Program-made: the position numbers and the translations under genes | The notes under the pieces: model-generated | What the model saw: only the letters and a program-made list of their open reading frames with translations | What the model was told of the DNA's origin: nothing | Databases searched by the model: none | Source of the DNA: Undibacterium sp. KW1 | Lineage (GTDB): Bacteria; Pseudomonadota; Gammaproteobacteria; Burkholderiales; Burkholderiaceae_D | Assembly: GCF_009937955.1 (NCBI RefSeq) | Contig: NZ_AP018439.1 | Location: forward strand, 1,302,001-1,366,000 | Length of the DNA stretch: 64,000 bases | Direction: 5' to 3' | Shown: piece after piece, positions 1 to 64,000 of the stretch | Numbering within the stretch: the first letter of the stretch is position 1 | Layout of the letters: every line of letters begins with the position of its first letter

Positions 1-21
1 CGGGTCTGGAAAGTCGATAGC

Positions 22-1818
22 ATGAGTTTGCGTTTCCTTTGTGCTGCATTGCTGGGTGTGTCTGCCCTGGTCAGCGTGATGCCTGTACATGCTGCAGCCA
101 GCAATGAAAAAGTCTTGCGCGTGCTGGTGACGACACCAGAGAGCAGCCTCGACCCGGCAGTGGCATCTGACGTACCCTCCGTCAGTATCAACGAAAATAT
201 TTTTGAACCCATGCTGCGCTATGACTACCTGGCGCGACCTGTCAAACTCAAGCCAAATACCCTGAAAAGCATGCCAGAGATACTGGATCAGGGTAAAACC
301 TATGTCCTGCATCTGCAACCCGGCATCCTGTTTACACCTGATCCTGCATTCAAGGGCAAGCCCAGGGAATTGACGGCAGAAGATTACATCTACAGCATCA
401 AGCGCATCTATGACCCTGCGGTCAAGTCGCCGTGGCTGTTCATGTTTGAAGGCAAGTTGCTCGGTGATGAAAAACTCAAGCCCGCCAAAGATGGCAAGGG
501 CCAGGACTTCAATCTGCAAACCAGCATCCCCGGTTTGCAGGCGTTGGATAAATACACCTTGCGCGTGCGCCTGAACGCACCTGACAGCAATTTCCTGTTC
601 ATCCTGGCGACTACTGCTACTGGGGCCGTAGCCAGGGAAGTGGTTGAGGCTTATGGCAACCAGGTCGGCAATCACCCCATAGGAACCGGCCCTTTCATAC
701 TCGGGCAATGGCAACGCAGTTTTCGTATAGAGTTACTGGCGAATCCGCAATACCGCAAAGTGGTGTTCAATGACCAGGGTACCGATGATGTTACCAGGAA
801 AATCGCTGCCAGCCTGGCAGGGCAGACCTTGCCGCGTGTCAGCAAGGTAGAAATCAAGATCATGGAAGAGCAGCAGTCGCGTGTGCTGGGTTTTCTGAAC
901 CATGAGTTTGACTATCTGGAACAAGTGCCGCCGCCACTGTCGAATATGGTGCTGGATGATGGCAAGCTCAAGCCAGCATTACAACAGCAGGGCGTGCGTC
1001 TGTCGCTGTTCACTCCACTTCAAACTTCTTATATGTGGATGAATATGGAAGACCCGGTGATAGGCGGCTATACCCCGGAGAAAATCGCCCTGCGCCGCGC
1101 CATTGCCCTCAGTTATGACAGCAAGGAAGACATCGCCTTGATGGAAAAAGGCCTGGCGATACAGGCGCAATCTCCTTTGCCACCGAATGTGCTGGGTTAC
1201 GATGCCAGCTATAAAACTCCGGTGCAATATGACCTAAAGCTGGCCAATGCCTTGCTCGACAAATTTGGCTATAAACGCGCGGCAGATGGTTACCGCAATC
1301 TGCCTGATGGGCAGGCATTGTATTTGCAAATGCATAGTCTGGCCAGCACGACCGGCCGCTTGCGCGACGAAGTCTGGCGCAAGAACCTGGATGCTATCGG
1401 CATTCACGTCAGCTTCAAGACTGACAAGCATTCTGAAATCTTGCGTGCTGCCCGCCTGGGCAAGGTGCAGATGACCGAGGCCAACTGGATTGCTGATTTT
1501 CCCGATGCCGAGAATTTTTACCAGCTTCTGTATGGCCCGAATGCCGGTCGTGCCAATTATTCGCGCTTCAACTTGCCTGCCTTTAACAAGCTGTATGAAG
1601 AAGCCATGCGTCTGAGCGACAGCCCGGAGAGAACGGCTATTTACCGGCAAATGGCACAGCTCATGCATGGCTATAGCCCCTGGGTGCCGCGTATACACCC
1701 TGTGACGGCAGATTTATCCCAGCCCTGGCTACAAAACTTCTACAGACATCCGGTGGATTTTACAAGCTGGCGCTATGTTGATGTGGATGTTGCAGCCCGT
1801 AATAAAGTATTAAAATAA
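22..1818 (+). CDS. ABC transporter substrate-binding protein, peptide/family 5 (SBP_bac_5)
   Basis: Periplasmic binding protein that would deliver oligopeptides or a similar solute to an ABC permease lying outside the window. The 598-residue protein starts with a signal peptide ending around residue 24 (VMPVHA|AA) and continues with the family 5 layout, including an early ESSLDPA segment, the GTGPF motif and the long C-terminal lobe of DppA/OppA/SgrR-like proteins. The ATG at 22 overlaps a TGA at 23-25 in another frame, which would fit translational coupling to an upstream gene, but too little upstream sequence is present to identify one. Next to the dipeptidase and serine hydrolase downstream, a cell-wall peptide is an attractive substrate; that is inference. 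Family assignment is firm, substrate unknown. Confidence 0.88.
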   Translation: MSLRFLCAALLGVSALVSVMPVHAAASNEKVLRVLVTTPESSLDPAVASDVPSVSINENIFEPMLRYDYLARPVKLKPNTLKSMPEILDQGKTYVLHLQPGILFTPDPAFKGKPRELTAEDYIYSIKRIYDPAVKSPWLFMFEGKLLGDEKLKPAKDGKGQDFNLQTSIPGLQALDKYTLRVRLNAPDSNFLFILATTATGAVAREVVEAYGNQVGNHPIGTGPFILGQWQRSFRIELLANPQYRKVVFNDQGTDDVTRKIAASLAGQTLPRVSKVEIKIMEEQQSRVLGFLNHEFDYLEQVPPPLSNMVLDDGKLKPALQQQGVRLSLFTPLQTSYMWMNMEDPVIGGYTPEKIALRRAIALSYDSKEDIALMEKGLAIQAQSPLPPNVLGYDASYKTPVQYDLKLANALLDKFGYKRAADGYRNLPDGQALYLQMHSLASTTGRLRDEVWRKNLDAIGIHVSFKTDKHSEILRAARLGKVQMTEANWIADFPDAENFYQLLYGPNAGRANYSRFNLPAFNKLYEEAMRLSDSPERTAIYRQMAQLMHGYSPWVPRIHPVTADLSQPWLQNFYRHPVDFTSWRYVDVDVAARNKVLK

Positions 1819-1955
1819 TTTGTATTGATAGCCTGATGGAAGTTCAAAGCCTGATCATTCCATCTGGTTATATGTCATCGGTAAGTTTTCATTGGCAGGT
1901 GCAGGTGACTCACCCTATGCTGCGATTATGAAAAACTCTGTTGTGTGGAGAATGT

Positions 1956-2555
1956 GTGCGTTGTGAATTGATTGCGGATCATCCTGATTTTTGCCGGCTC
2001 GACACCGTCAGCGGCATAGTTATCGATTTACGTTATGTCGGTGCCGACAATTTTGTCGGCCGTGAGTTATATGGTGATCTGGACTGCAGTTGGTTGCACC
2101 GCGAAGCGGTTGCTGCCCTGCAGGCTGCAGTCAACTGGTTGCATGAACATCACCCTGACTTGCGCATCCTGGTACTCGACGCCCTGCGCCCGCACCGCGT
2201 GCAGGAAATGCTGTGGCAGCACCTGGATGGCACACCCTTGCGCATGTACGTCGCCGACCCGGCACGTGGTTCCATCCATTCCTTTGGCATGGCGGTGGAT
2301 GTCACGCTCATCGATGCCGCTGGCAAGGAACTGGACATGGGCAGCGGCTTTGATGCCCTCGAAGAAAAATCCCATCCTGCACTTGAGCAAAGAATGCTGG
2401 CGGAAGGGCAGCTCACCCAGCACCAGCTGGACCAGCGTGGCATATTGCGGGCAGCAATGGCGCATGGCGGATTCAGGGGCATCAATAGCGAATGGTGGCA
2501 TTTCAATTGTGGCGACCCGGTGGTCGTGCGCGAAACTTATTTGCGCATAGACTGA
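1956..2555 (+). CDS. D-alanyl-D-alanine dipeptidase, peptidase family M15 (VanX/DdpX-like)
   Basis: Zinc peptidase expected to split D-Ala-D-Ala. It has the M15D pattern SIHSFGMAVD (zinc ligands His108 and Asp115 from the GTG start) and the C-terminal EWWHF box (catalytic Glu179, zinc ligand His182), plus an Arg in DALRPHR matching the substrate-binding Arg of VanX. The frame is open from a TTG at 1941, but a GGAG at 1947-1950 sits five bases before the GTG at 1956, so I prefer that start (199 residues, the usual size). There is no signal peptide, so it probably acts in the cytoplasm, as DdpX does in D-Ala-D-Ala catabolism. The next gene begins two bases after its stop, so the two are probably co-transcribed. 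No vanH/vanA ligase is present, which argues for nutrient or cell-wall turnover use rather than glycopeptide resistance. Confidence 0.9.
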   Translation: MRCELIADHPDFCRLDTVSGIVIDLRYVGADNFVGRELYGDLDCSWLHREAVAALQAAVNWLHEHHPDLRILVLDALRPHRVQEMLWQHLDGTPLRMYVADPARGSIHSFGMAVDVTLIDAAGKELDMGSGFDALEEKSHPALEQRMLAEGQLTQHQLDQRGILRAAMAHGGFRGINSEWWHFNCGDPVVVRETYLRID

Positions 2556-2557
2556 GG

Positions 2558-3904
2558 ATGAAGTCTTATCCTGCCCGTTACTTGCTATTGCTTTTATCCT
2601 TGATGGCAAGCACGGCCATGGCGCAAGTCAATCCGACCGCTGAACAGCTGGTGACGCAGCAATTGGCTACGATTGCCGCACAGTCTGATAAAGCGCTTTC
2701 CAGCCTGTCCGTACTTGCGATCAAGTCTGGTAAAGTCGTTTATCAGCAACAGTTCGGTCAGCGCTATATAGATCTTCAAAACCCCGCCAATAGCCTGCCT
2801 GCTGACAGCCAAACCCTGTTTCGCGTTGCATCGGTCTCCAAGATGGTGGCTGCCATAGGTGCCATGTGTCTGGTAGAGCAGGGCAAGCTTGACCTGGATG
2901 CCGATATCAGCAACTACCTGGGTTTCAAACTCAGGAACCCGCATTATCCAGACAAAGTGATCACTACCCGCATGCTGCTCAGTCATACCTCATCCCTGCG
3001 GGATGATGGTGGCTATAATTTCACTGCAGATGTCACTATGCAGAGTTTCCTGCAGCCTGGTGGCAAAAACTTTGCGCAAGGTGAGCAATGGGCTGATCCG
3101 GCGACAGCCAAGCCGGGAGAGAACTTTGCACCTGGCCGCTATTTCCATTATGTGAATCTGAACTGGGGCGTGCTGGGCACCGTCATGGAAGCCGTCAGTG
3201 GCCAGCGCTTTGATCTGCTCATGCAAAATCTGGTCTTGCAACCCTTGCAGATAGAAGGTGCATATCACCCTGAACTTTTATCGGCAGATGCCTTGTCGCG
3301 GTTGTCTGTCTTGTACCGCAAGCAGGCGAATGAAGTGTGGAATGCGCAAGGCCCGTGGGTGGCGCAGACAGATGATTTTCGCAATAAACCTCTGCTTAAA
3401 AGACAACTGGAAAACTACCGGCCAGGTACAAATGCTACCTTGTCCAGCCCGCAAGGCGGTTTGCGCATCAGCGTACAAGGTTTGAGCCGCATCATGCAGA
3501 TGCTGATGAACGAAGGTGAGCTTGATGGCGTGCGTTTGCTAAAACCTGCCAGCGTCAAGGCTTTGACTGCAGAGCAATGGCGTTACGATGCAAAGACCCA
3601 CAATGGGGATGATTACCATGGCCTGTTTTTATCCTGGGGGCTGGGTTTTCAGCGTTTCACTGATACCAGCGCTGCGCATTCTGGCGACAGGCTGGTACAG
3701 GCCCGGCCTGCCTTCAAACCGGTTGGTCATCTGGGCTTTGCCTATGGTTTGCAATCCGCTTTCCTGTTTGACCCGGCAACACGGAATGGCATTATCTATG
3801 TCATAGGCGGTGTTGCGGCTGATCCGGAAAAAAATCCCGGTGTCTATTCCAGCCTTAGTATCTGGGAAGAGCAGATACAGGCATCACTTTACACCCTGTT
3901 TTAG
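2558..3904 (+). CDS. Serine hydrolase, beta-lactamase/penicillin-binding fold (class C-like)
   Basis: Exported serine hydrolase of the beta-lactamase/DD-peptidase superfamily, 448 residues. A signal peptide (residues 1-22, ending TAMA|Q) precedes the catalytic domain with the SxxK box SVSK at 92-95 and a Tyr-x-Asn box YVN at 198-200. The third box is less clear; a GHLGF stretch near the C-terminus is the best candidate for the HxG/KTG position. The frame is open from 2492, but that would add 22 unlikely residues and overlap the dipeptidase; the ATG at 2558 lies two bases after the dipeptidase stop and gives a clean signal peptide. It could be a D-aminopeptidase, DD-peptidase or esterase. The gene context favours cell-wall peptides. 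It converges on the LysR gene with a four-base overlap. Confidence 0.85.
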   Translation: MKSYPARYLLLLLSLMASTAMAQVNPTAEQLVTQQLATIAAQSDKALSSLSVLAIKSGKVVYQQQFGQRYIDLQNPANSLPADSQTLFRVASVSKMVAAIGAMCLVEQGKLDLDADISNYLGFKLRNPHYPDKVITTRMLLSHTSSLRDDGGYNFTADVTMQSFLQPGGKNFAQGEQWADPATAKPGENFAPGRYFHYVNLNWGVLGTVMEAVSGQRFDLLMQNLVLQPLQIEGAYHPELLSADALSRLSVLYRKQANEVWNAQGPWVAQTDDFRNKPLLKRQLENYRPGTNATLSSPQGGLRISVQGLSRIMQMLMNEGELDGVRLLKPASVKALTAEQWRYDAKTHNGDDYHGLFLSWGLGFQRFTDTSAAHSGDRLVQARPAFKPVGHLGFAYGLQSAFLFDPATRNGIIYVIGGVAADPEKNPGVYSSLSIWEEQIQASLYTLF

Positions 3905-4803
3905 CTGGTACGGGCAATAAACTCAGCCCCGGCTTCCTTGATGCATTCGACGAAAGCGCGCGCAGAGCGTGACAGTGGCGTTGATTTTACTGTCAGCAGA
4001 TACAAATCCACAGGCACATTTGGCGACAAGGGGCGGCATTGCACTTTGCTATGGTCAGATGTGGCGGCAGTAAAGGGGTCGATGACGGCTGCGCCAGCAC
4101 CCAGCTCCACCAGCGTCCTGGCCAGCAAATAGGTCTGCACCACGGTGTAGGAAGTAAAGCTCAAACCCTGTTCTTCACAGGCATCCATGACGCGGCTGAC
4201 AAGATGGTCATCGAGATCCAGCGCAATCAGGTTCTTGGGCAGGTCGGCAACGGGCAGGGCAGTATTGTCCAGGTTCTTTGCCCAGCTACCCAGCGGTGCG
4301 ATGGCTGTCATGCTGCCACGTATCAAGGGTTCAGACGCGATATTCGGGTGGCAGGGGTCATACAATGACAGTGCAAAATCCACGTCACCGAGCAACAGGG
4401 CATTGACAATTTCGCTGGTATGATGGGTCGCCAGTGTGCAATGCACATTAGCAAATTTCTTGCGCCAGGCAGCCAGTGCAGTGGGCACGACGGTAATCGA
4501 CAGGGTCGGTGTTGATGCCAACCTGACTGCTTCGTCAGGATGATTTTTCAAATTGCTGGCCAGCCTGCGTACTGATTGCAAATCACGGTTCAGTTTATCG
4601 ACTTCAGCAAACAGTTTGTGCGCTTCTGGCGTGGGATGCAGCTTGCCCTTGATGCGCTCGAACAGTTTCAGGCCCAGCTGTATTTCACAATGCTGCAAGA
4701 CCTTGGTCGCTGCAGGCTGTGAAATATTCAACAATTGCGCAGCACCACTGATCGTGCCTGCCTGCATGATGGCATGAAAAACTTCGATATGACGCAAACG
4801 CAT
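3901..4803 (-). CDS. LysR-family transcriptional regulator
   Basis: DNA-binding regulator of 300 residues with the N-terminal winged helix-turn-helix of LysR proteins (residues 1-60, pattern GTISGAAQLLNISQPA followed by LGLKLFER) and a C-terminal periplasmic-binding-like effector domain. The last four bases overlap the convergent serine hydrolase gene. It faces away from both the dipeptidase pair and the murQ gene that lies upstream on the same strand, 89 bases away, so murQ and this gene might be read together. The effector cannot be read from the sequence; control of the neighbouring cell-wall genes is inference from position. Confidence 0.93.
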   Translation of the reverse strand: MRLRHIEVFHAIMQAGTISGAAQLLNISQPAATKVLQHCEIQLGLKLFERIKGKLHPTPEAHKLFAEVDKLNRDLQSVRRLASNLKNHPDEAVRLASTPTLSITVVPTALAAWRKKFANVHCTLATHHTSEIVNALLLGDVDFALSLYDPCHPNIASEPLIRGSMTAIAPLGSWAKNLDNTALPVADLPKNLIALDLDDHLVSRVMDACEEQGLSFTSYTVVQTYLLARTLVELGAGAAVIDPFTAATSDHSKVQCRPLSPNVPVDLYLLTVKSTPLSRSARAFVECIKEAGAEFIARTS

Positions 4804-4892
4804 GGTGAAAGTCCATTCAGCAAAAAAACGAGTTTGATTGTAACGCCTGGCGGGATTTATTGCCGTACTGATTGACGCTCAGCTGTTGTAGT

Positions 4893-5780
4893 TCAAACCG
4901 TAGTACGCAGGGCAAGACGCAGGTCATCACCGCAGGCCAGCAATTTGGCATGTGCGGCTGTCACGCTGATGTTGTTGAGGATAGCCAGTATCGCTGTTTT
5001 GACATGGAAGTCACATTCTTCAAGGATGCGGCGGCAATATGCTTCGTCGCGCCCGGTTGCATGCATAGTCAAGGCAACGGTGCGCCGCAGCAGTTTGACA
5101 TTGGTTGGTTTGACATCGACCATGAGGTTGCCATAGACCTTGTGCAGCCTGACCATCAGGGCGCTGGAAAAGCTGTTCAGGGCGACTTTTTGTGAGGTGC
5201 CTGCTTTCAGTCGGGTACTGCCAGAAATCACTTCACTACCGGTATCCAGGGTGATACCTATCTCGGCCTGCAAAGTCACAGGTGCGCCAGGATTATTGGC
5301 AAAGCCTATGGTCAAGGCACCTGTCTGGCGTGCTGCCTGCAAGGCACCCAGTACATAAGGCGTGGCACCGGATGCGGCAATCAGCATCACTACGTCATTG
5401 GCTGTCAAACCCAGTTGCTGGATTTCTTTGGCGCCTTGGCCAGCATCATCTTCTGCACCTTCGACTGCAACAAACATGGCTTGTTTGCCACCTGCCAGCA
5501 GGGACAAAGCGCGCTCGTTTGGCCATGAGAAGGTTGGCAATAATTCCACCCCATCAAGTACACCCAGGCGGCCAGAAGTGCCGGCACCCACATACACCAG
5601 GCGGCCACCTGCGAGTATGCGAGGTGCGGCGGCATCCACAGCCGCCGCGATTTGTGCCCCAGCCAGGCTGACTGCACGTATGGCATTGAACTGATCATCA
5701 ATGAAGGCATCAACCAGTTGCGTGGTCGGGTATAAATCCAGTCCTGTGTGGTTAACGCTAGGTGCTTCTGTATTCAGCAT
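4893..5780 (-). CDS. murQ: N-acetylmuramic acid 6-phosphate etherase
   Basis: Cytoplasmic enzyme that removes the D-lactyl ether from MurNAc-6-phosphate to give GlcNAc-6-phosphate, a central step in peptidoglycan recycling. The 295-residue protein has the family length and signatures: the SIS sugar-phosphate-binding loop GAGTSGRLG (66-73), the catalytic Glu79 within VELLPTF, the GASGATPY stretch, and the GSTRLKAGTSQK signature near residue 190. No anmK or murP lies nearby, so the source of the substrate (anhydro-MurNAc kinase or a PTS) must be elsewhere. It is divergently placed from the L,D-transpeptidase gene and 89 bases upstream of the LysR gene on the same strand. Identification is confident. 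Confidence 0.96.
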   Translation of the reverse strand: MLNTEAPSVNHTGLDLYPTTQLVDAFIDDQFNAIRAVSLAGAQIAAAVDAAAPRILAGGRLVYVGAGTSGRLGVLDGVELLPTFSWPNERALSLLAGGKQAMFVAVEGAEDDAGQGAKEIQQLGLTANDVVMLIAASGATPYVLGALQAARQTGALTIGFANNPGAPVTLQAEIGITLDTGSEVISGSTRLKAGTSQKVALNSFSSALMVRLHKVYGNLMVDVKPTNVKLLRRTVALTMHATGRDEAYCRRILEECDFHVKTAILAILNNISVTAAHAKLLACGDDLRLALRTTV

Positions 5781-5945
5781 GGCTTGATTCCTTTTCTCTC
5801 ATTACCTTATGTCCTCTGAAGACAGAGCACAAATGAAAGCTGATACCCGGCCCATAACTTCAGGTAATGCATGCGGCTGCATGAATTATTTGCAGATGCT
5901 CTTTGATCAGCTTATGCTGGCTTATCCTTAAAGCACAGATAAACA

Positions 5946-6515
5946 ATGCAAATTCTTCGCCGTCACTTGATATTGATGCTGGCTGCCAGCCTGCTGCTAT
6001 CGGCTTGCCAGTGGGGCTGGCTGCAAGGTGGTGATACCCGCCATCAATTACTCATCTCAGTCCCTGAACAAAAAATGGTGTTGCTGGAAGATGGCAAGCC
6101 GGTCGCGACCTATGTCATTTCTACCGCCAAACGCGGCATAGGTGATATGCCAGACAGCTATATGACGCCGGGTGGCCGCATGCAGATCGCCGAGAAAATC
6201 GGCGCTGGCGTACCACTCGGCTCAGTCTTCAAAGACCGCAAGCCTACTGGCGAGATTGTGGCTGCAGACGCACCTGGGCGTGACCCCGTGGTAACGCGTA
6301 TACTGTGGCTGCGGGGCACCGAAGTGCGCAACCGCAATGCTTATCCACGCTTTATCTATATCCACGGTACGCCGCAGGAAAGCCTGCTCGGCACGCCTGC
6401 CAGCTATGGCTGCATACGTATGCGCTCGGTAGATATTGCCGAGTTGTTTGAGCGGGTGGGTGTTGGTGCGGTGGTGGATGTGCTTGAACAGCCGACAGCT
6501 AGCGCAACATCTTGA
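5946..6515 (+). CDS. L,D-transpeptidase (YkuD domain) lipoprotein
   Basis: Predicted lipoprotein that cross-links peptidoglycan stem peptides (3-3 bonds), anchors proteins to the wall, or cuts such bonds. The signal sequence ends in the lipobox LLSA-C21. The YkuD domain occupies roughly 34-180 and has the catalytic signature His140 followed by SYGCIRM, with Cys156 the nucleophile and Arg158 the conserved arginine. At 189 residues it is a minimal one-domain member without a LysM or peptidoglycan-binding domain. It is divergent from murQ across a 165-base gap with no clear operator. The gene starts with the ATG at 5946; no strong ribosome site is visible. Confidence 0.92.
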   Translation: MQILRRHLILMLAASLLLSACQWGWLQGGDTRHQLLISVPEQKMVLLEDGKPVATYVISTAKRGIGDMPDSYMTPGGRMQIAEKIGAGVPLGSVFKDRKPTGEIVAADAPGRDPVVTRILWLRGTEVRNRNAYPRFIYIHGTPQESLLGTPASYGCIRMRSVDIAELFERVGVGAVVDVLEQPTASATS

Positions 6516-6649
6516 TTGTTTATTTGAAAATATCTTTCGGTATTTACAATTTGATGACAATTTGAGTACATTTTTGAGCTGATTCAGAATAAGGCCGGGC
6601 GTATCATGGTCAGGTGTTTTTATTATGACAGCTCAATTGAAAGCTCAAC

Positions 6650-7966
6650 ATGCGCCCTACACTCCTATGCTCAAGCTTGCTACTTGCTCTGGTTTCTGCC
6701 TGCGGCGGGGCAGGTACTTCAGCCACCACTCCTGACGCCAGCAAGCCCCAGGCTGTCAGCACAGCCAAATCCACGCTGGCACGCAATGTCGCGCCTCAGG
6801 CCAGCGATACCGATCTGGCAGCGGCAGTGGTCGGGAATACTGAATTTGCTCTCAAAATCCTGCCTTTGCTGGATGCTCAGGGCGATAGCAATCTGGTGTA
6901 TTCCCCGTACAGCCTGACACTGGCGCTGGAGATGGCAGCAGCCGGTGCCAAGGGCGATACCCTTAGTGGCATGGAAAAGGCCCTGGCTTTCCAACTGCAG
7001 CAAAGCCGTTTGCAACCAGCCCTGAATCGTCTTGATTTATTGCTGGCAGATAAAACCTCGACCGCAGCCAAACCAAATGCGCAATTGCCTAATTTGAATA
7101 TCGCCAATGCCTTGTGGGCACAGCAGGGGTACAGTCTGCAAAGCAGCTACCTTGATGCACTCAGCGTGAATTTTGGTGCTGCTGTGAACTTGCAGGATTT
7201 TGTTGGCGCTGCTGAGCCTTCACGTCTGACAATCAATAACTGGGTGGCCGACCAGACACAGCAAAAAATCAAGGATCTGATACCTGCCGGTGGCATCTCA
7301 CCACAGACCCGCGTGGTGCTGACAAATGCGATCTGGTTCAAGTCAGACTGGGCGCAGCCATTTACCAAAGAGGCGACACAAAACCAGGATTTTACTGACC
7401 GTAAAGGTAGTGTGAAAAATCTGCCCTTCATGAATCTGACCAGTAATTTCCAGTATGTGCAGGGCAAGGGGTATCAGGCGGTGGAGCTGCCTTATATCGA
7501 TAACAAACTGGCCATGCTGGTCGTCGTGCCTGATGCGGGCAAGTTTGACAGTTTTATCCAGGGCCTGAGCAGTACAACCATCAGCGACATCACGGCAGGT
7601 TTGAAAGACAATTACATTGCCTTGAGCATGCCCAAGTTTAACTTCAGTGCCAGCCCGGCGATGAACTCCAGTCTGAGTACTCTGGGCATGGGCGCTGCCT
7701 TTGATGCAAGCAAGGCAGATTTTTCCGGGATAAGCGGTAACCGCGAATTGTCGATTTCTGGTGTCGTACACAAGGCCTTCATCAATGTTGATGAGAAGGG
7801 CACTGAAGCTGCTGCGGCTACGGGTGTGTTGATCGGTGTCACAAGCATTAATCTGACCCAACCCTTGAAGTTGACGCTGGACCGTCCTTTCCTGTTCATG
7901 ATCAGGGACAGGCAGACTGGTCTCATCATCTTCATGGGTAAGCTCATGAATCCTGCTGCAAACTAA
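6650..7966 (+). CDS. Serpin family protein, predicted lipoprotein
   Basis: Serine-protease inhibitor of the serpin superfamily, 438 residues, exported with a lipobox (LVSA-C18). The serpin core runs from about residue 55 to the end and includes the N-terminal SPYSLTLALEMAAAGAKG helix region, NAIWFKSDW, and a C-terminal block ending DRPFLFMIRDRQTG. The reactive-centre hinge GTEAAAAT has the small residues required for loop insertion, so the protein looks inhibitory rather than a non-inhibitory serpin. Counting from the hinge as in alpha-1-antitrypsin puts P1-P1' at about Thr398-Ser399. It lies downstream of the L,D-transpeptidase gene and shares a bidirectional terminator with the TonB receptor gene. 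Target protease unknown. Confidence 0.93.
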   Translation: MRPTLLCSSLLLALVSACGGAGTSATTPDASKPQAVSTAKSTLARNVAPQASDTDLAAAVVGNTEFALKILPLLDAQGDSNLVYSPYSLTLALEMAAAGAKGDTLSGMEKALAFQLQQSRLQPALNRLDLLLADKTSTAAKPNAQLPNLNIANALWAQQGYSLQSSYLDALSVNFGAAVNLQDFVGAAEPSRLTINNWVADQTQQKIKDLIPAGGISPQTRVVLTNAIWFKSDWAQPFTKEATQNQDFTDRKGSVKNLPFMNLTSNFQYVQGKGYQAVELPYIDNKLAMLVVVPDAGKFDSFIQGLSSTTISDITAGLKDNYIALSMPKFNFSASPAMNSSLSTLGMGAAFDASKADFSGISGNRELSISGVVHKAFINVDEKGTEAAAATGVLIGVTSINLTQPLKLTLDRPFLFMIRDRQTGLIIFMGKLMNPAAN

Positions 7967-7994
7967 TCGATAGATGCTTTAGTTGTAGCGCATA

Positions 7995-8033
7995 AAAAAC
8001 CCCCTTGGCATTGATTGATGCCAAGGGGGTTTT
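7995..8033. terminator. Bidirectional rho-independent terminator
   Basis: An inverted repeat with arms reading CCCCCTTGGCAT and ATGCCAAGGGGG around a six-base loop is flanked by A-runs on the left and T-runs on the right, so it can end transcription of both the serpin gene (plus strand) and the convergent TonB-receptor gene (minus strand). Confidence 0.92.
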
Positions 8034-8057
8034 GTTTTAGTTTGCTACTTATTCGTT

Positions 8058-10898
8058 TTACTTGAACTTGTAATTCGCCAGCAAAGTAAATGCACGTCCG
8101 CGTGGATCAGCTACACGTGGTTCCCAGGAGCTGCCTGCACCGGTATTGCTGTCATAAGTGATGGCAAATGGCGGGTCGGTATTGAAGATGTTTTTCAAAC
8201 CGGCAGTCAGCGTCAGGTTCTTGATGCCGCTATAAGTGACACTCATGTTGTAGATGATGTAGGCTTTGACGTTAGGATTGTAGTTCGATGGCATGACCAG
8301 GCCATTCTGTACGCCAGGCAAGACCTGATCTTTGTAGCCAGCGCGGTAAATCTGCGTCAGTGTACCTGTCCAGTCACCCTGGGTGTAGTTGACAAAAGCA
8401 GTGTGCTTCCATCTCAGACCCAGGTCACCAGTGAAGGTGAAGCGGCCAACTTCGCTTACGCCATAAGGTGCGTTAGCCATGGGGCGGGATTTTTTCTCCA
8501 GCAGATAAGAACCATCCAGACCGGCAGCCCATTTGCCATTGAAAACTGCACCATTGGCTTTGGCTCCAACTTCTACACCACGGGTGATGCTGGAACCGGC
8601 ATTCACCCAGCGTTGATCAATGAAAGCCAATGCGCCCGTACTGTCACGCAAGAACTGGCCCCTGAACAGATCATAGTTTTGCAGCATGGTGGTCAGGTCT
8701 ATAGACATGATGGAATTCTCCTTGCGGATTTCCCAGATGTCAGCATTGGCACTGAAATTGCTGCTTGGTGCCCAGACCACGCCTACTGTACCTTGCTTGG
8801 CTTTTTCAGGGCCCAGCGTGGTTTTACCGCCCGTCAGGATGTTCGGCGTGATGGCTGCACAACCAGGTTTGCTGCTATCGACCTTCAAAGTCGGGCAAGT
8901 CGCTGGATCGGCCAGGTCTTTACCAGCATAAGGTGAGTCGGTAATGCCGTTAAACAACTGGTTGAACGAAGGCGCACGGAAGCCTGTGTTGTATGAACCA
9001 CGGAACAGCAGTGTATCTGTCGGTGTATAACGGAAGCTTACTTTGGGATTGAAAGTGCTGCCAAAACCAGAGTAATGATCCTGGCGGCCTGCAACGGTAA
9101 CTTCCAGTGATTTCAAGACCGGTACCAGTACCTCGGCATACACGGCGCGGATATCACGGCTGACCTTGGGCAAGGCATTGCTGTCATCAAAAGGCGCATT
9201 CAGGATGGCAGGCCGTACGCTGGCTGCCCTGGCATCACCATTGAAGGTATATTCTTCCTTGCGCAAGTCAGCACCTACTGCAGCCATGACGGGGCCTGCT
9301 GGCAATTGCCAGATTTCGCCAGACAGGGCAGCATCAGCCTGGGTCAGCGTGGTCTTGCCACCATACAATGTGACGCCTGCTGCTGAAGTGCTATTGATCA
9401 GGTCAAGCGCAGCTTGCGATTGCTTTTCACCAGGCTTGAGAAAAGGGTTGATGATGCCGGTACCCAGGGCATTTGCCAGCGCAACGGTATAGTTATAACC
9501 CGTGCCCAGTTTGGATTCAGACTGGCTGTACGCGCGCGACAGGCCAACGCGGTAATCCCATTTGCCGATCTGGCCATCTGCACCGAGTTGCAAGCGGGCG
9601 GCTTCTGTCTTGGTGGTGATTTCACGGTTGCCACATTCCATACAGCGCCAGCGGTAGGCGATAGGCGCACCACGGTTCGCTTCTATGCTTGGGAATACCG
9701 CAACGATGGCATTGAAGACATCGTTATAGGCTGAACCTGTGCTTGGATAAAATGAAGACGCAGGGAAGTTGGTGCCCGGCGACACCTGGTTGGGTGAAAA
9801 GCGTTTGGATACTTCAACCTGAGAGCCAACTGCTTCGGCAAACAACTGGTGTGTGCCTATCTTGAACGTGGCACGGGCGACAAAGTTATCGTTCTTGACT
9901 GGTTGCTGCAATACGGCAGCGCGGCCTGTGTCCCAGGCGCAGGCATATTTGGATGATGCTACATCCCACAGCTTGGCATCATAAGCTGCCATGCCATCTA
10001 CCGCGCCGCAACCCGCACCGCCCGGCAGGTTCAGCACATTGATGGCATTCATGACCTGGGTAGTACCTGGGAATACCGGGCCACTATTGCTCTTGTTGCT
10101 GAGTATGGTGTTTGCCAGTGATGTGGCAAATACGGTCGCATTCGGTGTACCACGGGTATCTACCGACAATCCACGGTTGGGCTGGAAGGTATTGACAAAA
10201 TCACGCTGGTCACCACGCAATGCATCGTTCTCGCTATGGGTGGCCGTCAGCAGGACATTGTAGTGATCATTTTCCAGATCACCAAAGCCTCCAACCACAG
10301 ACACGCGCTTGATATTGCCACCACCTTGCTGGGAGATATCGGTGAAGGCCTGGGCTTCCAGACCATTATAATTCTTGCGCAGGATGAAGTTGATGACACC
10401 ACCAATCGCATCTGTACCATAGATGGCTGAGGCGCCATCTTTCAAGACTTCGATTCTCTCCACTGCAGCCATGGGGATGGAATTCAGATCGACTGCCGAG
10501 CCCTTCATGCCATGGGTGGCAACGCGACGGCCATTCAATAACACCAGCGTGCTGTCAGCACCCTGGCCACGCAGGTTGGCGGAAGATGCACCGTTATTAC
10601 CGCGCTGGGCACCGGAGGTAACGTCAGCATTACTGGCCAGGTTGTCAGAGCCATTGCCATTGATATTCAGGTTGGCAATAAATTGTTCGGCAGTGACGAT
10701 GCCCGCAGCTTCGAGTTGCTTGCGGGTAATGACTTCTATCGGCAAAGCACCTTCGGAGGCAATACGCTTGATGCTACTACCGGTAATTTCTACCCTTTGC
10801 GGTGCTGGAGCAGGCTGTTCCTGCGCCTGTACCCATCCGCTGGTACCGGCAGAAATGCCTATCAGGGCGATGCACCTGGCTATGGTCTTTAACTTCAC
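8058..10898 (-). CDS. TonB-dependent outer-membrane receptor
   Basis: Outer-membrane active transporter, 946 residues from the start chosen here. A signal peptide (ending VQA|QEQ) is followed by a plug domain with SSIKR, LVLLNGRRVA and the IEVLKDGASAIYGTDAIGGV block, and a large beta-barrel ending in a terminal strand with a final aromatic (LLANYKFK). The frame is open to an ATG at 10958, but an AAAGGAG at 10908-10914 (minus strand) lies just before the GTG at 10898, which also gives a normal signal peptide. The plug and barrel resemble the NGRR-type receptors that import oligosaccharides or peptides. It lies downstream of the DigH-like and NagX-like genes on the same strand, and two inverted repeats sit in its upstream region, so import of wall fragments or chitooligosaccharides is plausible but inferred. 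Confidence 0.93.
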   Translation of the reverse strand: MKLKTIARCIALIGISAGTSGWVQAQEQPAPAPQRVEITGSSIKRIASEGALPIEVITRKQLEAAGIVTAEQFIANLNINGNGSDNLASNADVTSGAQRGNNGASSANLRGQGADSTLVLLNGRRVATHGMKGSAVDLNSIPMAAVERIEVLKDGASAIYGTDAIGGVINFILRKNYNGLEAQAFTDISQQGGGNIKRVSVVGGFGDLENDHYNVLLTATHSENDALRGDQRDFVNTFQPNRGLSVDTRGTPNATVFATSLANTILSNKSNSGPVFPGTTQVMNAINVLNLPGGAGCGAVDGMAAYDAKLWDVASSKYACAWDTGRAAVLQQPVKNDNFVARATFKIGTHQLFAEAVGSQVEVSKRFSPNQVSPGTNFPASSFYPSTGSAYNDVFNAIVAVFPSIEANRGAPIAYRWRCMECGNREITTKTEAARLQLGADGQIGKWDYRVGLSRAYSQSESKLGTGYNYTVALANALGTGIINPFLKPGEKQSQAALDLINSTSAAGVTLYGGKTTLTQADAALSGEIWQLPAGPVMAAVGADLRKEEYTFNGDARAASVRPAILNAPFDDSNALPKVSRDIRAVYAEVLVPVLKSLEVTVAGRQDHYSGFGSTFNPKVSFRYTPTDTLLFRGSYNTGFRAPSFNQLFNGITDSPYAGKDLADPATCPTLKVDSSKPGCAAITPNILTGGKTTLGPEKAKQGTVGVVWAPSSNFSANADIWEIRKENSIMSIDLTTMLQNYDLFRGQFLRDSTGALAFIDQRWVNAGSSITRGVEVGAKANGAVFNGKWAAGLDGSYLLEKKSRPMANAPYGVSEVGRFTFTGDLGLRWKHTAFVNYTQGDWTGTLTQIYRAGYKDQVLPGVQNGLVMPSNYNPNVKAYIIYNMSVTYSGIKNLTLTAGLKNIFNTDPPFAITYDSNTGAGSSWEPRVADPRGRAFTLLANYKFK

Positions 10899-11227
10899 TG
10901 GTCTCTCCTTTGGTCGTACGACATTGATATTGTGAGCTCGGTATTTGTTTATGCTCAATTCTGGTCGCTGCTTTGAATTGATATAAATTTTATGTGTATG
11001 TTTATATGTTCCAGACTAGGGTTTTGTCACAATACGTGACAAATGAAAATATCATGACGGGCGATAACCAAAAGATATGGGGTTTACCATGACCAGCCCG
11101 TCTGCCAGTGCGGATGCTGATTTCAGAGGAAAAACAGCGCATACGCCAAAGAAAAATACGTATGTACAAGGCTGTTCATACGTATCTAAAAACCACACTT
11201 GCTGCTTGAATTTATGTCAACCTGACT
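10899..11227 (-). promoter_or_regulatory. Upstream region of the TonB receptor with two inverted repeats
   Basis: This 329-base stretch between the DigH-like and TonB-receptor genes has no credible ORF. It holds two perfect inverted repeats: TTTGTCAC-N5-GTGACAAA at 11023-11043 and ATACGTATG-N12-CATACGTAT at 11156-11185. Neither is followed by a T-run on the relevant strand, so they look more like protein-binding sites than terminators. The AT-rich stretch at 10975-11005 could hold the promoter. The regulator is unknown. Confidence 0.5.
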
Positions 11228-12868
11228 TCAGGGCAGACTATAACTTGCGCGCACGCCCTCTACACCGGTACGGCTGATGGCTGACACCGTGACTTGCCTG
11301 ATTGCCCCTAGCTGAGGATCATCGCTGATGTCTATGCTCATGTTCTGGGCAGGCACCACGGAGAACAGCCATTGCTGGTCTGTGCGCTTCCAGATCGCCA
11401 GCAGGCGGGTATTGCTGGTATAGCTCAGTTGCACGCGTAATGATTTCTTGTCGGTACTGGCTTCCAGCACAGCGCTGGCAGGTGGGCTGCTGTCCAGCCA
11501 GGGGCTGGCGGGGACCAGCGACTGGGACGTGTATTTCTCGCTCCCCAGGCGTTTGCGTATGTCTTTGCGGTTCTGGTTCAGTGCTGCCATGCTGAAATGT
11601 ACGTGGCCGTTCCCGGCTTTTTCACGCAAGGCATCGACCTGGTTCAGGATTTCATCAGCAGGCCAGGACTTGTCCGTATTGTCTATGCGGCTGGTATAGA
11701 GACCAGGCCAGATATGCTTGCCAGTGGGGTTCTGGGCCAGCCAGTAATCATGCAAGACCTTGAAAGCTTGCGGCCCCTGATTGATCGGCCAGTAAAGCTG
11801 GGGAGCGAGGTAATCGAGCCAGCCTTTGGCCAGCCACAGTTCTACATCGGCATACAGCTTGTCATATTGACTGAAACCGGCAATGCCAGGCGGCAAGCGG
11901 TCTGGCCTGCCTATGCCAAAGGGGCTGATACCAAATTTCACCCAGGGTTTTTCCAGATGTACGCGCTGGTTGACTGCTTCTACCAGGCGGTTGACATTGT
12001 CACGGCGCCAGTCTGCACGCGCCAGTTTGCCGCCAGACTGCAGATAAGCAACCCAGGATGGGTCATCTGGGAAATCCTGCTCTGCACCATTGCTGCCCTT
12101 GACCGGGTAAGGGTAGAAATAATCGTCGATATGGATGCCATCGACATCATAACGGCGCACAACATCGCTGATGACATTCAGGGTTTGCTGCATTGCCAGC
12201 GGTTCACCCGGGTCCATCCATTGCAGGTCGCCATAATTCTTCACGACTTGCGGTGCCAGCTTGCTGATGTGGTTGGTCGCCAGTGCCATTTTGGATTGCG
12301 CGGTGCGGGAACGGTAGGGGTTGAACCACGCATGCAATTCCAGTCCGCGTGCGTGAGCTTGCTCCACCCAGAATTGCAGAGGGTCGTAATAAGGTGACGG
12401 TGGCCGTCCTTGCTCACCAGTCAAGAACTCTGACCATGGTTCTAACATGGACGGATAGATCGCATCCGCCGCTGGCCGTACCTGCAAGACGATGGCATTG
12501 AGTTTCAACTGCACCGCATTGTCGAGTATCGTGAGGACTTCGTTCTTTTGTTTTTCTGTACTGAGGTCACGGCGCGAGGGCCAGTCTATATTCGCTACTG
12601 TTGATACCCAGGCAGCGCGGAATTCACGCGGCAAGGGCGGCGCATCTTTGACTTGCACAGGGTAATTAACCAGGGCATTTTGCGGGATGATGGTCAGATC
12701 GACTGCGACAGGTTTAGGCTGGGGCTTTACTGGCGGCGTTGCGGTGGAGCAGGCAAGCATCAGTGCACACGCAGATGTGACCAGTGCAGGCAGCTTGAAA
12801 CCTTGAAGAGCAATTTTCAAATTAGACAAAGTAAAAGCAGGTCGTGACGAGGGTGGTAACGAAAACAT
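11228..12868 (-). CDS. Glycoside hydrolase-like 10 (GHL10/DUF187) lipoprotein, DigH/YddW-like
   Basis: Exported glycosidase-fold lipoprotein of 546 residues. The lipobox is LMLA-C40; a PREFRAAWVSTV segment opens the TIM-barrel domain, followed by AIVLQVRPAADAIY, HAWFNPYR and DGIHIDDYF, all typical of the GHL10 (formerly DUF187) family. In E. coli the homologous family member DigH (YddW) acts on denuded peptidoglycan glycan strands, so a similar role is expected. A C-terminal segment after about residue 440 may be a small accessory beta domain. It lies between the NagX-like gene (55 bases upstream) and the TonB receptor on the same strand. The ATG at 12868 lacks a clear ribosome site, but the signal sequence fits this start. 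Confidence 0.88.
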   Translation of the reverse strand: MFSLPPSSRPAFTLSNLKIALQGFKLPALVTSACALMLACSTATPPVKPQPKPVAVDLTIIPQNALVNYPVQVKDAPPLPREFRAAWVSTVANIDWPSRRDLSTEKQKNEVLTILDNAVQLKLNAIVLQVRPAADAIYPSMLEPWSEFLTGEQGRPPSPYYDPLQFWVEQAHARGLELHAWFNPYRSRTAQSKMALATNHISKLAPQVVKNYGDLQWMDPGEPLAMQQTLNVISDVVRRYDVDGIHIDDYFYPYPVKGSNGAEQDFPDDPSWVAYLQSGGKLARADWRRDNVNRLVEAVNQRVHLEKPWVKFGISPFGIGRPDRLPPGIAGFSQYDKLYADVELWLAKGWLDYLAPQLYWPINQGPQAFKVLHDYWLAQNPTGKHIWPGLYTSRIDNTDKSWPADEILNQVDALREKAGNGHVHFSMAALNQNRKDIRKRLGSEKYTSQSLVPASPWLDSSPPASAVLEASTDKKSLRVQLSYTSNTRLLAIWKRTDQQWLFSVVPAQNMSIDISDDPQLGAIRQVTVSAISRTGVEGVRASYSLP

Positions 12869-12923
12869 GGATAAGCCGGACTAATAATGCAATAAAGAGC
12901 GAAAGACCTGAGATGCTACTGCA

Positions 12924-14071
12924 TTACACTTTGACAAACCAGCGTTTCTTCCACATTGCCCAGGCGATCAGCAACATCAGCAGATTAAACAGTATTGCAT
13001 ACAGCAGGGAGGCATTGACTGCATTCATGGGCAGGGCCTTGATCGGCGCATAGATAAGTGCCTGCAGACTGGGCTTAGTGCCATCAGCCTGATCTACATG
13101 GATAAATCCCAGCATTTTGGCAATCAGGCCAGACAGGGTGAACAGGAACAGGGCATTCATGCCATACATGACAAAGGGATGGCAGAGCTTTGCCATGGAT
13201 TTTTTTAGCAGGGCGGAGGGATTGCCATCCAGCAGCCAGTAAAAACAGGCTAAACTGATCAGTGCCCAGCCTGTCATGAAGATGCTGTACGACGGTGTCC
13301 ACAAGCTTTTATTGATGGGCATGAACAAGCTATCCAGCACCAGGCCAATTGCCAGGCAAGCCAGGCCTGCGACAAAGAACCAGGCAGTTTTGGTAGCCGC
13401 ATCCTGCTTGCTGCTGAGCCAGCGTCCGGTCCATGCACCAAAGATTACACTGCTGACGGCAGGCAGGCTACTCAGCACGCCCTCTGGGTCCCAGGTTTTT
13501 GCGCGTTTCCATAAATGCCCGTCGAGCAAGAGCCTGTCCAGCCAGGCTCCGGCATCGCGCCCCGGTTCCAGTACACCCCTTGCCCAGATACCGTCAACAT
13601 CGGGTACAGATACGGCTAACATGAGTATGGAATACACAGTGAAGAGTATGCCAGCCCAGATTGCCTGCCATTTCCAGTCACAATAAATCAGTATTGGCGC
13701 TGCCAGCAGAGTGCACAGGGCGATGCGCTGTAAGACGCCAGGGATGCGAACTGACTGAAAATCAAAGTTGGAGACGAGGTTAAGTGTGAGGCCTATCAGG
13801 AATATCCATAAGGCCCGCTTGGCGGTTTGCCTGAGCAACTGCCCCTGGGCATAGCCAGCCATGAGTTTTTGATGCAGGGATATATGTAGCGATACACCAA
13901 CGATGAACAGGAAAAAAGGGAAAATACAGTCAGTAAAAGTCCAGCCTGACCACGTCGCATGCTCAAGTGGCGGGTACAAGTGCCCCAGTCACCCGGATTA
14001 TTCACCAGGAACATGCTGGCAATAGTGAAGCCACGAAATGCATCGAGTGACAATAATCTGGATTTATTCAT
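12924..14071 (-). pseudogene. NagX-like membrane acyltransferase/transporter (DUF5009/heparan-alpha-glucosaminide N-acetyltransferase-like), one-base frameshift
   Basis: Multi-spanning inner-membrane protein of the NagX family, thought to act on amino sugars. The ATG at 14071 begins MNKSRLLSLDAFRGFTIASM and continues to NNPGDWG, then the frame is lost. The expected continuation (YPPLEHATWSGWTFTDCIFP) follows at once in another frame and runs on for 351 residues to 12924, with about ten hydrophobic segments. The break is at a run of four C on the plus strand (13983-13986); a fifth C would restore GDWGHLYPP. This is either a recent frameshift or a homopolymer error. The membrane part looks otherwise intact, with no other stop. 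It leads a minus-strand set with the DigH-like and TonB-receptor genes. Confidence 0.85.
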
Positions 14072-14480
14072 CGTGCTGACAGTATGGGCTGAAAAAAAGG
14101 GCGCTTGCGCGCCCTTGAGGTCTCGTTCGTCTTGGGGGAGTCATGAGAGTAATCCAACGAGGAAAGAAGGATTACATACATCATAGACACTAATACCAGT
14201 TAACTGCGATTGACTTTTTATTCATCAGATATAAGCCTGGGTTATTCGCTGCCTTTACTGGTTTTGGTTTTCTTTCTGTAAATCAATATTTTCAACAGCC
14301 TTCCTGATAGTGAGGCTTAAAAGTAATTTATTCTTTTGTCGTTTATCTACTCGGGAAAAGTTCCAGGCCAGGTTTAAGTTGCATATAATCAAATATTACA
14401 GTGCGGCTTTCTTGTAGGCGTTTTTATAAATCAAACACGTCAGTAACGCATTTGTATCGTTTTCCTTGATAAGCAGACAG
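14072..14480 (-). promoter_or_regulatory. Leader region of the NagX-like gene with an attenuator-like hairpin
   Basis: This 409-base stretch separates divergent genes. Read on the minus strand, a GC-rich hairpin AAGGGCGC-N4-GCGCCCTT (14097-14116) is followed by seven T (14092-14098), a good rho-independent terminator that ends 21 bases before the NagX-like start. Further upstream on that strand are an inverted repeat GTAATCC/GGATTAC (14149-14175) and the palindrome CAGTTAACTG (14197-14206). No gene is visible that this terminator could serve, so a transcription-attenuating leader is possible. I saw nothing definite between 14220 and 14480. Confidence 0.5.
14092..14116 (-). terminator. Rho-independent terminator or attenuator just upstream of the NagX-like gene
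   Basis: Eight-base-pair GC-rich stem with a four-base loop, followed on the minus strand by a run of T. It points toward the NagX-like gene rather than ending any visible gene, which is why an attenuation role is considered. Confidence 0.7.
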
Positions 14481-14876
14481 ATGAATACCACTGAATCAGA
14501 TAATCGTGAAAACAGTAGAGAGCTTAAGCGCCAGGCAGCCTTAAAGTTACTGGAAAAGACGGGCATCATGCGCAGCAATTATGCGCCGCCTTACTTGCAC
14601 CTGTTGTGGCGCATGGGTTTTGATGTTCCGCCGCCACACTTTGCCAAATTCTGGCAAAACGCACTGTTTTCTGGCTGCTTTTATGCAATCGCCTGGGGGA
14701 CACTGATGTACTTTTTTGTCTGGTCCAAAACAGCCATGTCTGCCACCGCCATGCTGAATTCTGCCGGGATTGCCGGTATTCTGTTTGGCCTGGCCCTGGC
14801 CAGTTATTTTGCGCATGGCAAACGCAAGCATGGACTGCCATCCTGGCAAGAGTTCAAACCTGACAGCGTTGCTTGA
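14481..14876 (+). CDS. Small membrane protein, DUF6404-like
   Basis: A 131-residue protein starting at the ATG at 14481. The N-terminal part is a charged helix (RELKRQAALKLLEKTGI), then the block RSNYAPPYLHLLWRMGF and VPPPHFAKF, then two hydrophobic segments (about 65-85 and 93-110) and a short basic tail ending LPSWQEF. This order is what I recall for the DUF6404 family, whose function is unknown. The stop overlaps the next reading frame (TGATG), so the two genes may be coupled. Family recall is moderately certain; the gene call itself is solid. Confidence 0.75.
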   Translation: MNTTESDNRENSRELKRQAALKLLEKTGIMRSNYAPPYLHLLWRMGFDVPPPHFAKFWQNALFSGCFYAIAWGTLMYFFVWSKTAMSATAMLNSAGIAGILFGLALASYFAHGKRKHGLPSWQEFKPDSVA

Positions 14877-14890
14877 TGATTGATGATGGC

Positions 14891-15472
14891 ATGAAGTATT
14901 TTCTTTCCGCTTCGCTGTGCAGCTTCACGCTGCTTGTCTGCACAACTGTTCAGGCTGCCTCAACGCCAGTTCGTGCGGCGGCGGTGGCGTCATCAGCGCA
15001 ACAGGCAGCAATGCAGCTTGAGCTCGACAGGCTGATCGCACAGTTTAGCGATGGCATTGCAGAAACTTACAGCGAAAATCCTGCCCGTATCGTCTATGGA
15101 AATTTGTTTGGCGACCATCAACATGACGCCGTTGTCCTGTTCAATCTCGAAGGATATGGTGGCGGCAACCATCATGCAGAATTCATCGCCTTTTTTACCG
15201 AACAGGAACAATTTGACGTGGCTGGCAAACATACACGGCCCTATCTGCTGGTCGCAGTTACCAAGTTGGGTGAGCGTGGCTGGCGTTCTTTTGATTTTAA
15301 CAGCCCGAGTATCAAGCAGGGTGCTGTCACCCTGAAGGGCAAGGAAATGACTTCAGGTGACGCCATGTGTTGCCCGTCTCTGACGATCACCCGCAGTTTC
15401 AGTGTCGACGAATTTGATCACATTCTCGAAAGCAAAGACGCAAAAGTGAAACGCCGTGTTACTCGTCCATGA
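14891..15472 (+). CDS. Exported protein of unknown function
   Basis: A 193-residue protein with a signal peptide (MKYFLSASLCSF...TVQA|AS). I chose the ATG at 14891 because it gives a basic signal-peptide start; an upstream ATG at 14876 that overlaps the previous stop adds an acidic MIDDG stretch. The mature part has a helical segment (about 35-55) and then a mixed region with YGNLFGDHQHDAVVLFNLEGYGGGNHHAEFIAFF, reminiscent of repeat-containing proteins that carry a D-x-D-x-DAVV motif, and MCCPS with two adjacent cysteines. I do not recognise a family. It probably forms a two-gene unit with the preceding DUF6404-like gene. Confidence 0.75.
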   Translation: MKYFLSASLCSFTLLVCTTVQAASTPVRAAAVASSAQQAAMQLELDRLIAQFSDGIAETYSENPARIVYGNLFGDHQHDAVVLFNLEGYGGGNHHAEFIAFFTEQEQFDVAGKHTRPYLLVAVTKLGERGWRSFDFNSPSIKQGAVTLKGKEMTSGDAMCCPSLTITRSFSVDEFDHILESKDAKVKRRVTRP

Positions 15473-15847
15473 ATTTGATGTTTAACTTCACGAAGTTCAA
15501 ATTTCACACATTCCAGTTTCTGAGGTTCAAACCTCTCACATTCAAATTTCTGCGTTGTAAACAAGCCTTAAACTCATCAGTTTTAAATTTCCCGAATGCA
15601 AAATAAGACAGCATGTTTGAATTAACAACATAGTGCTTGTAGTGCGTATTGGATTGCAGGATACTTGTAAGCAGACATTTCAGCCGCAGTTTTTTGCGCG
15701 CATCTTCAGCACAGAATTCGATATAAAAATAGAAGTCGACAAGCAATATCAGCACATTTAGCATAGATCAGTACATCGCGGAGGCTGGCAAGGCTCCGCA
15801 CACCAAAAACTTGGTATAGCACGACTCAGTAACTGGGAAATCTTAGT
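15473..15847 (+). promoter_or_regulatory. Upstream region of the two-partner secretion operon with short inverted repeats
   Basis: 375 bases without a credible gene. It holds AACTTC-AC-GAAGTT (15484-15497) and GAGGTT-CA-AACCTC (15522-15535), each followed by a related TTCAAATTT/CACATTC sequence, which looks like an imperfect tandem duplication. A hairpin with arms GCGGAG/CTCCGC lies at 15778-15799. A GGGAAA shortly before 15848 can serve as ribosome site for the TpsB gene. No clear sigma-70 promoter could be assigned. Confidence 0.4.
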
Positions 15848-17461
15848 ATGAGACCGTTGAAGAACAAGCACGTCAAATTCCGTTTTAGCCTCAGCCTGCT
15901 ATTCGTCATGGCATTGGGGCTTAGCCAGCCACTGGCAGCGCAGGACACCGATAGCGTCATAGGGCGTTTTGATATCAGCCGTTACGATGTCAAAGGCAAT
16001 AATTTGCTGAGTGCTGCTGCACTCGATAGCCTGTTGGCACCGTATACCGGCAAAGGCCGCAGTTTTGCCGATGTGCAAAGGGCGCTCGAAGCACTGGAAA
16101 AAGCCTATCGTCAGAAAGGTTATAGTCTGGTGCAGGTAGTCTTGCCTGAGCAGGAATTGAACCAGGGCGTTGTTAAATTCATCGTCGTGCAGGCGCGCAT
16201 TGCCAATGTCAGTATCAAGGGCAACCGTCATTTCGACAGTGACAATATCAAACGCAGCCTGCCCCAGTTGCGCGCAGGTGATACGCCCAATATTAAAAAA
16301 CTGTCTGAGAGCCTGAAGACGGCAAATGAAAATCCCGCCAAAAAAACCAGTTTGCAATTCGAGACATCAAATCAGGAAGGTGAAGTCAATGCAGTCCTGA
16401 ATGTCACCGACAGCAAGCCCTGGACAGTTGGGGCAACTGTGGATAATGCCGGTGACAGTAATACCGGCAAGTCACATCTGGGCTTGTTGTTCCAGCATGC
16501 CAATGTCAGCGGGCATGATGATGTACTCAGCCTGCAATATACGACCACCCTGCAAAAACCGAGTAAGTACGCGGTGTTTGGTGTTGGTTACCATTTGCCA
16601 CTTTATGAGCGTGGTGACAGTGTGGATTTGTACGCGAGTTATTCGAATGTCGATTCAGGCTCGGTCTCGGCTGGTATCTTTGACCTCAATGTCAGTGGCC
16701 GTGGTTTTGTCGTAGGCGGGCGTTATAACTTCAACCTGGGCCGCAGTGAAGATTTTGATTCTCGGCTGAGCTTTGGCTGGGACTATAAGGCATTCAAGAA
16801 CAACGTGGCCCTGCAAGGCATACAACTGGGTAATGATGTCACTGTCCATCCCATCAGTATCAGCTATGCGGCCAGTCTGAATTCCACGGCAGGTGAGACA
16901 AATGCCTATGTGACAGCAGTGCACAACCTGCCCGGCGGTGAAAAGGGCAAGACCGAAGATTTCCAGCGAGTGCGCAGTGGCGCGACTGCTGGCTACAGCA
17001 TCCTGCGCTATGGCTTTGGTTATAGCAAAGTCTTGCCAGCGGCCTGGCAATTGAAGCTCTTGCTCAGTGGTCAATATACGAGGGACAGCCTGGTTCCAGG
17101 TGAGCAGTTCGGTGCCGGTGGTGCCAGCAGTGTGCGGGGCTTTACTGAACGGGCGCTGGCCAATGACTATGGCACTCTGATCAGCGTAGAAATTTATACA
17201 CCTAATCTGTGTGCCGGTTTCAGTGCCAGTTTTACCCAGTGCCAGCTACTTGGTTTTTATGACGCTGCCCATCTGTCGCGTAACAAGGCGCTGCCTGGGG
17301 AGCAGAGTTCGGCTTCCCTTTCCAGTGTAGGCATAGGTGTCAGGCTGGCCATGTCGCGCATGATGTCGCTGCAGATGGACTATGGCAAGTCGCTGCATGC
17401 GCCGGATGAATTGAGCAAAGATGACAGGCGTTTGCATGTCAGGCTGGGCATCAACTATTAA
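15848..17461 (+). CDS. Two-partner secretion outer-membrane transporter (TpsB, FhaC/ShlB/HecB family)
   Basis: Outer-membrane channel that exports the TpsA protein encoded next to it. The 537-residue protein has a signal peptide (ending PLAA|Q), then two POTRA domains (about 40-120, with FADVQRALEALEKAYRQKGY, and about 121-195, with VSIKGNRHFDSDNI), then a 16-strand-type beta-barrel from about 200. The L6 lid motif is present as SVRGF near residue 423, and the protein ends in a typical terminal strand (RLHVRLGINY). The stop is 18 bases before the TpsA start, so the two are surely co-transcribed. All regions needed for activity appear intact. Confidence 0.95.
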   Translation: MRPLKNKHVKFRFSLSLLFVMALGLSQPLAAQDTDSVIGRFDISRYDVKGNNLLSAAALDSLLAPYTGKGRSFADVQRALEALEKAYRQKGYSLVQVVLPEQELNQGVVKFIVVQARIANVSIKGNRHFDSDNIKRSLPQLRAGDTPNIKKLSESLKTANENPAKKTSLQFETSNQEGEVNAVLNVTDSKPWTVGATVDNAGDSNTGKSHLGLLFQHANVSGHDDVLSLQYTTTLQKPSKYAVFGVGYHLPLYERGDSVDLYASYSNVDSGSVSAGIFDLNVSGRGFVVGGRYNFNLGRSEDFDSRLSFGWDYKAFKNNVALQGIQLGNDVTVHPISISYAASLNSTAGETNAYVTAVHNLPGGEKGKTEDFQRVRSGATAGYSILRYGFGYSKVLPAAWQLKLLLSGQYTRDSLVPGEQFGAGGASSVRGFTERALANDYGTLISVEIYTPNLCAGFSASFTQCQLLGFYDAAHLSRNKALPGEQSSASLSSVGIGVRLAMSRMMSLQMDYGKSLHAPDELSKDDRRLHVRLGINY

Positions 17462-17479
17462 TGATGGATGAGGAAGAGC

Positions 17480-20400
17480 ATGAGAAAAGAAATTGATATG
17501 TTCGCTCAATCTGTATCAGTATTGCGATCGGACTTGAAGCAGGTCTCGTTACCGAGATTGCTCCCCCGGCTTATGCCGGTTTTGCTGGCAGCATGTTTTG
17601 GTACGGGTTTCATTACCAGCCTGGCTCATGCAAATCCCGTAGGGCCGCAGATCATCAACGGCAAGGTCATCTTCAATCAGGATGGCAAGGTCTATACCAT
17701 CACCAATACGCCAGGTGCAATCATCAACTGGCAGGATTTTTTCATCAATGCCGGTGAGACTACCCGCTTCATACAAGAGAGTGCCAACAGCACGGTCTTG
17801 AACCGCATCATAGGCCAGAATCCCACCCAAATACTGGGTACTTTGCAGTCAAATGGGCGGGTGTTTTTGATTAACCCGAATGGCATCCTGTTTGGTAAGG
17901 GGGCGCAGGTTGATGTCAATGGCCTGACAGTTTCCAGTCTGGGCATGAGTGATGCCGATTTCAAGGCTGGCAAACTGAATTTCAACGCCGGTACCGTAGC
18001 AGGTAAGGTCAGTAACCAGGGCGCGATCACAACACCGTCTGGTGGTCAGGTTTACCTGATCGCACCGGATGTAGAAAACAGCGGCATCATCACCTCACCC
18101 AAGGGTGAGGTCTTGCTGGCAGCAGGGCGTTCGGTGAAACTGGTCGATTCAGCCAACCCGGACGTACACGTGGTAGTCAGCGCCAATGCTGATCAGGCAG
18201 TCAACCTGGGGCAAGTCATTGCCCAGGGTGGCAAGGTCGGGATTTATGGCGGCCTGATCAGCCAGCGTGGCCTGGTCAGTGCCAACAGTGCCGTTGTAGG
18301 TGAAAACGGCAGGATTTATTTCAAGGCCAGTGGAGATACCATACTTGATGCTGGCAGCACAACCACGTCAACCGGCAAAGGCAAGGGCGGTGATATACAG
18401 GTGCTCGGCCAACGCGTGGCGCTGGCCGGCAATGCCCAGGTTGATGCCAGCGGCGACACAGGTGGTGGCCAGGTTTTGGTTGGTGGTGATTACCATGGCG
18501 ATAATCCCTCTGTCACGAATGCCAAACGTGCCTTTGTCTCCAGCGATGCCAAAATCAGTGCAGATGCGGTCAAGAATGGTGACGGTGGTAAAGTCATTGT
18601 CTGGTCAGATGAAGTCACCAGGGTCAATGGCAGTATCTCTGCCCAGGGCGGGGCTTTGGGTGGGAATGGCGGTTTTGTAGAAACCTCGGGCAAGCAAAAC
18701 CTGGACTTTCATGCCAAGGTCAATGTAGGTGCGGCACGCGGCAAGGCGGGTACCCTGTTGCTGGACCCGTCTTCGATTACGATAGCCGGTGGCACTGGCG
18801 ACGGTGCAACTGACGGTAGCAGCACTTTCCAGGGCTCGGCGATAGGCACAATCAATTTTGCAGATGGTAGTCCGACTACTGTCTATCAATCAGAATTGCA
18901 GGGCTTGACACCAGGCACCAATATCGTGCTTGAGGCGACAAATTTTATTAATACCAGTGGTACTTTTTTCGGTGGTTTGATATCCTTGCCCACTAATTCC
19001 AATATTACGCTCAGAACCCGCAATGCATCTACCGATGTCAGCGCTACCCGCGGCATTAACCTGACGGGTGCAGACCCCAATCTGGAAATCAAGACCAATG
19101 GTACAGGCACCATTACCTTGCAAACAGGTACTGGCGCTTCACCGCAAACTGCCGATATCGTGGTCGCCAGGCTGACCAGCAACAGCAGCCAGATCAGTGC
19201 CAGTGCCAGTGGTAACACCATATTCAAAACAATGCGAACAACTCCGGGTACAGTTGGCGTTGGTGGCGATATCCTGATCAACAGTACGGGCTATGTGAAT
19301 GTTGGTACAGGCGGGATTGATGCCCGCGGCAATTCTTCAACCAATGGCAATGTCACGGTGACTACCGGTGCCGATATCACGCAGCAAAACGGCAGCATCA
19401 TCTATGCCAAAGATTTGAAGCTGAGCGCGGTGACTGGCTTGCACGGTAATACCTCGACTGACAACATGGGCGTGCAGGCTGCCAAACTGAATGCGCTTAA
19501 TACTGGCAGTGGTGACATCCGCATCGCCAGCAATGGCGCCAACCTGGTCATCAATGATGTTGGTGGAACTGGTTATGGCGTTAAACAGCAAACTTCAGGT
19601 GGCGCAATTTACCTGAGTTCTCCTACCGGCTTTACTACGCAAATCAACGCACCTGTACTGACCAATAATGGCTTGCTTAATGTGAGCGGCCAGGGCGGTA
19701 TCAATCTGAATGCTGGAGGCACTATTAATAGCGGTGGCGGCGCCATCACTTTGCAGGCAACTGACGCTGATGCCATGACCAGTACTGCGTCTGGCACACA
19801 GATCAATAGCTCTGGCGCTGCTGTCTCTGTCAAATCCGATAAGATGGATTTGCTGGGCACAGTCAACGCTGGTAGCGGTAGTGTAGCGCTCGATATGAAT
19901 GGCGGCGGCACTATTCATCTTGCAACTGTTGCTACCAATCTGAATTCGGGTACGCTGGAACTATCCGCTGCTGAGTTGAATAATATTACCGCGGCTCGCC
20001 TTAAAGTCGGCAACATGTCTGGTGCCAGTATTGATATCAAAGGTGCCATGGGCTCAGGCGCTGGTGGTGCTTTGCAGAACGTCAGCACCTCGCTGACTTT
20101 GAATTCTGGCAATACCATTTCGCAGCAACCTGGCGCTACTATCAATGGTGCCAGTTCGGTGCAGGCGCGTGGTTATAGCGTCAGCCTGACCGAGGCCAAT
20201 ACGATAGGTGTTATTTCAGGTTCTTCCAGTACCGGCAGTTTCTTGTATCGCTCGGTCAATCCCATCAATGTGACTACGGTAGATACCTATAATGGTATCA
20301 ATGCGCCATCCAGTGTTGTTCTGACTTCTGATGCCGGTATCACACAGGCAGCAGGCAGCGCGATCACAACTTCTGGTCTGGCGGTACAAGCTAAAGGCTC

Positions 20401-23400
20401 GGTTAATCTGAGTAATGCAAGTAACAGCTTCAGCTCGATTGCAGCTGACCTCAATCAGAGCGGCCTCGGTAGCGGTAGTTTAACAGCTGTTACTTCCGGT
20501 AATTTGACTGTGAGCACGGTTTCTTCCACCGTCGGTATTACGACCAATAACCAGGCGGTCACCTTGAATACTGGTGCAGGTTTATTGTCGCTGTCGAATA
20601 ATGTCAGTGCAGGTACCGGCAAAGTCGGTTTCATCGCCGATCAACTTTCCCTCTCCGGCCCTGGCGGCGTCACTGCCGGTGATTTTGGTGTACGTCCATT
20701 TACTACCGGGCGTGCCATTACCATTGGCTCTGGTACATGTGCCGTAGCTCCTTGTCTGAGCGTGACCAATTTGTATAAAGTCACTGCCCCCACTATTTCG
20801 ATTGGCAGTGCTGATGCTGGCAATGCATCAGGTTCTATTGCTGTTGTTGGCATCACCGATACCAACACCAGTGCTGCTACCGATATCAAGCATCTGACAA
20901 CAACGCGCATAGGCTTGCTGACCGGTAGCGATATTACACAGTCTAATTCGATTACGGTACAAGACCTTGGCCTGGTCGCTGGTAACAGCATCACCCTGAA
21001 CGTTCCGAATGTCATTAGCAATCTGGCGGCCAAGAGCAATACCAGCATGAGCTTTGTGAATACCCAGGGTATTAATGTCAGCTCATTAAGCGGCGCCAAT
21101 GGCTCAGGCTCATATAGTCTGGATGGTATCGCTACAACCGGTAACTTGTATTTGACTGCCAATGCTGGCAACATCGCGCTCGGTGCCAACGTGAACAGTG
21201 GTAGCGGCACTGCCACTCTGGCCGCTCCTACAGGGGCAATTACTCAGGTGGCTGGCAATACCATCACTGGTGGTGCGCTGGACGCCACTGCCAATGGGGG
21301 GATAGGAAATAGCACCGGCTTGAAAACCAGTGTGCCTGTTCTGCTGGCGAATAATACGGGTGCCAACACTGATATCAACATCAAAAATACCGGTGCCCTG
21401 AATCTCCGCAATGTGCAGCAAAGTGGCACTGGCAGTACTGGCAATATCCTCATCGACAATATCGGGGCGATCACGCTGGACAGCACGGATGCGGTACGCA
21501 GCAAGGCGGGCAATATCAGCCTGGTGGCACATAGTCCATTAACAGTCAATGGCACTGTTGCCAGTTCAAATGGCGGTAACATTACCCTTGAAGCGGGTGC
21601 CAGCGGCAGCACTACCGATAAACTCACGGTAGGCAGCACTGGTTCAGTTACAACCAGCGGTAGTATTTTGCTCAAGGCAGGCGACGCGATCCTGATTTCA
21701 GGCAATGTCAGTGGTGGTAGCGTGACGCAGCAAGCTTTCCTGAACGGGGGCTCGCTGCCTGCATTGTCCCAGTGTATTGCCAACCCTTCTACGCCAGGGT
21801 GCAGCTCTGTGCTGCCTAGCTTGGCCGCCTGTGTCAGCAATCCATCTTTGCCGGGTTGCAGCGTGGTCTTGCCCAGTGTGGCAGCCTGCCAGGCCAACCC
21901 TACGCTGGCAGGTTGCAGTGTAGTCTTGCCCAGCCTGAGTTCATGCATTGCCAATCCTTCTCTGTTTGGTTGCTCGAATGTACTGCCCAGCCTCAGTAGC
22001 TGCCTGGCCAACCCGAATATCGCTGGCTGTAGTGCTGTATTGCCCAGCTTGTCTTCATGTCTGGCAAACCCATCCATCTCTGGCTGCAGCTCTATTTTGC
22101 CTAGTCTGAGTTCATGCATCAGCAATTCCAGCCAGCCGGGTTGCAGTGCAGTCTTGCCCAGCCTGACACAATGTACTGCCAACCCTAGTATCCAGGGTTG
22201 CAGCGTGGTCTTGCCTGCACTGGCAGCCTGCCTGGTATCGCCTAACATCGCTGGCTGCTCGGCTGTCTTGCCATCGGTTGCGGCATGTACTGCCAGCCCG
22301 ACTTTGCCTGGCTGTTCTGCGGTCCTGCCCAGCTTGTCCGCCTGCATCGCCAACAGCAGTCTGGTTGGTTGCAGTGCTGTATTGCCGACGCTGGCTTCCT
22401 GTATCGCCACACCGACGCTGGCAGGTTGCAGCACTGTCTTGCCAACCTTGACAGCATGTGTGGCCAACCCGTCTCTGGCTGGTTGTGCTGCTGTTTTGCC
22501 TACGCTGGCAGCATGTGCCGCCAGCCCCAGCCTGCCAGGGTGCAGCGCTGTCTTGCCCAGCCTTAGTGCCTGTATTGCCACACCAACGCTGGCAGGTTGC
22601 AGCAATGTGTTGCCGACGCTGACAGCATGCCTTGCTAACCCATCGCTGTCAGGTTGTAGCGTAGTCTTGCCTACGCTGGCAGCTTGTACAGCCAACCCGG
22701 CTCTGGCTGGTTGCTCGTCTATCTTGCCTAGCTTGACAGCTTGTATCGCCAACCCTGGTTTGGCAGGCTGTTCATCTGTGCTGCCATCGGTTGCGGCATG
22801 TGCTGCTACTCCAAGTCTGCCTGGCTGCAGTGTAGTCTTGCCTAGCCTGAGCGCCTGCATTGCCACACCGGCGTTGGCTGGTTGCAGCAATGTCTTGCCT
22901 ACACTGGCATCCTGTACAGCAACACCTACGCTGCCAGGATGTAGCGTGGTCTTGCCCAGCCTGAGCGCATGTACTACCAATCCGGCTACGCCAGGTTGTT
23001 CAGCGGTCTTGCCCAGCTTCGCAAGTTGCACTGCCAATCCAGCGCAGGCAGGTTGCAGCGCGGTATTGCCGACGCTGGCAATATGTACCGCCAATCCATC
23101 CACGGCGGGTTGTTCTGCCGTCTTGCCTGGCCTGGCAGCCTGTACCGCCAACCCTGGTCTGCCCGGTTGTAGTGCGGTGTTGCCTGGCCTTGCCATTTGC
23201 GTAGGCTCGCCATCGACGCCAGGTTGCAGCGCGGTCTTACCTGGTCTGGCTGCATGTACTGCTAATCCAGCGACACCAGGTTGCTCTGCTGTCTTGCCTT
23301 CGATGGCCAGTTGCGCCGCCAATCCGGGTTTGCCAGGTTGCGCTGCGGTGTTGCCAACCCAGGCACAGTGCGCCATCAATCCAGTCTTGCTGGGTTGCTC

Positions 23401-23647
23401 ACTGGTCTTGCCCATCGGTGATCTCAGGACTGGCAATATCCTGAACAACACGATTAATTTTGCGCTCAATAACTTTGTCAGTTCTACCTTGTTCATCACT
23501 AACGCTATCAGCAATCCTGGCAGTTTCTTCGATAGTGGCAGTGATTCCGGCAGAGAGACCAGGTTTGAGCAAAGAAGCAGTTTCAGCGGTATCAGGGATA
23601 ACGGAGTATTAAAAAATGCTACAGATAAAAAACTCTACTGCAATTAA
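17480..23647 (+). CDS. Two-partner secretion exoprotein (TpsA, filamentous-haemagglutinin type) with 29 cysteine-pair repeats
   Basis: Large secreted protein, 2055 residues. AGGA at 17471-17474 five bases before the ATG at 17480 decides the start over the in-frame ATG at 17468. An extended signal peptide ends SLAHA|NP. The TPS secretion domain (about 50-300) has the FNQDGKVYTI, NRIIGQNPTQILG and NPNGILFGKGA motifs. A Gly/Ser/Thr/Asn-rich beta-helix-like region runs to about residue 1425. Then come 29 tandem 19-residue units, consensus LPxLxxCxxxPxxxGCSxV (bases 21755-23407), each with two cysteines, and an 80-residue tail ending LYCN. The repeats take up over a quarter of the protein and are unlike the cysteine-poor body. 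Adhesin, biofilm matrix or surface fibre roles are all possible; no CdiA-type toxin end is visible. Confidence 0.94.
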   Translation: MRKEIDMFAQSVSVLRSDLKQVSLPRLLPRLMPVLLAACFGTGFITSLAHANPVGPQIINGKVIFNQDGKVYTITNTPGAIINWQDFFINAGETTRFIQESANSTVLNRIIGQNPTQILGTLQSNGRVFLINPNGILFGKGAQVDVNGLTVSSLGMSDADFKAGKLNFNAGTVAGKVSNQGAITTPSGGQVYLIAPDVENSGIITSPKGEVLLAAGRSVKLVDSANPDVHVVVSANADQAVNLGQVIAQGGKVGIYGGLISQRGLVSANSAVVGENGRIYFKASGDTILDAGSTTTSTGKGKGGDIQVLGQRVALAGNAQVDASGDTGGGQVLVGGDYHGDNPSVTNAKRAFVSSDAKISADAVKNGDGGKVIVWSDEVTRVNGSISAQGGALGGNGGFVETSGKQNLDFHAKVNVGAARGKAGTLLLDPSSITIAGGTGDGATDGSSTFQGSAIGTINFADGSPTTVYQSELQGLTPGTNIVLEATNFINTSGTFFGGLISLPTNSNITLRTRNASTDVSATRGINLTGADPNLEIKTNGTGTITLQTGTGASPQTADIVVARLTSNSSQISASASGNTIFKTMRTTPGTVGVGGDILINSTGYVNVGTGGIDARGNSSTNGNVTVTTGADITQQNGSIIYAKDLKLSAVTGLHGNTSTDNMGVQAAKLNALNTGSGDIRIASNGANLVINDVGGTGYGVKQQTSGGAIYLSSPTGFTTQINAPVLTNNGLLNVSGQGGINLNAGGTINSGGGAITLQATDADAMTSTASGTQINSSGAAVSVKSDKMDLLGTVNAGSGSVALDMNGGGTIHLATVATNLNSGTLELSAAELNNITAARLKVGNMSGASIDIKGAMGSGAGGALQNVSTSLTLNSGNTISQQPGATINGASSVQARGYSVSLTEANTIGVISGSSSTGSFLYRSVNPINVTTVDTYNGINAPSSVVLTSDAGITQAAGSAITTSGLAVQAKGSVNLSNASNSFSSIAADLNQSGLGSGSLTAVTSGNLTVSTVSSTVGITTNNQAVTLNTGAGLLSLSNNVSAGTGKVGFIADQLSLSGPGGVTAGDFGVRPFTTGRAITIGSGTCAVAPCLSVTNLYKVTAPTISIGSADAGNASGSIAVVGITDTNTSAATDIKHLTTTRIGLLTGSDITQSNSITVQDLGLVAGNSITLNVPNVISNLAAKSNTSMSFVNTQGINVSSLSGANGSGSYSLDGIATTGNLYLTANAGNIALGANVNSGSGTATLAAPTGAITQVAGNTITGGALDATANGGIGNSTGLKTSVPVLLANNTGANTDINIKNTGALNLRNVQQSGTGSTGNILIDNIGAITLDSTDAVRSKAGNISLVAHSPLTVNGTVASSNGGNITLEAGASGSTTDKLTVGSTGSVTTSGSILLKAGDAILISGNVSGGSVTQQAFLNGGSLPALSQCIANPSTPGCSSVLPSLAACVSNPSLPGCSVVLPSVAACQANPTLAGCSVVLPSLSSCIANPSLFGCSNVLPSLSSCLANPNIAGCSAVLPSLSSCLANPSISGCSSILPSLSSCISNSSQPGCSAVLPSLTQCTANPSIQGCSVVLPALAACLVSPNIAGCSAVLPSVAACTASPTLPGCSAVLPSLSACIANSSLVGCSAVLPTLASCIATPTLAGCSTVLPTLTACVANPSLAGCAAVLPTLAACAASPSLPGCSAVLPSLSACIATPTLAGCSNVLPTLTACLANPSLSGCSVVLPTLAACTANPALAGCSSILPSLTACIANPGLAGCSSVLPSVAACAATPSLPGCSVVLPSLSACIATPALAGCSNVLPTLASCTATPTLPGCSVVLPSLSACTTNPATPGCSAVLPSFASCTANPAQAGCSAVLPTLAICTANPSTAGCSAVLPGLAACTANPGLPGCSAVLPGLAICVGSPSTPGCSAVLPGLAACTANPATPGCSAVLPSMASCAANPGLPGCAAVLPTQAQCAINPVLLGCSLVLPIGDLRTGNILNNTINFALNNFVSSTLFITNAISNPGSFFDSGSDSGRETRFEQRSSFSGIRDNGVLKNATDKKLYCN
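21755..23407 (+). repeat. 29 tandem copies of a 57-base coding repeat
   Basis: Exactly 29 units of 57 bases encode 19 residues each, with no insertion or deletion in register. Both cysteines are present in all 29 units; the Pro after the N-terminal Leu and the Gly before the second Cys are also constant, while the residues between vary (for example ANPSL, ATPTL, SNSSQ). Synonymous positions differ widely between units, so this is an old, selected array rather than a recent duplication. Cysteine spacing alternates 9 and 10. Confidence 0.95.
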
Positions 23648-24374
23648 GTTTTTCTTTATTGCAGCACTGTGCCTGAGCTGCGCGCTGAGTTTTGCTGCGC
23701 AGGTCGCGGGCACGGTGACCCATCTCAGCGGGCCATTGATCACCAAGAAGGCAGATGGCACGGTCAAGGTATTGTCCCTGCAGTCTGGCATAGAGCAGGG
23801 CGACACCCTGATTGCCGAGAAAGATACTTATGCCCGCATCAAGTTTGCTGATAATAGTGAAATCGTCTTGCGCCCAAGTACCCAGATCAAGATAGACCAG
23901 TTTTCTTTTGAAGAAGACAAGCCCAATAATGATGGCTTTACCATGACCCTGATCAAGGGCGGCTTGCGCGCTGTTACCGGCTTACTCGGCAAGCGCAATA
24001 AAGAAAGATTTGGCCTGAATACGCCAACGGCATCGATAGGCATACGCGGCACTATCTTCATCGCAGAGTTCGTGCCTCAGGATGCGAGCCAGCCTGGCTC
24101 AGGTGCTGCAGACGCCCAAGGGAATGGGCCACGCGCGCCTGGTTTGTATGTGCAAGTCCTGGATGGCACAGTCTTCCTGAAAAATGATGCGGGCAACCTC
24201 GATGTCACCGCTGGTCAATTTGGTTTTGCGATCAGCTTCACCAGACCGCCAATTCTTTTGCCTAACAACCCAGGCATGCAGTTTTCACTACCTGGTAATT
24301 TCCCTGTGAGCCTGAATCAGGATAATGCCAATAATGAAAGCAAGTCAGGCAGTTTGATTTGTGAAGTAAGGTAA
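23616..24374 (+). CDS. Exported FecR-domain protein
   Basis: A 252-residue protein with a signal peptide (residues 1-28, ending LSFAA) and a FecR domain at about 45-145, including GDTLIAEKDTYARIKFADNSEIVLRPSTQIKI and the SIGIRGTIFIAEF segment. Unlike the iron-signalling FecR it has no N-terminal cytoplasmic or transmembrane anti-sigma part, so it resembles stand-alone exported FecR-domain proteins often found with surface-protein genes. The ATG at 23616 follows a GGAG nine bases upstream and overlaps the end of the TpsA gene by 32 bases, so the genes are translationally linked. A role in display or assembly of TpsA is inferred from this context. Confidence 0.88.
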   Translation: MLQIKNSTAIKFFFIAALCLSCALSFAAQVAGTVTHLSGPLITKKADGTVKVLSLQSGIEQGDTLIAEKDTYARIKFADNSEIVLRPSTQIKIDQFSFEEDKPNNDGFTMTLIKGGLRAVTGLLGKRNKERFGLNTPTASIGIRGTIFIAEFVPQDASQPGSGAADAQGNGPRAPGLYVQVLDGTVFLKNDAGNLDVTAGQFGFAISFTRPPILLPNNPGMQFSLPGNFPVSLNQDNANNESKSGSLICEVR

Positions 24375-24392
24375 TGATGCATTGAGATAAAG

Positions 24393-24424
24393 ACAGGATT
24401 TGGCTTGGCGGCAAATCCTGTTTC
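24393..24424. terminator. Rho-independent terminator after the FecR-domain gene
   Basis: A ten-base-pair stem, ACAGGATTTG and CAAATCCTGT, around a nine-base loop sits between the convergent FecR-domain and ygjP-like genes. The T-run is short (TTTCGCATTT), so termination may be moderate. Confidence 0.7.
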
Positions 24425-24447
24425 GCATTTAAGTTCCGTAGCTAAAT

Positions 24448-25404
24448 TTAGAAAACCGGCAAATCAGCACTGGCATGCTGGCGCAAGGTATTACGCGCGA
24501 CTTCAAAATCAGGAAATACCGACTGCACAGTTGCCCAGAAACGTGGGCTATGGTTCATCTCACGCAAGTGCGCAAGCTCGTGCGCAATCACATAATCAAT
24601 AATCATTGGTGAGAAATGGATCAGACGCCAGTTCAGTCGTATCTTGCCTTGTGACGTGCAAGAGCCCCAACGCGTCGCTGCTGCCGACAAGGCCATGCTT
24701 TGATAGCGGACGTTGAGCTTTTCAGCAAATACCGGCAGACGCTCATTGAAAACCCGCTTGGCTTCTTGCTGTAACCAGGCTTGTACCCGGTCTTTCAATT
24801 GCTGCTCACCAGCGTCCGCTGGCAGGTTGATACTCAACTCAGCCTGCTCGCTCTGGAAATGCGTACCGCTGACCGAGGCAGGGGCAATCCGCAAGGTAAT
24901 CTCACCGCCCAGATAAGACAGCTTCGCCCCATCCTGCCAATGCATGGTAGGTTCCAGCTGGCGCTGCGTGCGCTCACGCCTCTCAGTCAGTTTGCGCAAG
25001 ATCCAGGCTTGTTTTTCCTGTATCGCTGTTTCTATATCTGCAATCGTTACCCAGCGCGGTGCCGTGATACGCAGGCCATCTTCATTGATCAAAAAACCTA
25101 TGCTGCGGCGCTTTGAGCGCTGCAAATCATATTCCAGCAAATAATCCTGTATCAGGATGCGACGCTTGTTGCTGGTATTGACGAAGGTAGAAGGTGGTGG
25201 TGCAGACGATGGTGGTATGGGAGCGGGTGGTGCGGCGGGCCGCTGTTCATCACGCAGAACGATATCTTTGAGCGGGCTTGCTGCTGGCACCGGCGTCTTG
25301 GCAGGCACAGGACGCAATTTGTCCGGCACCAAAAAATCACTGAATAAATCCAGTTGCAAAGCCATTTGTATGGCCTTGCCTATCGAGGGAATACGGGGCT
25401 TCAT
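24448..25404 (-). CDS. YgjP-like zinc metallohydrolase (DUF45/M48-type)
   Basis: Cytoplasmic metal-dependent hydrolase-like protein, 318 residues. The C-terminal domain has the HELAH zinc motif (about 275-279) followed by HSPRFW and a short helix, the pattern of the YgjP/DUF45 family, preceded by the RWGSCTSQGKIRLNW block. The N-terminal 95 residues include a Pro/Ala-rich linker (about 30-70) that is probably disordered. The frame begins at the ATG at 25404; a second ATG 13 codons later (MALQLDLF) has a weak AAGG upstream and could be the real start. It is the last gene of the minus-strand glyQ-glyS-gmhB-plsC block, separated from plsC by 176 bases. Confidence 0.88.
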   Translation of the reverse strand: MKPRIPSIGKAIQMALQLDLFSDFLVPDKLRPVPAKTPVPAASPLKDIVLRDEQRPAAPPAPIPPSSAPPPSTFVNTSNKRRILIQDYLLEYDLQRSKRRSIGFLINEDGLRITAPRWVTIADIETAIQEKQAWILRKLTERRERTQRQLEPTMHWQDGAKLSYLGGEITLRIAPASVSGTHFQSEQAELSINLPADAGEQQLKDRVQAWLQQEAKRVFNERLPVFAEKLNVRYQSMALSAAATRWGSCTSQGKIRLNWRLIHFSPMIIDYVIAHELAHLREMNHSPRFWATVQSVFPDFEVARNTLRQHASADLPVF

Positions 25405-25580
25405 TTATGCTTGGGGAATCCTGATTCAATAGCAAGTGAATATCTGCTCAGCTTCATTTTTAAGCTGGCATGACACTAGTTTGACCTATTTTCAGGCGTT
25501 CGTGTTTTTACGGCTGAAAATGGAGATTTGCAGCGGGCGAGGGGGAAGGAGCTGACACAGCAAGCATCAGCCCCGATAGC

Positions 25581-26330
25581 TTATTTGGATTGTTCAGACT
25601 GATAAACCTGCGGTGAAATCACGCGCATCTCTGCCTCTATCCACTTCTCCACTTCCTGCATCAGCTCCACAGCATTCATGCCGTTCGGTGGGATAGGTTT
25701 GCCGACAGAGACAGTGACTGTGCCTGGCAACTTGGTGAAAGAATTTTTTGGCCAGCATTCACCCGAGTTCAGCGCGATAGGCACGACTGGCGTATTGGTT
25801 TCTACCGCCAAACGGGCGCCGCCGCCTTTGTACTGGCCTTTTTTGCCAACAGCGATACGCGTACCTTCAGGGAACATGATGATCCATTGCCCATCAGCCA
25901 GGCGTTTGCGGCCTTGCGTGACAACGTGAGCAAACGCATCCTTGCCCTTGCTGCGGTCGATCGGGATCATGCGCAGCATGGAAATGGCCCAGCCAAAGAA
26001 GGGGATATAGGTAATTTCTTTTTTGAACACGAAGACCAGTGGGCGTGGTGTTGCCATCAACAGGAAAATGGTTTCCCAGGCAGACTGATGTTTGGACAAC
26101 AGGATGGCCGGGCCATCCGGGAAGTTTTCAAAGCCCTTGGTCTGGTAACGTATGCCGCAGATTACTTTTGCTGCCCAGATGATGGTGACATTCCAGCGGG
26201 CGGTAATGTAATAGCGCTGGTTATAGGGCAAGAAAGCAAACAGCATGCTGATGGGAGCCCATACAACGGTGACTACCGCCATCACCAGCAAGAAAATCAG
26301 TGAACGTATAAAACGGGTGAAGCTAAGCAT
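25581..26330 (-). CDS. plsC: 1-acyl-sn-glycerol-3-phosphate acyltransferase (PlsC-like)
   Basis: Inner-membrane acyltransferase that makes phosphatidic acid from lysophosphatidic acid, or a close paralogue. The 249-residue protein has an N-terminal hydrophobic segment (about 8-30), the acyltransferase box KHQSAWET (an HX4E variant of HX4D), the substrate-binding segment around RMIPIDRSKG and the motif FPEGTR. It lies 38 bases downstream of gmhB on the same strand. In Burkholderiales this gene order after glyS is common, so the gene may be one of several plsC homologues. Confidence 0.92.
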   Translation of the reverse strand: MLSFTRFIRSLIFLLVMAVVTVVWAPISMLFAFLPYNQRYYITARWNVTIIWAAKVICGIRYQTKGFENFPDGPAILLSKHQSAWETIFLLMATPRPLVFVFKKEITYIPFFGWAISMLRMIPIDRSKGKDAFAHVVTQGRKRLADGQWIIMFPEGTRIAVGKKGQYKGGGARLAVETNTPVVPIALNSGECWPKNSFTKLPGTVTVSVGKPIPPNGMNAVELMQEVEKWIEAEMRVISPQVYQSEQSK

Positions 26331-26368
26331 GTAGTCTCCATTGTAGCGATGCTGGTTTGAGTAATGAC

Positions 26369-26938
26369 TCAGATCGCGATATTAAATTCAGACGGCGAGT
26401 TTTCCACCAGTTTGTCGACCATAGCGGCCAGATCGTCATAAACTTGTGTGCCAGGTGGCAGGCCACCTTTTTCCTGGGTTTTAGTGCCTTTACCGGTCAA
26501 TACCAAATGGGGTTTGCAACCCAGTACGAAGCCCGACTGCAAGTCACGCAAAGAATCCCCGACACAATGCACACCTTTGAGATTTACTTCATAGCGACGG
26601 GCAATTTCTTGCAGCATGCCAGGCTTGGGTTTGCGGCAGTCACAATTATCATCTGCCATGTGTGGGCAAAAGAAAATCGCATCGATGGTCGCCCCGACTT
26701 GTTGAGCACTGGTATGCATCTTTTGATGGATGGCATTTAACGTCGCCATATCAAACAGCTTGCGGCCTATACCAGACTGGTTGGTTGCCACCACTACCCT
26801 ATAGCCCGCCTGGTTAAGCCGGGCGATGGCTTGCAGTGAACCTGGTATTGACTTCCATTCTTCGGGCGACTTGATAAAGTCGTCCGAATCCTGGTTGATC
26901 ACGCCATCGCGGTCAAGGATGATGAGTTTCATCTGCAA
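26369..26938 (-). CDS. gmhB: D-glycero-beta-D-manno-heptose 1,7-bisphosphate 7-phosphatase
   Basis: HAD-superfamily phosphatase of the ADP-heptose pathway that supplies the lipopolysaccharide inner core. The 189-residue length fits the family. Visible motifs are the nucleophile loop LDRDGVIN (Asp9, Asp11), VATNQSGIG, the zinc loop CPHMADDNCDCRKPKPG with its Cys/His ligands, and VGDSLRDLQSG. It lies 34 bases after glyS on the same strand, and plsC follows. Confidence 0.94.
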   Translation of the reverse strand: MQMKLIILDRDGVINQDSDDFIKSPEEWKSIPGSLQAIARLNQAGYRVVVATNQSGIGRKLFDMATLNAIHQKMHTSAQQVGATIDAIFFCPHMADDNCDCRKPKPGMLQEIARRYEVNLKGVHCVGDSLRDLQSGFVLGCKPHLVLTGKGTKTQEKGGLPPGTQVYDDLAAMVDKLVENSPSEFNIAI

Positions 26939-26972
26939 TCCTGGTTAGTGGTGCACTCTTGTTTAACTTGCC

Positions 26973-29057
26973 TCAAGCTGCCAGCTTGGAAATGTCGGCA
27001 ACCTGGTTCATCATGCCATGCAGGCTGGCCAGCAAGGCCAGGCGGTTATTCCGCAAGGCCAGGTCTTCTGCATTTACCATGACGTCATTGAAGAAGCTGT
27101 CGACCGCTGCACGCAGGGCTGCCAGGGTTTTCAATGCGCTGGCGAAATCACCTTTGGCAAATGCGGCATCCACTTCAGGTTTGACATCGGCCATGGCCTT
27201 GGCCAGTGCCTGCTCGGCAGCTTCCTGCAACAATGCTGGCTGGACTGCGCCTGGCGTACCCTCGGTTTTTTTGAGGATATTGGTAATGCGCTTGTTGGCA
27301 GCAGCCAGTGCTTCTGATTCTGGCAGGGCAGCAAAGGCTTGTACAGCCTGCAGGCGTTCAACGATGTTATCGAGCGTGTCTGGTTGCTGGGCAACCACAG
27401 CTTCAACTTCATTTTGAGAAAAGCCCTTGTCGCGCAACTGGCCGCGCAGACGGTCAAACAGGAAGTTCAGCACATCGGCAGTCGGGTCTGTGAAATTGGC
27501 ATTACCAGCGAACAGTGCTACCGCTTGTGCCAGCAAGGTGTTCAGCGATAGCGGCAAGCGTTTTTCCACCAGCATACGCAAGATGCCCAGGGCATGGCGG
27601 CGCAGCGCAAACGGGTCACGGTCGCCGGTAGGTTGCAAGCCTATGCCCCAGATACCAACCAGGGTTTCCAGCTTGTCAGCCAGTGCTACGGCCGTACCTG
27701 TCAGTGTCGCAGGCAGTGCATCACCAGCGAAACGGGGCTGGTAATGTTCAGACGCGGCAGCGGCCACATCAGCGTGTTCACCATCATGCTGGGCATAATA
27801 AGTACCCATGATGCCTTGCAGCTCAGGAAATTCACCTACCATGTCAGTCAGCAAGTCTGTTTTGGCCAGCAGGGCGGCGCGTTCGGTCAGCGCGACATCA
27901 CCATTCAGGCTGGCAGCAATCTGGCCAGCCAAAGTTTTAACGCGTTGCGTACGTTCTGCCTGGCTACCCAGTTTATTGTGATAAACCACATTCGCGAGCA
28001 TTGGCAGGCGGGACTCCAGGGTCTTTTTCTTGTCTTGCTCAAAGAAGAACTTGGCATCTGACAGGCGCGGGCGTACTACGCGCTCATTGCCCTGGATAAT
28101 GTATTGCGGGTCGCTGGTTTCGAGGTTGGAGACGATCAAAAAGCGTGAACGCAATTTGCCAGATGCATCGGTCAGGGCAAAGTATTTCTGATTCGTTTGC
28201 ATGGTCAAAATCAGGCATTCTTGCGGTACAGCCAAAAACTCTTGTTCGAAATTGCATTCATACACCACTGGCCACTCAACCAGGGCGGTGACTTCATCGA
28301 GCAGAGAATCAGGCATCAACACCTGGTCTGCACCTGCTTTGCCCAACAGGGCGGCACGTATCTGTTCTTTACGCTCATTGAAGCTGGCGATGACCTTGCC
28401 TTCGGTTTTCAGGCTGGCGGCATAGTCTTCAGCCTTGGCAATGCTGACTTCACCAGCGGAGAGGAAACGATGACCCTTGGTGATGCGGTCGCTATTCAAG
28501 CCCAGCAAAGACAGCGGCACGATGTCAGCGCCGTGCAAGGCGATGATCTTGTGCACAGGGCGTACAAAATGCACGGTCTCGCCATCAGGACGCTGGTAGC
28601 TCATGACTTTAGGAATAGGCAGCTTGCCTATGGTTTCTTCCAGCGCAGTTTGCACTGCTGGTGCCAGGGCAGTGCCTGCGGCTGTATAGCTGTAAAAGAA
28701 GCTCTCGGCCTTGCCATCGACAGCACGTTCGAGGTCACTGACCTGTAAATTGGGGAAGCCCAGTGCTGCCAGTTTCTTGCCCAATGGTGCTGTCGCATTG
28801 CCAGCAGCATCCAGTGCTACTGATACCGGCAAGACTTTTTCACGCATCAGCTTGTCCGGGGAAGTGGCTCGCACGCCAGTGATGCTGACGGCCAGGCGGC
28901 GTGGTGATGCATAGCTGGTCGCGACAGACTCAGCTTCCAGGAAATCGCGTGACTTCAGACCAGCGACGATACCGGCGCTAAATGCTTCACCCAGTTTGGC
29001 CAGTGCCTTGGGTGGCAGCTCTTCGGTAAATAATTCTACTAACAGTGTTTGGCTCAT
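26973..29057 (-). CDS. glyS: Glycine--tRNA ligase, beta subunit
   Basis: Beta subunit of the tetrameric bacterial glycyl-tRNA synthetase, 694 residues. It starts [16 protein letters not shown], a hallmark of the family, and includes the [10 protein letters not shown] region, the central HD-like part and the C-terminal anticodon-binding-like domain (from about 580). It lies 71 bases downstream of glyQ on the same strand; the pair is co-transcribed in nearly all bacteria with this enzyme type. No defect is visible. Confidence 0.97.
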
Positions 29058-29128
29058 GTTTCTTATCCTACGTTCCGGCGCAGTGCCAGAATCTGTTTAA
29101 TGATGTTCTTGTTGGCTATGCGTGCAGC

Positions 29129-30088
29129 TTATGCAGAAGCTGTAACCGTAGCGGGAGCAGCGGTAGCAGGCTTGTGCTTGTCATCCGCAGCGCACATGGG
29201 GAAGCCCAGTGCTTCACGCGATGCATAGTAAGCCGCAGCCACGGAACGCGACAGATTGCGTATACGGCCTATGTAGGCAGCACGCTCGGTCACAGAGATG
29301 GCACCACGTGCATCCAGCAAGTTGAAAGTATGCGCAGCCTTCAAAATCATTTCATAAGCAGGCAGGGCCAGGGATTTTTCTGTCACTTCCAGCAGGCGCT
29401 TGGCTTCTGCTTCGTAATTGGTGAACAATGAGAACAGGAAATCGGTGTTTGAATATTCAAAGCTGAAAGTCGATTGTTCAACTTCATTTTGATGGAATAC
29501 ATCGCCATAAGACAGGCGCAGGGTCTTGCCGTTTTCTTCACGCTCAGTCCAGACCAGGTCATAGATATTGTCTACACCTTGCAGATACATGGCCAGACGT
29601 TCCAGACCATAGGTGATTTCACCGAGGATAGGTTTGCAATCCAGGCCACCGACTTGCTGGAAGTAAGTGAATTGTGTGACTTCCATACCATTCAGCCAGA
29701 CTTCCCAGCCCAGGCCCCAGGCGCCCAGAGTAGGGTTTTCCCAGTCATCTTCAACAAAACGTATGTCGTTTTGCTGCAAATCCAGGCCCAGGGCTTTCAA
29801 CGAACCCAGGTAGAGGTCAAGGATATTTTCCGGTGCAGGCTTCAACACCACCTGATATTGGTAATAGTGTTGCAGGCGGTTAGGGTTTTCACCATAACGG
29901 CCATCTTTAGGGCGGCGTGATGGTTGTACATAAGCTGCACGCCAAGGTTCCGGCCCGATGGCGCGCAAGAAAGTGCCGGTATGCGAAGTACCCGCGCCCA
30001 CTTCCATATCGTAAGGTTGCAACAGGGCGCAGCCTTGCTTGTCCCAGTAATCTTGTAATGTCAGGATAATTTGTTGAAATGTGAGCAT
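29129..30088 (-). CDS. glyQ: Glycine--tRNA ligase, alpha subunit
   Basis: Catalytic class II alpha subunit of glycyl-tRNA synthetase, 319 residues from the start chosen here. It contains [35 protein letters not shown] and [16 protein letters not shown], all diagnostic. The frame is open to a GTG at 30109, but betaproteobacterial GlyQ proteins typically start [12 protein letters not shown], so I chose the ATG at 30088. The C-terminus has a short Ala/Thr-rich tail beyond the core. It is the first gene of the minus-strand block. Confidence 0.96.
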
Positions 30089-30551
30089 CGTGCTATCTGC
30101 CTTTGTCACTTCATTAAGAAGCGATGAATAAAGTTTGCCAAACCTTAGATTTTAACGGCTTTTGCGCTGGATAGGCGAATTTGCTTGATGTTGTTTTATT
30201 AATTTTTGCGGCTTAAATGGGGAAAATCTTAAGACCATTAACCACATTACAGAGGAAGGAATGATTTTTTGCAAAAAATCATCGTTTCGTAAGTGAACAG
30301 CATGCTGTTCGAATTCCTTACTGCACCACAGAGAAATTCAGGAGAAAACCTAAGGGAATGAAAAGCTTACGCTAGCTTTTCAATTCATGAAAATTAATAA
30401 AAATACTATAAATTTTAAGTTTGTTTGAACGCAATTGCAGCATAAATAGGCAGCTTGCCTCTGGCGGTTTTTGTTGCAATTCGCTTGGCTACGCGGTATA
30501 AAAATCCACCTGCCAATAAAAACAGTGTGCTGAATGGGAGACCGCAATCAC
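30089..30551. other. Intergenic region between glyQ and the GGDEF-EAL gene with three palindromes
   Basis: 463 bases without a credible gene, divergent on both sides, so it must hold the promoters of glyQ and of the GGDEF-EAL gene. It also contains a 22-base perfect palindrome (30261-30282), a 16-base one (30295-30310, GAACAGCATGCTGTTC) and an inverted repeat GAAAAGC-N8-GCTTTTC (30360-30381). The first two belong to a repeated element described separately. Confidence 0.6.
30261..30310. repeat. Double-palindrome element, copy A
   Basis: Two perfect palindromes, 22 and 16 bases, separated by CGTTTCGTAAGT. The second, GAACAGCATGCTGTTC, matches GGACAGCATGCTGTCC at 40096-40111, and the separator resembles the one there. 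Copy B is at 40063-40112. The paired differences between copies keep the stems intact, which points to a structured element rather than chance. Confidence 0.6.
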
Positions 30552-33035
30552 ATGGCTATAGTTGACCAGACCCTTACTTTGGATGCCGAGTCACAACGGC
30601 TGGAAGAGTGGTATCTCTTGTTGGGGGAGCTTTCGCATTGTTTGTGGTATACACCAGAACTGCCTGAGATGTTGCGTGGCTTCTGTCGTATCCTGGTGCA
30701 GCGCGCTGGCTATCTGTGCGCCGAGGTGGAACTGGACCTGGGTGACAAGTCAGAAATTTACCGCTTTCGCGCCGACAGACAGGCAGGAAAAGAGACAAAA
30801 TACCTGGTTCTGCCCTTGCAGCGTTATGGCTATGCGCTGGCACAATTGCGTGTTGGTGCTGACTTTGATCTCAGCGAAAGTGGTGATGCATACAACATAC
30901 TGAGTCGCTTCGCCAATGAGCTGGCGCAAGCCATTCATACCCTCAGCAGCACCCATGAGCATCATGATCTGCAAGACAATATGGAAATGCTGGCACTGTC
31001 TGTGCAGCAAAGCCCGTTTGCGGTAATCATCACCAATGCCGATGGTGAGCTCGAATATGGCAATGACAGCTTTTGTCATATTTCTGGTTATGCATTGAAC
31101 GAAGTGCTGGGTAAGCATGTGTTCTGGAATTCTGGTGATCCCGCTGATGAAAAAGTCATGCGCATCATCAAGGCACTCAAGGTTGGTGAGCATTGGCAGG
31201 GTGATGTACTCAGTCATCGCAAGGACGGTACTGCCTACTGGGAAAGGCAGATGGTCAGTCCGCTATGCAATGCAGATGGCCAAATCACACATCTGATCGC
31301 TGTCAAACAAGACATTACCGACAGCAAATTCCAGTTGAAAGAAGTCGAACAAGCATTGCTCTTGCGTGAGCAGGCTCTGGTATCGAGCAGCAACGGCATC
31401 ATGATTACCCGTAGTGATGACAGCGATCATTCCATCGTCTATGTGAATCCTGCATTTGAGCGTATCACTGGTTATACAGCACAGGAAGTCATAGGCAGGG
31501 AAGGGCGTTTCCTGGTCAGGGAAGACCTGGCGCAACCAGATCTGGAAGAAATCCGCAGTGCCTTGCGTGAAAAAAGATCAGGCTGCGCGTTGTTGCGCAA
31601 TTACCGTAAGGACGGCACGCAATTCTGGAATGAATTGCATATCTCGCCCGTCAAGGATGCGACGGGTGCTGCCACCACACATTTTGTCAGCGTTATCAAT
31701 GACGTCAGTGAGCGTGTCAATTATCAGAAAGAGCTGGAATACCAGGCCACCCATGACAGTCTGACCGGACTGGCGAACCGCAATTTACTGAATGACCGCA
31801 TCACCCAGGCCATCGCCTGGGCAAAGCGCCAGGATTTGTCGGTGGGTTTGATGTTGCTTGATCTTGATCATTTCAAGCTCATCAATGATGCCTCTGGTCA
31901 TGGCGCCGGAGATGAAATGTTGAAGCAGGTAGCCAACCGACTCAGTCATTGTGTGCGTGAAACCGATACGGTAGCGCGCCTGGGCGGCGATGAATTCGTC
32001 ATCATCCTGACTGATTTACCTGAGACTGGCGATGTCGATATCGTCGCTGAAAAAATCCTGGCGGCGTTGGCCCGCCCGTTTGAAATTAATGGCCATGATG
32101 TGTTTGTCACGGCCAGCATAGGTATTTCGCTATACCCGCGTGATGGCGACCATGGCGAAATATTATTGCGTTATGCCGACATTGCCATGTACCGCGTCAA
32201 GGAACATGGGCGCAATAGCGTGCGCCAGTTCATTCCCGAGATGGGTGTTACTGCCATCAGCCGCCTGAATATGGAAGGCGCATTGCGCCGTGCGCTGGAA
32301 AGGCACGAGTTGACCTTGCATTATCAGCCCAAGATAGAACTCGCTACGGGGCATATAGTCGGTGCAGAAGCACTTGTGCGCTGGCATCACCCACAGATAG
32401 GCTTGATACACCCCATAGAGTTTATCCCGCTGGCAGAGGAAACCGGGCTGATATTGCCGTTAGGTGAATGGGTGCTGGCAGAGGCCTGTCGCCAGCAGGT
32501 CGCCTGGAAAAAATCAGGCATGGCTGATCTGAAAATCGCCGTCAACATGTCGCCACGTCAGTTCAGGCAAGAGGATTTATCCGAGCGTGTTGCGGCTATT
32601 TTTGCCGAGACAGGTGCCGATCCGTCGAATGTCACACTGGAGCTGACCGAGAGTATGGTTATGCAGGATGTCAACAGTACACTGGTCGCATTGCGCGCTT
32701 TGAAAAACCTGGGTTTGTCGATATCGCTCGATGATTTTGGCACTGGTTATTCCAGTCTTTCCTACTTGCGGCGCTTCCCCATTGATGAACTCAAGATAGA
32801 TAAATCTTTCATCAATGATATCCATGAAAATCCTGACGATGCAGCAATTGCCAGCGCCATCATTGCCATGGCATTGAGCCTGAGTCTGAGTGTGGTTGCA
32901 GAGGGAGTGGAAAAGAAAGAGCAGGCCGAGCTTTTACGCAAAATGGGATGCAGCCAGGTACAGGGTTATTATTTTGGCCGCCCCATGGATGCCGTCGGTT
33001 TTGTTACCCGCTATCGCGAGCACATCAATGAATAA
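30552..33035 (+). CDS. Cyclic-di-GMP signalling protein, PAS-PAS-GGDEF-EAL
   Basis: Predicted c-di-GMP synthase/phosphodiesterase, 827 residues. Order of domains: an N-terminal sensory region (about 1-135), PAS about 140-260, PAS about 265-385, GGDEF about 395-560 with an intact GGDEF near 478, and EAL about 575-820 with an intact EAL (GAEALVRWHHP, near 606) and DDFGTGYSSLSYL. Both output motifs are complete, so either or both activities are possible. No signal peptide or membrane segment is seen, so sensing is cytoplasmic. A start at 30534 is also in frame, but GGGAG at 30536-30540 favours the ATG at 30552. The small gene at 33028 overlaps its end. Confidence 0.94.
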   Translation: MAIVDQTLTLDAESQRLEEWYLLLGELSHCLWYTPELPEMLRGFCRILVQRAGYLCAEVELDLGDKSEIYRFRADRQAGKETKYLVLPLQRYGYALAQLRVGADFDLSESGDAYNILSRFANELAQAIHTLSSTHEHHDLQDNMEMLALSVQQSPFAVIITNADGELEYGNDSFCHISGYALNEVLGKHVFWNSGDPADEKVMRIIKALKVGEHWQGDVLSHRKDGTAYWERQMVSPLCNADGQITHLIAVKQDITDSKFQLKEVEQALLLREQALVSSSNGIMITRSDDSDHSIVYVNPAFERITGYTAQEVIGREGRFLVREDLAQPDLEEIRSALREKRSGCALLRNYRKDGTQFWNELHISPVKDATGAATTHFVSVINDVSERVNYQKELEYQATHDSLTGLANRNLLNDRITQAIAWAKRQDLSVGLMLLDLDHFKLINDASGHGAGDEMLKQVANRLSHCVRETDTVARLGGDEFVIILTDLPETGDVDIVAEKILAALARPFEINGHDVFVTASIGISLYPRDGDHGEILLRYADIAMYRVKEHGRNSVRQFIPEMGVTAISRLNMEGALRRALERHELTLHYQPKIELATGHIVGAEALVRWHHPQIGLIHPIEFIPLAEETGLILPLGEWVLAEACRQQVAWKKSGMADLKIAVNMSPRQFRQEDLSERVAAIFAETGADPSNVTLELTESMVMQDVNSTLVALRALKNLGLSISLDDFGTGYSSLSYLRRFPIDELKIDKSFINDIHENPDDAAIASAIIAMALSLSLSVVAEGVEKKEQAELLRKMGCSQVQGYYFGRPMDAVGFVTRYREHINE

Positions 33036-33318
33036 GGCGATGAGTAAAACCATGAACAAGCTGCTCTGGCGCACCGGCAAGGTAAGCGAAATCCCGGAAT
33101 TGCTGATGGCCGCAACCCTGGAAAAATCAGCCGCCATCGGCGCGGCGACCGTTTATCATTTCAAGCATGATGGGGAAGAAAAACTGGCGATTTCCCTGCC
33201 CGATGGTCAGGCCCTGATCATCGAACCGCTACCCAGTGGCAGGCCACGCCGCCGCCGGGTTGATCCACTGAAAGCTGAGTCGCCAGGTCAGCTTGCAGAT
33301 GTCATCGATAAGAGCTAA
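33028..33318 (+). CDS. Small hypothetical protein
   Basis: A 96-residue basic protein whose ATG at 33028 overlaps the end of the GGDEF-EAL gene by eight bases, so it is probably coupled to it. Other in-frame ATGs at 33040 and 33052 are possible starts. The sequence has a helical first half (KVSEIPELLMAATLEKSAAIG), then YHFKHDGEEKLAISLPDGQALIIEPLPSG and an Arg-rich tail. It resembles no family I recognise. Composition and the overlap suggest it is real. Confidence 0.6.
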   Translation: MNKAMSKTMNKLLWRTGKVSEIPELLMAATLEKSAAIGAATVYHFKHDGEEKLAISLPDGQALIIEPLPSGRPRRRRVDPLKAESPGQLADVIDKS

Positions 33319-33323
33319 ATAGT

Positions 33324-33779
33324 TTAGTGGCCTGACGTATGTTCACTATCGAGCAAAGCCATGGCATGATCATTATAGCGATTACCCGCTACTGCATCGC
33401 TGGGCACCGCAGCTGCTATTGCCTGTAAATCTGCCGCATCCAGTTTTACGTCGAGTGCACCCAGGGCTTCTGTCAAACGGTCACGACGGCGCGCACCTAC
33501 CAGAGGAATAATTTCTTCGCCTTGCGCCACTACCCAGGCAATTGCCGCCTGCGCCAAATTTGACGCTGATCTTGACCTTTTCGCGTGGCAGGTTTTGCAG
33601 TGCTTCCTGTTTCAGTAATTCATTGTGGCCCATGCCATAAAAATCACCTGTGTCGAGCAAGTCTATGCCTGCATCCAGCGCCGCATGGATAGTGGCGATG
33701 CTTTCGCCGCGATCAACAGGGGCATATAAATCAGACATACCCATGCAACCCAAACCCAGTGCTGAAACGCCTTTGTCAT
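33324..33779 (-). pseudogene. Aldo/keto reductase, decayed by two deletions
   Basis: Remnant of an NADPH-dependent aldo/keto reductase of the YdhF/AKR13-like type (intact members have about 330 residues). An ATG at 33779 with GAGG upstream starts MTK, then the frame changes, and VSALGLGCMGMSD...GIDLLDTGDFYGMGHNELL follows, ending at VKFGA. The next codons in another frame are AQAAIAWVVAQGEEIIPLVGARRRDRL and the normal C-terminus. About 160-170 central residues, including most of the barrel, are missing, and a few near the N-terminus as well. The shared TTGGCGCA at the central junction (plus strand 33550-33557) suggests a microhomology deletion. It cannot make an active enzyme. Confidence 0.88.
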
Positions 33780-33851
33780 TGTTGCCTCAGCGGGTCTGCT
33801 GAAGATGTAGCCATTGTAGTTAGTCAGTATTTATAGATAAATACGTTAAAA

Positions 33852-33880
33852 TTGACATTACTGTGCAAAAAATCTAAACA
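33852..33880 (+). promoter_or_regulatory. Sigma-70-type promoter of the LysR gene at 33899
   Basis: TTGACA (33852-33857), 17-base spacer, TAAACA (33875-33880). Transcription would begin about 12 bases before the ATG at 33899, leaving room for the AGGG ribosome site. The site lies in the region shared with the decayed aldo/keto reductase. Confidence 0.6.
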
Positions 33881-33898
33881 ATGAGGATAGGGACGCTG

Positions 33899-34810
33899 AT
33901 GGACAAATTCCAGGCTATGCAAGTCTTTATCGCCGTGGTGGAGCAAAGCAGCTTCACCCGCGCTGCCGAGCAATTGCAAATGCCCAGGGCCAGCGTGACC
34001 CTGAGTATCAAGCAACTGGAAACCCATCTTGGCACACGTCTCTTGCAAAGAACCACGCGCCAGGTCAATACCACGGCGGACGGCGATGCCTATTACCAGC
34101 GTTGCGTGCGCCTCCTGGCTGACCTGGAAGAAACTGAATCTGCATTCAGCCACAGCCTGCTCAATCCGCGTGGCAAGCTCAGGATTAATTTGCAAGGATC
34201 GCTGGGCAAATCGTTTGTGGTCCCGGCCCTGCCAGGCTTCAGTGCCAGATACCCTTTGATAGAGCTGGAAGTCGGCATGAGCGACCGTCTGGTTGATCTG
34301 GTACGGGAAGGCGTCGATTGCGTCTTGCGTGGTGGCGAGTTGCGCGATTCCAGCATGATCGCCAAACGGGTAGCGCTGATGACGCAAATTACCTGTGCCA
34401 GCAGCGCTTACCTGCAAAAACATGGCGTGCCCAAGGCGCTGGATGATCTGCCTGCCCATCTGGCAGTGAATTATTTCTCATCACAGACGGGCCGGAATAT
34501 GGACTTTGAATTTGTCGTCGACGGTAAAACACAGACATTGCCATTAAAGGGGCAACTGGCGGTCAATGACGTCGATGCCTATGTAGCTGGCGCAGAAGCG
34601 GGTTATGGCCTGATACAACTGCCACGCTTCCACGTTGCTGCCCAACTCGCTGCTGGCAGCATGCAGGAAGTTTTATCGGAGATGCGGCCACCGCCTATAC
34701 CGGTATCCATACTCTACCCTCACCACCGGCAATTATCGCCCAGGGTCAGGGTATTCGTAGAGTGGCTGACTGAGCTGATGGAAACGCATGCCGACAAATT
34801 CAAGGCCTAA
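33899..34810 (+). CDS. LysR-family transcriptional regulator
   Basis: 303-residue regulator with the N-terminal helix-turn-helix (MDKFQAMQVFIAVVEQSSFTRAAEQL) and a LysR effector domain with the RGKLRINLQGSLGK type of linker, as in DmlR/PtxR-like regulators. An ATG at 33881 is also in frame, but AGGG six bases before 33899 favours the shorter start. It is divergent from the decayed aldo/keto reductase; LysR regulators beside AKR genes usually control them, so this regulator may have lost its main target. Confidence 0.92.
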   Translation: MDKFQAMQVFIAVVEQSSFTRAAEQLQMPRASVTLSIKQLETHLGTRLLQRTTRQVNTTADGDAYYQRCVRLLADLEETESAFSHSLLNPRGKLRINLQGSLGKSFVVPALPGFSARYPLIELEVGMSDRLVDLVREGVDCVLRGGELRDSSMIAKRVALMTQITCASSAYLQKHGVPKALDDLPAHLAVNYFSSQTGRNMDFEFVVDGKTQTLPLKGQLAVNDVDAYVAGAEAGYGLIQLPRFHVAAQLAAGSMQEVLSEMRPPPIPVSILYPHHRQLSPRVRVFVEWLTELMETHADKFKA

Positions 34811-34943
34811 ATAATATTAAAAATATATCGTTTATCAGACTGGCTTGCAGTTTGTGGCTTATTTTCACGGTTTTGACCTCACACGAGCTAAGCTGGCAAG
34901 TCAACACCTGACATATTCACCCTGTTTCCCTTATCATGCTGTC

Positions 34944-35525
34944 ATGACAGAAGATCAGGAAGTTCTCCTCCCCCCTTATCCTGGTATCCAGGAAAAAGAC
35001 ATACTGCTGGTGCAGACGCCAGCAGACGCAGAGCAAGCCTATGCAGAGATGCTGACAGCCGATATTTTGGGTTTTGATACCGAATCCAAGCCAGTATTCT
35101 TCAAGGGCCAGCAATCTGATGGCCCGCATCTGATACAACTGGCTACCGACAACAAGGCTTATCTCTTCCCCACGATCAAGGCACAAAATACCGATGCCGT
35201 GAAAGCCTTGCTGGAATCGAAAGACATACTCAAGGTTGGCTTTGGACTCAGCGATGACATGAAACGCCTGAAGATCAAACTTGGCATTGTGCCGCAGCAT
35301 GTGCTTGATCTCGCACGCGCCATGCGTGAGAGCAAGCAACGCGACATGGGCGCAAAAGCGGCGGTCGCCAAATATTTTGGCATGCAACTGCAAAAATCCA
35401 AGAAAACCTCGACCTCCAACTGGGCTGCCCCAGCCTTGAATGACAGGCAAATCATGTATGCCGCCAATGATGCGCAAGTGGCATTGCTGGTGTATAGAAA
35501 GTGGCTGGCACTAAAGCAAGGATAA
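34944..35525 (+). CDS. 3'-5' exonuclease, RNase D-like DEDDy family
   Basis: Predicted cytoplasmic 3'-5' exonuclease, 193 residues from the ATG at 34944. The DEDD residues can be followed: GFDTES (Asp and Glu of Exo I), VGFGLSDDMKRL (Exo II) and YAANDAQVALLVY (Tyr and Asp of Exo III). No HRDC domain is present, so this is the short form of the family, as in Werner-type or YodN-like exonucleases. The frame is open 33 codons further upstream, but that part has no similarity to the domain. No strong ribosome site is visible. Confidence 0.85.
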   Translation: MTEDQEVLLPPYPGIQEKDILLVQTPADAEQAYAEMLTADILGFDTESKPVFFKGQQSDGPHLIQLATDNKAYLFPTIKAQNTDAVKALLESKDILKVGFGLSDDMKRLKIKLGIVPQHVLDLARAMRESKQRDMGAKAAVAKYFGMQLQKSKKTSTSNWAAPALNDRQIMYAANDAQVALLVYRKWLALKQG

Positions 35526-35592
35526 GCAAGGCTGAACTTTAAGACGTCCCGACGGTCAGATGGCTCACGATAGCTATAATGACAGGGGATGT

Positions 35593-36375
35593 ATGCTGGC
35601 CAAAAAGAAAACTCTTTTACTGCTTGCGGGCATGTGTTTCAGTTTGCTTAGTTTGTTTACTCGGGCGGCACAGGCAGATGGTCTGGCAGATTTAAAAGCC
35701 TCCCTGGCACGCTTGCCAGGGCAAACACCAGTAAAAGCTGTCGTTGAAGCCAAAACCTGGAGTCGCCAGGGCGAAGGTAAAGACGCTGATGAACAAAATG
35801 GCCAGGCTAGCATCAGCCTTGATGACAGCCCGCGTGGCTTGCAAATTTTGTACAGCAAGGATTTATTGACGCGCCTCGAAACCGAAGAGCGCGCCAAGGA
35901 AAAAGACTCCAAAGCCAAAACCCCCACTATTGCTGCCATCAAGGAAGTCAATTCATCCGAATTGCGCCCCATGGTTTCTGCCGTGGGTAATCTTTCGCGG
36001 GTTCTTGAGAAAGCCATATTCAAAAGTGAAAAAGCCGACGCTAGCTACAATGGCAAGCCCGCGCGCTTGCTGAGTTTCGAGATACCTGTTGAAAAGCTCA
36101 GCGAAAAAGACCGCAAGTACGTTAAGAAATTCGAAGGCAGCCTGGAGGTCTGGATAGGCCAGGATGGTATCCCGCTTGCCAGCCGCATGCATCAGGCTAT
36201 CTCAGGGCGTGCTTTCGTCGTGATCAGCTTTGAAACAAAAAATGAAGAAGAGCTGGTGTATGGCGTCAGCGGTGACCGGCTGGTTGTCACAAAAAAAGAA
36301 AGCAAGAACAGCGGTTCAGGTGCCGGTGAAAAAGGTGAGATGCGCGTGGTCAAAACCTTGCAGGTGCAATCTTGA
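35593..36375 (+). CDS. Exported protein of unknown function
   Basis: 260 residues starting at the ATG at 35593, where AGGGG (35583-35587) is well placed. The signal peptide (MLAKKKTLLLLAGMCF...AAQA|D) is clear. The mature protein is rich in Lys, Glu and Asp, with two helical segments (about 30-50 and 95-120) and mostly beta strands after that (SLEVWIGQDGIPLASRMHQAISGRAF resembles outer-membrane lipoprotein-sorting-like half-barrel proteins). I could not assign a family with confidence. It lies between the exonuclease and S9 peptidase genes, all on the plus strand. Confidence 0.75.
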   Translation: MLAKKKTLLLLAGMCFSLLSLFTRAAQADGLADLKASLARLPGQTPVKAVVEAKTWSRQGEGKDADEQNGQASISLDDSPRGLQILYSKDLLTRLETEERAKEKDSKAKTPTIAAIKEVNSSELRPMVSAVGNLSRVLEKAIFKSEKADASYNGKPARLLSFEIPVEKLSEKDRKYVKKFEGSLEVWIGQDGIPLASRMHQAISGRAFVVISFETKNEEELVYGVSGDRLVVTKKESKNSGSGAGEKGEMRVVKTLQVQS

Positions 36376-36491
36376 TATCTTTGGACTTGCTGCAACGCAA
36401 CACCGATAATTCATAATTGTTTTGTCGATTTAATTTGGTTTGACATTACAATGTAGTGATGTAAAGTTCGTCTCTCAGAAAGGTAATTCCA

Positions 36492-39400
36492 GTGTTTAGC
36501 ACGCCTTATTCCTCTTCTTCTTCTGTGTCTTCCGTTTCTTCTGTTTCTTCCTTCGGCCACTACAAACAGCGTCATCTGCGTAAGCTGGCTGCTACTGCCT
36601 TACTGGTATGTCTGGCCTATGGTGCCTATGTTCCTGCGGTCCATGCTGCCCCGGTATTGGCAGATGGCGCAGCAGCCGCAGTCATTCCGGTGAGTGGAAA
36701 AAAAGTCATCAGCCATGATGTCTATGCAAACTGGCGCAGCATACAGGGCAGTGTCCTGAGCCGCGACGGCAACTGGGCAGCTTATGCCTTGGTAGGGCAA
36801 GAGTCAGATGGCGAGGTCGTTGTCAGGAATCTGAAAGATGGCCGCGAGTGGCGTGCACCACGCGGCACGACACCAGCCTTCAGTGCGGATGGCCGCTACC
36901 TGGCTTTTGCGATTGCGCCAACCAGGGTAGAGCTGGACAAGGCCAAGAAAGAAAAGAAGAAGGGTGATGACTTGCCCAAGTCTGGCCTGGGCATCATGAA
37001 TCTGGCGACGGGTAAAGTTGAAAACCTGGACAGGGTAAAGCGTTTTGCCTGGCCAGAAGAAGGCGGCAATTTCCTGGCAGTCTTGTTCGATGCACCCAAG
37101 GAAGCAAAGAAAGAGGCGAAGAAAGACGCCGAGCCTGCTGCCAAGGACGATGAAGATCAGCAAGCCGCTGCTGCCTCAGCCGCAGCAAAGAAAAAAGATA
37201 CAGGCACAGAATTCTTATTGATCGATGTGGCAAATGCCAAGCGCACCAGCTTCAAGGACGTTGCTGATTTTACCTGGGCAAAAAATGGGGAATTGCTGGC
37301 TTTCAATATCATCACCAAAGATGCACAGAAAGACGCTCAAAAAGACGCGCAAAAAGATACAAATAAAGACGCTGCGCGCGAAGGCGTTTACCTGATCAGC
37401 CCGCAAGACCTGACACCACGCACCGTCATGGCAGGTGCAGGCAGTTACAAGCACATGAATTTTGATGAGGCAGGCCGTCAACTGGCTTTCGTCAGCAATC
37501 GCGATGATCTCGCAAAGAAAAATGCGGAAGCCGAAAAGTCTGGCAAGAAAAATGCCGACACCGAGAAGGCTGACAAGGGCGATAAGTCTGATAAGGCCGA
37601 CAAAGCTGATAAGGCAGAAAAAGAAATTACTGCTTTCAACCTGTATTACTGGCGCGCAGGTGATAGCGAAGCCAAAGCGGTCGTGACGGCAAGCACCGCT
37701 GGCATGCCAGCAGGCTGGTTGCCCAGCGAGCATGGTAGCCTGAGCTTTAGCAAGGATGGCCAGCGCCTGTTCTTTGGCACTGCAGAATTGGCCAAGGCTG
37801 ATCCCAAGGATGCACCGGAGCCTTTCAAGGTTGATCTCTGGCACTGGAAAGACCCTGAACTGCAATCCATGCAAAAGGTCAAGGCAGAGAAAGAAAAACA
37901 ACGCAGCTATAAAGCAGTTTTCCACATTGCTGAGCAACGCTTTGTCCAGCTTGCCAACAAGAATATTCCAAATGTGCTGATCAATGATAACCCGCGTTTT
38001 GCCATGGGTGCCAGCGATGTGCCATACAAAATGCAGCAGTCTTGGGATGCACTGTATCACGATGCCTACGCAGTAGATTTACAAACTGGCCAGCCCCGTT
38101 TGCTGGCGCAAAAACTGCGCTATGTGCCCAGCCTGTCGCCAGGTGGCAAATACGTCATGGCCTTTGATGCCAATAGCAGTATCTGGTATTGCTGGTCAAC
38201 CGCTGACGGTAGCAAGATCAACCTGACAGGCAAAATCAAGGCACGCTTTGAAGATACCAAACGCGATACGCCAGAAGTCAAGGACGCCTATGGTTTTGCG
38301 GGCTGGACAGAAGATGATGCCAGTGTCGTTTTGTATGATCAGTTCGATCTCTGGGAAGTCAATCCACAGACACAAGCGAGCCGCAATGTGACTGCCGGCT
38401 ATGGCCGCAAGTATAATCTGGAATTGCGTTATGTTCCCGTCGATACCGAGAAAAAGCCGCCTGCAGATGAACCATCACCTGTCGCTGAATCCAAGGCTTT
38501 GCCAGCAGATTCATGGATGCTGGCAGCCACCAATGAAGGCAATCGCTCCACTGGTTATTACCAGCAGAACCCAAAATCTGGCGAGCCGGTAAAACTCATA
38601 CATGGCGATAAAATGTTTGCCGGCCTGATCAAGGCCAAGAAGGCCGATACGGTTTTGTTCACGCAGCAAAGCTTTACAGAATTCCCGGACTTGTGGAGCA
38701 GTAACCTGGCTTTGCAAAATCCGCAAAAAATCAGTAATGCCAATCCCCAGCAAGCCCAATTCAACTGGGGCAAGCAAGAGATGATTGAATACACCAGCCT
38801 CGACGGCAAGAAGCTCAAAGCCTTGCTGGCCAAGCCTGAGAATTTTGATCCGGCCAAAAAATATCCGATGATGGTCTACATCTATGAAAACATGTCAGAC
38901 AATCTGCATCGCTATGTTGCACCTGCCCCTGCCCAGAACATCAATGTCACCCGCTACCTGAGTAATGGCTACATCGTGCTGCGCCCGGACATCGTCTATA
39001 AAACCGGACACCCAGGCAAGAGCGCCTATAACGCTGTGGTACCGGCAGTGCAAAAAGTGCTGGCGCAAGGCTATGTCGATCCCAAACGCGTAGGTATACA
39101 AGGTCATAGCTGGGGTGCATATCAGGTCAATTACCTGATCACGCAAACCAATATGTTCCGTGCTGTCGAAGCTGGCGCATCCATGGCAAACATGATCAGC
39201 GGTTACGGCGGTATACGCTGGGGCACAGGCATGAGTCGCGCCTTCCAGTATGAAAAACAGCAAAGCCGTATTGGTGGTGCACCCTGGAACAAGACCGCAG
39301 AGTACATAGAAAATTCACCGATATTCTATGTCGATAAAGTGCAGACGCCTTACCTGACCATCCACAACGATGATGATGATGCAGTTCCGTGGTATCAGGC

Positions 39401-39647
39401 CATAGAATTCTTCACTGCATTGCGCCAGTTGGGTAAAGAGGCTTACTGGTTCAATTTCAATGGTGAAAAACACGGCCTCAAAGAACGTGACAACATAAAG
39501 TATTTCACGGTGCACATGGCTGAGTTCTTTGATCATTACCTGCTGGGCAGCCCGCGCCCTGAATGGATGGACAAGCCTGTGCCTTATCTGGAACGGGGCA
39601 AGCGGGATGTGATGGGGCAGTTCAAGCCTGTGGGGGGCGAAGGCTGA
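36492..39647 (+). CDS. S9-family peptidase (prolyl oligopeptidase/acylaminoacyl peptidase type)
   Basis: Exported serine peptidase, 1051 residues, starting with a GTG at 36492 preceded by AAAGG. The N-terminus is a Ser-rich stretch followed by a signal-like segment (ATALLVCLAYGAYVPAVHAAP). The beta-propeller region (about 70-700) carries unusual Lys/Asp/Glu-rich insertions, including a DAQK repeat (about 277-290) and a DK-rich run (about 355-380). The C-terminal alpha/beta hydrolase domain has GHSWGAY (Ser873), Asp962 in NDDDDAVP and His994 in EKHGL, a complete triad. The family cleaves short peptides; the substrate here is unknown. Confidence 0.93.
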   Translation: MFSTPYSSSSSVSSVSSVSSFGHYKQRHLRKLAATALLVCLAYGAYVPAVHAAPVLADGAAAAVIPVSGKKVISHDVYANWRSIQGSVLSRDGNWAAYALVGQESDGEVVVRNLKDGREWRAPRGTTPAFSADGRYLAFAIAPTRVELDKAKKEKKKGDDLPKSGLGIMNLATGKVENLDRVKRFAWPEEGGNFLAVLFDAPKEAKKEAKKDAEPAAKDDEDQQAAAASAAAKKKDTGTEFLLIDVANAKRTSFKDVADFTWAKNGELLAFNIITKDAQKDAQKDAQKDTNKDAAREGVYLISPQDLTPRTVMAGAGSYKHMNFDEAGRQLAFVSNRDDLAKKNAEAEKSGKKNADTEKADKGDKSDKADKADKAEKEITAFNLYYWRAGDSEAKAVVTASTAGMPAGWLPSEHGSLSFSKDGQRLFFGTAELAKADPKDAPEPFKVDLWHWKDPELQSMQKVKAEKEKQRSYKAVFHIAEQRFVQLANKNIPNVLINDNPRFAMGASDVPYKMQQSWDALYHDAYAVDLQTGQPRLLAQKLRYVPSLSPGGKYVMAFDANSSIWYCWSTADGSKINLTGKIKARFEDTKRDTPEVKDAYGFAGWTEDDASVVLYDQFDLWEVNPQTQASRNVTAGYGRKYNLELRYVPVDTEKKPPADEPSPVAESKALPADSWMLAATNEGNRSTGYYQQNPKSGEPVKLIHGDKMFAGLIKAKKADTVLFTQQSFTEFPDLWSSNLALQNPQKISNANPQQAQFNWGKQEMIEYTSLDGKKLKALLAKPENFDPAKKYPMMVYIYENMSDNLHRYVAPAPAQNINVTRYLSNGYIVLRPDIVYKTGHPGKSAYNAVVPAVQKVLAQGYVDPKRVGIQGHSWGAYQVNYLITQTNMFRAVEAGASMANMISGYGGIRWGTGMSRAFQYEKQQSRIGGAPWNKTAEYIENSPIFYVDKVQTPYLTIHNDDDDAVPWYQAIEFFTALRQLGKEAYWFNFNGEKHGLKERDNIKYFTVHMAEFFDHYLLGSPRPEWMDKPVPYLERGKRDVMGQFKPVGGEG

Positions 39648-40062
39648 TTAAGGCAGCAGAGTCCATTCGTGGCTCTTTGCTGGTTGACAGATTGGCCCGT
39701 GCTGGAATGTTTTAGCTTCATCTCCAAGCCATTTGCAAGCACCGCAGCGGGAGAGGTAAGGGTGAGGATGGTGTCCATTCGATAAACCGTATTCAAATTA
39801 TCGTCGCTCCAGCGAAGGCTGGAGGCTACCGGGCTGGCGCTCCAGTGGCGTTCGTCGTGCACTTGAGTCGTTATTAAAGCGATTGCCCTTCGTGGATACA
39901 AGCCGGGTCTCGGCCCGGCAGCCGAAATTCTTTCTTTGCGTCGCCAAAGAAAGAATTCAAAGAAAGGCGACCCAGGCGTCGCCGCCCCCTGAAGGGGTTC
40001 CCGTTTGTGCAGTACAAAAAATGGGAAGGCCCGAAACTCGCCTTCGGCCTTGCCCTTAGGAA

Positions 40063-40112
40063 CATGCGCTTGCAAGCGCATGCCGTTACGCAGGCGGACA
40101 GCATGCTGTCCG
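40063..40112. repeat. Double-palindrome element, copy B
   Basis: A 20-base palindrome CATGCGCTTGCAAGCGCATG (40063-40082) and an 18-base one (40095-40112, core GGACAGCATGCTGTCC), separated by about 13 bases. Order, spacing and the second core match copy A at 30261-30310. Confidence 0.6.
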
Positions 40113-40205
40113 AAACCCCTGCTACACCTCAAACAGCGGTCCTTCTTAATCCACTTTCTGTAATGCACAAACGGCGTCGACACATGGGAACTGCGGAAAG
40201 TCAAA

Positions 40206-40333
<128 letters not shown>

Positions 40334-40472
40334 TACCCCTTCGGCAGTAATCCAGATGATCTGAGCAAATTGCCAACAATGGCCAAACAAATCAAACACT
40401 GGCCCTCATAAAACTTCAAAAATGTCGTAAACGTCCAATACATACACCATGTAAGCAGGTAGCATCCACTAC

Positions 40473-41324
40473 ATGCACAGGACTGACATTACCCCCAAAG
40501 CGCAAACGCAAATCTGGCCAGCTAGTGGCCAGGCGGCTGAGCATGTGTTGATGTATCTCGTGCGCGATACCCGTGGCTGTCATCTGGATGGGCCGGATCA
40601 ACTGAATCGTTACCCTGCTACGCCATTCTGTTGCATCAGCTGGATGCTGGAAGGTGAGGTGAGTCTGCTGCAACAGGGAAAAACCAAACGTGAGCAGCGC
40701 TTGCCGCAGATATTTGTGGCTGGTTGCCAGAGCCAGTATGGGGTGTCCATGAACCTCGGTGACCGACATAGTTTCATGGCGGTGTTTTACTCGGATGCCT
40801 TTCATGTCTTGTTTGAGCCGGACCTGACGACAGTACAGGTCAGATTTGTCGATGCGATGGAGGTATTGAATCCGTCAGGGCTGGCATTGCTGCAGGCCGT
40901 TGCCCTGGCTGATACACATGCTGAGCGGCGCTCGCTGATTGAAAGCCATGTTACACAAAACAGCAGCTCCCTGCTTTTCAGCCCCTGGTCACGTTTGCGT
41001 AAGATGGGGCAGAACCTGAGTCTGCGCCTGAGTTGCAGCCTGCTTGGCGTAGGCGCGCGCCAGTTGCAAAGACGGGGCAGGAAGGAAGCTGGCCTGCCTT
41101 TGCTGGGTTTGTCGCGTTTATGGCGCGCCAAGCGCAGTCACACCCAGGTCTTGAGCGACCTGGCGCAGGGGTAGACTCCAAACTGGGCGGAACATGCAGA
41201 TGCCCTGGGTTATGCCGACCAATCCCACCTTATTCGCGACTGCAAGGAAGTATCAGGGCGCAGCCCACAGCAATTGCTCAACGATGCCAGAAAAAATGAA
41301 AGCGACTGGATTTACCGTATATAA
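40473..41324 (+). pseudogene. AraC-family transcriptional regulator with an internal amber codon
   Basis: A 283-residue AraC-type regulator interrupted by TAG at 41172-41174. The N-terminal part (about 1-140) is the effector domain of the RNA-polymerase-associated AraC class. The first helix-turn-helix continues to SDLAQG just before the stop, and the same frame carries on with TPNWAEHADALGYADQSHLIRDCKEVSGRSPQQL, the second helix-turn-helix and a normal end at TAA 41322-41324. One base change (TAG from CAG, giving Gln) would restore the full protein. Truncated, it lacks the second DNA-binding helix and would not be expected to work. The acyltransferase gene follows after 48 bases. Confidence 0.88.
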
Positions 41325-41372
41325 GCAATACGCCAGCCAGACCTGCTTCACGTTAACCTTGAACATGTATCT

Positions 41373-42575
41373 ATGACTACTGCTAATACTGATCAGCGCT
41401 TGCACTCCCTTGATAATCTCAGGGCCATTATGATGTGGCTGGGCATCGTCGTGCATGTATCGGTGAACTATATGATCAATCCATCACCTACGCCCTGGCG
41501 CGATAGCCAGACCAGTTTGCTGGCGGACTTATTGATCGTCTTCATCCATGCTTTTCGCATGCCTGTGTTTTTCATCCTGGCTGGATTTTTTGTTGCCATG
41601 TTGGTGGCAAAGCGTGGCATGGCAGCCATGCTGCGTCAGCGTGTACGCAAGCTGGTTTGGCCTTTCATGGTGTTCTGGCCTTTGCTGTTGATCTGCATGA
41701 GTTTGCTGGTGGCAGTGTATGCGCATCTGAATGCTTTTGGGACTATGGGTGTCGATTTTGAGTTGATTCCGAAAGTACCGGGCAGGCCGCGGGTATCACT
41801 GCTGCATCTGTGGTTCATCTATTACCTGTTCCTGTATTGTTTGGTGTATGCGCTGCTGCTGCGTTGGTCCGCCTTTGTTCCACTGGGGCTACAAGATGGT
41901 TTTGCCAATATATGGAAAATACTATGCAATAACTGGTGGGGTATATTTCTTCTGACATTACCTTTGGCGTTTGCCGGGAGCTTCTACCGCAATGGCATGG
42001 TAACGCCGCTGGGTTCTTTCATGCCGCACCCGGCAGAATTTATCCATAGCGGCATGTTTTTTAGCTGCGGGATTTTCCTGTATCGTTTTCAGGCAGATTT
42101 GCTGCCCCGTTTTGAGCGCAGGTGCTGGTCATATCTTTGCGCCGGCTTGCCAGTCTTTGTCGTGTTCCTGGCGTTGGTCAAAAGTGGTGGCAATACAGAG
42201 TCTGCCAACCCAGGCATGCAGGCCGTCATGGCGTATTTATACAATAGCGTGAGCTGGCTCTGGAGTTTTGCACTGATAGGCTTGTTTCTGCGTTATCTGC
42301 CAACTCAGAACCGTTTGCTGTCTTATCTGGCAGACAGTTCTTACTGGGTTTATCTGGTGCACATGCTGGCGACGATGGGCTTTGGCATCTTGCTATATCA
42401 CAGCCCTTTTGGCGCTATTGGAAGAATGATGTGCAATATCCTGCTGACCAGCCTGTTTTGCCTGCTGAGCTACCATCTGCTGGTGCGCCGCGGCTTGATA
42501 GAGCGCTTCCTGAATGGGGGCGCGAGCAAAAAAAACGTTGATGCAGGCTCGGTCAATCCAAGGGTTTCTGGCTAA
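41373..42575 (+). CDS. Acyltransferase family 3 membrane protein (OpgC/MdoC-like)
   Basis: 400-residue inner-membrane O-acyltransferase with about ten hydrophobic segments. The N-terminus has the family signature SLDNLRAIMMWLGIVVHVS with the conserved His, followed by FRMPVFFILAGFF. In this class the enzymes add acyl groups to sugars; the OpgC subgroup succinylates periplasmic glucans. Substrate not deducible here. No other glucan gene is near. The ATG at 41373 follows the AraC-type gene by 48 bases, so that regulator may once have controlled it. Confidence 0.87.
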   Translation: MTTANTDQRLHSLDNLRAIMMWLGIVVHVSVNYMINPSPTPWRDSQTSLLADLLIVFIHAFRMPVFFILAGFFVAMLVAKRGMAAMLRQRVRKLVWPFMVFWPLLLICMSLLVAVYAHLNAFGTMGVDFELIPKVPGRPRVSLLHLWFIYYLFLYCLVYALLLRWSAFVPLGLQDGFANIWKILCNNWWGIFLLTLPLAFAGSFYRNGMVTPLGSFMPHPAEFIHSGMFFSCGIFLYRFQADLLPRFERRCWSYLCAGLPVFVVFLALVKSGGNTESANPGMQAVMAYLYNSVSWLWSFALIGLFLRYLPTQNRLLSYLADSSYWVYLVHMLATMGFGILLYHSPFGAIGRMMCNILLTSLFCLLSYHLLVRRGLIERFLNGGASKKNVDAGSVNPRVSG

Positions 42576-42587
42576 ATTTTGCTAAGT

Positions 42588-42635
42588 CGTAGGCATATTC
42601 GTAGGCATATTCGTAGGCATATTCGTGGGCAAATA
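42588..42635. repeat. Four 12-base tandem repeats
   Basis: Three exact copies of CGTAGGCATATT (42588-42623) and a fourth imperfect one, just after the acyltransferase stop. It lies upstream of the symporter gene but carries no obvious promoter. Confidence 0.85.
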
Positions 42636-42751
42636 TCTCCTTATGCGCTTAGCTCATTGCCGGAATGAATTTCTGTATTTGCAAATAGCACAGTCTTTGG
42701 TGCATGATGGCAGGCATTAATCATCATGTCAGAAGCACAGGGAATTTGGAT

Positions 42752-44146
42752 ATGCAAACTTCAAATAACAAGGCGACTGTATCAGCATTGCCCAGCGGGC
42801 ATGGCGCACGCTGGTGGAAGTCTTTCGGACCGCAGATAGTCATAGGTTTATTGGCCGGGGTGGTGGTGGGGCTGATAGCACGTAACATGGGCACACAGGG
42901 TAGCGAGGCTAACTGGCTGCAGGTTGCGCTTGGTGCAATTGGTAATGCCTATGTGGGCCTCTTGAAACTCATGATCCCGCCGCTGATATTGACGGCAGTG
43001 GTCAGCAGCATTGCCAATTTGCGTCGTTTGCAAAACGCAGCGCAACTGGCAACACAGACTTTGATCTGGTTTGCGATTACTGCTTTTATCGCAGTAGCCA
43101 TAGGCCTCACAATAGGCCTGCTGGCGAATCCCAGTGCAGGTGCGGTAGTCGATGCTGCCAAGGCCAGTGCACCGTCCAGGACAGGTTCCTGGTGGGCTTT
43201 TCTGAATCAACTGTTACCGGGCAATATCTTGGGCATGACAGCCAGCAGCTCAGTCAAGCTGGTGGGGGAGAAAGCTGTTGCCTCCACACAGCTGGGTTTT
43301 AATGTCTTGCAATTGCTGGTGATCTCGATTGCAGTGGGCATCGCTGCACTCAAGGTCGGTGAGCGTGCCGAACCGCTGTTGCGTTTTACCGATGCAGTCG
43401 GTGCAGTGGTGCAAAAAATATTGTGGTGGATCATACGCCTGGCACCGATAGGTACGCTGGCCCTGCTGGGTGATGCGGTAGCCAGTTATGGCTGGGATGC
43501 GTTGGGCTCGCTCGCCAGTTTCAGTGCATCAGTGTATGTGGGTTTGCTGCTGGTCTTGTTCGTGGTGTATCCCTTGCTGGTCAAGCTGCATGGCTTGTCC
43601 GTGCGCCAGTATTTCACAGGCGTCTGGCCTGCAGTACAACTGGGATTTGTCTCACGCTCGTCCATGGGTACCATGCCTCTGACAGAGCGGGTGACCGAGC
43701 GTTATCTCGGTGTCCCGCGTGAGTATGCAGCCTTTGCCGTGCCATTGGGCGCAACCACCAAGATGGATGGCTGTGCCTCGATTTATCCGGCGATCTCAGC
43801 TATCTTTATCGCGCAATTCTATGGTCTGCATCTGGATGTCACGCAGTTAGCCTTGATTGCCCTGGTTTCTGTACTGGGCTCAACCGCGACTGCCGGTACA
43901 ACCGGTGCCACTGTCATGCTGACACTGACTTTATCTACCGTGGGCCTGCCATTGGAAGGTGTCGGCCTGTTGCTGGCTGTGGAACCCATCATTGATATGG
44001 GGCGTACTGCGGTCAATGTCGCAGGGCAAGCGCTGGTGCCGACGATAGTCGCCAAGCGCCTGGGTTTGCTGAATCTGGAACTCTATAATGCTGAGCGTAC
44101 TGCAGAAGCGCTCGAAGCTGAGCTTGTCGAGCGTCAGGCAGCATAA
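42752..44146 (+). CDS. Dicarboxylate/amino acid:cation symporter (DAACS family)
   Basis: Inner-membrane symporter for glutamate, aspartate or C4-dicarboxylates, 464 residues from the ATG at 42752, which follows AGGGA by eight bases (the frame is open from 42704). Hydrophobic segments and hairpins match GltP/DctA, with LKLMIPPLILTAVVSS, the serine-rich loop SRSSMGTMPLT, and the substrate-site stretch PLGATTKMDGCA in the C-terminal half. The usual NMDGT box is read here as KMDGC, a small difference. No two-component dctBD system is adjacent. Confidence 0.9.
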   Translation: MQTSNNKATVSALPSGHGARWWKSFGPQIVIGLLAGVVVGLIARNMGTQGSEANWLQVALGAIGNAYVGLLKLMIPPLILTAVVSSIANLRRLQNAAQLATQTLIWFAITAFIAVAIGLTIGLLANPSAGAVVDAAKASAPSRTGSWWAFLNQLLPGNILGMTASSSVKLVGEKAVASTQLGFNVLQLLVISIAVGIAALKVGERAEPLLRFTDAVGAVVQKILWWIIRLAPIGTLALLGDAVASYGWDALGSLASFSASVYVGLLLVLFVVYPLLVKLHGLSVRQYFTGVWPAVQLGFVSRSSMGTMPLTERVTERYLGVPREYAAFAVPLGATTKMDGCASIYPAISAIFIAQFYGLHLDVTQLALIALVSVLGSTATAGTTGATVMLTLTLSTVGLPLEGVGLLLAVEPIIDMGRTAVNVAGQALVPTIVAKRLGLLNLELYNAERTAEALEAELVERQAA

Positions 44147-44182
44147 GCCTGATAACGCTGGCGGCCTGTTGAGTCTATCGCG

Positions 44183-44617
44183 ATGAAGCGCATTAGCATC
44201 CTGGATGATGCGGCCGATTTGCCTTTGCAATTAGGCCCGTCTGCTTTTGTGCAGGACGATGTCAAGGCTGTTCTGCCAGTCAGCTTGCTGGAGTTTTATC
44301 AGGGTGCACCGGCCTGCCATTTGCTGGCCTGGAACGATAAAGATAGCGCAACGATGGGCCTGAGCACATCAGGCAGCGTTATCGTCTTTGAACGCGCCCG
44401 GCTGCTTGAATTGACGATCAATATTTTGCGGCGCGCCAAAGGGGCGGGCTGGATTTCTTTTGAGGCTGTGCTCACAGATCAGGACAAACCTCTGGTGTTG
44501 CTTGAGTCATTTACGTTTAATGAAGCTGGTCTGGCATGGCTGGAAGCGATGACTGCCGTTTTCGAGGCTGTGTTTGGCGTCAAGTCAATATTGATTGAGC
44601 ATGGCTATGATTGTTAA
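44183..44617 (+). CDS. Hypothetical protein
   Basis: A 144-residue protein without a signal peptide or membrane segment. It begins MKRISILDDAADLPLQLG and has alternating hydrophobic segments (SVIVFERARLLELTINILRRAKG and a C-terminal helix WLEAMTAVFEAVFGV). I could not place it in a family. It lies 36 bases after the symporter gene on the same strand; codon use looks like the neighbours. Confidence 0.7.
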   Translation: MKRISILDDAADLPLQLGPSAFVQDDVKAVLPVSLLEFYQGAPACHLLAWNDKDSATMGLSTSGSVIVFERARLLELTINILRRAKGAGWISFEAVLTDQDKPLVLLESFTFNEAGLAWLEAMTAVFEAVFGVKSILIEHGYDC

Positions 44618-44841
44618 ATTGTTTCAGAAGATGATGGATTTGATATGTCATAGCCATAAGTTTCAATATGAAAATGACCATTCTGAGCCAGTCTTGCAAC
44701 ATGGCGACAAGTCCCGCTTGTAAGCCACTGAAAATTGTTAAATACTGGAGTCGGGAAGGCTCAATTATTCATGGTCACTGTCTTTATATAAGCACTATGT
44801 AAGGAAAAGAAATGCCTGCCAAGCTTTGAAAGTCCATCATC

Positions 44842-45531
44842 GTGCGCGCATTTCTATTCATCTTTTTTTGCTGTACCTGTGCGTATGCCCACGCCCATGA
44901 GCAACTCGTGCAACGCGAGGTATTACGCTTTTCTTCTTCGCTTAGTGAAGCTGGTGAGGCCTTCGCAGACAGCAAAATTTTATTGGAAAAACTGTGCAGG
45001 CAGAGCGGCCTGAGTTGTAGCCTGACAGCATATCCACCCGGTCGTGCGGTTAAGATGCTGCAAGATAGTGAAACCGCAGGCGAGTTGCCGCGCTTTGAAG
45101 AATTTCAGAATCTGGCGCCAACAGCCAGCCGCGTTCCTACGGCTTTGGGTTATCTGAGCTTCAGTTTGCTGACGCGTGACAAAAATATAGTCGTGAAATC
45201 CATGGCCGACCTGAAGAGGCACAAAGTGTTTTATGTGCGCGGCAATGCGGCAATTGCAGCGCATAAAGAACTGGATAATCTCATACCAGTAGGCTCAGAA
45301 CATGATTGCGCCTACATGGTGTTAAGAAAACTGGGGGACGCCTGCATCATGACCAAATCGCTGGCGTTGAAAATGCTGGAAGGAAGCCAGGCTGCTGCAG
45401 ACAGCTACTACTTGCAAGATTTATTTTTCAAGCCAGTTTATTTATACCTGTCACCCCGTTATCAATATCTGCAAGAGATCCTCGATCAAAAACTCAGAAA
45501 CATGCGGCCAGAAGAAAAAATCGCACAGTAG
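44842..45531 (+). CDS. Periplasmic solute-binding-like protein (SBP_bac_3 type)
   Basis: A 229-residue exported protein starting with GTG at 44842; the signal peptide (MRAFLFIFFCCTCAYAHA|H) is clear. The rest follows the extracellular solute-binding family 3 pattern, with RFSSSLSEAGEAFADSKILLEKLCRQSG, AYPPGRAVKMLQ and the GYLSFSLLTRDKN strand, as in proteins related to amino-acid sensors or stand-alone periplasmic proteins. No ABC permease is nearby. The upstream 224 bases hold no gene I can support. Substrate unknown. Confidence 0.8.
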   Translation: MRAFLFIFFCCTCAYAHAHEQLVQREVLRFSSSLSEAGEAFADSKILLEKLCRQSGLSCSLTAYPPGRAVKMLQDSETAGELPRFEEFQNLAPTASRVPTALGYLSFSLLTRDKNIVVKSMADLKRHKVFYVRGNAAIAAHKELDNLIPVGSEHDCAYMVLRKLGDACIMTKSLALKMLEGSQAAADSYYLQDLFFKPVYLYLSPRYQYLQEILDQKLRNMRPEEKIAQ

Positions 45532-45552
45532 CGAAATTTCAATATAAAGGTG

Positions 45553-45581
45553 TTTACCTAAGTATTGGTTTGCGCTATATT
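45553..45581 (+). promoter_or_regulatory. Promoter of the ArsR-family gene, likely leaderless
   Basis: TTTACC (45553-45558), 17-base spacer, TATATT (45576-45581). The expected transcription start is about seven bases downstream, at the A of the ATG at 45588, and no ribosome site precedes that ATG, so the message may have no leader. Confidence 0.6.
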
Positions 45582-45587
45582 ATCCGC

Positions 45588-45929
45588 ATGTCAAACCAGC
45601 AAAATCAACTCGATCATCTGTTTTCTGCCCTCGGTGATACAACGCGGCGTGCTGTACTGGCGCGCCTGTGCCAGGGGCCGGCTGCAGTCAGCGAGCTGGC
45701 GCTGGAATTCGACATGGCTCTGCCTTCATTTACCCAGCATCTGCGGGTACTTGAGCATTCTGGCCTGGTAGTGTCTGAAAAAAATGGCAGAGTAAGAACA
45801 TACCAACTGGCACCAGCAGGCCTGAAAGAAGCAGAGCAATGGCTGGCTGCGCAGCGCAGCGATTGGGAGAAGCGCTTTAACCAACTGGATGCTTATTTAA
45901 ACAAGATAAAGGAGAACCATAATGTCTGA
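45588..45929 (+). CDS. ArsR-family transcriptional regulator
   Basis: A 113-residue winged helix-turn-helix repressor: [27 protein letters not shown] is the ArsR start, followed by the recognition helix ([19 protein letters not shown]) and the wing. The metal-binding Cys pattern of arsenic sensors is absent, as in the ArsR proteins that pair with SRPBCC/AHSA1 genes. The frame is open from 45306, but the protein must begin at the ATG at 45588. The next gene starts eight bases before its stop. Confidence 0.92.
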
Positions 45930-46401
45930 TGCAACGACGGAAGAAGGTAAACTTGATCTGGTGCTGGAGCGTATAGTCGATATCCCACCTTCTTTGGTGT
46001 GGGCTGCCTGGACTACGCCCGCCCATTTGCTGGAATGGTTCACGCCTGCTCCGTGGAAAACCGTGGATTGCGAGATAGACCTGAAAGCTGGCGGTATCTT
46101 CCGCACGGTCATGCGTTCGCCTGAAGGTGTCGATCACGACAATGCCGGTTGCTATCTCGAAGTCATACCCGGCAAGAAACTGGTGTTCACCGATGCACTG
46201 GGGTCAGGTTTTCGTCCTACCGGCAACTCCTTCATGACTGCCATCATTACTTTTGAGCCGCATGAAACGGGAACCCAGTATAAAGCAGTCGTCCTGCATA
46301 AAAACGCAGAAGACAAGCAAAAACATATGGAAATGGGATTCCATCAGGGCTGGGGCACGGCCCTCGATCAACTGGTCGCCCATATGAAAAAACTCAATTG
46401 A
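45922..46401 (+). CDS. SRPBCC-domain protein (AHSA1-like)
   Basis: A 159-residue START/SRPBCC-fold protein. The domain spans the whole length, with the [21 protein letters not shown] opening helix, the strand [11 protein letters not shown] and a C-terminal helix ([22 protein letters not shown]). Such proteins bind small hydrophobic ligands; the ArsR-SRPBCC pair is common in proteobacteria and is probably regulated by the ligand. It overlaps the ArsR gene by eight bases, so the two are translated together. Confidence 0.92.
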
Positions 46402-46428
46402 CAGTGCAAGTGCCAGGCTAAGGATCAT

Positions 46429-47112
46429 ATGCAGGCTCAGCTCGTTTTTTTACATACTTCACCGGTACATGTCGCGGGCTTTGATGCCCTGATGCAGGAA
46501 CTGGCTCCGGGACTTAAAGTACATCACCATGTTGATGAAAGCCTGCTCATCGCTGCGCAGCAGTTTGGTGCAACAGATGCTGCCGTCATTCAAAAAGTGG
46601 AGGCAGCGATGCATGTGGCTTCCACAAATTGTGCAACTGACTATGTGGGCATGGTGGTATGCACCTGTTCCAGCATAGGCGGGATTGCCGAACGCATGAA
46701 CGGGCGTTCAGGTTTGCGGACGGCCAGGATAGACCGTGCCATGGCAGATCGCGCAGTCGCTTTGGGGCCGCGCATTTTGCTGGTCGCCGCGCTGGAAAGC
46801 ACGCTTGATCCAACGACAGAGTTGTTGATGGAGTCGGCCAGGGCTGCAAGTAAAACGATAGAGATCAGTACTCTCTTGCCTGAGCAGGCCTGGGGGCATT
46901 TCCTGCAAGGCGACAGACAGGCTTATCTGCAAGCGATCAGTGATGCAGTCAGGCTGGCATTGCAGGATACAACTGCTGGCATTGATGTCGTGGTACTGGC
47001 ACAGGCATCAATGGCAGCAGCGGCAGAAGAGTTAAGTGATCTGGGTGTCGAGGTGTTGTCCAGTCCCCGGCTTGGTGTGGCACGCGCCATCAGTGCATTG
47101 ACACATGCTTGA
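46429..47112 (+). CDS. Asp/Glu racemase-fold protein
   Basis: A 227-residue member of the aspartate/glutamate/hydantoin racemase superfamily. The first catalytic-Cys segment is present (VVCTCSSIGGIAE), but the second half has VVLAQASMAA where active racemases have the second Cys. The protein may use another mechanism, act as a lyase or isomerase, or be a non-racemase relative. It lies 27 bases after the SRPBCC gene on the same strand and may be in the same operon. Confidence 0.78.
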   Translation: MQAQLVFLHTSPVHVAGFDALMQELAPGLKVHHHVDESLLIAAQQFGATDAAVIQKVEAAMHVASTNCATDYVGMVVCTCSSIGGIAERMNGRSGLRTARIDRAMADRAVALGPRILLVAALESTLDPTTELLMESARAASKTIEISTLLPEQAWGHFLQGDRQAYLQAISDAVRLALQDTTAGIDVVVLAQASMAAAAEELSDLGVEVLSSPRLGVARAISALTHA

Positions 47113-47172
47113 TACACGCTTGACACATGCAAACCAGGGACTGTGACTGCTAATTTCTGGCAAATTTTCTTG

Positions 47173-47946
47173 CTAATTTTCTTCATAAATCGCAAACACG
47201 GCACCCTGAGGATCAGCCAGAACTGCAAAGCGACCAGTATTTGGAATATCACTCGGTGGCACATACGTCGCCGCACCCAGGGCCTGTGCTTTTGCAGCTG
47301 TAGCGTCGCAGTCTTCAACGCTGAAATAGGCCCGCCAGTGTGATGGTGCCATGACACCATCTGGCAAAACCATCATGCCGCCTATGGCAGTGCCATGTTG
47401 CTGCCATTCTGTATAAGTCATGGTGTCATCACTGCCTATGCTAGCACCCCAGCCAAACAAGGCTTTGTAATAGGCTTCAGCTTTTGCCGTGTCACTGGTA
47501 TTGAGCTGTGCCCAGCAAAAAGCGCCAGGCTCATTATGTATGCCTACACCCGTATTTTTACCCGGTTGCCAGACGTTATGGAAGGCGCCGGTAGGATCTT
47601 TTAATACCGCCATGCGGCCCAGGTCATAAACATCAAATGCCGGGACCACGACTTCACCACCCAATTCTGCGCTGCGCTTTGCCGTGGCCTCTGCATCTGC
47701 TGTCGATACATAGATAGTCCAGTGCGGCGGTATGCCAGCCTGCTGTTCAGGGTCCAGAGTATAAGCTGCTGCGGCATCGTGACCCTTGAGCTGAAAAATC
47801 GTGTAATAGCTTCCCAGTCCCATCTCATTGTCCTGATGGCCCCAGCCAAACAGGTCGCCATAAAATGCCTTTGCAGCTTTTTGATCACTAGTGCCAAGTT
47901 CTACCCAGCAAAAGGCACCAGGTTCATGTGTGCTTACGATACTCAT
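47173..47946 (-). CDS. VOC-family protein with two glyoxalase-fold modules
   Basis: A 257-residue protein made of two paired VOC modules (about 1-125 and 130-257), each beginning EPGAFCW-xxLxTSD, a pattern seen in glyoxalase/bleomycin-resistance-type proteins. Each module has candidate metal-ligand His/Glu residues, but which reaction is catalysed cannot be told. It converges on the racemase-fold gene. No conspicuous ribosome site: the GGAGATATC shortly before the ATG at 47946 is acceptable. Confidence 0.88.
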   Translation of the reverse strand: MSIVSTHEPGAFCWVELGTSDQKAAKAFYGDLFGWGHQDNEMGLGSYYTIFQLKGHDAAAAYTLDPEQQAGIPPHWTIYVSTADAEATAKRSAELGGEVVVPAFDVYDLGRMAVLKDPTGAFHNVWQPGKNTGVGIHNEPGAFCWAQLNTSDTAKAEAYYKALFGWGASIGSDDTMTYTEWQQHGTAIGGMMVLPDGVMAPSHWRAYFSVEDCDATAAKAQALGAATYVPPSDIPNTGRFAVLADPQGAVFAIYEEN

Positions 47947-48195
47947 GCTGATATCTCCTTCAGTTTTATGTCGGTTGGAAAACGATGGGGTAGGTCAGTT
48001 GCCAGAGGAGTGAAAATATAACAGTGCAGCTCAGGAATTATAAGCTGCCGCTCCAAATATGGAATGAGAATTTGCGTGGATGCAGGCAGCTTGTGCGCTT
48101 GGCAAAACTTAATGTTATGCTATCGCACATGGTTTTGTTGCGCACCTGCAATTTGCACTGGCATCAAAAGAAAATCCCTCAGCCTCTCTGTATTC

Positions 48196-48827
48196 ATGCC
48201 GCTAAAAAAATCGCTGTTTTCACTACTCATCCTGACGACTTTGACAGCCTGTCAGCCTGCCGGAAAATCCGCAGTCAACCAGGTCCCGCAGCAAGATGCA
48301 ATCCCTGCATTGAGCAAGGAAAATGTAGGTGACTTCGAGAATTACAGTATGCTCAGCACGCAGGATGAATGGAAGATCATCGCCTGGTCCGGCAAAGCGG
48401 TAAGCCAGCCCGGCAACAAGATCAAGGGGGAAATCTCAAGCACTGTCAGCATACTGAAAAGAGAAAAGCAAGCCTGGAGGGTCATTTCGCAAAAGCAGTT
48501 TGCCGATAGTTATAACCCCGCCTGCAGTTACATACCGAATTCACTCTGGCAGGAAAAGCAGTCTTCATCCTGAGACTACAACAAGGCGCTGCCTATGAAG
48601 AGCTGCAGGTATATGGCCTGGCTCAGGGCGAATACAAGCTGCTACAAACTTTGGTGGCCGGGGCATTTGAGTGGACTTATGATGCCGCCAGAAATAAGAA
48701 ATCTTTGCTGGCAATCTCCGCAACAGCTGGAGAGAAAGCCGTAGCTTATCTATGGAATGGTCAGCAGTTCGTGCTCGTGGACGCTGCTGAGGTATCAACA
48801 AAATCTGCTGATTATGTCGTAGATTAA
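48196..48827 (+). pseudogene. Lipoprotein of unknown function, one-base frameshift
   Basis: Starts at ATG 48196 (MPLKKSLFSLLILTTLTA-C, a good lipobox) and reads a sensible sequence to SYNPACSYIP, after which a frame change near 48531-48540 is needed. In the new frame EFTLAGKAVFILRLQQGAAYEELQVYGL continues to YVVD and stops at 48825-48827. Read without the shift, the protein ends after a few unrelated residues at 48573. The two parts together would make about 210 residues. One added base (or two lost) restores the frame, so either a recent mutation or a sequencing error is possible. Family not recognised. Confidence 0.75.
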
Positions 48828-48848
48828 ATTCTGGAAAATGAAATCAAA

Positions 48849-49790
48849 TTGAAACTCTCCGCTTATTTAAGCAGCGCCACCGCTTCGGTATTTTTTATTG
48901 CCTGTATTTCGTTGGCAGCAGATGCAAGTGCGCAAACAGTGGCTATCACTATCGACGATGGCCCCAATCTGGAACAGACGCCCAGGCTGAGCCCTGAGCA
49001 GCGCAATCTGGCCATGCTCAAGGCGCTGTCCAGGCATGGTGTCACTGCTGCCCTGTTTGTCACTGCCAATTATGCAGCCACTCAACCTGCCGGTTATGCG
49101 CTGGCCAAAGCCTGGGGCGATGCGGGGCATGCTGTTGGTAACCACAGCATGAGTCACCCTGACCTGCATAGCGACAAAGTCAGTCTTGCACAATATCAAA
49201 AGGAAATCCTTGATTGCGACGCCATCATCAGCACCTTGCCCGGCTATCAGAAATGGTATCGCTATACTTATCTGCGCGAAGGTAATACACCAGAAAAACG
49301 CGATGGCATGCGCAGCTTTTTGAAGCAGCATAACTACCGTAATGCCTATGTCAGCCTGGATACCAGCGACTGGCGCCTGAATGAAAAATTGGTAGAAGTG
49401 CTGGGAAAAAATCCCCAGGCAGATGTGAGTGTCATCAAGCGCGCTTACCTGGCCCATATACGCCAGCGCGCCGAAGCTTATCGCGCCCTGTCGTGGCAAT
49501 TGCAGGGGCGCGACATACCGCAAGTCTTGCTCATGCATCATAACCTCATCAATGCCCTGTGGCTTGATGATGTGCTGGCCCAATTCAAGGATATGGGCTG
49601 GAAGTTCACGACCCCGGCTGCGGCATTCAGTGATCCAGTCTATCAACTGGTACCGGATCGTTTGGCATCAGGACAAAGCCTGTTGTTGTCCATGGGCAGA
49701 ATACTGGGCTTGGGCAAGTTTCCTGGCGGAGAGCGTTTGGTCGATGATGGTGATTTTGAGATTGAGGAATTGAAGCGACAGGGTTTGTAA
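48849..49790 (+). CDS. Polysaccharide deacetylase (NodB homology domain)
   Basis: Exported deacetylase of carbohydrate esterase family 4, 313 residues. It begins with a TTG start and a signal peptide (MKLSAYLSSATASVFF...ASAQ). The NodB motifs are present: TIDDGP (metal- and base-bearing Asp residues) and NHSMSHPDLH (metal His residues). The remaining domain ends with the VLLMHHN strand that matches motif 5. Likely substrate is peptidoglycan GlcNAc/MurNAc or another aminosugar polymer; not deducible. It begins 21 bases after the frameshifted lipoprotein gene. Confidence 0.88.
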   Translation: MKLSAYLSSATASVFFIACISLAADASAQTVAITIDDGPNLEQTPRLSPEQRNLAMLKALSRHGVTAALFVTANYAATQPAGYALAKAWGDAGHAVGNHSMSHPDLHSDKVSLAQYQKEILDCDAIISTLPGYQKWYRYTYLREGNTPEKRDGMRSFLKQHNYRNAYVSLDTSDWRLNEKLVEVLGKNPQADVSVIKRAYLAHIRQRAEAYRALSWQLQGRDIPQVLLMHHNLINALWLDDVLAQFKDMGWKFTTPAAAFSDPVYQLVPDRLASGQSLLLSMGRILGLGKFPGGERLVDDGDFEIEELKRQGL

Positions 49791-49820
49791 TCGGATTTTC
49801 CTGTAATTGAGAATTGCAAT

Positions 49821-50822
49821 ATGGCGATCAACATTCATTATCAAGACGATACCGGCGACTATGAGAGGGAGTATGGGCAGTGGAAAGGGCTATTGCTATC
49901 GGTCAGTAATGCGCCTGGGCCGACATTGCGTTTGCGTACTGCATTCGACAGACGGATGCGTTTGGATGCGGGAGATTTGAGTCTTCTGTGGGCAGAAATA
50001 CTTGATGGTTATCACGGCGTCACTATCTATCGCAATTTGCCGCAACATCAAAACTGGCTCCCTTCAATTAGCTCAACTGAGGTTCAGCGTATCAACGAAT
50101 TTACTCCTGATCAGCAATTGAAGTTATGGTTTAGATATTTTGTTCGGGTCCTGCGTACTGCTGATATTAGCTGTATGTCCAACGGTTTATGGTCGCTGGA
50201 ATATTGTGACGGTACCCAAATTTATCATCCACATTGGTGTGGTAGCTATCGCTTGCGCGGCTGGCAGCGCGATGGCGATGATATGCAGTTGTTGCATGCG
50301 CCTACAGTTTATCTGGATTGGAACTTGAATGGTAACGGGCAGGTGTTGAATTTGTTTGCCCCGCAACACAAGGATAGTGGGCGCGTCAAGTGGTGGCGAA
50401 AATTGGTTCGTAATGGACAATTGCCACCAATACTCGTCTGGTACATTCACGGCCTAAATGCTTATCTGGTATTGGACGGGCACGACCGGTTGCAAGCTAG
50501 CTTGCTGGAAGATGTGCGGCCTACTTTTGCGGTGCTTAGTTCTTTTTATGAAATCGCCGTGCAAGGTGATCCCAGGCGGGAGAACGCCATATTGCAGCAA
50601 GTAAATATGGTTAGTGAGCGAGTTGCTCAAGGCTTGCATATCAATCCAAGTGTATTGAATGACATGCAACAATTGCTGGCACAGGCGTTTGATCGCAGAC
50701 CAATGCGTCGCTTCATTACCCGCAGTTCGGCAACTTTGAATCCGCAAACATGGGACGATGAGGTTGCCACCTTCATGCGCCAAAAAGCTGGTGCTGACTG
50801 TATTTATTTACGCGGCCTGTGA
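49821..50822 (+). CDS. ParB-like-motif protein of unknown function
   Basis: A 333-residue protein lacking a signal peptide or membrane segment. The middle has RVKWWRKLVRNGQLPPI, then LNAYLVLDGHDRLQASLL, reminiscent of the ParB/Srx-fold DGHHR box used by CTPase and related proteins, although the rest differs from ParB and there is no HTH. The N-terminal 190 residues are rich in Trp and Tyr and match nothing I know. It starts 31 bases after the deacetylase stop. The ParB-like reading is a motif-level observation only. Confidence 0.6.
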   Translation: MAINIHYQDDTGDYEREYGQWKGLLLSVSNAPGPTLRLRTAFDRRMRLDAGDLSLLWAEILDGYHGVTIYRNLPQHQNWLPSISSTEVQRINEFTPDQQLKLWFRYFVRVLRTADISCMSNGLWSLEYCDGTQIYHPHWCGSYRLRGWQRDGDDMQLLHAPTVYLDWNLNGNGQVLNLFAPQHKDSGRVKWWRKLVRNGQLPPILVWYIHGLNAYLVLDGHDRLQASLLEDVRPTFAVLSSFYEIAVQGDPRRENAILQQVNMVSERVAQGLHINPSVLNDMQQLLAQAFDRRPMRRFITRSSATLNPQTWDDEVATFMRQKAGADCIYLRGL

Positions 50823-51085
50823 TGAACCCCATCAATTCTGTAAAGCAATTTACTGTTGCATTAATCTCAGCAAAATCTCAGTTAAATAGCGAAACACCGC
50901 ATTGTATTCAATATTTGTATTAAAAATTGTTGCTCGCCATCACGCCTCCTCTCTTTGGTATATGATCAAATAGGGTATTATCGGTCTCTGCCTGTAATGA
51001 CCTGTGTTTATTCCGATATGTCATGCCGATATAGTGGAATGCTGAATACGTGCAAGCACACTCTGATCAGGAATGCCGGATAAAT

Positions 51086-52927
51086 ATGAGTCTGGATAAT
51101 TTGCACAAGAGCAATGAAGACGGTCAGCACATGCTGGACCTGTATCGTCTATGCATGAATGATATTGCGCGCAATACTGAGCTGACGGATAGTTTGCTTC
51201 GCATAGTCAGCAGCCTGGATGCCCATTATTCTGGTTTGCTGTCTGCTATCGTGGTGCGTGGTATTGAAGCCGATATTAAGACTGATCTGCTGCTTGCTTC
51301 AAATTTGCCCCTTGCCTGCCTTGATGACATGCGCAATATGTATGCCGTGGTCGAAGATGCATATCCACAAGGCGCATTTCCTGAACATGGCAAGCATGTA
51401 AGCCGATTACAGGCGCTCGCGCACGACCACGGCCTTTGGCTGTTAGCTGAGATACCTATTTCAAATGAAGAGCATAGGCAGTCAGGTAGCTTGTATTTCT
51501 TTGCAAAGAATGGGGCAATTGAAGAAAAGCCCAATCAGCAAGTCTTGCAAGAGCTTGCCAGCCTGATCGCCAATCTCATACAACGCAAGCACACGCAGCA
51601 AAAAGCCCTGCAGGCACAATCGCTGGCTGAACAAAGCCAGACCAATATGCTGCGTATGGCACTGGCGATAGAGGGCAGTGGCACCGGCATCTGGGACAGG
51701 GATGTGCCTGGTGGGCGAATACATTATTCGCCAGGCTGGAAAGCCATACTCGGTTATGCCGATGCAGAAATCACCGGGCGCATAGAAGACAGTTATGCGC
51801 GCTTGCATCCTGATGACCGTTCCTATGTACAGGCGAGCATACAGGCGCATTTTGAGGGGCTCACTGAGCAATATGCCGTCGAGCACAGGGTGCGTTGCAA
51901 GGACGGCAGTTATAAATGGATATCCAGCCGTGGCAAGGTAGTCAGCCGTGCAGAAGATGGCAGCCCTTTGCGCATGATAGGGACCACGACAGACATCACG
52001 GCCATGCGTATTTTGTCACAACGTCTGCAAGAGAGCGCTGACCTGGTGACCTGCCTGACCAATGAAGTACCTGGCCTGGCCTATCAATATCGCATGGATA
52101 GCGACGGCGCAGAGCGCTTCACCTATCTCAGCGAAGGTGTGCGTGATATCTATGAATTAATCCCAGGACAAATGCCAGAAGCCATACAACTGGTGCACGC
52201 GCGTATTCATGCAGATGATTTTCCGGCCTACCGCAATGCCGTCCTGAAATCAGCCAGCCGGCTGGAACACCTGCATCTGGAATACCGCGTCAATCTGCCA
52301 CAACAGGGCATACGCTGGCGTCAAATGGATGCAAGGCCACGCCGCCTGCCGGATGGCGCTACCCTGTGGCATGGTTTTATTACCGATGTCACTGAACATA
52401 AACGCATAGAGCAAGAGTTGCAGGAGCTGGCGACCATCGACTTTTTGACGCAGATTCCTAACCGCCGCAGCTTCATGGGGCGCATGGAAGAAGAGCTGGC
52501 GCGCATGCAGCGTGGTGCCAGCAAGGCGGCAGCGGTATTGATGTGTGACCTGGATAATTTCAAGCTCATCAATGATACCTATGGGCATGCCATAGGCGAC
52601 CTGGTGCTCAGGCATTTTGCCCATATCCTGCATGATGAACTGCGCAAAAGCGATTATGCAGGCCGGGTAGGTGGCGAAGAATTTGCCGTGGTGCTGGCCG
52701 GCACCAGCATTGCCGATGCCACCATTTTTGCTGAGCGTGTGCAAAAACAATTACTGGATACGCCGGTCAATGCGCATACCCATATTATTCCGGTCACGGT
52801 CAGTATAGGCATCGCGCTTATGCAGGCCAGTGATATTGATGCCGATGTCTCGCTCTCATCCAGTGACATGGCCTTGTACCGCGCCAAAGAAGCTGGCCGC
52901 AACCGCATTATTGTTGCGGCAGACTAG
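51086..52927 (+). CDS. Diguanylate cyclase with PAS domains
   Basis: A 613-residue cytoplasmic signalling protein. Order: an N-terminal GAF-like part (about 15-170), a coiled-coil-like stretch (about 170-190), PAS/PAC about 195-310, a second PAS about 320-440 and a GGDEF domain from about 445, with an intact GGEEF near residue 529 and the FKLINDTYGH segment. No EAL follows, so it should make c-di-GMP. A GTG at 51050 is also in frame; the GGA six bases before the ATG at 51086 favours the shorter form. Confidence 0.92.
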   Translation: MSLDNLHKSNEDGQHMLDLYRLCMNDIARNTELTDSLLRIVSSLDAHYSGLLSAIVVRGIEADIKTDLLLASNLPLACLDDMRNMYAVVEDAYPQGAFPEHGKHVSRLQALAHDHGLWLLAEIPISNEEHRQSGSLYFFAKNGAIEEKPNQQVLQELASLIANLIQRKHTQQKALQAQSLAEQSQTNMLRMALAIEGSGTGIWDRDVPGGRIHYSPGWKAILGYADAEITGRIEDSYARLHPDDRSYVQASIQAHFEGLTEQYAVEHRVRCKDGSYKWISSRGKVVSRAEDGSPLRMIGTTTDITAMRILSQRLQESADLVTCLTNEVPGLAYQYRMDSDGAERFTYLSEGVRDIYELIPGQMPEAIQLVHARIHADDFPAYRNAVLKSASRLEHLHLEYRVNLPQQGIRWRQMDARPRRLPDGATLWHGFITDVTEHKRIEQELQELATIDFLTQIPNRRSFMGRMEEELARMQRGASKAAAVLMCDLDNFKLINDTYGHAIGDLVLRHFAHILHDELRKSDYAGRVGGEEFAVVLAGTSIADATIFAERVQKQLLDTPVNAHTHIIPVTVSIGIALMQASDIDADVSLSSSDMALYRAKEAGRNRIIVAAD

Positions 52928-52930
52928 ACA

Positions 52931-53458
52931 TTATTTTCTGCTTGCCAGCCAGCCTGCTTTATCCATGGAATAAACCGCAGTGTCCATGTCATACCAGCGC
53001 TCTATGCCACGGTATTGCATGCCCAGTTTTTTCATGATATTTGCTGAGCCATGATTATCCTGATGGCAGACCGCGCACAAGGATTCAGCCTTGAGATTTT
53101 CAAAGGCGAATGCCGCCATGGCCTGCGCGGCCTCTGATGCATAACCATTGTTCCAGCTTTCCTTGCGCAGACGCCAGCCAGTTTCCAAAGGATTGGCCGG
53201 GTCGCGGCCCAGGTATTGTATGCAGCCAGCACCGATGACTTCATTGCTGTCTAGTTCTATGAAACTCCACCACGAAAAACCATACTCTATCCAGCGCGCC
53301 TTGACGCGTTCTATCATGGCCTGCGTGTCTTCCGGCGTATCTGGTTTGCCGGTAATGTATTGCATGACTTCGGCCTGGCTGTTCATGTGGAACAGACCGT
53401 CAAAATGGCTGTCGTTCATTGGTTCCAGGCGCAGGCGTGCAGTAGTGAGTATGGTCAT
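52931..53458 (-). CDS. GNAT-family N-acetyltransferase (RimJ/RimL-like)
   Basis: A 175-residue acetyltransferase of the RimJ/L subgroup. Visible are TARLRLEPMNDSHFDGLF at the start, the IGAGCIQYL strand, the acetyl-CoA loop region RLRKESWNNGYASEAAQAM and the C-terminal motif NHGSANIMKKLGMQYRGI. The end lies three bases from the convergent cyclase gene. Substrate unknown; members acetylate protein N-termini, antibiotics or small amines. Confidence 0.92.
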   Translation of the reverse strand: MTILTTARLRLEPMNDSHFDGLFHMNSQAEVMQYITGKPDTPEDTQAMIERVKARWIEYGFSWWSFIELDSNEVIGAGCIQYLGRDPANPLETGWRLRKESWNNGYASEAAQAMAAFAFENLKAESLCAVCHQDNHGSANIMKKLGMQYRGIERWYDMDTAVYSMDKAGWLASRK

Positions 53459-53547
53459 GATCAGGCAGCTTGTTGAAAATAGAACATACGAGTGTAAGCC
53501 TGAAATTCAACTCTTTCAAGCAGCACGCCGGATGGCAAGCTTATGCA

Positions 53548-54054
53548 TCATGCCCTCAATACATCCCTGACGAACACGGTCATATCTGTAGATTGAGGCA
53601 TGACCTTCGCCTGGTACATCATGTCACCGACAAAACCGCGATGGTAAGTAGCGTGATTGACGACGTGCAGCAACATTTCCTGACAACTCATGATGCCTTC
53701 GCCACCGCCAATGAAATTGAAATGGATGACACGTTCCAGATCATCGTCAGTCAGGTCTTTGGCGAAGTCACGGTACCACTGGTTCATTTGTTTGGATGCG
53801 TTCCACAGATCATGCAATGCTGGTGTGGTCGCGGTATTGCGGTCTTGATATTCATGCTGCTGCCCTTGCAGATGCGCGCGGAAGATATCGTCGATGACAT
53901 ACACGTGGTTCAGGGTATGCAGCATATTGCCAATGCGGGTCAGCCGGGGGCGCAATACCTCTTCTTCAGGTAGGGCACTCAACATGGAAAACATCTTGTC
54001 ATCAGCCCAGGCTTTATAGTGGGTCAGCATGCGTATATTCGATAACATCGTCAT
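53548..54054 (-). CDS. DinB-family protein (metal-dependent hydrolase-like)
   Basis: A 168-residue four-helix-bundle protein of the DinB/YfiT superfamily. The metal-site histidines are HTLNHVYV in helix 2 and HVVNHATYHRG in helix 4, a complete triad. Such proteins are thiol-transferase-like or of unknown activity. The ATG at 54054 follows GGAG by eight bases. It is upstream of the GNAT gene on the same strand, 89 bases away. Confidence 0.9.
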   Translation of the reverse strand: MTMLSNIRMLTHYKAWADDKMFSMLSALPEEEVLRPRLTRIGNMLHTLNHVYVIDDIFRAHLQGQQHEYQDRNTATTPALHDLWNASKQMNQWYRDFAKDLTDDDLERVIHFNFIGGGEGIMSCQEMLLHVVNHATYHRGFVGDMMYQAKVMPQSTDMTVFVRDVLRA

Positions 54055-54177
54055 TCATATTCTCCGGTTGGATAAGAAAACTTGCCTCCCAGATAGAATA
54101 TGCTTGTTGAGATAGGGTCAGTAGATACAGATGTTTGCGATTACTGCAGATACAATGCGAGAAACAATTGAAAAAAC

Positions 54178-54213
54178 AAAAAGCCACCAGAACATCAGTC
54201 TGGTGGCTTTTAA
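54178..54213. terminator. Rho-independent terminator of the dehydrogenase gene
   Basis: Stem AAAAGCCACCAGA and TCTGGTGGCTTTT around a seven-base loop, with A-runs on the left and T on the right, so it works for the minus-strand dehydrogenase and could stop transcription in the other direction. Confidence 0.88.
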
Positions 54214-54246
54214 TTTCAGCATCTGCAAGCCTGGGCTTGTATTGCT

Positions 54247-55278
54247 TTATTTCTTGAACCTGGCTTCCGCAATACGATCAGCCACGACGCTGGTTGGCAA
54301 GCCTTCTGCATCGGCTCGGGCAAACACTTCAGCCAGGGTTTCACCAATGCGGCGTACATGGGCGACCATGCCGTCTTCCGGTGTGTTCAGGTATTCGTAG
54401 CACACCTTGATGATGCCGCCAGCATTGATGACAAAGTCAGGCGCATACAAGATACCTTTTTGACGGCAGAGTTCGCCTATCTCTGGTGTTGCCAGCTGGT
54501 TGTTGGCGCCACCTGCAACGATCTTCGCTTTCAGGCGTGACAGGGTGTCCGGGTTCAGGGTTGCACCCAGGGCGCATGGTGCATAGATATCGGCTTGCAC
54601 ATCATAGATGGCGTCGATGGCGACGACTTCCGCACCCAGTTCTTCTTGCGCGCGTTTCAGTGCACCCTGGTCGATGTCGGTAACGATGAGTTTGGCACCG
54701 GCTTCCTTCAACTGGCGGGCATAGTCATAACCGACATGACCCAGACCTTGCAGGGCCACGGTCAGACCATCAAAGTTGTCACGCTTTAAATGGTGTTTGA
54801 CTGCAGCCTGGGCCCCAACGAAGCAGCCCAGTGCGGTGTAGGGCGATGGGTCGCCACGGTCACCCAGACCAGCAACGTATTTGGTTTTGCTGGCAACATT
54901 GGCCATGTCAGCCGGGCTGGTGCCTACGTCTTCTGCTGTAACATAACGGCCACCCAGGCGCTCCAGGGCTTCGCCCAGGGCTTCAAACAGGGCAGGGGTC
55001 TTGTCAGTCTTCGGGTTGCCGATGATGACGCTTTTACCGCCGCCTATAGGCAGGCCAGCAACGGCGTTCTTGTAAGTCATGCCGCGCGACAGGCGCAATA
55101 CATCACGTACGGCTTCAGCTTCATCTGCATAATTCCACATGCGGCAGCCACCCATGGCTGGGCCAAGATTGGTGTTGTGGACTGCGATGATGGCTTTCAA
55201 GCCGGATTTGGCTTCGGATGCGAACACGACTTGTTCGTGGTCGTCGAAATTGATTTCATTAAATACAAAAGCGGTCAT
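54247..55278 (-). CDS. Leucine/phenylalanine/valine-type amino acid dehydrogenase
   Basis: NAD-dependent dehydrogenase that deaminates branched-chain or aromatic amino acids, 343 residues. Active-site Lys residues are in GMTYKNA and GGGKSVI; the dinucleotide fold has ALQGLGHVGYDYARQL; the substrate-side motif GPAMGGCRMW is present. The family contains leucine, phenylalanine and valine dehydrogenases, and the sequence alone does not decide among them. The frame is open to an ATG at 55332, but CGGAG nine bases before 55278 supports the shorter start. Confidence 0.92.
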   Translation of the reverse strand: MTAFVFNEINFDDHEQVVFASEAKSGLKAIIAVHNTNLGPAMGGCRMWNYADEAEAVRDVLRLSRGMTYKNAVAGLPIGGGKSVIIGNPKTDKTPALFEALGEALERLGGRYVTAEDVGTSPADMANVASKTKYVAGLGDRGDPSPYTALGCFVGAQAAVKHHLKRDNFDGLTVALQGLGHVGYDYARQLKEAGAKLIVTDIDQGALKRAQEELGAEVVAIDAIYDVQADIYAPCALGATLNPDTLSRLKAKIVAGGANNQLATPEIGELCRQKGILYAPDFVINAGGIIKVCYEYLNTPEDGMVAHVRRIGETLAEVFARADAEGLPTSVVADRIAEARFKK

Positions 55279-55506
55279 GCTTATGGCTCCGCGCGGATCA
55301 ACCAGACGAGCTGCCAGATCAGGCAGATGCACTGGTGCCGCAAAAAAGTTAGTTAAATAGTGGTGTTGTCATGCAAATAAAACTGTCTTTGATCACGGGT
55401 TGGTGTAATCAAAAACGCAGGGCGGTGATTGTGTCACGCGTGCGAAGTATAGGGGAATAGGATGTGAAACTCAATCTTGCCAGCCAGCTACAAGCAGGGT
55501 CTTTAC

Positions 55507-56121
55507 TCATGCTGCAACGCTGATTTGCGTCAGATCAAGCAACTCTTTCATAAAACGTTCCTGGGTTTTCAGGCAAAAACCAGCGGAATAGGGGTTCATG
55601 AAGCCATGTTTGCTGCCCTTGACCAGTTCTGCATCCTGATTGCGCCGTCGCAAGTCGGCCACCAGTTCTGCTGGTTCAAAGGCTGCTTCCTGCTCGGCAA
55701 AAATCAGGCGCATCGGGCAAACAGGTTTTACCTCGCGATGATCGCGTATGCGCGAGCCATAAAACAGCACGGCTTGCTGCATGCCGGCCATGGCCGGCAT
55801 GGCGCTATTGAGCCAGAGTGCACTGGCTCCGGCGCTAAAGCCTATCGCATAACGCAGGCTGGATTGATGCTCTTCTATGATACGGGCCAGGTTTTCGGCA
55901 TAGGCAGCAACGCCGCCTTCGGCAATAAATGCGTGATAAGCCAGTGTTTCTGCCGGGTATTGTGTTTTCTCGCCACTAAAAGGCGAAACGGTCAGGCAGG
56001 GCAGGGGAAATTGCCGGGCAAAACTGGCAACCGCTGGCGTATTGCCAAAAACATCAGTAACAATCAGTAAGACGGGCGGTGAAGCTGGTGCAGGCGCTTG
56101 AACAGAAACAATAACAGACAC
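55507..56121 (-). CDS. Dienelactone-hydrolase-like alpha/beta hydrolase
   Basis: A 204-residue cytoplasmic hydrolase. The nucleophile elbow is GFSAGA, the acid segment near IFAEQEAAFEP and the histidine in SKHGFMNP, as in dienelactone hydrolase-like proteins, with Ser in place of the classic Cys. It lies upstream of the dehydrogenase gene on the same strand, 228 bases away. A 22-base palindrome (55780-55801) within the coding sequence covers the NSAMPAMAG part. Substrate unknown. Confidence 0.85.
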   Translation of the reverse strand: MSVIVSVQAPAPASPPVLLIVTDVFGNTPAVASFARQFPLPCLTVSPFSGEKTQYPAETLAYHAFIAEGGVAAYAENLARIIEEHQSSLRYAIGFSAGASALWLNSAMPAMAGMQQAVLFYGSRIRDHREVKPVCPMRLIFAEQEAAFEPAELVADLRRRNQDAELVKGSKHGFMNPYSAGFCLKTQERFMKELLDLTQISVAA

Positions 56122-56251
56122 AATGAGAGCTTGATAGATACGCAGGAGGCGGGAGCCTACCGGACTTGTGATCGAAATGCAAGAAATTCACCCATAAGTA
56201 AGCGACAAAGGGGGAGTGTTGCTAGCTGGTAATGTCGCTGGAAATGCATGA

Positions 56252-56279
56252 TTGACACTTGCCTGCATGCTCATAGATA
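56252..56279 (+). promoter_or_regulatory. Possible promoter of the RND efflux operon
   Basis: TTGACA (56252-56257), 16-base spacer and TAGATA (56274-56279). The start of transcription would be about 70 bases before the ATG at 56357. The -10 is only fair. Confidence 0.45.
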
Positions 56280-56356
56280 CTTGGCAAGAGTTGGAACTTT
56301 TTGTTACAAATCAGCTTCTTAGCGAAACATTTATTATAAATATACGGAGAACCACC

Positions 56357-57616
56357 ATGTTGCGACCCAGTCTGATTTTTCTTTCTCTTGCCCTGGCATT
56401 GACGGCATGCAGCAAGGGAGGAAAAGATGGCAAGGACTCGGACCAGGCCAAGGCCAGTGCCAGTGCAGGTACTAGCGCGGCAAGCGCAAAGTCTGCCAGC
56501 GCCAAGATACCAGACAGTCCCTTGCTGGTTACTGAAGAAGACTTGCAGACCATACAAAATAGTGCGCTCTCATCCGGGCCCGTGATTACCGGCTCGATTC
56601 AGCCAGAACGCAAGGCAGACCTGCGCTCGGAATTATCTACAGTCGTTTTACAGGTGCTTAAAGAAAATGGCGAGACTGTAAAGCGTGGTGACTTGCTGGT
56701 GCGTCTTGATGATACTTCGATACGCGACAGCCTTAATTCAGCTGAAGAAGCCGCCAGGGCATCGGCGCAGACACTGGAGCAGGCTGAGCGCCAGTTTCAG
56801 CGCCTGAAGACCTTGCGTGCCTCCGGCATGACCTCGACCCAGCAACTGGAAGATGCAGAAATACGCCGTAACAATGCCCAGAGTGACCTGGTAGCCGCCA
56901 AGGCGCGTGCAGTGCAGGCGCGCCAGCAAATGCAGCGTACGGAAGTGCGCGCACCCTTTGATGGTGTCGTCAGCGAGCGTAAGGTCTCGGCAGGTGATAC
57001 CGCCCAGATAGGCAAGGAACTGGTCAAGGTCATCGACCCGACCAGCATGCGCTTTGAAGGCTTGCTGTCTGCCGACAAGGTGAACAATGTCAAGATAGGC
57101 CAGGCAGTCAGTTTCCGTGTCAATGGTTATGGCGACCAGCAATTTGCTGGCAAGGTCAAGCGTGTCGATATGGCCGCGAATGCCACTACCAGACAGGTAG
57201 AAGTGCTGGTGGCTTTTGCCGACGCAACACCACCAAAGGTGTCTGGCCTGTATGCTGAAGGCCGCATAGAAACAGGTTCGACCCAGACCCTGATGATCAA
57301 GAGCACAGCCTTGATACGTGATGGCGACAAGGCCTATGCCTGGCGCATCAAGGACGGCATCGTGAAAAAAGTCAGTATCGTGATCGGTGAACGCGATCCC
57401 CGCCGTGGCGACTTTGAAATACGCAGCGGCCTGGTGGATGGCGACAAGGTCATACGCAATCCGATTTCTACTCTTGTGGATGGGCAAAAGGTAAAAATGG
57501 TTGCTACTGCAGGTGCGAATTTGCCTGCGGCTCCGGCCAGTTCAGTCTCTGCATCTTCTGTGTCAGCATCAACAGCGGCATCGTCCCCTGCAACTGCCAG
57601 TCCTAAAGGGAAATAA
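56357..57616 (+). CDS. RND efflux periplasmic adaptor (MFP) lipoprotein
   Basis: Adaptor between the inner-membrane RND pump and an outer-membrane channel, 419 residues. CGGAG precedes the ATG at 56357 by eight bases. A lipobox LTA-C follows the signal sequence. The order is the two half-lipoyl segments (RADLRSELSTVVLQVLKENGETVKRGDLLVRLDD and QRTEVRAPFDGVVSERKVSAGD), the coiled-coil hairpin between them (about 120-185), then the beta-barrel and membrane-proximal parts and a Ser/Ala-rich C-terminal tail. The pump gene begins three bases after its stop. No outer-membrane factor or regulator gene is adjacent. Confidence 0.93.
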   Translation: MLRPSLIFLSLALALTACSKGGKDGKDSDQAKASASAGTSAASAKSASAKIPDSPLLVTEEDLQTIQNSALSSGPVITGSIQPERKADLRSELSTVVLQVLKENGETVKRGDLLVRLDDTSIRDSLNSAEEAARASAQTLEQAERQFQRLKTLRASGMTSTQQLEDAEIRRNNAQSDLVAAKARAVQARQQMQRTEVRAPFDGVVSERKVSAGDTAQIGKELVKVIDPTSMRFEGLLSADKVNNVKIGQAVSFRVNGYGDQQFAGKVKRVDMAANATTRQVEVLVAFADATPPKVSGLYAEGRIETGSTQTLMIKSTALIRDGDKAYAWRIKDGIVKKVSIVIGERDPRRGDFEIRSGLVDGDKVIRNPISTLVDGQKVKMVATAGANLPAAPASSVSASSVSASTAASSPATASPKGK

Positions 57617-57618
57617 TC

Positions 57619-60600
57619 ATGTTCCTTTCTGATTTCAGTATTAAACGGCCGATTGCGATGATCGTCATCATCATCGCTCTCATGTGCATGGGCCTGCTGG
57701 CACTAAAAAAACTCAAGGTTAACCAGATACCGGATGTCGAGGAACCGGTACTGGTGGTCAGCATCCCCTATCCAGGTGCATCTCCAGAAACGGTAGAACG
57801 CGAAATTATCAACCGACTGGAAAAATCGCTGCAAAGTATTACCGGCGTATATCAGGTACGTTCGACTGCGTTTGAAGGGCGTGCACAAATTGTAATCGTT
57901 TTTAACTTCAATAAAAATCTCATTGAAGCCTCGGACGAGGTGCGCAATGCGATAGCATCGGTGCGCTATAAACTGCCTACGGAAATGCGCGAGCCCATAC
58001 TGGAGCGCAGCGATCCATCGGCACAACCCATCATGCAGATGGCGCTGTCGTCCAGTACGCTCAGTCATGCCGAGATTTCGCGGCTGGCAGAAGATGAGTT
58101 ATCCGATAAGTTCCGTGGCATAGATGGGGTTGCTACGGTCAGCGTGAATGGTTCTTTACGGCGCGAGTTGACTGTACTGCTGCATGCGCAAAAACTGCGT
58201 GAATACAATGTCTCTGTCGGTGAAGTGGTCACTGCCTTACGCAATCAAAATACCACGGCACCTGTGGGTAAAGTGCGCGGCAAGCTGGATGAACAAAGCA
58301 TACGCCTGATAGGGCGCATAGAATCACCGGCAGAATTCCAGAACATCGTCATCAAGCGCCGTGGCACTGATTTGGTCAGGCTCGCGCAAGTGGCTGAGAT
58401 TGCTGACAGCTTTGCCGAGATAGGTGGCTTCAGTGTGCGCAATGGTAACCCCAATGTCGGTATCTCGGTCACCCGTTCGCGTGATGCCAGTACTGTGACA
58501 GTTGCCAACAAAGTGCGGGACTTGATAGAAGAAATCAACAAGACTTTGCCAAAGGGCAGTAAGCTGGAAGTCACGCAAGATGGTGGCAAGGATGCGCAAT
58601 CCAGCCTGAACAACGTCATTGAATCCCTGATGTTTGGTGCGGTGCTGACGATCTTTGTCGTGTATGTGTTCCTCAATTCCTGGCGCTCTACCCTGATCAC
58701 GGCGATGAGTTTGCCAACTTCTGTGATTGCGGCTTTCATCGCAGTCTGGTTATGTGGCTTTACCCTGAACTTCATGACCTTGCTCGGCTTGTCGCTGGCA
58801 ATTGGTGTGCTGATTGATGATGCAATTGTGGTGCGCGAAAACATCGTGCGGCATATGGAAATGGGTTCAGACCGCCGTACTGCTGCCAGCAATGGCACCA
58901 AGGAGATAGGCCTGGCGGTGGCTGCCACCACTTTCTCTATCATTGCCGTGTTTATTCCTGTGGCTTTCATGCCCGGTGTTTCTGGTGAATGGTTCAGGCC
59001 GTTTGCGTTGACCGTTGCCAGTTCCGTGCTGGTCAGTCTGTTTATTTCATTTACGCTGGACCCGATGTTGTCTGCTTATTGGGGCGACCCGGTCGGACAT
59101 CACCTGGAACCCAAGCGCGGCATTAGCCGGATATTGGCCAAATTCAATACCTGGTTTGACCATCAGGCTGACCGTTATGGCAATGTGATTGCCTGGGCCC
59201 TGCATCACCGTGTCTGGATGGCCTTGATCGCTGGCCTCAGTTTTATAGGGGCAATCGCCTTGCATGCAAGTATGGGGGGCACCAGTTTCCTGCCTGTGTC
59301 TGACAATGGCACCCTGGTGATTGATGTGCGTACTCCTTCCAGTGCCAGTCTTGACTATGGCCGCATGAAGGTGGAAAAAGCTGCCGAGCTTGCCCGTACC
59401 ATCAAAGAAACCAAGGCAACCAACAGTGTTATCAATGCCGGTGGTGGCCGTGTCTATGTTGATATCGGCAAGAGTACGGAGCGCAAGCGCTCGGCCAGTG
59501 AAGTTGGGGTTGAGTTGCGCAAGCTGGTGGCAACCATTATCGGTGCAGAATATGTGGTGCAGGATGATCTGAGTAATGGTGCCAGAAAACCGGTGCAAAT
59601 CCGGTTCTCTGGCCCAGACTCAAGAAAACTCACTGAGATTGCCACCGACTTCATGGGGCAGCTCAGCAAGGTGCCAGGCGCAGTGGATGTAGGCTTGTCT
59701 GAGCAAGATCCTAAAGATGAATTGCAGATAGAGCTGGATCGCGGCCTGGCAAATTCCCTCGGCATCTCAGTCAATGACGCAGCCCAGGCTTTGCGCGTGG
59801 CGTTTGCCGGTGTCGAGATTGGTGATTGGGTTGATCCTACCGGTGAGGCGCGTGACGTGGCGGTGCGTCTGCACCCGGACGACAGGATCAGTGCAGAAAA
59901 TATAGAGCGCCTGCCTATCGCCGTGGCTGGTAGCGACAAGATGGTACCACTGGAGCAAATCGCCAAAATCACCATGGGCAAGGGCCCAGCCAAGATCCAG
60001 CATACTGATGGCAAACGCATGATAGAAGTATCTGCCAATGCACAGGGCAAGTCTTCTGGTGAAGTCACAACCGAGGCTTTGAAGATCGCCAGGGCCATGA
60101 ACTTCCCCACTGGTTTTGGTATAGAACTTGGCGGTGCAGCACGTTCGCAAAAAGAACTGTTCACTGAAATGACCATTGCTCTGGTTGCTGGCATAGGCTT
60201 GATGTACTTGATACTGGTCATGCAGTTCGGCTCCTTCACTGCACCTATTCCTGTCATGCTGTCCCTGCCTTTGAGTCTGATAGGTGTGGTGGTTGCCTTG
60301 TTGCTGACCAAGGGCACACTGAACCTGATGAGCTTTATCGGCATCATCATGCTCATGGGGCTGGTCGCCAAGAATGCGATTCTCTTGCTTGACTGTGCCA
60401 GGAAACGCGAAGAAGAAGGCTATGACCGTGAAGAGTCATTGATGTACGCTGGCCGCAAGCGCCTGCGTCCTATCCTGATGACCACCTTTGCGCTGATCGC
60501 CGGTATGTTGCCAGTGGCGATAGGCCTGGGTGAGGGTGGGGAGTTTTACCGCCCACTGGCGATTGCGATTATTGGCGGCACCATCACCTCCACCTTCCTG

Positions 60601-60816
60601 ACCTTGCTGGTCGTGCCGACTTTCTATGACAGTATAGAAATCAGCGTTGACCGTATGGTCGCCAAGTTCCATCGTCGTGAATCGCGCTGGAATACTTTCT
60701 TTGCCTTCATCATGACATTTGTTGAAGCCCTGCTGACACTTGTTATGTTGCGTTTTATCTTCCGCCTGCCATTCAGGTTGTGGCGTAAGGTCAGCGGCAA
60801 ACCTGCGCTGACCTGA
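57619..60816 (+). CDS. RND-family multidrug efflux permease (HAE1-like)
   Basis: Proton-driven inner-membrane exporter, 1065 residues. It starts FLSDFSIKRPIAMIVIIIALM, the usual RND N-terminus, then has the porter domain, the transmembrane relay segment LAIGVLIDDAIVVREN with two Asp, the second porter half and GLVAKNAILLLD with the relay Lys. About twelve membrane segments are visible. The C-terminal 55 residues extend beyond the last expected helix with extra hydrophobic sequence (FFAFIMTFVEALLTLVMLRFIF), an unusual addition. It is co-transcribed with the adaptor. Confidence 0.95.
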   Translation: MFLSDFSIKRPIAMIVIIIALMCMGLLALKKLKVNQIPDVEEPVLVVSIPYPGASPETVEREIINRLEKSLQSITGVYQVRSTAFEGRAQIVIVFNFNKNLIEASDEVRNAIASVRYKLPTEMREPILERSDPSAQPIMQMALSSSTLSHAEISRLAEDELSDKFRGIDGVATVSVNGSLRRELTVLLHAQKLREYNVSVGEVVTALRNQNTTAPVGKVRGKLDEQSIRLIGRIESPAEFQNIVIKRRGTDLVRLAQVAEIADSFAEIGGFSVRNGNPNVGISVTRSRDASTVTVANKVRDLIEEINKTLPKGSKLEVTQDGGKDAQSSLNNVIESLMFGAVLTIFVVYVFLNSWRSTLITAMSLPTSVIAAFIAVWLCGFTLNFMTLLGLSLAIGVLIDDAIVVRENIVRHMEMGSDRRTAASNGTKEIGLAVAATTFSIIAVFIPVAFMPGVSGEWFRPFALTVASSVLVSLFISFTLDPMLSAYWGDPVGHHLEPKRGISRILAKFNTWFDHQADRYGNVIAWALHHRVWMALIAGLSFIGAIALHASMGGTSFLPVSDNGTLVIDVRTPSSASLDYGRMKVEKAAELARTIKETKATNSVINAGGGRVYVDIGKSTERKRSASEVGVELRKLVATIIGAEYVVQDDLSNGARKPVQIRFSGPDSRKLTEIATDFMGQLSKVPGAVDVGLSEQDPKDELQIELDRGLANSLGISVNDAAQALRVAFAGVEIGDWVDPTGEARDVAVRLHPDDRISAENIERLPIAVAGSDKMVPLEQIAKITMGKGPAKIQHTDGKRMIEVSANAQGKSSGEVTTEALKIARAMNFPTGFGIELGGAARSQKELFTEMTIALVAGIGLMYLILVMQFGSFTAPIPVMLSLPLSLIGVVVALLLTKGTLNLMSFIGIIMLMGLVAKNAILLLDCARKREEEGYDREESLMYAGRKRLRPILMTTFALIAGMLPVAIGLGEGGEFYRPLAIAIIGGTITSTFLTLLVVPTFYDSIEISVDRMVAKFHRRESRWNTFFAFIMTFVEALLTLVMLRFIFRLPFRLWRKVSGKPALT

Positions 60817-61317
60817 TGACATGAATGCCCACTTCATAAGTGGGCATTTTCATTTTTGCGCCACGGTATGTGGAGAAAAGGTGGCGAAAAGACAGAGCAA
60901 AAGCGGAGAAATTGTGACGCATATGGAGAGTATGTGAAAAATTATTTTGTCTGAATTTTACTCATAACCGTATCGTCATCAACTCATGAGTTTTTTATTT
61001 TTGCGGTGCACAAACCTAGCATCCATGCGGCTTGCAGCCTGGTTGCTGGTTTGAGTGATACAGCATTACGGTAGCTCTCTGACATCATTTCTCCTTGTAT
61101 GTAGGGACAAGCTTCAAACCATAGCTTTTCTCTATCAAACGCGGGCGTTTTCAGGCTTGACTACCCCTGCACAAATCTGGATACTTCGCCCACTGTTTTT
61201 CCAGATATATCCATCTTATATGCTGGCAAACTTATCCATGATCCCAAAAGGCAAGCCTGTCTTTACAAAAGGCAGTTTGCCAAGGCTGTGAAAAAAACAA
61301 TTGAACAGGAGAGACGA
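60817..61317. other. 501-base intergenic region with one terminator
   Basis: Between the efflux and POT transporter genes. After the terminator at 60824-60852 there is a short palindrome AACTCATGAGTT (60981-60992) followed by a T-rich stretch. Open frames in this region (for example 61055-61291) lack ribosome sites and family resemblance, so I do not call them genes. AGGAG shortly before 61318 is the ribosome site of the next gene. The promoter of the POT gene should lie here, but I could not fix it. Confidence 0.55.
60824..60852. terminator. Rho-independent terminator of the RND operon
   Basis: Stem AATGCCCACTT and AAGTGGGCATT around a three-base loop, followed by TTTCATTTTT. Confidence 0.88.
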
Positions 61318-62934
61318 ATGACTCAATCCGTGGCTATGGATGGCGCCGACAAAGCGCGCATGCCTAAGCAAATACCCTATATCATCGCCAACGAGGGCTG
61401 CGAACGTTTCAGCTTTTATGGCATGCGCAATATTCTGGTCACCTTCCTGACTACCAGCTTGCTGCTGTCCATGCCTGAAGAAATGCGCAAGGACATGGCG
61501 AAAGAAGTGTTCCATACTTTCGTCATCGGTGTGTATTTCTTCCCCTTACTTGGTGGTTGGCTGGCTGACCGATATTTTGGTAAATACAATACGGTGTTCT
61601 GGCTCAGCCTTGTGTATTGCTGCGGCCATGCATGCCTGGCTATTTTTGAAGATAGCCGCAACGGTTTTTATACTGGACTATTCCTGATTGCCTTGGGGTC
61701 GGGTGGGATCAAACCGCTGGTAACATCTTTTGTTGGCGATCAGTTTGATCAGACCAACCGTTCGCTGGCGCAAAAAGTGTTTGATGGTTTTTACTGGATC
61801 ATCAATTTTGGCTCTTTCTTTGCATCTCTGTTGATGCCTTATTTCCTTAAAAAATTCAGCCCCACTACTACCTTTGACATTTTCGGCGTACTGAAGTTTA
61901 CTTTGACTGGCCCCAGTATTGCCTTTGGTATCCCCGGCGTGCTGATGCTGATTGCGACTGTCGTTTTCTGGACAGGCCGCACCAAATATGTCCATGTACC
62001 ACCAGCACCACGTGATCCACATTCCTTTCTGAATGTAGTCCGTACCGCATTGACTACTAATGCACCTGGTCAGGCTAAAACAGGTTATTTCATCGCAGTC
62101 GCAGGCGTGTTGCTCGCGATAGGCTCCATGTTCCTGATTCCTAAAGTCGGTATTGTCGCGGCGCTGTGCCTGGCGCTGGTGTTGGTAATGGGCTTTGGTG
62201 GCATGGGTACCTGGATGCAACTGGAACGTGCCCGTGGCATTCATCCTGATGTGGCGGTGGATGGTGTCCGTTCGGTATTGCGCATCCTGGTGGTATTTGC
62301 TCTGGTAACACCGTTCTGGTCCTTGTTTGATCAAAAGGCATCGACCTGGGTCTTGCAGGCTGATCAGATGACCAAGCCCTCATGGTTTGCATCTTCACAA
62401 ATGCAGGCTTTGAACCCTATGCTGGTGATGTTGCTGATTCCTTTCAATAACCTGGTCCTGTACCCATTCTTGAAACGTAAAGGCGTGGAGCTGACTGCCC
62501 TGCGCCGCATGGGTACTGGTATCGCATTCTCTGGCTTGGCCTGGATCGTGGTCGGTTTCATGCAAGTAGCCATTGATGGCGGCAATGCGCTGACCATCAC
62601 ATGGCAAATCTTGCCGTATGCTTTGCTGACGTTTGGTGAAGTGCTGGTCTCCACTACAGGCCTTGAATTTGCCTACAGCCAGGCTCCTTTGGCGATGAAG
62701 GGCGTGATCATGAGTTTTTGGAATCTGTCGGTAACGATTGGTAACCTGTGGGTCTTGCTGGCCAATTCCAGCGTCAAGAGTGAGGCAGTCACTGAGCAAA
62801 TCAAATCAACTGGCATGAGCGTCACGGCTTTCCAGATGTTCTTCTTTGCCGGTTTTGCCTTACTGGCAGCCTTCTTGTTTGCCTTGTATGCACGCGGCTA
62901 TACGATGCAAAACAATTACCGTCAGGCGAAATAA
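61318..62934 (+). CDS. POT/PTR-family peptide:proton symporter
   Basis: Inner-membrane di- and tripeptide transporter of the major facilitator superfamily, 538 residues. AGGAG six bases before the ATG at 61318 picks this start over the in-frame GTG at 61288. The proton-coupling motif ExxERFxFYG appears as NEGCERFSFYG at the end of helix 1, and the next family signature FSYFYWxxNxG appears as KVFDGFYWIINFGSFFA. Fourteen hydrophobic segments can be counted. Together with the peptide-binding protein and dipeptidase at the left edge it adds to peptide scavenging capacity. Confidence 0.94.
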   Translation: MTQSVAMDGADKARMPKQIPYIIANEGCERFSFYGMRNILVTFLTTSLLLSMPEEMRKDMAKEVFHTFVIGVYFFPLLGGWLADRYFGKYNTVFWLSLVYCCGHACLAIFEDSRNGFYTGLFLIALGSGGIKPLVTSFVGDQFDQTNRSLAQKVFDGFYWIINFGSFFASLLMPYFLKKFSPTTTFDIFGVLKFTLTGPSIAFGIPGVLMLIATVVFWTGRTKYVHVPPAPRDPHSFLNVVRTALTTNAPGQAKTGYFIAVAGVLLAIGSMFLIPKVGIVAALCLALVLVMGFGGMGTWMQLERARGIHPDVAVDGVRSVLRILVVFALVTPFWSLFDQKASTWVLQADQMTKPSWFASSQMQALNPMLVMLLIPFNNLVLYPFLKRKGVELTALRRMGTGIAFSGLAWIVVGFMQVAIDGGNALTITWQILPYALLTFGEVLVSTTGLEFAYSQAPLAMKGVIMSFWNLSVTIGNLWVLLANSSVKSEAVTEQIKSTGMSVTAFQMFFFAGFALLAAFLFALYARGYTMQNNYRQAK

Positions 62935-62951
62935 ACTGAGTGCATGATATT

Positions 62952-62988
62952 AAAAAACCGCATGATTTTATTCATGCGGTTTTTTTTC
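62952..62988. terminator. Bidirectional rho-independent terminator
   Basis: Stem AAAAAACCGCATG and CATGCGGTTTTTT around an eight-base loop, between two convergent genes; T-runs on both strands. Confidence 0.9.
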
Positions 62989-63013
62989 GTCCTGCCATTT
63001 AGCGGGATTGGAA

Positions 63014-64000
63014 TCAGCGCAATATCTCTGTCAGTACCCGTCCTTCAGAACCAGAAGGTGGGCGCACTCTTAACAGGTGCGCCAATGTTGGTGCAATATC
63101 CATGACTTCTGCATACTGACCATAAGAACCTGCTTTGAAAGGCTTGCCCATCAGTATCAATGGCACATTGGTGTCGTAGATATAAGGTGAGCCATGCGAT
63201 GTGCCATGTGCCTCGCTGGCAAAATACCAGTAAGGTTTGGTGACGACCATGACATCGCCTGAACGCTGTTTATTCCAGGCCCGTTGTAGCAGTGTGCCTA
63301 TGCGGGTGCGTGGCAGATTACCGTTTTCAAACTGAGTGCGGGTAAAGCTGTCAGCAATACCTGGTACGCCCTGCAGGAACCTGGCTGCTGCCAGTTCCAC
63401 CTCTTCACGCTTGAGGTTTTTTTGCTCCATGAGTTTGTAGTCAAGCAGGAAATGAGGATTCGACCATTTGCGTACCAGATCCTTTTGCCCAAATTTTTCT
63501 GCCAGGTACAGATTCAGATCTGCCGTTATCTTCTTGCTATCCAGGCGCTGTGCATCACGTTTGATGGATTGAGCAAATTCAGGCACGTTCGGGAAGCCGT
63601 GATCTGCGGTCAGCACGACCATGGTGTTTTCCAGGCCAATGCGCTTGTCCAGATAAGTAAAGAAAGCGGCCAGCATCCTGTCCAGTCTTTGCAGATGGTC
63701 ATGCGACATGCGGCTTTCAGGGCCAAAGCTGTGATTCACATAATCATGGCTGGACAGGCTGACACCGAGTACGTCCGGCACACCGGTCGGATTTTGCCCC
63801 AGCTTTTCACCCTCTATCGCAGCACGGGCAAAGTCCAGTGTCATTTCATCGACATAAGGACCAGTGTAGAGATCCTTGTAGTATTCAGCATCAGGCTTGC
63901 CTGACTTGCTGACGTATTTGAAAGGGAAGCGCTTGTCTTTTTCTTTTTGGTTGATGACCAGCTCGTCGTCGGCATCATTTGCATAGGCTGCATCCGGCAG
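63014..64000 (-). CDS. Alkaline phosphatase superfamily protein, type I phosphodiesterase/nucleotide pyrophosphatase (5' end beyond the window)
   Basis: C-terminal 328 residues of a hydrolase of the nucleotide pyrophosphatase/phosphodiesterase branch. The frame is open all the way to the right edge. Metal-site segments are SLSSHDYVNHSFGP (Asp, His) and VVLTADHGF (Asp-His), and a later His lies in ASEAHGTSHGSPY. The N-terminal part with the catalytic Thr/Ser is outside the window. It could be a phosphodiesterase, sulfatase-like or alkaline phosphatase-type enzyme. Confidence 0.9.
   Translation of the reverse strand: MPDAAYANDADDELVINQKEKDKRFPFKYVSKSGKPDAEYYKDLYTGPYVDEMTLDFARAAIEGEKLGQNPTGVPDVLGVSLSSHDYVNHSFGPESRMSHDHLQRLDRMLAAFFTYLDKRIGLENTMVVLTADHGFPNVPEFAQSIKRDAQRLDSKKITADLNLYLAEKFGQKDLVRKWSNPHFLLDYKLMEQKNLKREEVELAAARFLQGVPGIADSFTRTQFENGNLPRTRIGTLLQRAWNKQRSGDVMVVTKPYWYFASEAHGTSHGSPYIYDTNVPLILMGKPFKAGSYGQYAEVMDIAPTLAHLLRVRPPSGSEGRVLTEILR

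Follow-up and report, generated by a model that had tools for sequence, protein, structure and literature searches.

A TpsA exoprotein with an ordered cysteine-pair array in Undibacterium sp. KW1, and its possible disulfide anchoring by a FecR-domain neighbour

Several large TpsA exoproteins, HMW1, HxuA and CdrA among them, are described as being held at the cell surface through their TpsB transporters by a disulfide-dependent periplasmic C-terminus, at least in the relevant passages of PMC5422565, PMC8151025 and PMC7616799. The known means of holding these type 5b adhesins is an intrachain disulfide loop in the tail, near the end of the protein. Retention modules, as outlined in PMC13090378, reside in the periplasm and hold an adhesin in its pore; in LapA and the Marinomonas-type adhesins the module is present in cis, at the N-terminus of a type 1-secreted protein. 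In addition, surface display of the adhesin is affected by a co-transcribed periplasmic partner in the trimeric autotransporter systems AtaA-TpgA and SadA-SadB, and the section of PMC8151025 dealing with them mentions no disulfide link. The locus compared here with these systems lies in a window of 64,000 nucleotides, the window being the whole stretch of DNA analysed. Its host, Undibacterium sp. KW1, is a soil-and-water bacterium. The features of the locus are as follows.

15848..17461, + strand: tpsB, outer-membrane transporter of 537 aa (PF03865, 96.4 bits; PF08479, 65.4 bits)
17210..17242, + strand: Cys455...Cys465 of TpsB, following closely on the VRGF motif (both Cys in 30/30 aligned TpsB proteins of array loci)
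17468..23647, + strand: tpsA, exoprotein of 2059 aa, a single open reading frame (PF05860 and TIGR01901)
17468..17632, + strand: TpsA signal peptide, residues 1-55, ending at about SLAHA (from the sequence, by eye)
17657..18274, + strand: TPS secretion domain, TpsA residues 64-269 (PF05860, 94.9 bits)
18275..21727, + strand: long Ser/Thr/Asn/Gly-rich region, a presumed beta-helix fibre by analogy with the TpsA family
21755..23407, + strand: array of 29 units, LPxLxxCxxxPxxxGCSxV, TpsA residues 1430-1980 (exact repeat split; predicted short-helix solenoid)
23408..23644, + strand: TpsA C-terminal tail after the array, residues 1981-2059
23627..23644, + strand: TpsA terminal KKLYCN with penultimate Cys2058 ([YF]CN in 191/206 relatives)
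23616..23647, + strand: end of tpsA and start of fecR, overlapping by 32 nt (many loci share this -32 arrangement)
23616..24374, + strand: FecR-domain partner of 252 aa with a signal-peptide-like start (PF04773, 35.7 bits)
23697..23996, + strand: FecR residues 28-127, with a fold like a cell-surface anchoring domain (model fits 5ix9)
24360..24371, + strand: FecR terminal CEVR with Cys249, the mature part having no other Cys (120/120 of the relatives listed have a single mature Cys, located at -4)

The original prediction had called the large protein a TpsA exoprotein, and PF05860 matches it well above the cut-off (94.9 bits against 33.5), as does TIGR01901 (72.7 against 29.1). The tpsB gene lies 6 nt upstream, with both PF03865 and PF08479 over their cut-offs (ShlB/FhaC family), and a tpsB match precedes tpsA in 30/34 array loci; surface secretion of TpsA via this neighbouring TpsB is predicted. 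TpsA contains 62 cysteines, only four of which lie outside the array, namely Cys43 in the signal peptide, Cys1091, Cys1096 and Cys2058. Cys1091 and Cys1096 sit in the Ser/Thr/Asn/Gly-rich region.

The array consists of exactly 29 units of 19 residues, as originally described, with cysteines at unit positions 7 and 16 retained in 58/58 cases. Mean identity between units is 63% at the protein level, and 0.64, 0.74 and 0.44 at codon positions 1, 2 and 3, respectively. Moreover, the cysteine codons are mixed across the units (17 TGT and 12 TGC at position 7; 9 TGT and 20 TGC at position 16). The repetition is therefore old and selected and does not reflect recent copying. Mis-assembly of the array is unlikely, since two separate, near-identical database proteins, P0002 (98% identity over the searched region) and P0003 (96%), also have 29 units. 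Selection on the cysteines, likewise proposed at the outset, is equally evident in homologues: both are kept in 3167/3170 units that were found without using the cysteine columns, and loss at these two columns is 0.06-0.09%, compared with 1.3-6.3% at five other columns tested. Spacing of the two cysteines inside the unit is 9 in 3356/3364 cases and is looser between units. The source genomes are related, and these homologue counts, as well as the locus counts given throughout, do not represent independent events.

Database searching also agrees with the original statement on similar repeats, which occur in many proteins, mostly of Burkholderiales, annotated only as filamentous haemagglutinins. 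An array profile found matches in 48/343 genomes of the family; with a single array sequence as query, matches were limited to 3/399 genomes of the order, its own genome counted, a figure that underestimates the spread. No Pfam or NCBIfam model covers the array, TPS models being the only ones to match TpsA at E 0.1, and the best PDB sequence match to the array (E 0.29) is not meaningful. The AlphaFold models of the array show short helices in a solenoid-like arrangement (pTM 0.50; one of the five models at pLDDT 50.8), and a Foldseek search matched no PDB chain to the array model, a result that does not in itself show the fold to be new or different. A beta-helix with a 19-residue coil was considered for the array and rejected, the predicted model being helical and not beta. 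Every unit probably closes its own small C-x8-C disulfide loop. Export of such a ladder had been regarded as a puzzle, but closely spaced cysteines should, according to the part of PMC8151025 that treats them, give small loops that do not hinder passage across the outer membrane, so that the C-x8-C loops do not have to be a problem for export.

The array is an optional module of TpsA proteins, and among the relatives ending in [YF]CN exactly one C-x8-C loop is found in 12/191 and no C-x8-C pair in 17/191. The terminal motif itself is kept in 29/33 array-less relatives and missing from 4/33, and the FecR neighbour is likewise retained at array-less loci. The terminal cysteine and the downstream FecR-domain gene had both been overlooked in the original prediction. 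Cys2058, which lies beyond the array, appears to be the key cysteine. In contrast to HMW1, HxuA and CdrA, this TpsA has a single tail cysteine at -2 and a separate FecR protein with a matching single cysteine; the 79-residue tail after the array holds just that one cysteine and no pair for a hook of the HMW1/CdrA type.

The FecR-domain partner scores 35.7 bits with PF04773 (cut-off 24), and a FecR gene is located within 500 bp of tpsA in 31/34 array loci, the remaining three (L054, L058, L061) giving no FecR match. Its predicted model shows a short, signal-peptide-like N-terminal helix with a beta domain directly after it, and a disordered tail that bears the cysteine. The model of the FecR domain fits 5ix9, ‘Cell surface anchoring domain’, presumably the Marinomonas primoryensis domain, and in this predicted fold resembles the LapA/Marinomonas-type retention module. 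However, the FecR protein is encoded separately, next to a type 5b system, would act in trans, and has a terminal cysteine. The NCBIfam LapA retention model NF033682 reaches 27.8 bits on FecR against a cut-off of 50, and two lipoprotein/adhesin models outscore it, also below their cut-offs. FecR relatives (E <= 1e-20) are present in 92/195 genomes of the family, not all of them of the terminal-Cys kind.

Neighbouring TpsA and FecR proteins carry matched terminal cysteines, with both cysteines in 65/66 pairs, neither in one (L194) and no mixed pair. Among 38 FecR proteins for which no TpsA was found within 3 kb, 11 carry a cysteine in the last five residues; at least one of these FecR loci, L144, includes an ORF that ends in YCN and is truncated at the contig edge. 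The TpsA cysteine count is even in just 6/64 systems, all in the clade ending in MCT/VCT, where 6/8 are even. These even counts, and the cysteines of FecR proteins with no TpsA nearby, speak against a bond between the two proteins, but the conserved lone cysteine at the end of each suggests that the FecR neighbour may be clipped on to TpsA as an anchor.

The reading preferred here, to which an even chance is given, is that of a three-partner TPS adhesin built by disulfides, in which the last TpsA thiol would be linked to a retention module in trans. TpsA would be exported by TpsB, with its cysteines oxidised in the periplasm as consecutive pairs and the C-x8-C loop of each 19-residue unit small enough to thread the transporter. 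Outside the cell, the array may act as a helical stalk, stapled by its loops, that connects the presumed beta-helical fibre with the cell. After such pairing in sequence one thiol would be left over, the penultimate cysteine of the Y-C-N end, which would enter an intermolecular disulfide with the single C-terminal cysteine of the FecR protein (C-E-V-R end). Folded and similar to a retention module, the FecR domain would stay periplasmic and, because it could not pass TpsB, the fibre would be anchored. The broader proposal, of a covalent three-partner TPS whose separate retention module is bonded C-terminus to C-terminus with the last thiol after ordered pairing, and whose stalk is an expandable ladder of self-closed loops, is more tentative and falls somewhat short of an even chance.

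A link with C-terminal, cysteine-based anchoring, as first suggested, is likely, but the array itself is probably not the anchor, given that array-less relatives keep the terminal [YF]CN and the FecR neighbour. Anchoring by the array would have each C-x8-C loop lock in the TpsB pore in the manner of HMW1 or CdrA, the repeats providing a strong or stepwise plug, with the terminal cysteines and FecR serving otherwise. Loop anchors are established for TpsA proteins in the passages cited above (PMC5422565, PMC7616799), the array lies towards the C-terminus, with 58-171 residues separating it from YCN (median 82.5 in 162 array relatives ending in [YF]CN), and the relatives with a single loop would suit such a hook. 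Nevertheless, this explanation is unlikely, as relatives without any C-x8-C pair still end in [YF]CN, and the known hooks sit singly in the C-terminal tail, whereas the loops here are repeated and precede a long linker.

Also unlikely, and ranked second, is the formation of separate TpsA-TpsA and FecR-FecR homodimers through the terminal cysteines of co-regulated proteins with no mutual bond. The odd cysteine numbers fit homodimers equally well, but independent homodimers need no joint gain or loss, and at L194 both cysteines have been lost together. It is improbable that the terminal cysteines are handles for a putative enzyme that lipidates or otherwise modifies exported C-termini and attaches them to the membrane without a TpsA-FecR bond. 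That each cysteine keeps its place relative to the C-terminus (-2 for TpsA, -4 for almost all FecR proteins) is compatible with this, but the three downstream genes in the window include no modifying enzyme and, unlike a strict enzyme signal, the surrounding letters vary freely in distant systems and the position is sometimes shifted (DCAK; SSCK).

Still less probable is a FecR neighbour that regulates tpsA expression in the way of sigma-factor regulators, with no structural role, for which a Pseudomonas TPS under the control of a cell-surface signalling system offers a precedent; a signalling system beside a TPS is treated in the cited part of PMC2729926 as regulation only. In contrast to FecR/PupR regulators, the beta domain in the predicted model directly follows the signal-peptide-like helix, so that a cytoplasmic anti-sigma part would apparently not fit, and the protein adjoins tpsA and has a lone C-terminal cysteine, a matched feature that regulation would not call for. 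None of the three downstream neighbour genes tested is a sigma factor. Binding of a metal or cofactor by the 58 thiols, raised in the original prediction on account of their regular register, is the least probable of all, as no other invariant metal-ligating residue occurs in the units and rigid spacing is confined to the cysteines within a unit.

Two other candidates were set aside. A bond between the terminal TpsA cysteine and the TpsB pair Cys455...Cys465, at a site that is presumably a periplasmic turn from Omp85 topology, is unlikely, because several distant TPS-FecR systems lack the pair at this site near VRGF and the TpsB cysteine count is even in 64/64 systems. It is also unlikely that YCN is a side effect of the overlap with fecR: in L067, with the order tpsB-fecR-tpsA, TpsA still ends in MYCN, and the cut ORF of L144, upstream of tpsB, ends in KKYCN.

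If the preferred three-partner reading is correct, a surface fibre would be held in a different manner, by a separate anchor on one redox-sensitive bond, and might also be released through it. A group of genes that databases name FecR or iron dicitrate regulators would thereby gain a function. With tens of cysteine pairs in a protein expected to cross the outer membrane, the array is a natural example from which the loop size tolerated by a TpsB pore could be learned. AtaA-TpgA and SadA-SadB belong to another adhesin class with another partner family, and the titles and abstracts listed by literature searches included none on FecR as a TPS partner, on matched terminal cysteines or on a disulfide-loop array. 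Release by LapG was considered and rejected, there being no [TAP]AAG site in the TpsA or FecR of the window. The genome has a gene of the PF06035 protease family.

The Cys-pair array lies in a TpsA exoprotein encoded between the gene of its outer-membrane transporter, TpsB, and that of a FecR-domain protein, as follows:

15848-17461, TpsB gene, preceding tpsA
17468-23647, plus strand, tpsA open reading frame (ORF), 2059 residues, with a signal-peptide-like start
TpsA residues 1430-1980, array of 29 units of exactly 19 residues each, in which unit positions 7 and 16 are Cys (C7 and C16)
23616-24374, FecR-domain gene, 252 residues, its start sharing 32 nt with the end of tpsA

In the window TpsA the TPS secretion domain scores 94.9 bits against PF05860, and the protein's closest named homologue among the matches listed is 98% identical over the C-terminal region searched. 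The 29 in-register repeats of the original prediction were recovered as exact units, and its claim that selection maintains their pattern is borne out by a between-unit identity of 0.44 at codon position 3 vs 0.74 at position 2. An antisense ORF of 756 codons (21244-23514, minus strand) spans the entire array region; it most likely arises as a side effect of the biased repeat and does not represent a gene. Elsewhere in TpsA, Cys1091 and Cys1096 (20738-20755) form a C-x4-C pair, and several relatives have like pairs in a similar place. Upstream of tpsB, 14873-15472 encodes a 199-residue protein without any Pfam match; among the loci examined, homologues of it precede tpsB only in five from the same genus.

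The C-terminal part of TpsA, used as a query, retrieved 389 relatives; the best 120 of these were examined, and an N-terminal query added 86, for a set of 206. With array units detected without use of the Cys columns, both Cys are present in 3167 of 3170 units, three units have one Cys and none has neither; free replacement of the Cys in homologues, singled out beforehand as contrary evidence, was not seen. Among array relatives, C7 and C16 are spaced by 9 in 3356/3364 cases and C16 and the next C7 by 10 in 3072/3193, with 28 neighbouring Cys pairs unassignable. Exactly one C-x8-C pair occurs in 12 of the 191 relatives with a Y-C-N or F-C-N end, some without the full unit consensus, and 17 of the 191 have none. 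A lone pair could close as a single loop, which suggests a disulfide inside the unit. Repeat number, which the original prediction proposed to compare, runs from 11 to 51 units across 34 non-redundant loci by a C-x3-P-x4-C rule that detects 27 of the 29 window units. The array profile matches 48/343 genomes of the family, in 11/44 genera, and at least two relatives among the matches listed are named outside the Burkholderiales, one gammaproteobacterial (P0092) and one from a Desulfuromonadaceae MAG (P0106). The repeat is not covered by any Pfam or NCBIfam model. Modelling of a six-unit piece, aligned with 19 more in-register pieces, gave a mean pLDDT of 79.5 and a pTM of 0.50, one of five models reaching only 50.8; short helices are predicted in each unit at residues 4-9, containing C7, and 16-19, beginning with C16, and Foldseek matched this model to no PDB chain. 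A (CAACAG)22 hexanucleotide array at 40202-40333 of the window is a separate candidate for length variation.

The last Cys of TpsA is the invariant one. A Y-C-N or F-C-N end is present in 191/206 relatives (111/120 of the C-terminal and 80/86 of the N-terminal set), and several of the other 15 look truncated inside the array. The array is unnecessary for this terminus, since 29/33 array-less relatives (no or one C-x8-C pair) have it. Of the 191, 178 have an odd number of Cys past residue 70, among them 29/29 array-less ones, and each of the 13 exceptions carries an extra Cys unpaired under the 9-spacing rule, so that one leftover Cys is usual. In more distant systems TpsA ends in MCT, VCN, VCT, VCS, ECS, QCS or DCAK, with the Cys kept and the letters differing.

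A FecR gene lies less than 500 bp from tpsA in 31/34 array loci. In the best 120 of 2579 FecR relatives the mature part has exactly one Cys, the fourth residue from the end (120/120), within a C-E-V-R terminus in 110; distant systems end in CVTQ, CVAQ, CMVQ, CAAQ, CIVR, CQIR, CSVR or CK, again keeping the Cys. All 29 loci newly added by a family-wide FecR search adjoin an ORF with a [YF]CN end, in which 0 to 22 array units are visible. FecR and TpsA genes separated by under 3 kb form 66 pairs, 31 in array-selected and 35 in FecR-selected loci; a Cys within the last five residues is found in both partners in 65, in neither in one (locus L194) and never in one alone. The compared loci were selected by similarity, with genes called by script as stop-to-stop ORFs, and all counts, being drawn from related genomes, do not represent independent events. 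Where no TpsA was detected within 3 kb (38 FecR copies), the terminal Cys is absent in 27 and present in 11, some of the latter at contig ends or beside a TpsA piece missed by the profile (locus L144). The KW1 genome has two other readable FecR copies (L078, L079), both without it; a third copy is L081. Of 64 distinct pairs, 56 combine odd Cys counts in both TpsA and FecR with an even count in TpsB, and TpsA is even in 6/64, all in the MCT/VCT clade (6/8 of that clade). The remaining two are even in all three proteins; one is L194, which lacks the terminal Cys, and in the other, L060, the count for FecR may be too high owing to an extended start. One genome (locus L067) has the order tpsB-fecR-tpsA, indicating that the partnership outlasts rearrangement.

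Controls comprised 20 places hand-picked among the highest-ranking PF05860 matches and the second TpsA of KW1. None of the 21 has a FecR match within 3 kb, and 19 of the 20 complete ones lack Cys among their last five residues; only L216 differs, with a C-x6-C pair in that region, like hook-type TpsA. As the controls are mostly other TpsA types, this shows an association and is not a matched comparison. The second KW1 system (L062, 6401-9643) has one Cys in its TpsA and neither array, terminal Cys nor FecR neighbour.

DsbA oxidation pairs neighbouring Cys in order in the periplasm. Such pairing would close all C-x8-C loops and leave the final TpsA Cys free to bond with the sole FecR Cys; the folded FecR domain would then be a periplasmic stopper, and the array would lengthen the fibre outward from the surface. 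Array length could vary because the loops are self-contained. Intra-unit loops are considered probable, the TpsA-FecR bond somewhat favoured and the stopper role evenly balanced. The localisation of FecR is suggested only by its signal-peptide-like start. Known retention modules act in cis. Searches of the literature turned up nothing on a standalone retention protein serving a TPS, on matched terminal cysteines or on a disulfide-loop array. Loops of C-x8-C size should cross TpsB (PMC8151025). Disulfide-dependent TpsA anchoring is established for HMW1, HxuA and CdrA (PMC5422565 and PMC7616799), and FecR is not among the third partners of TPS systems named in section 9 of PMC5422565.

KW1 also has a PF06035 (LapG-family) protease gene (L229, C1:81081-81398), despite which the [TAP]AAG site is absent from the window TpsA and FecR. 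In TpsB, a Cys pair after the VRGF motif (17210-17242) is invariant in 30/30 array systems; several distant TPS-FecR systems lack it there, some having two Cys elsewhere in TpsB.
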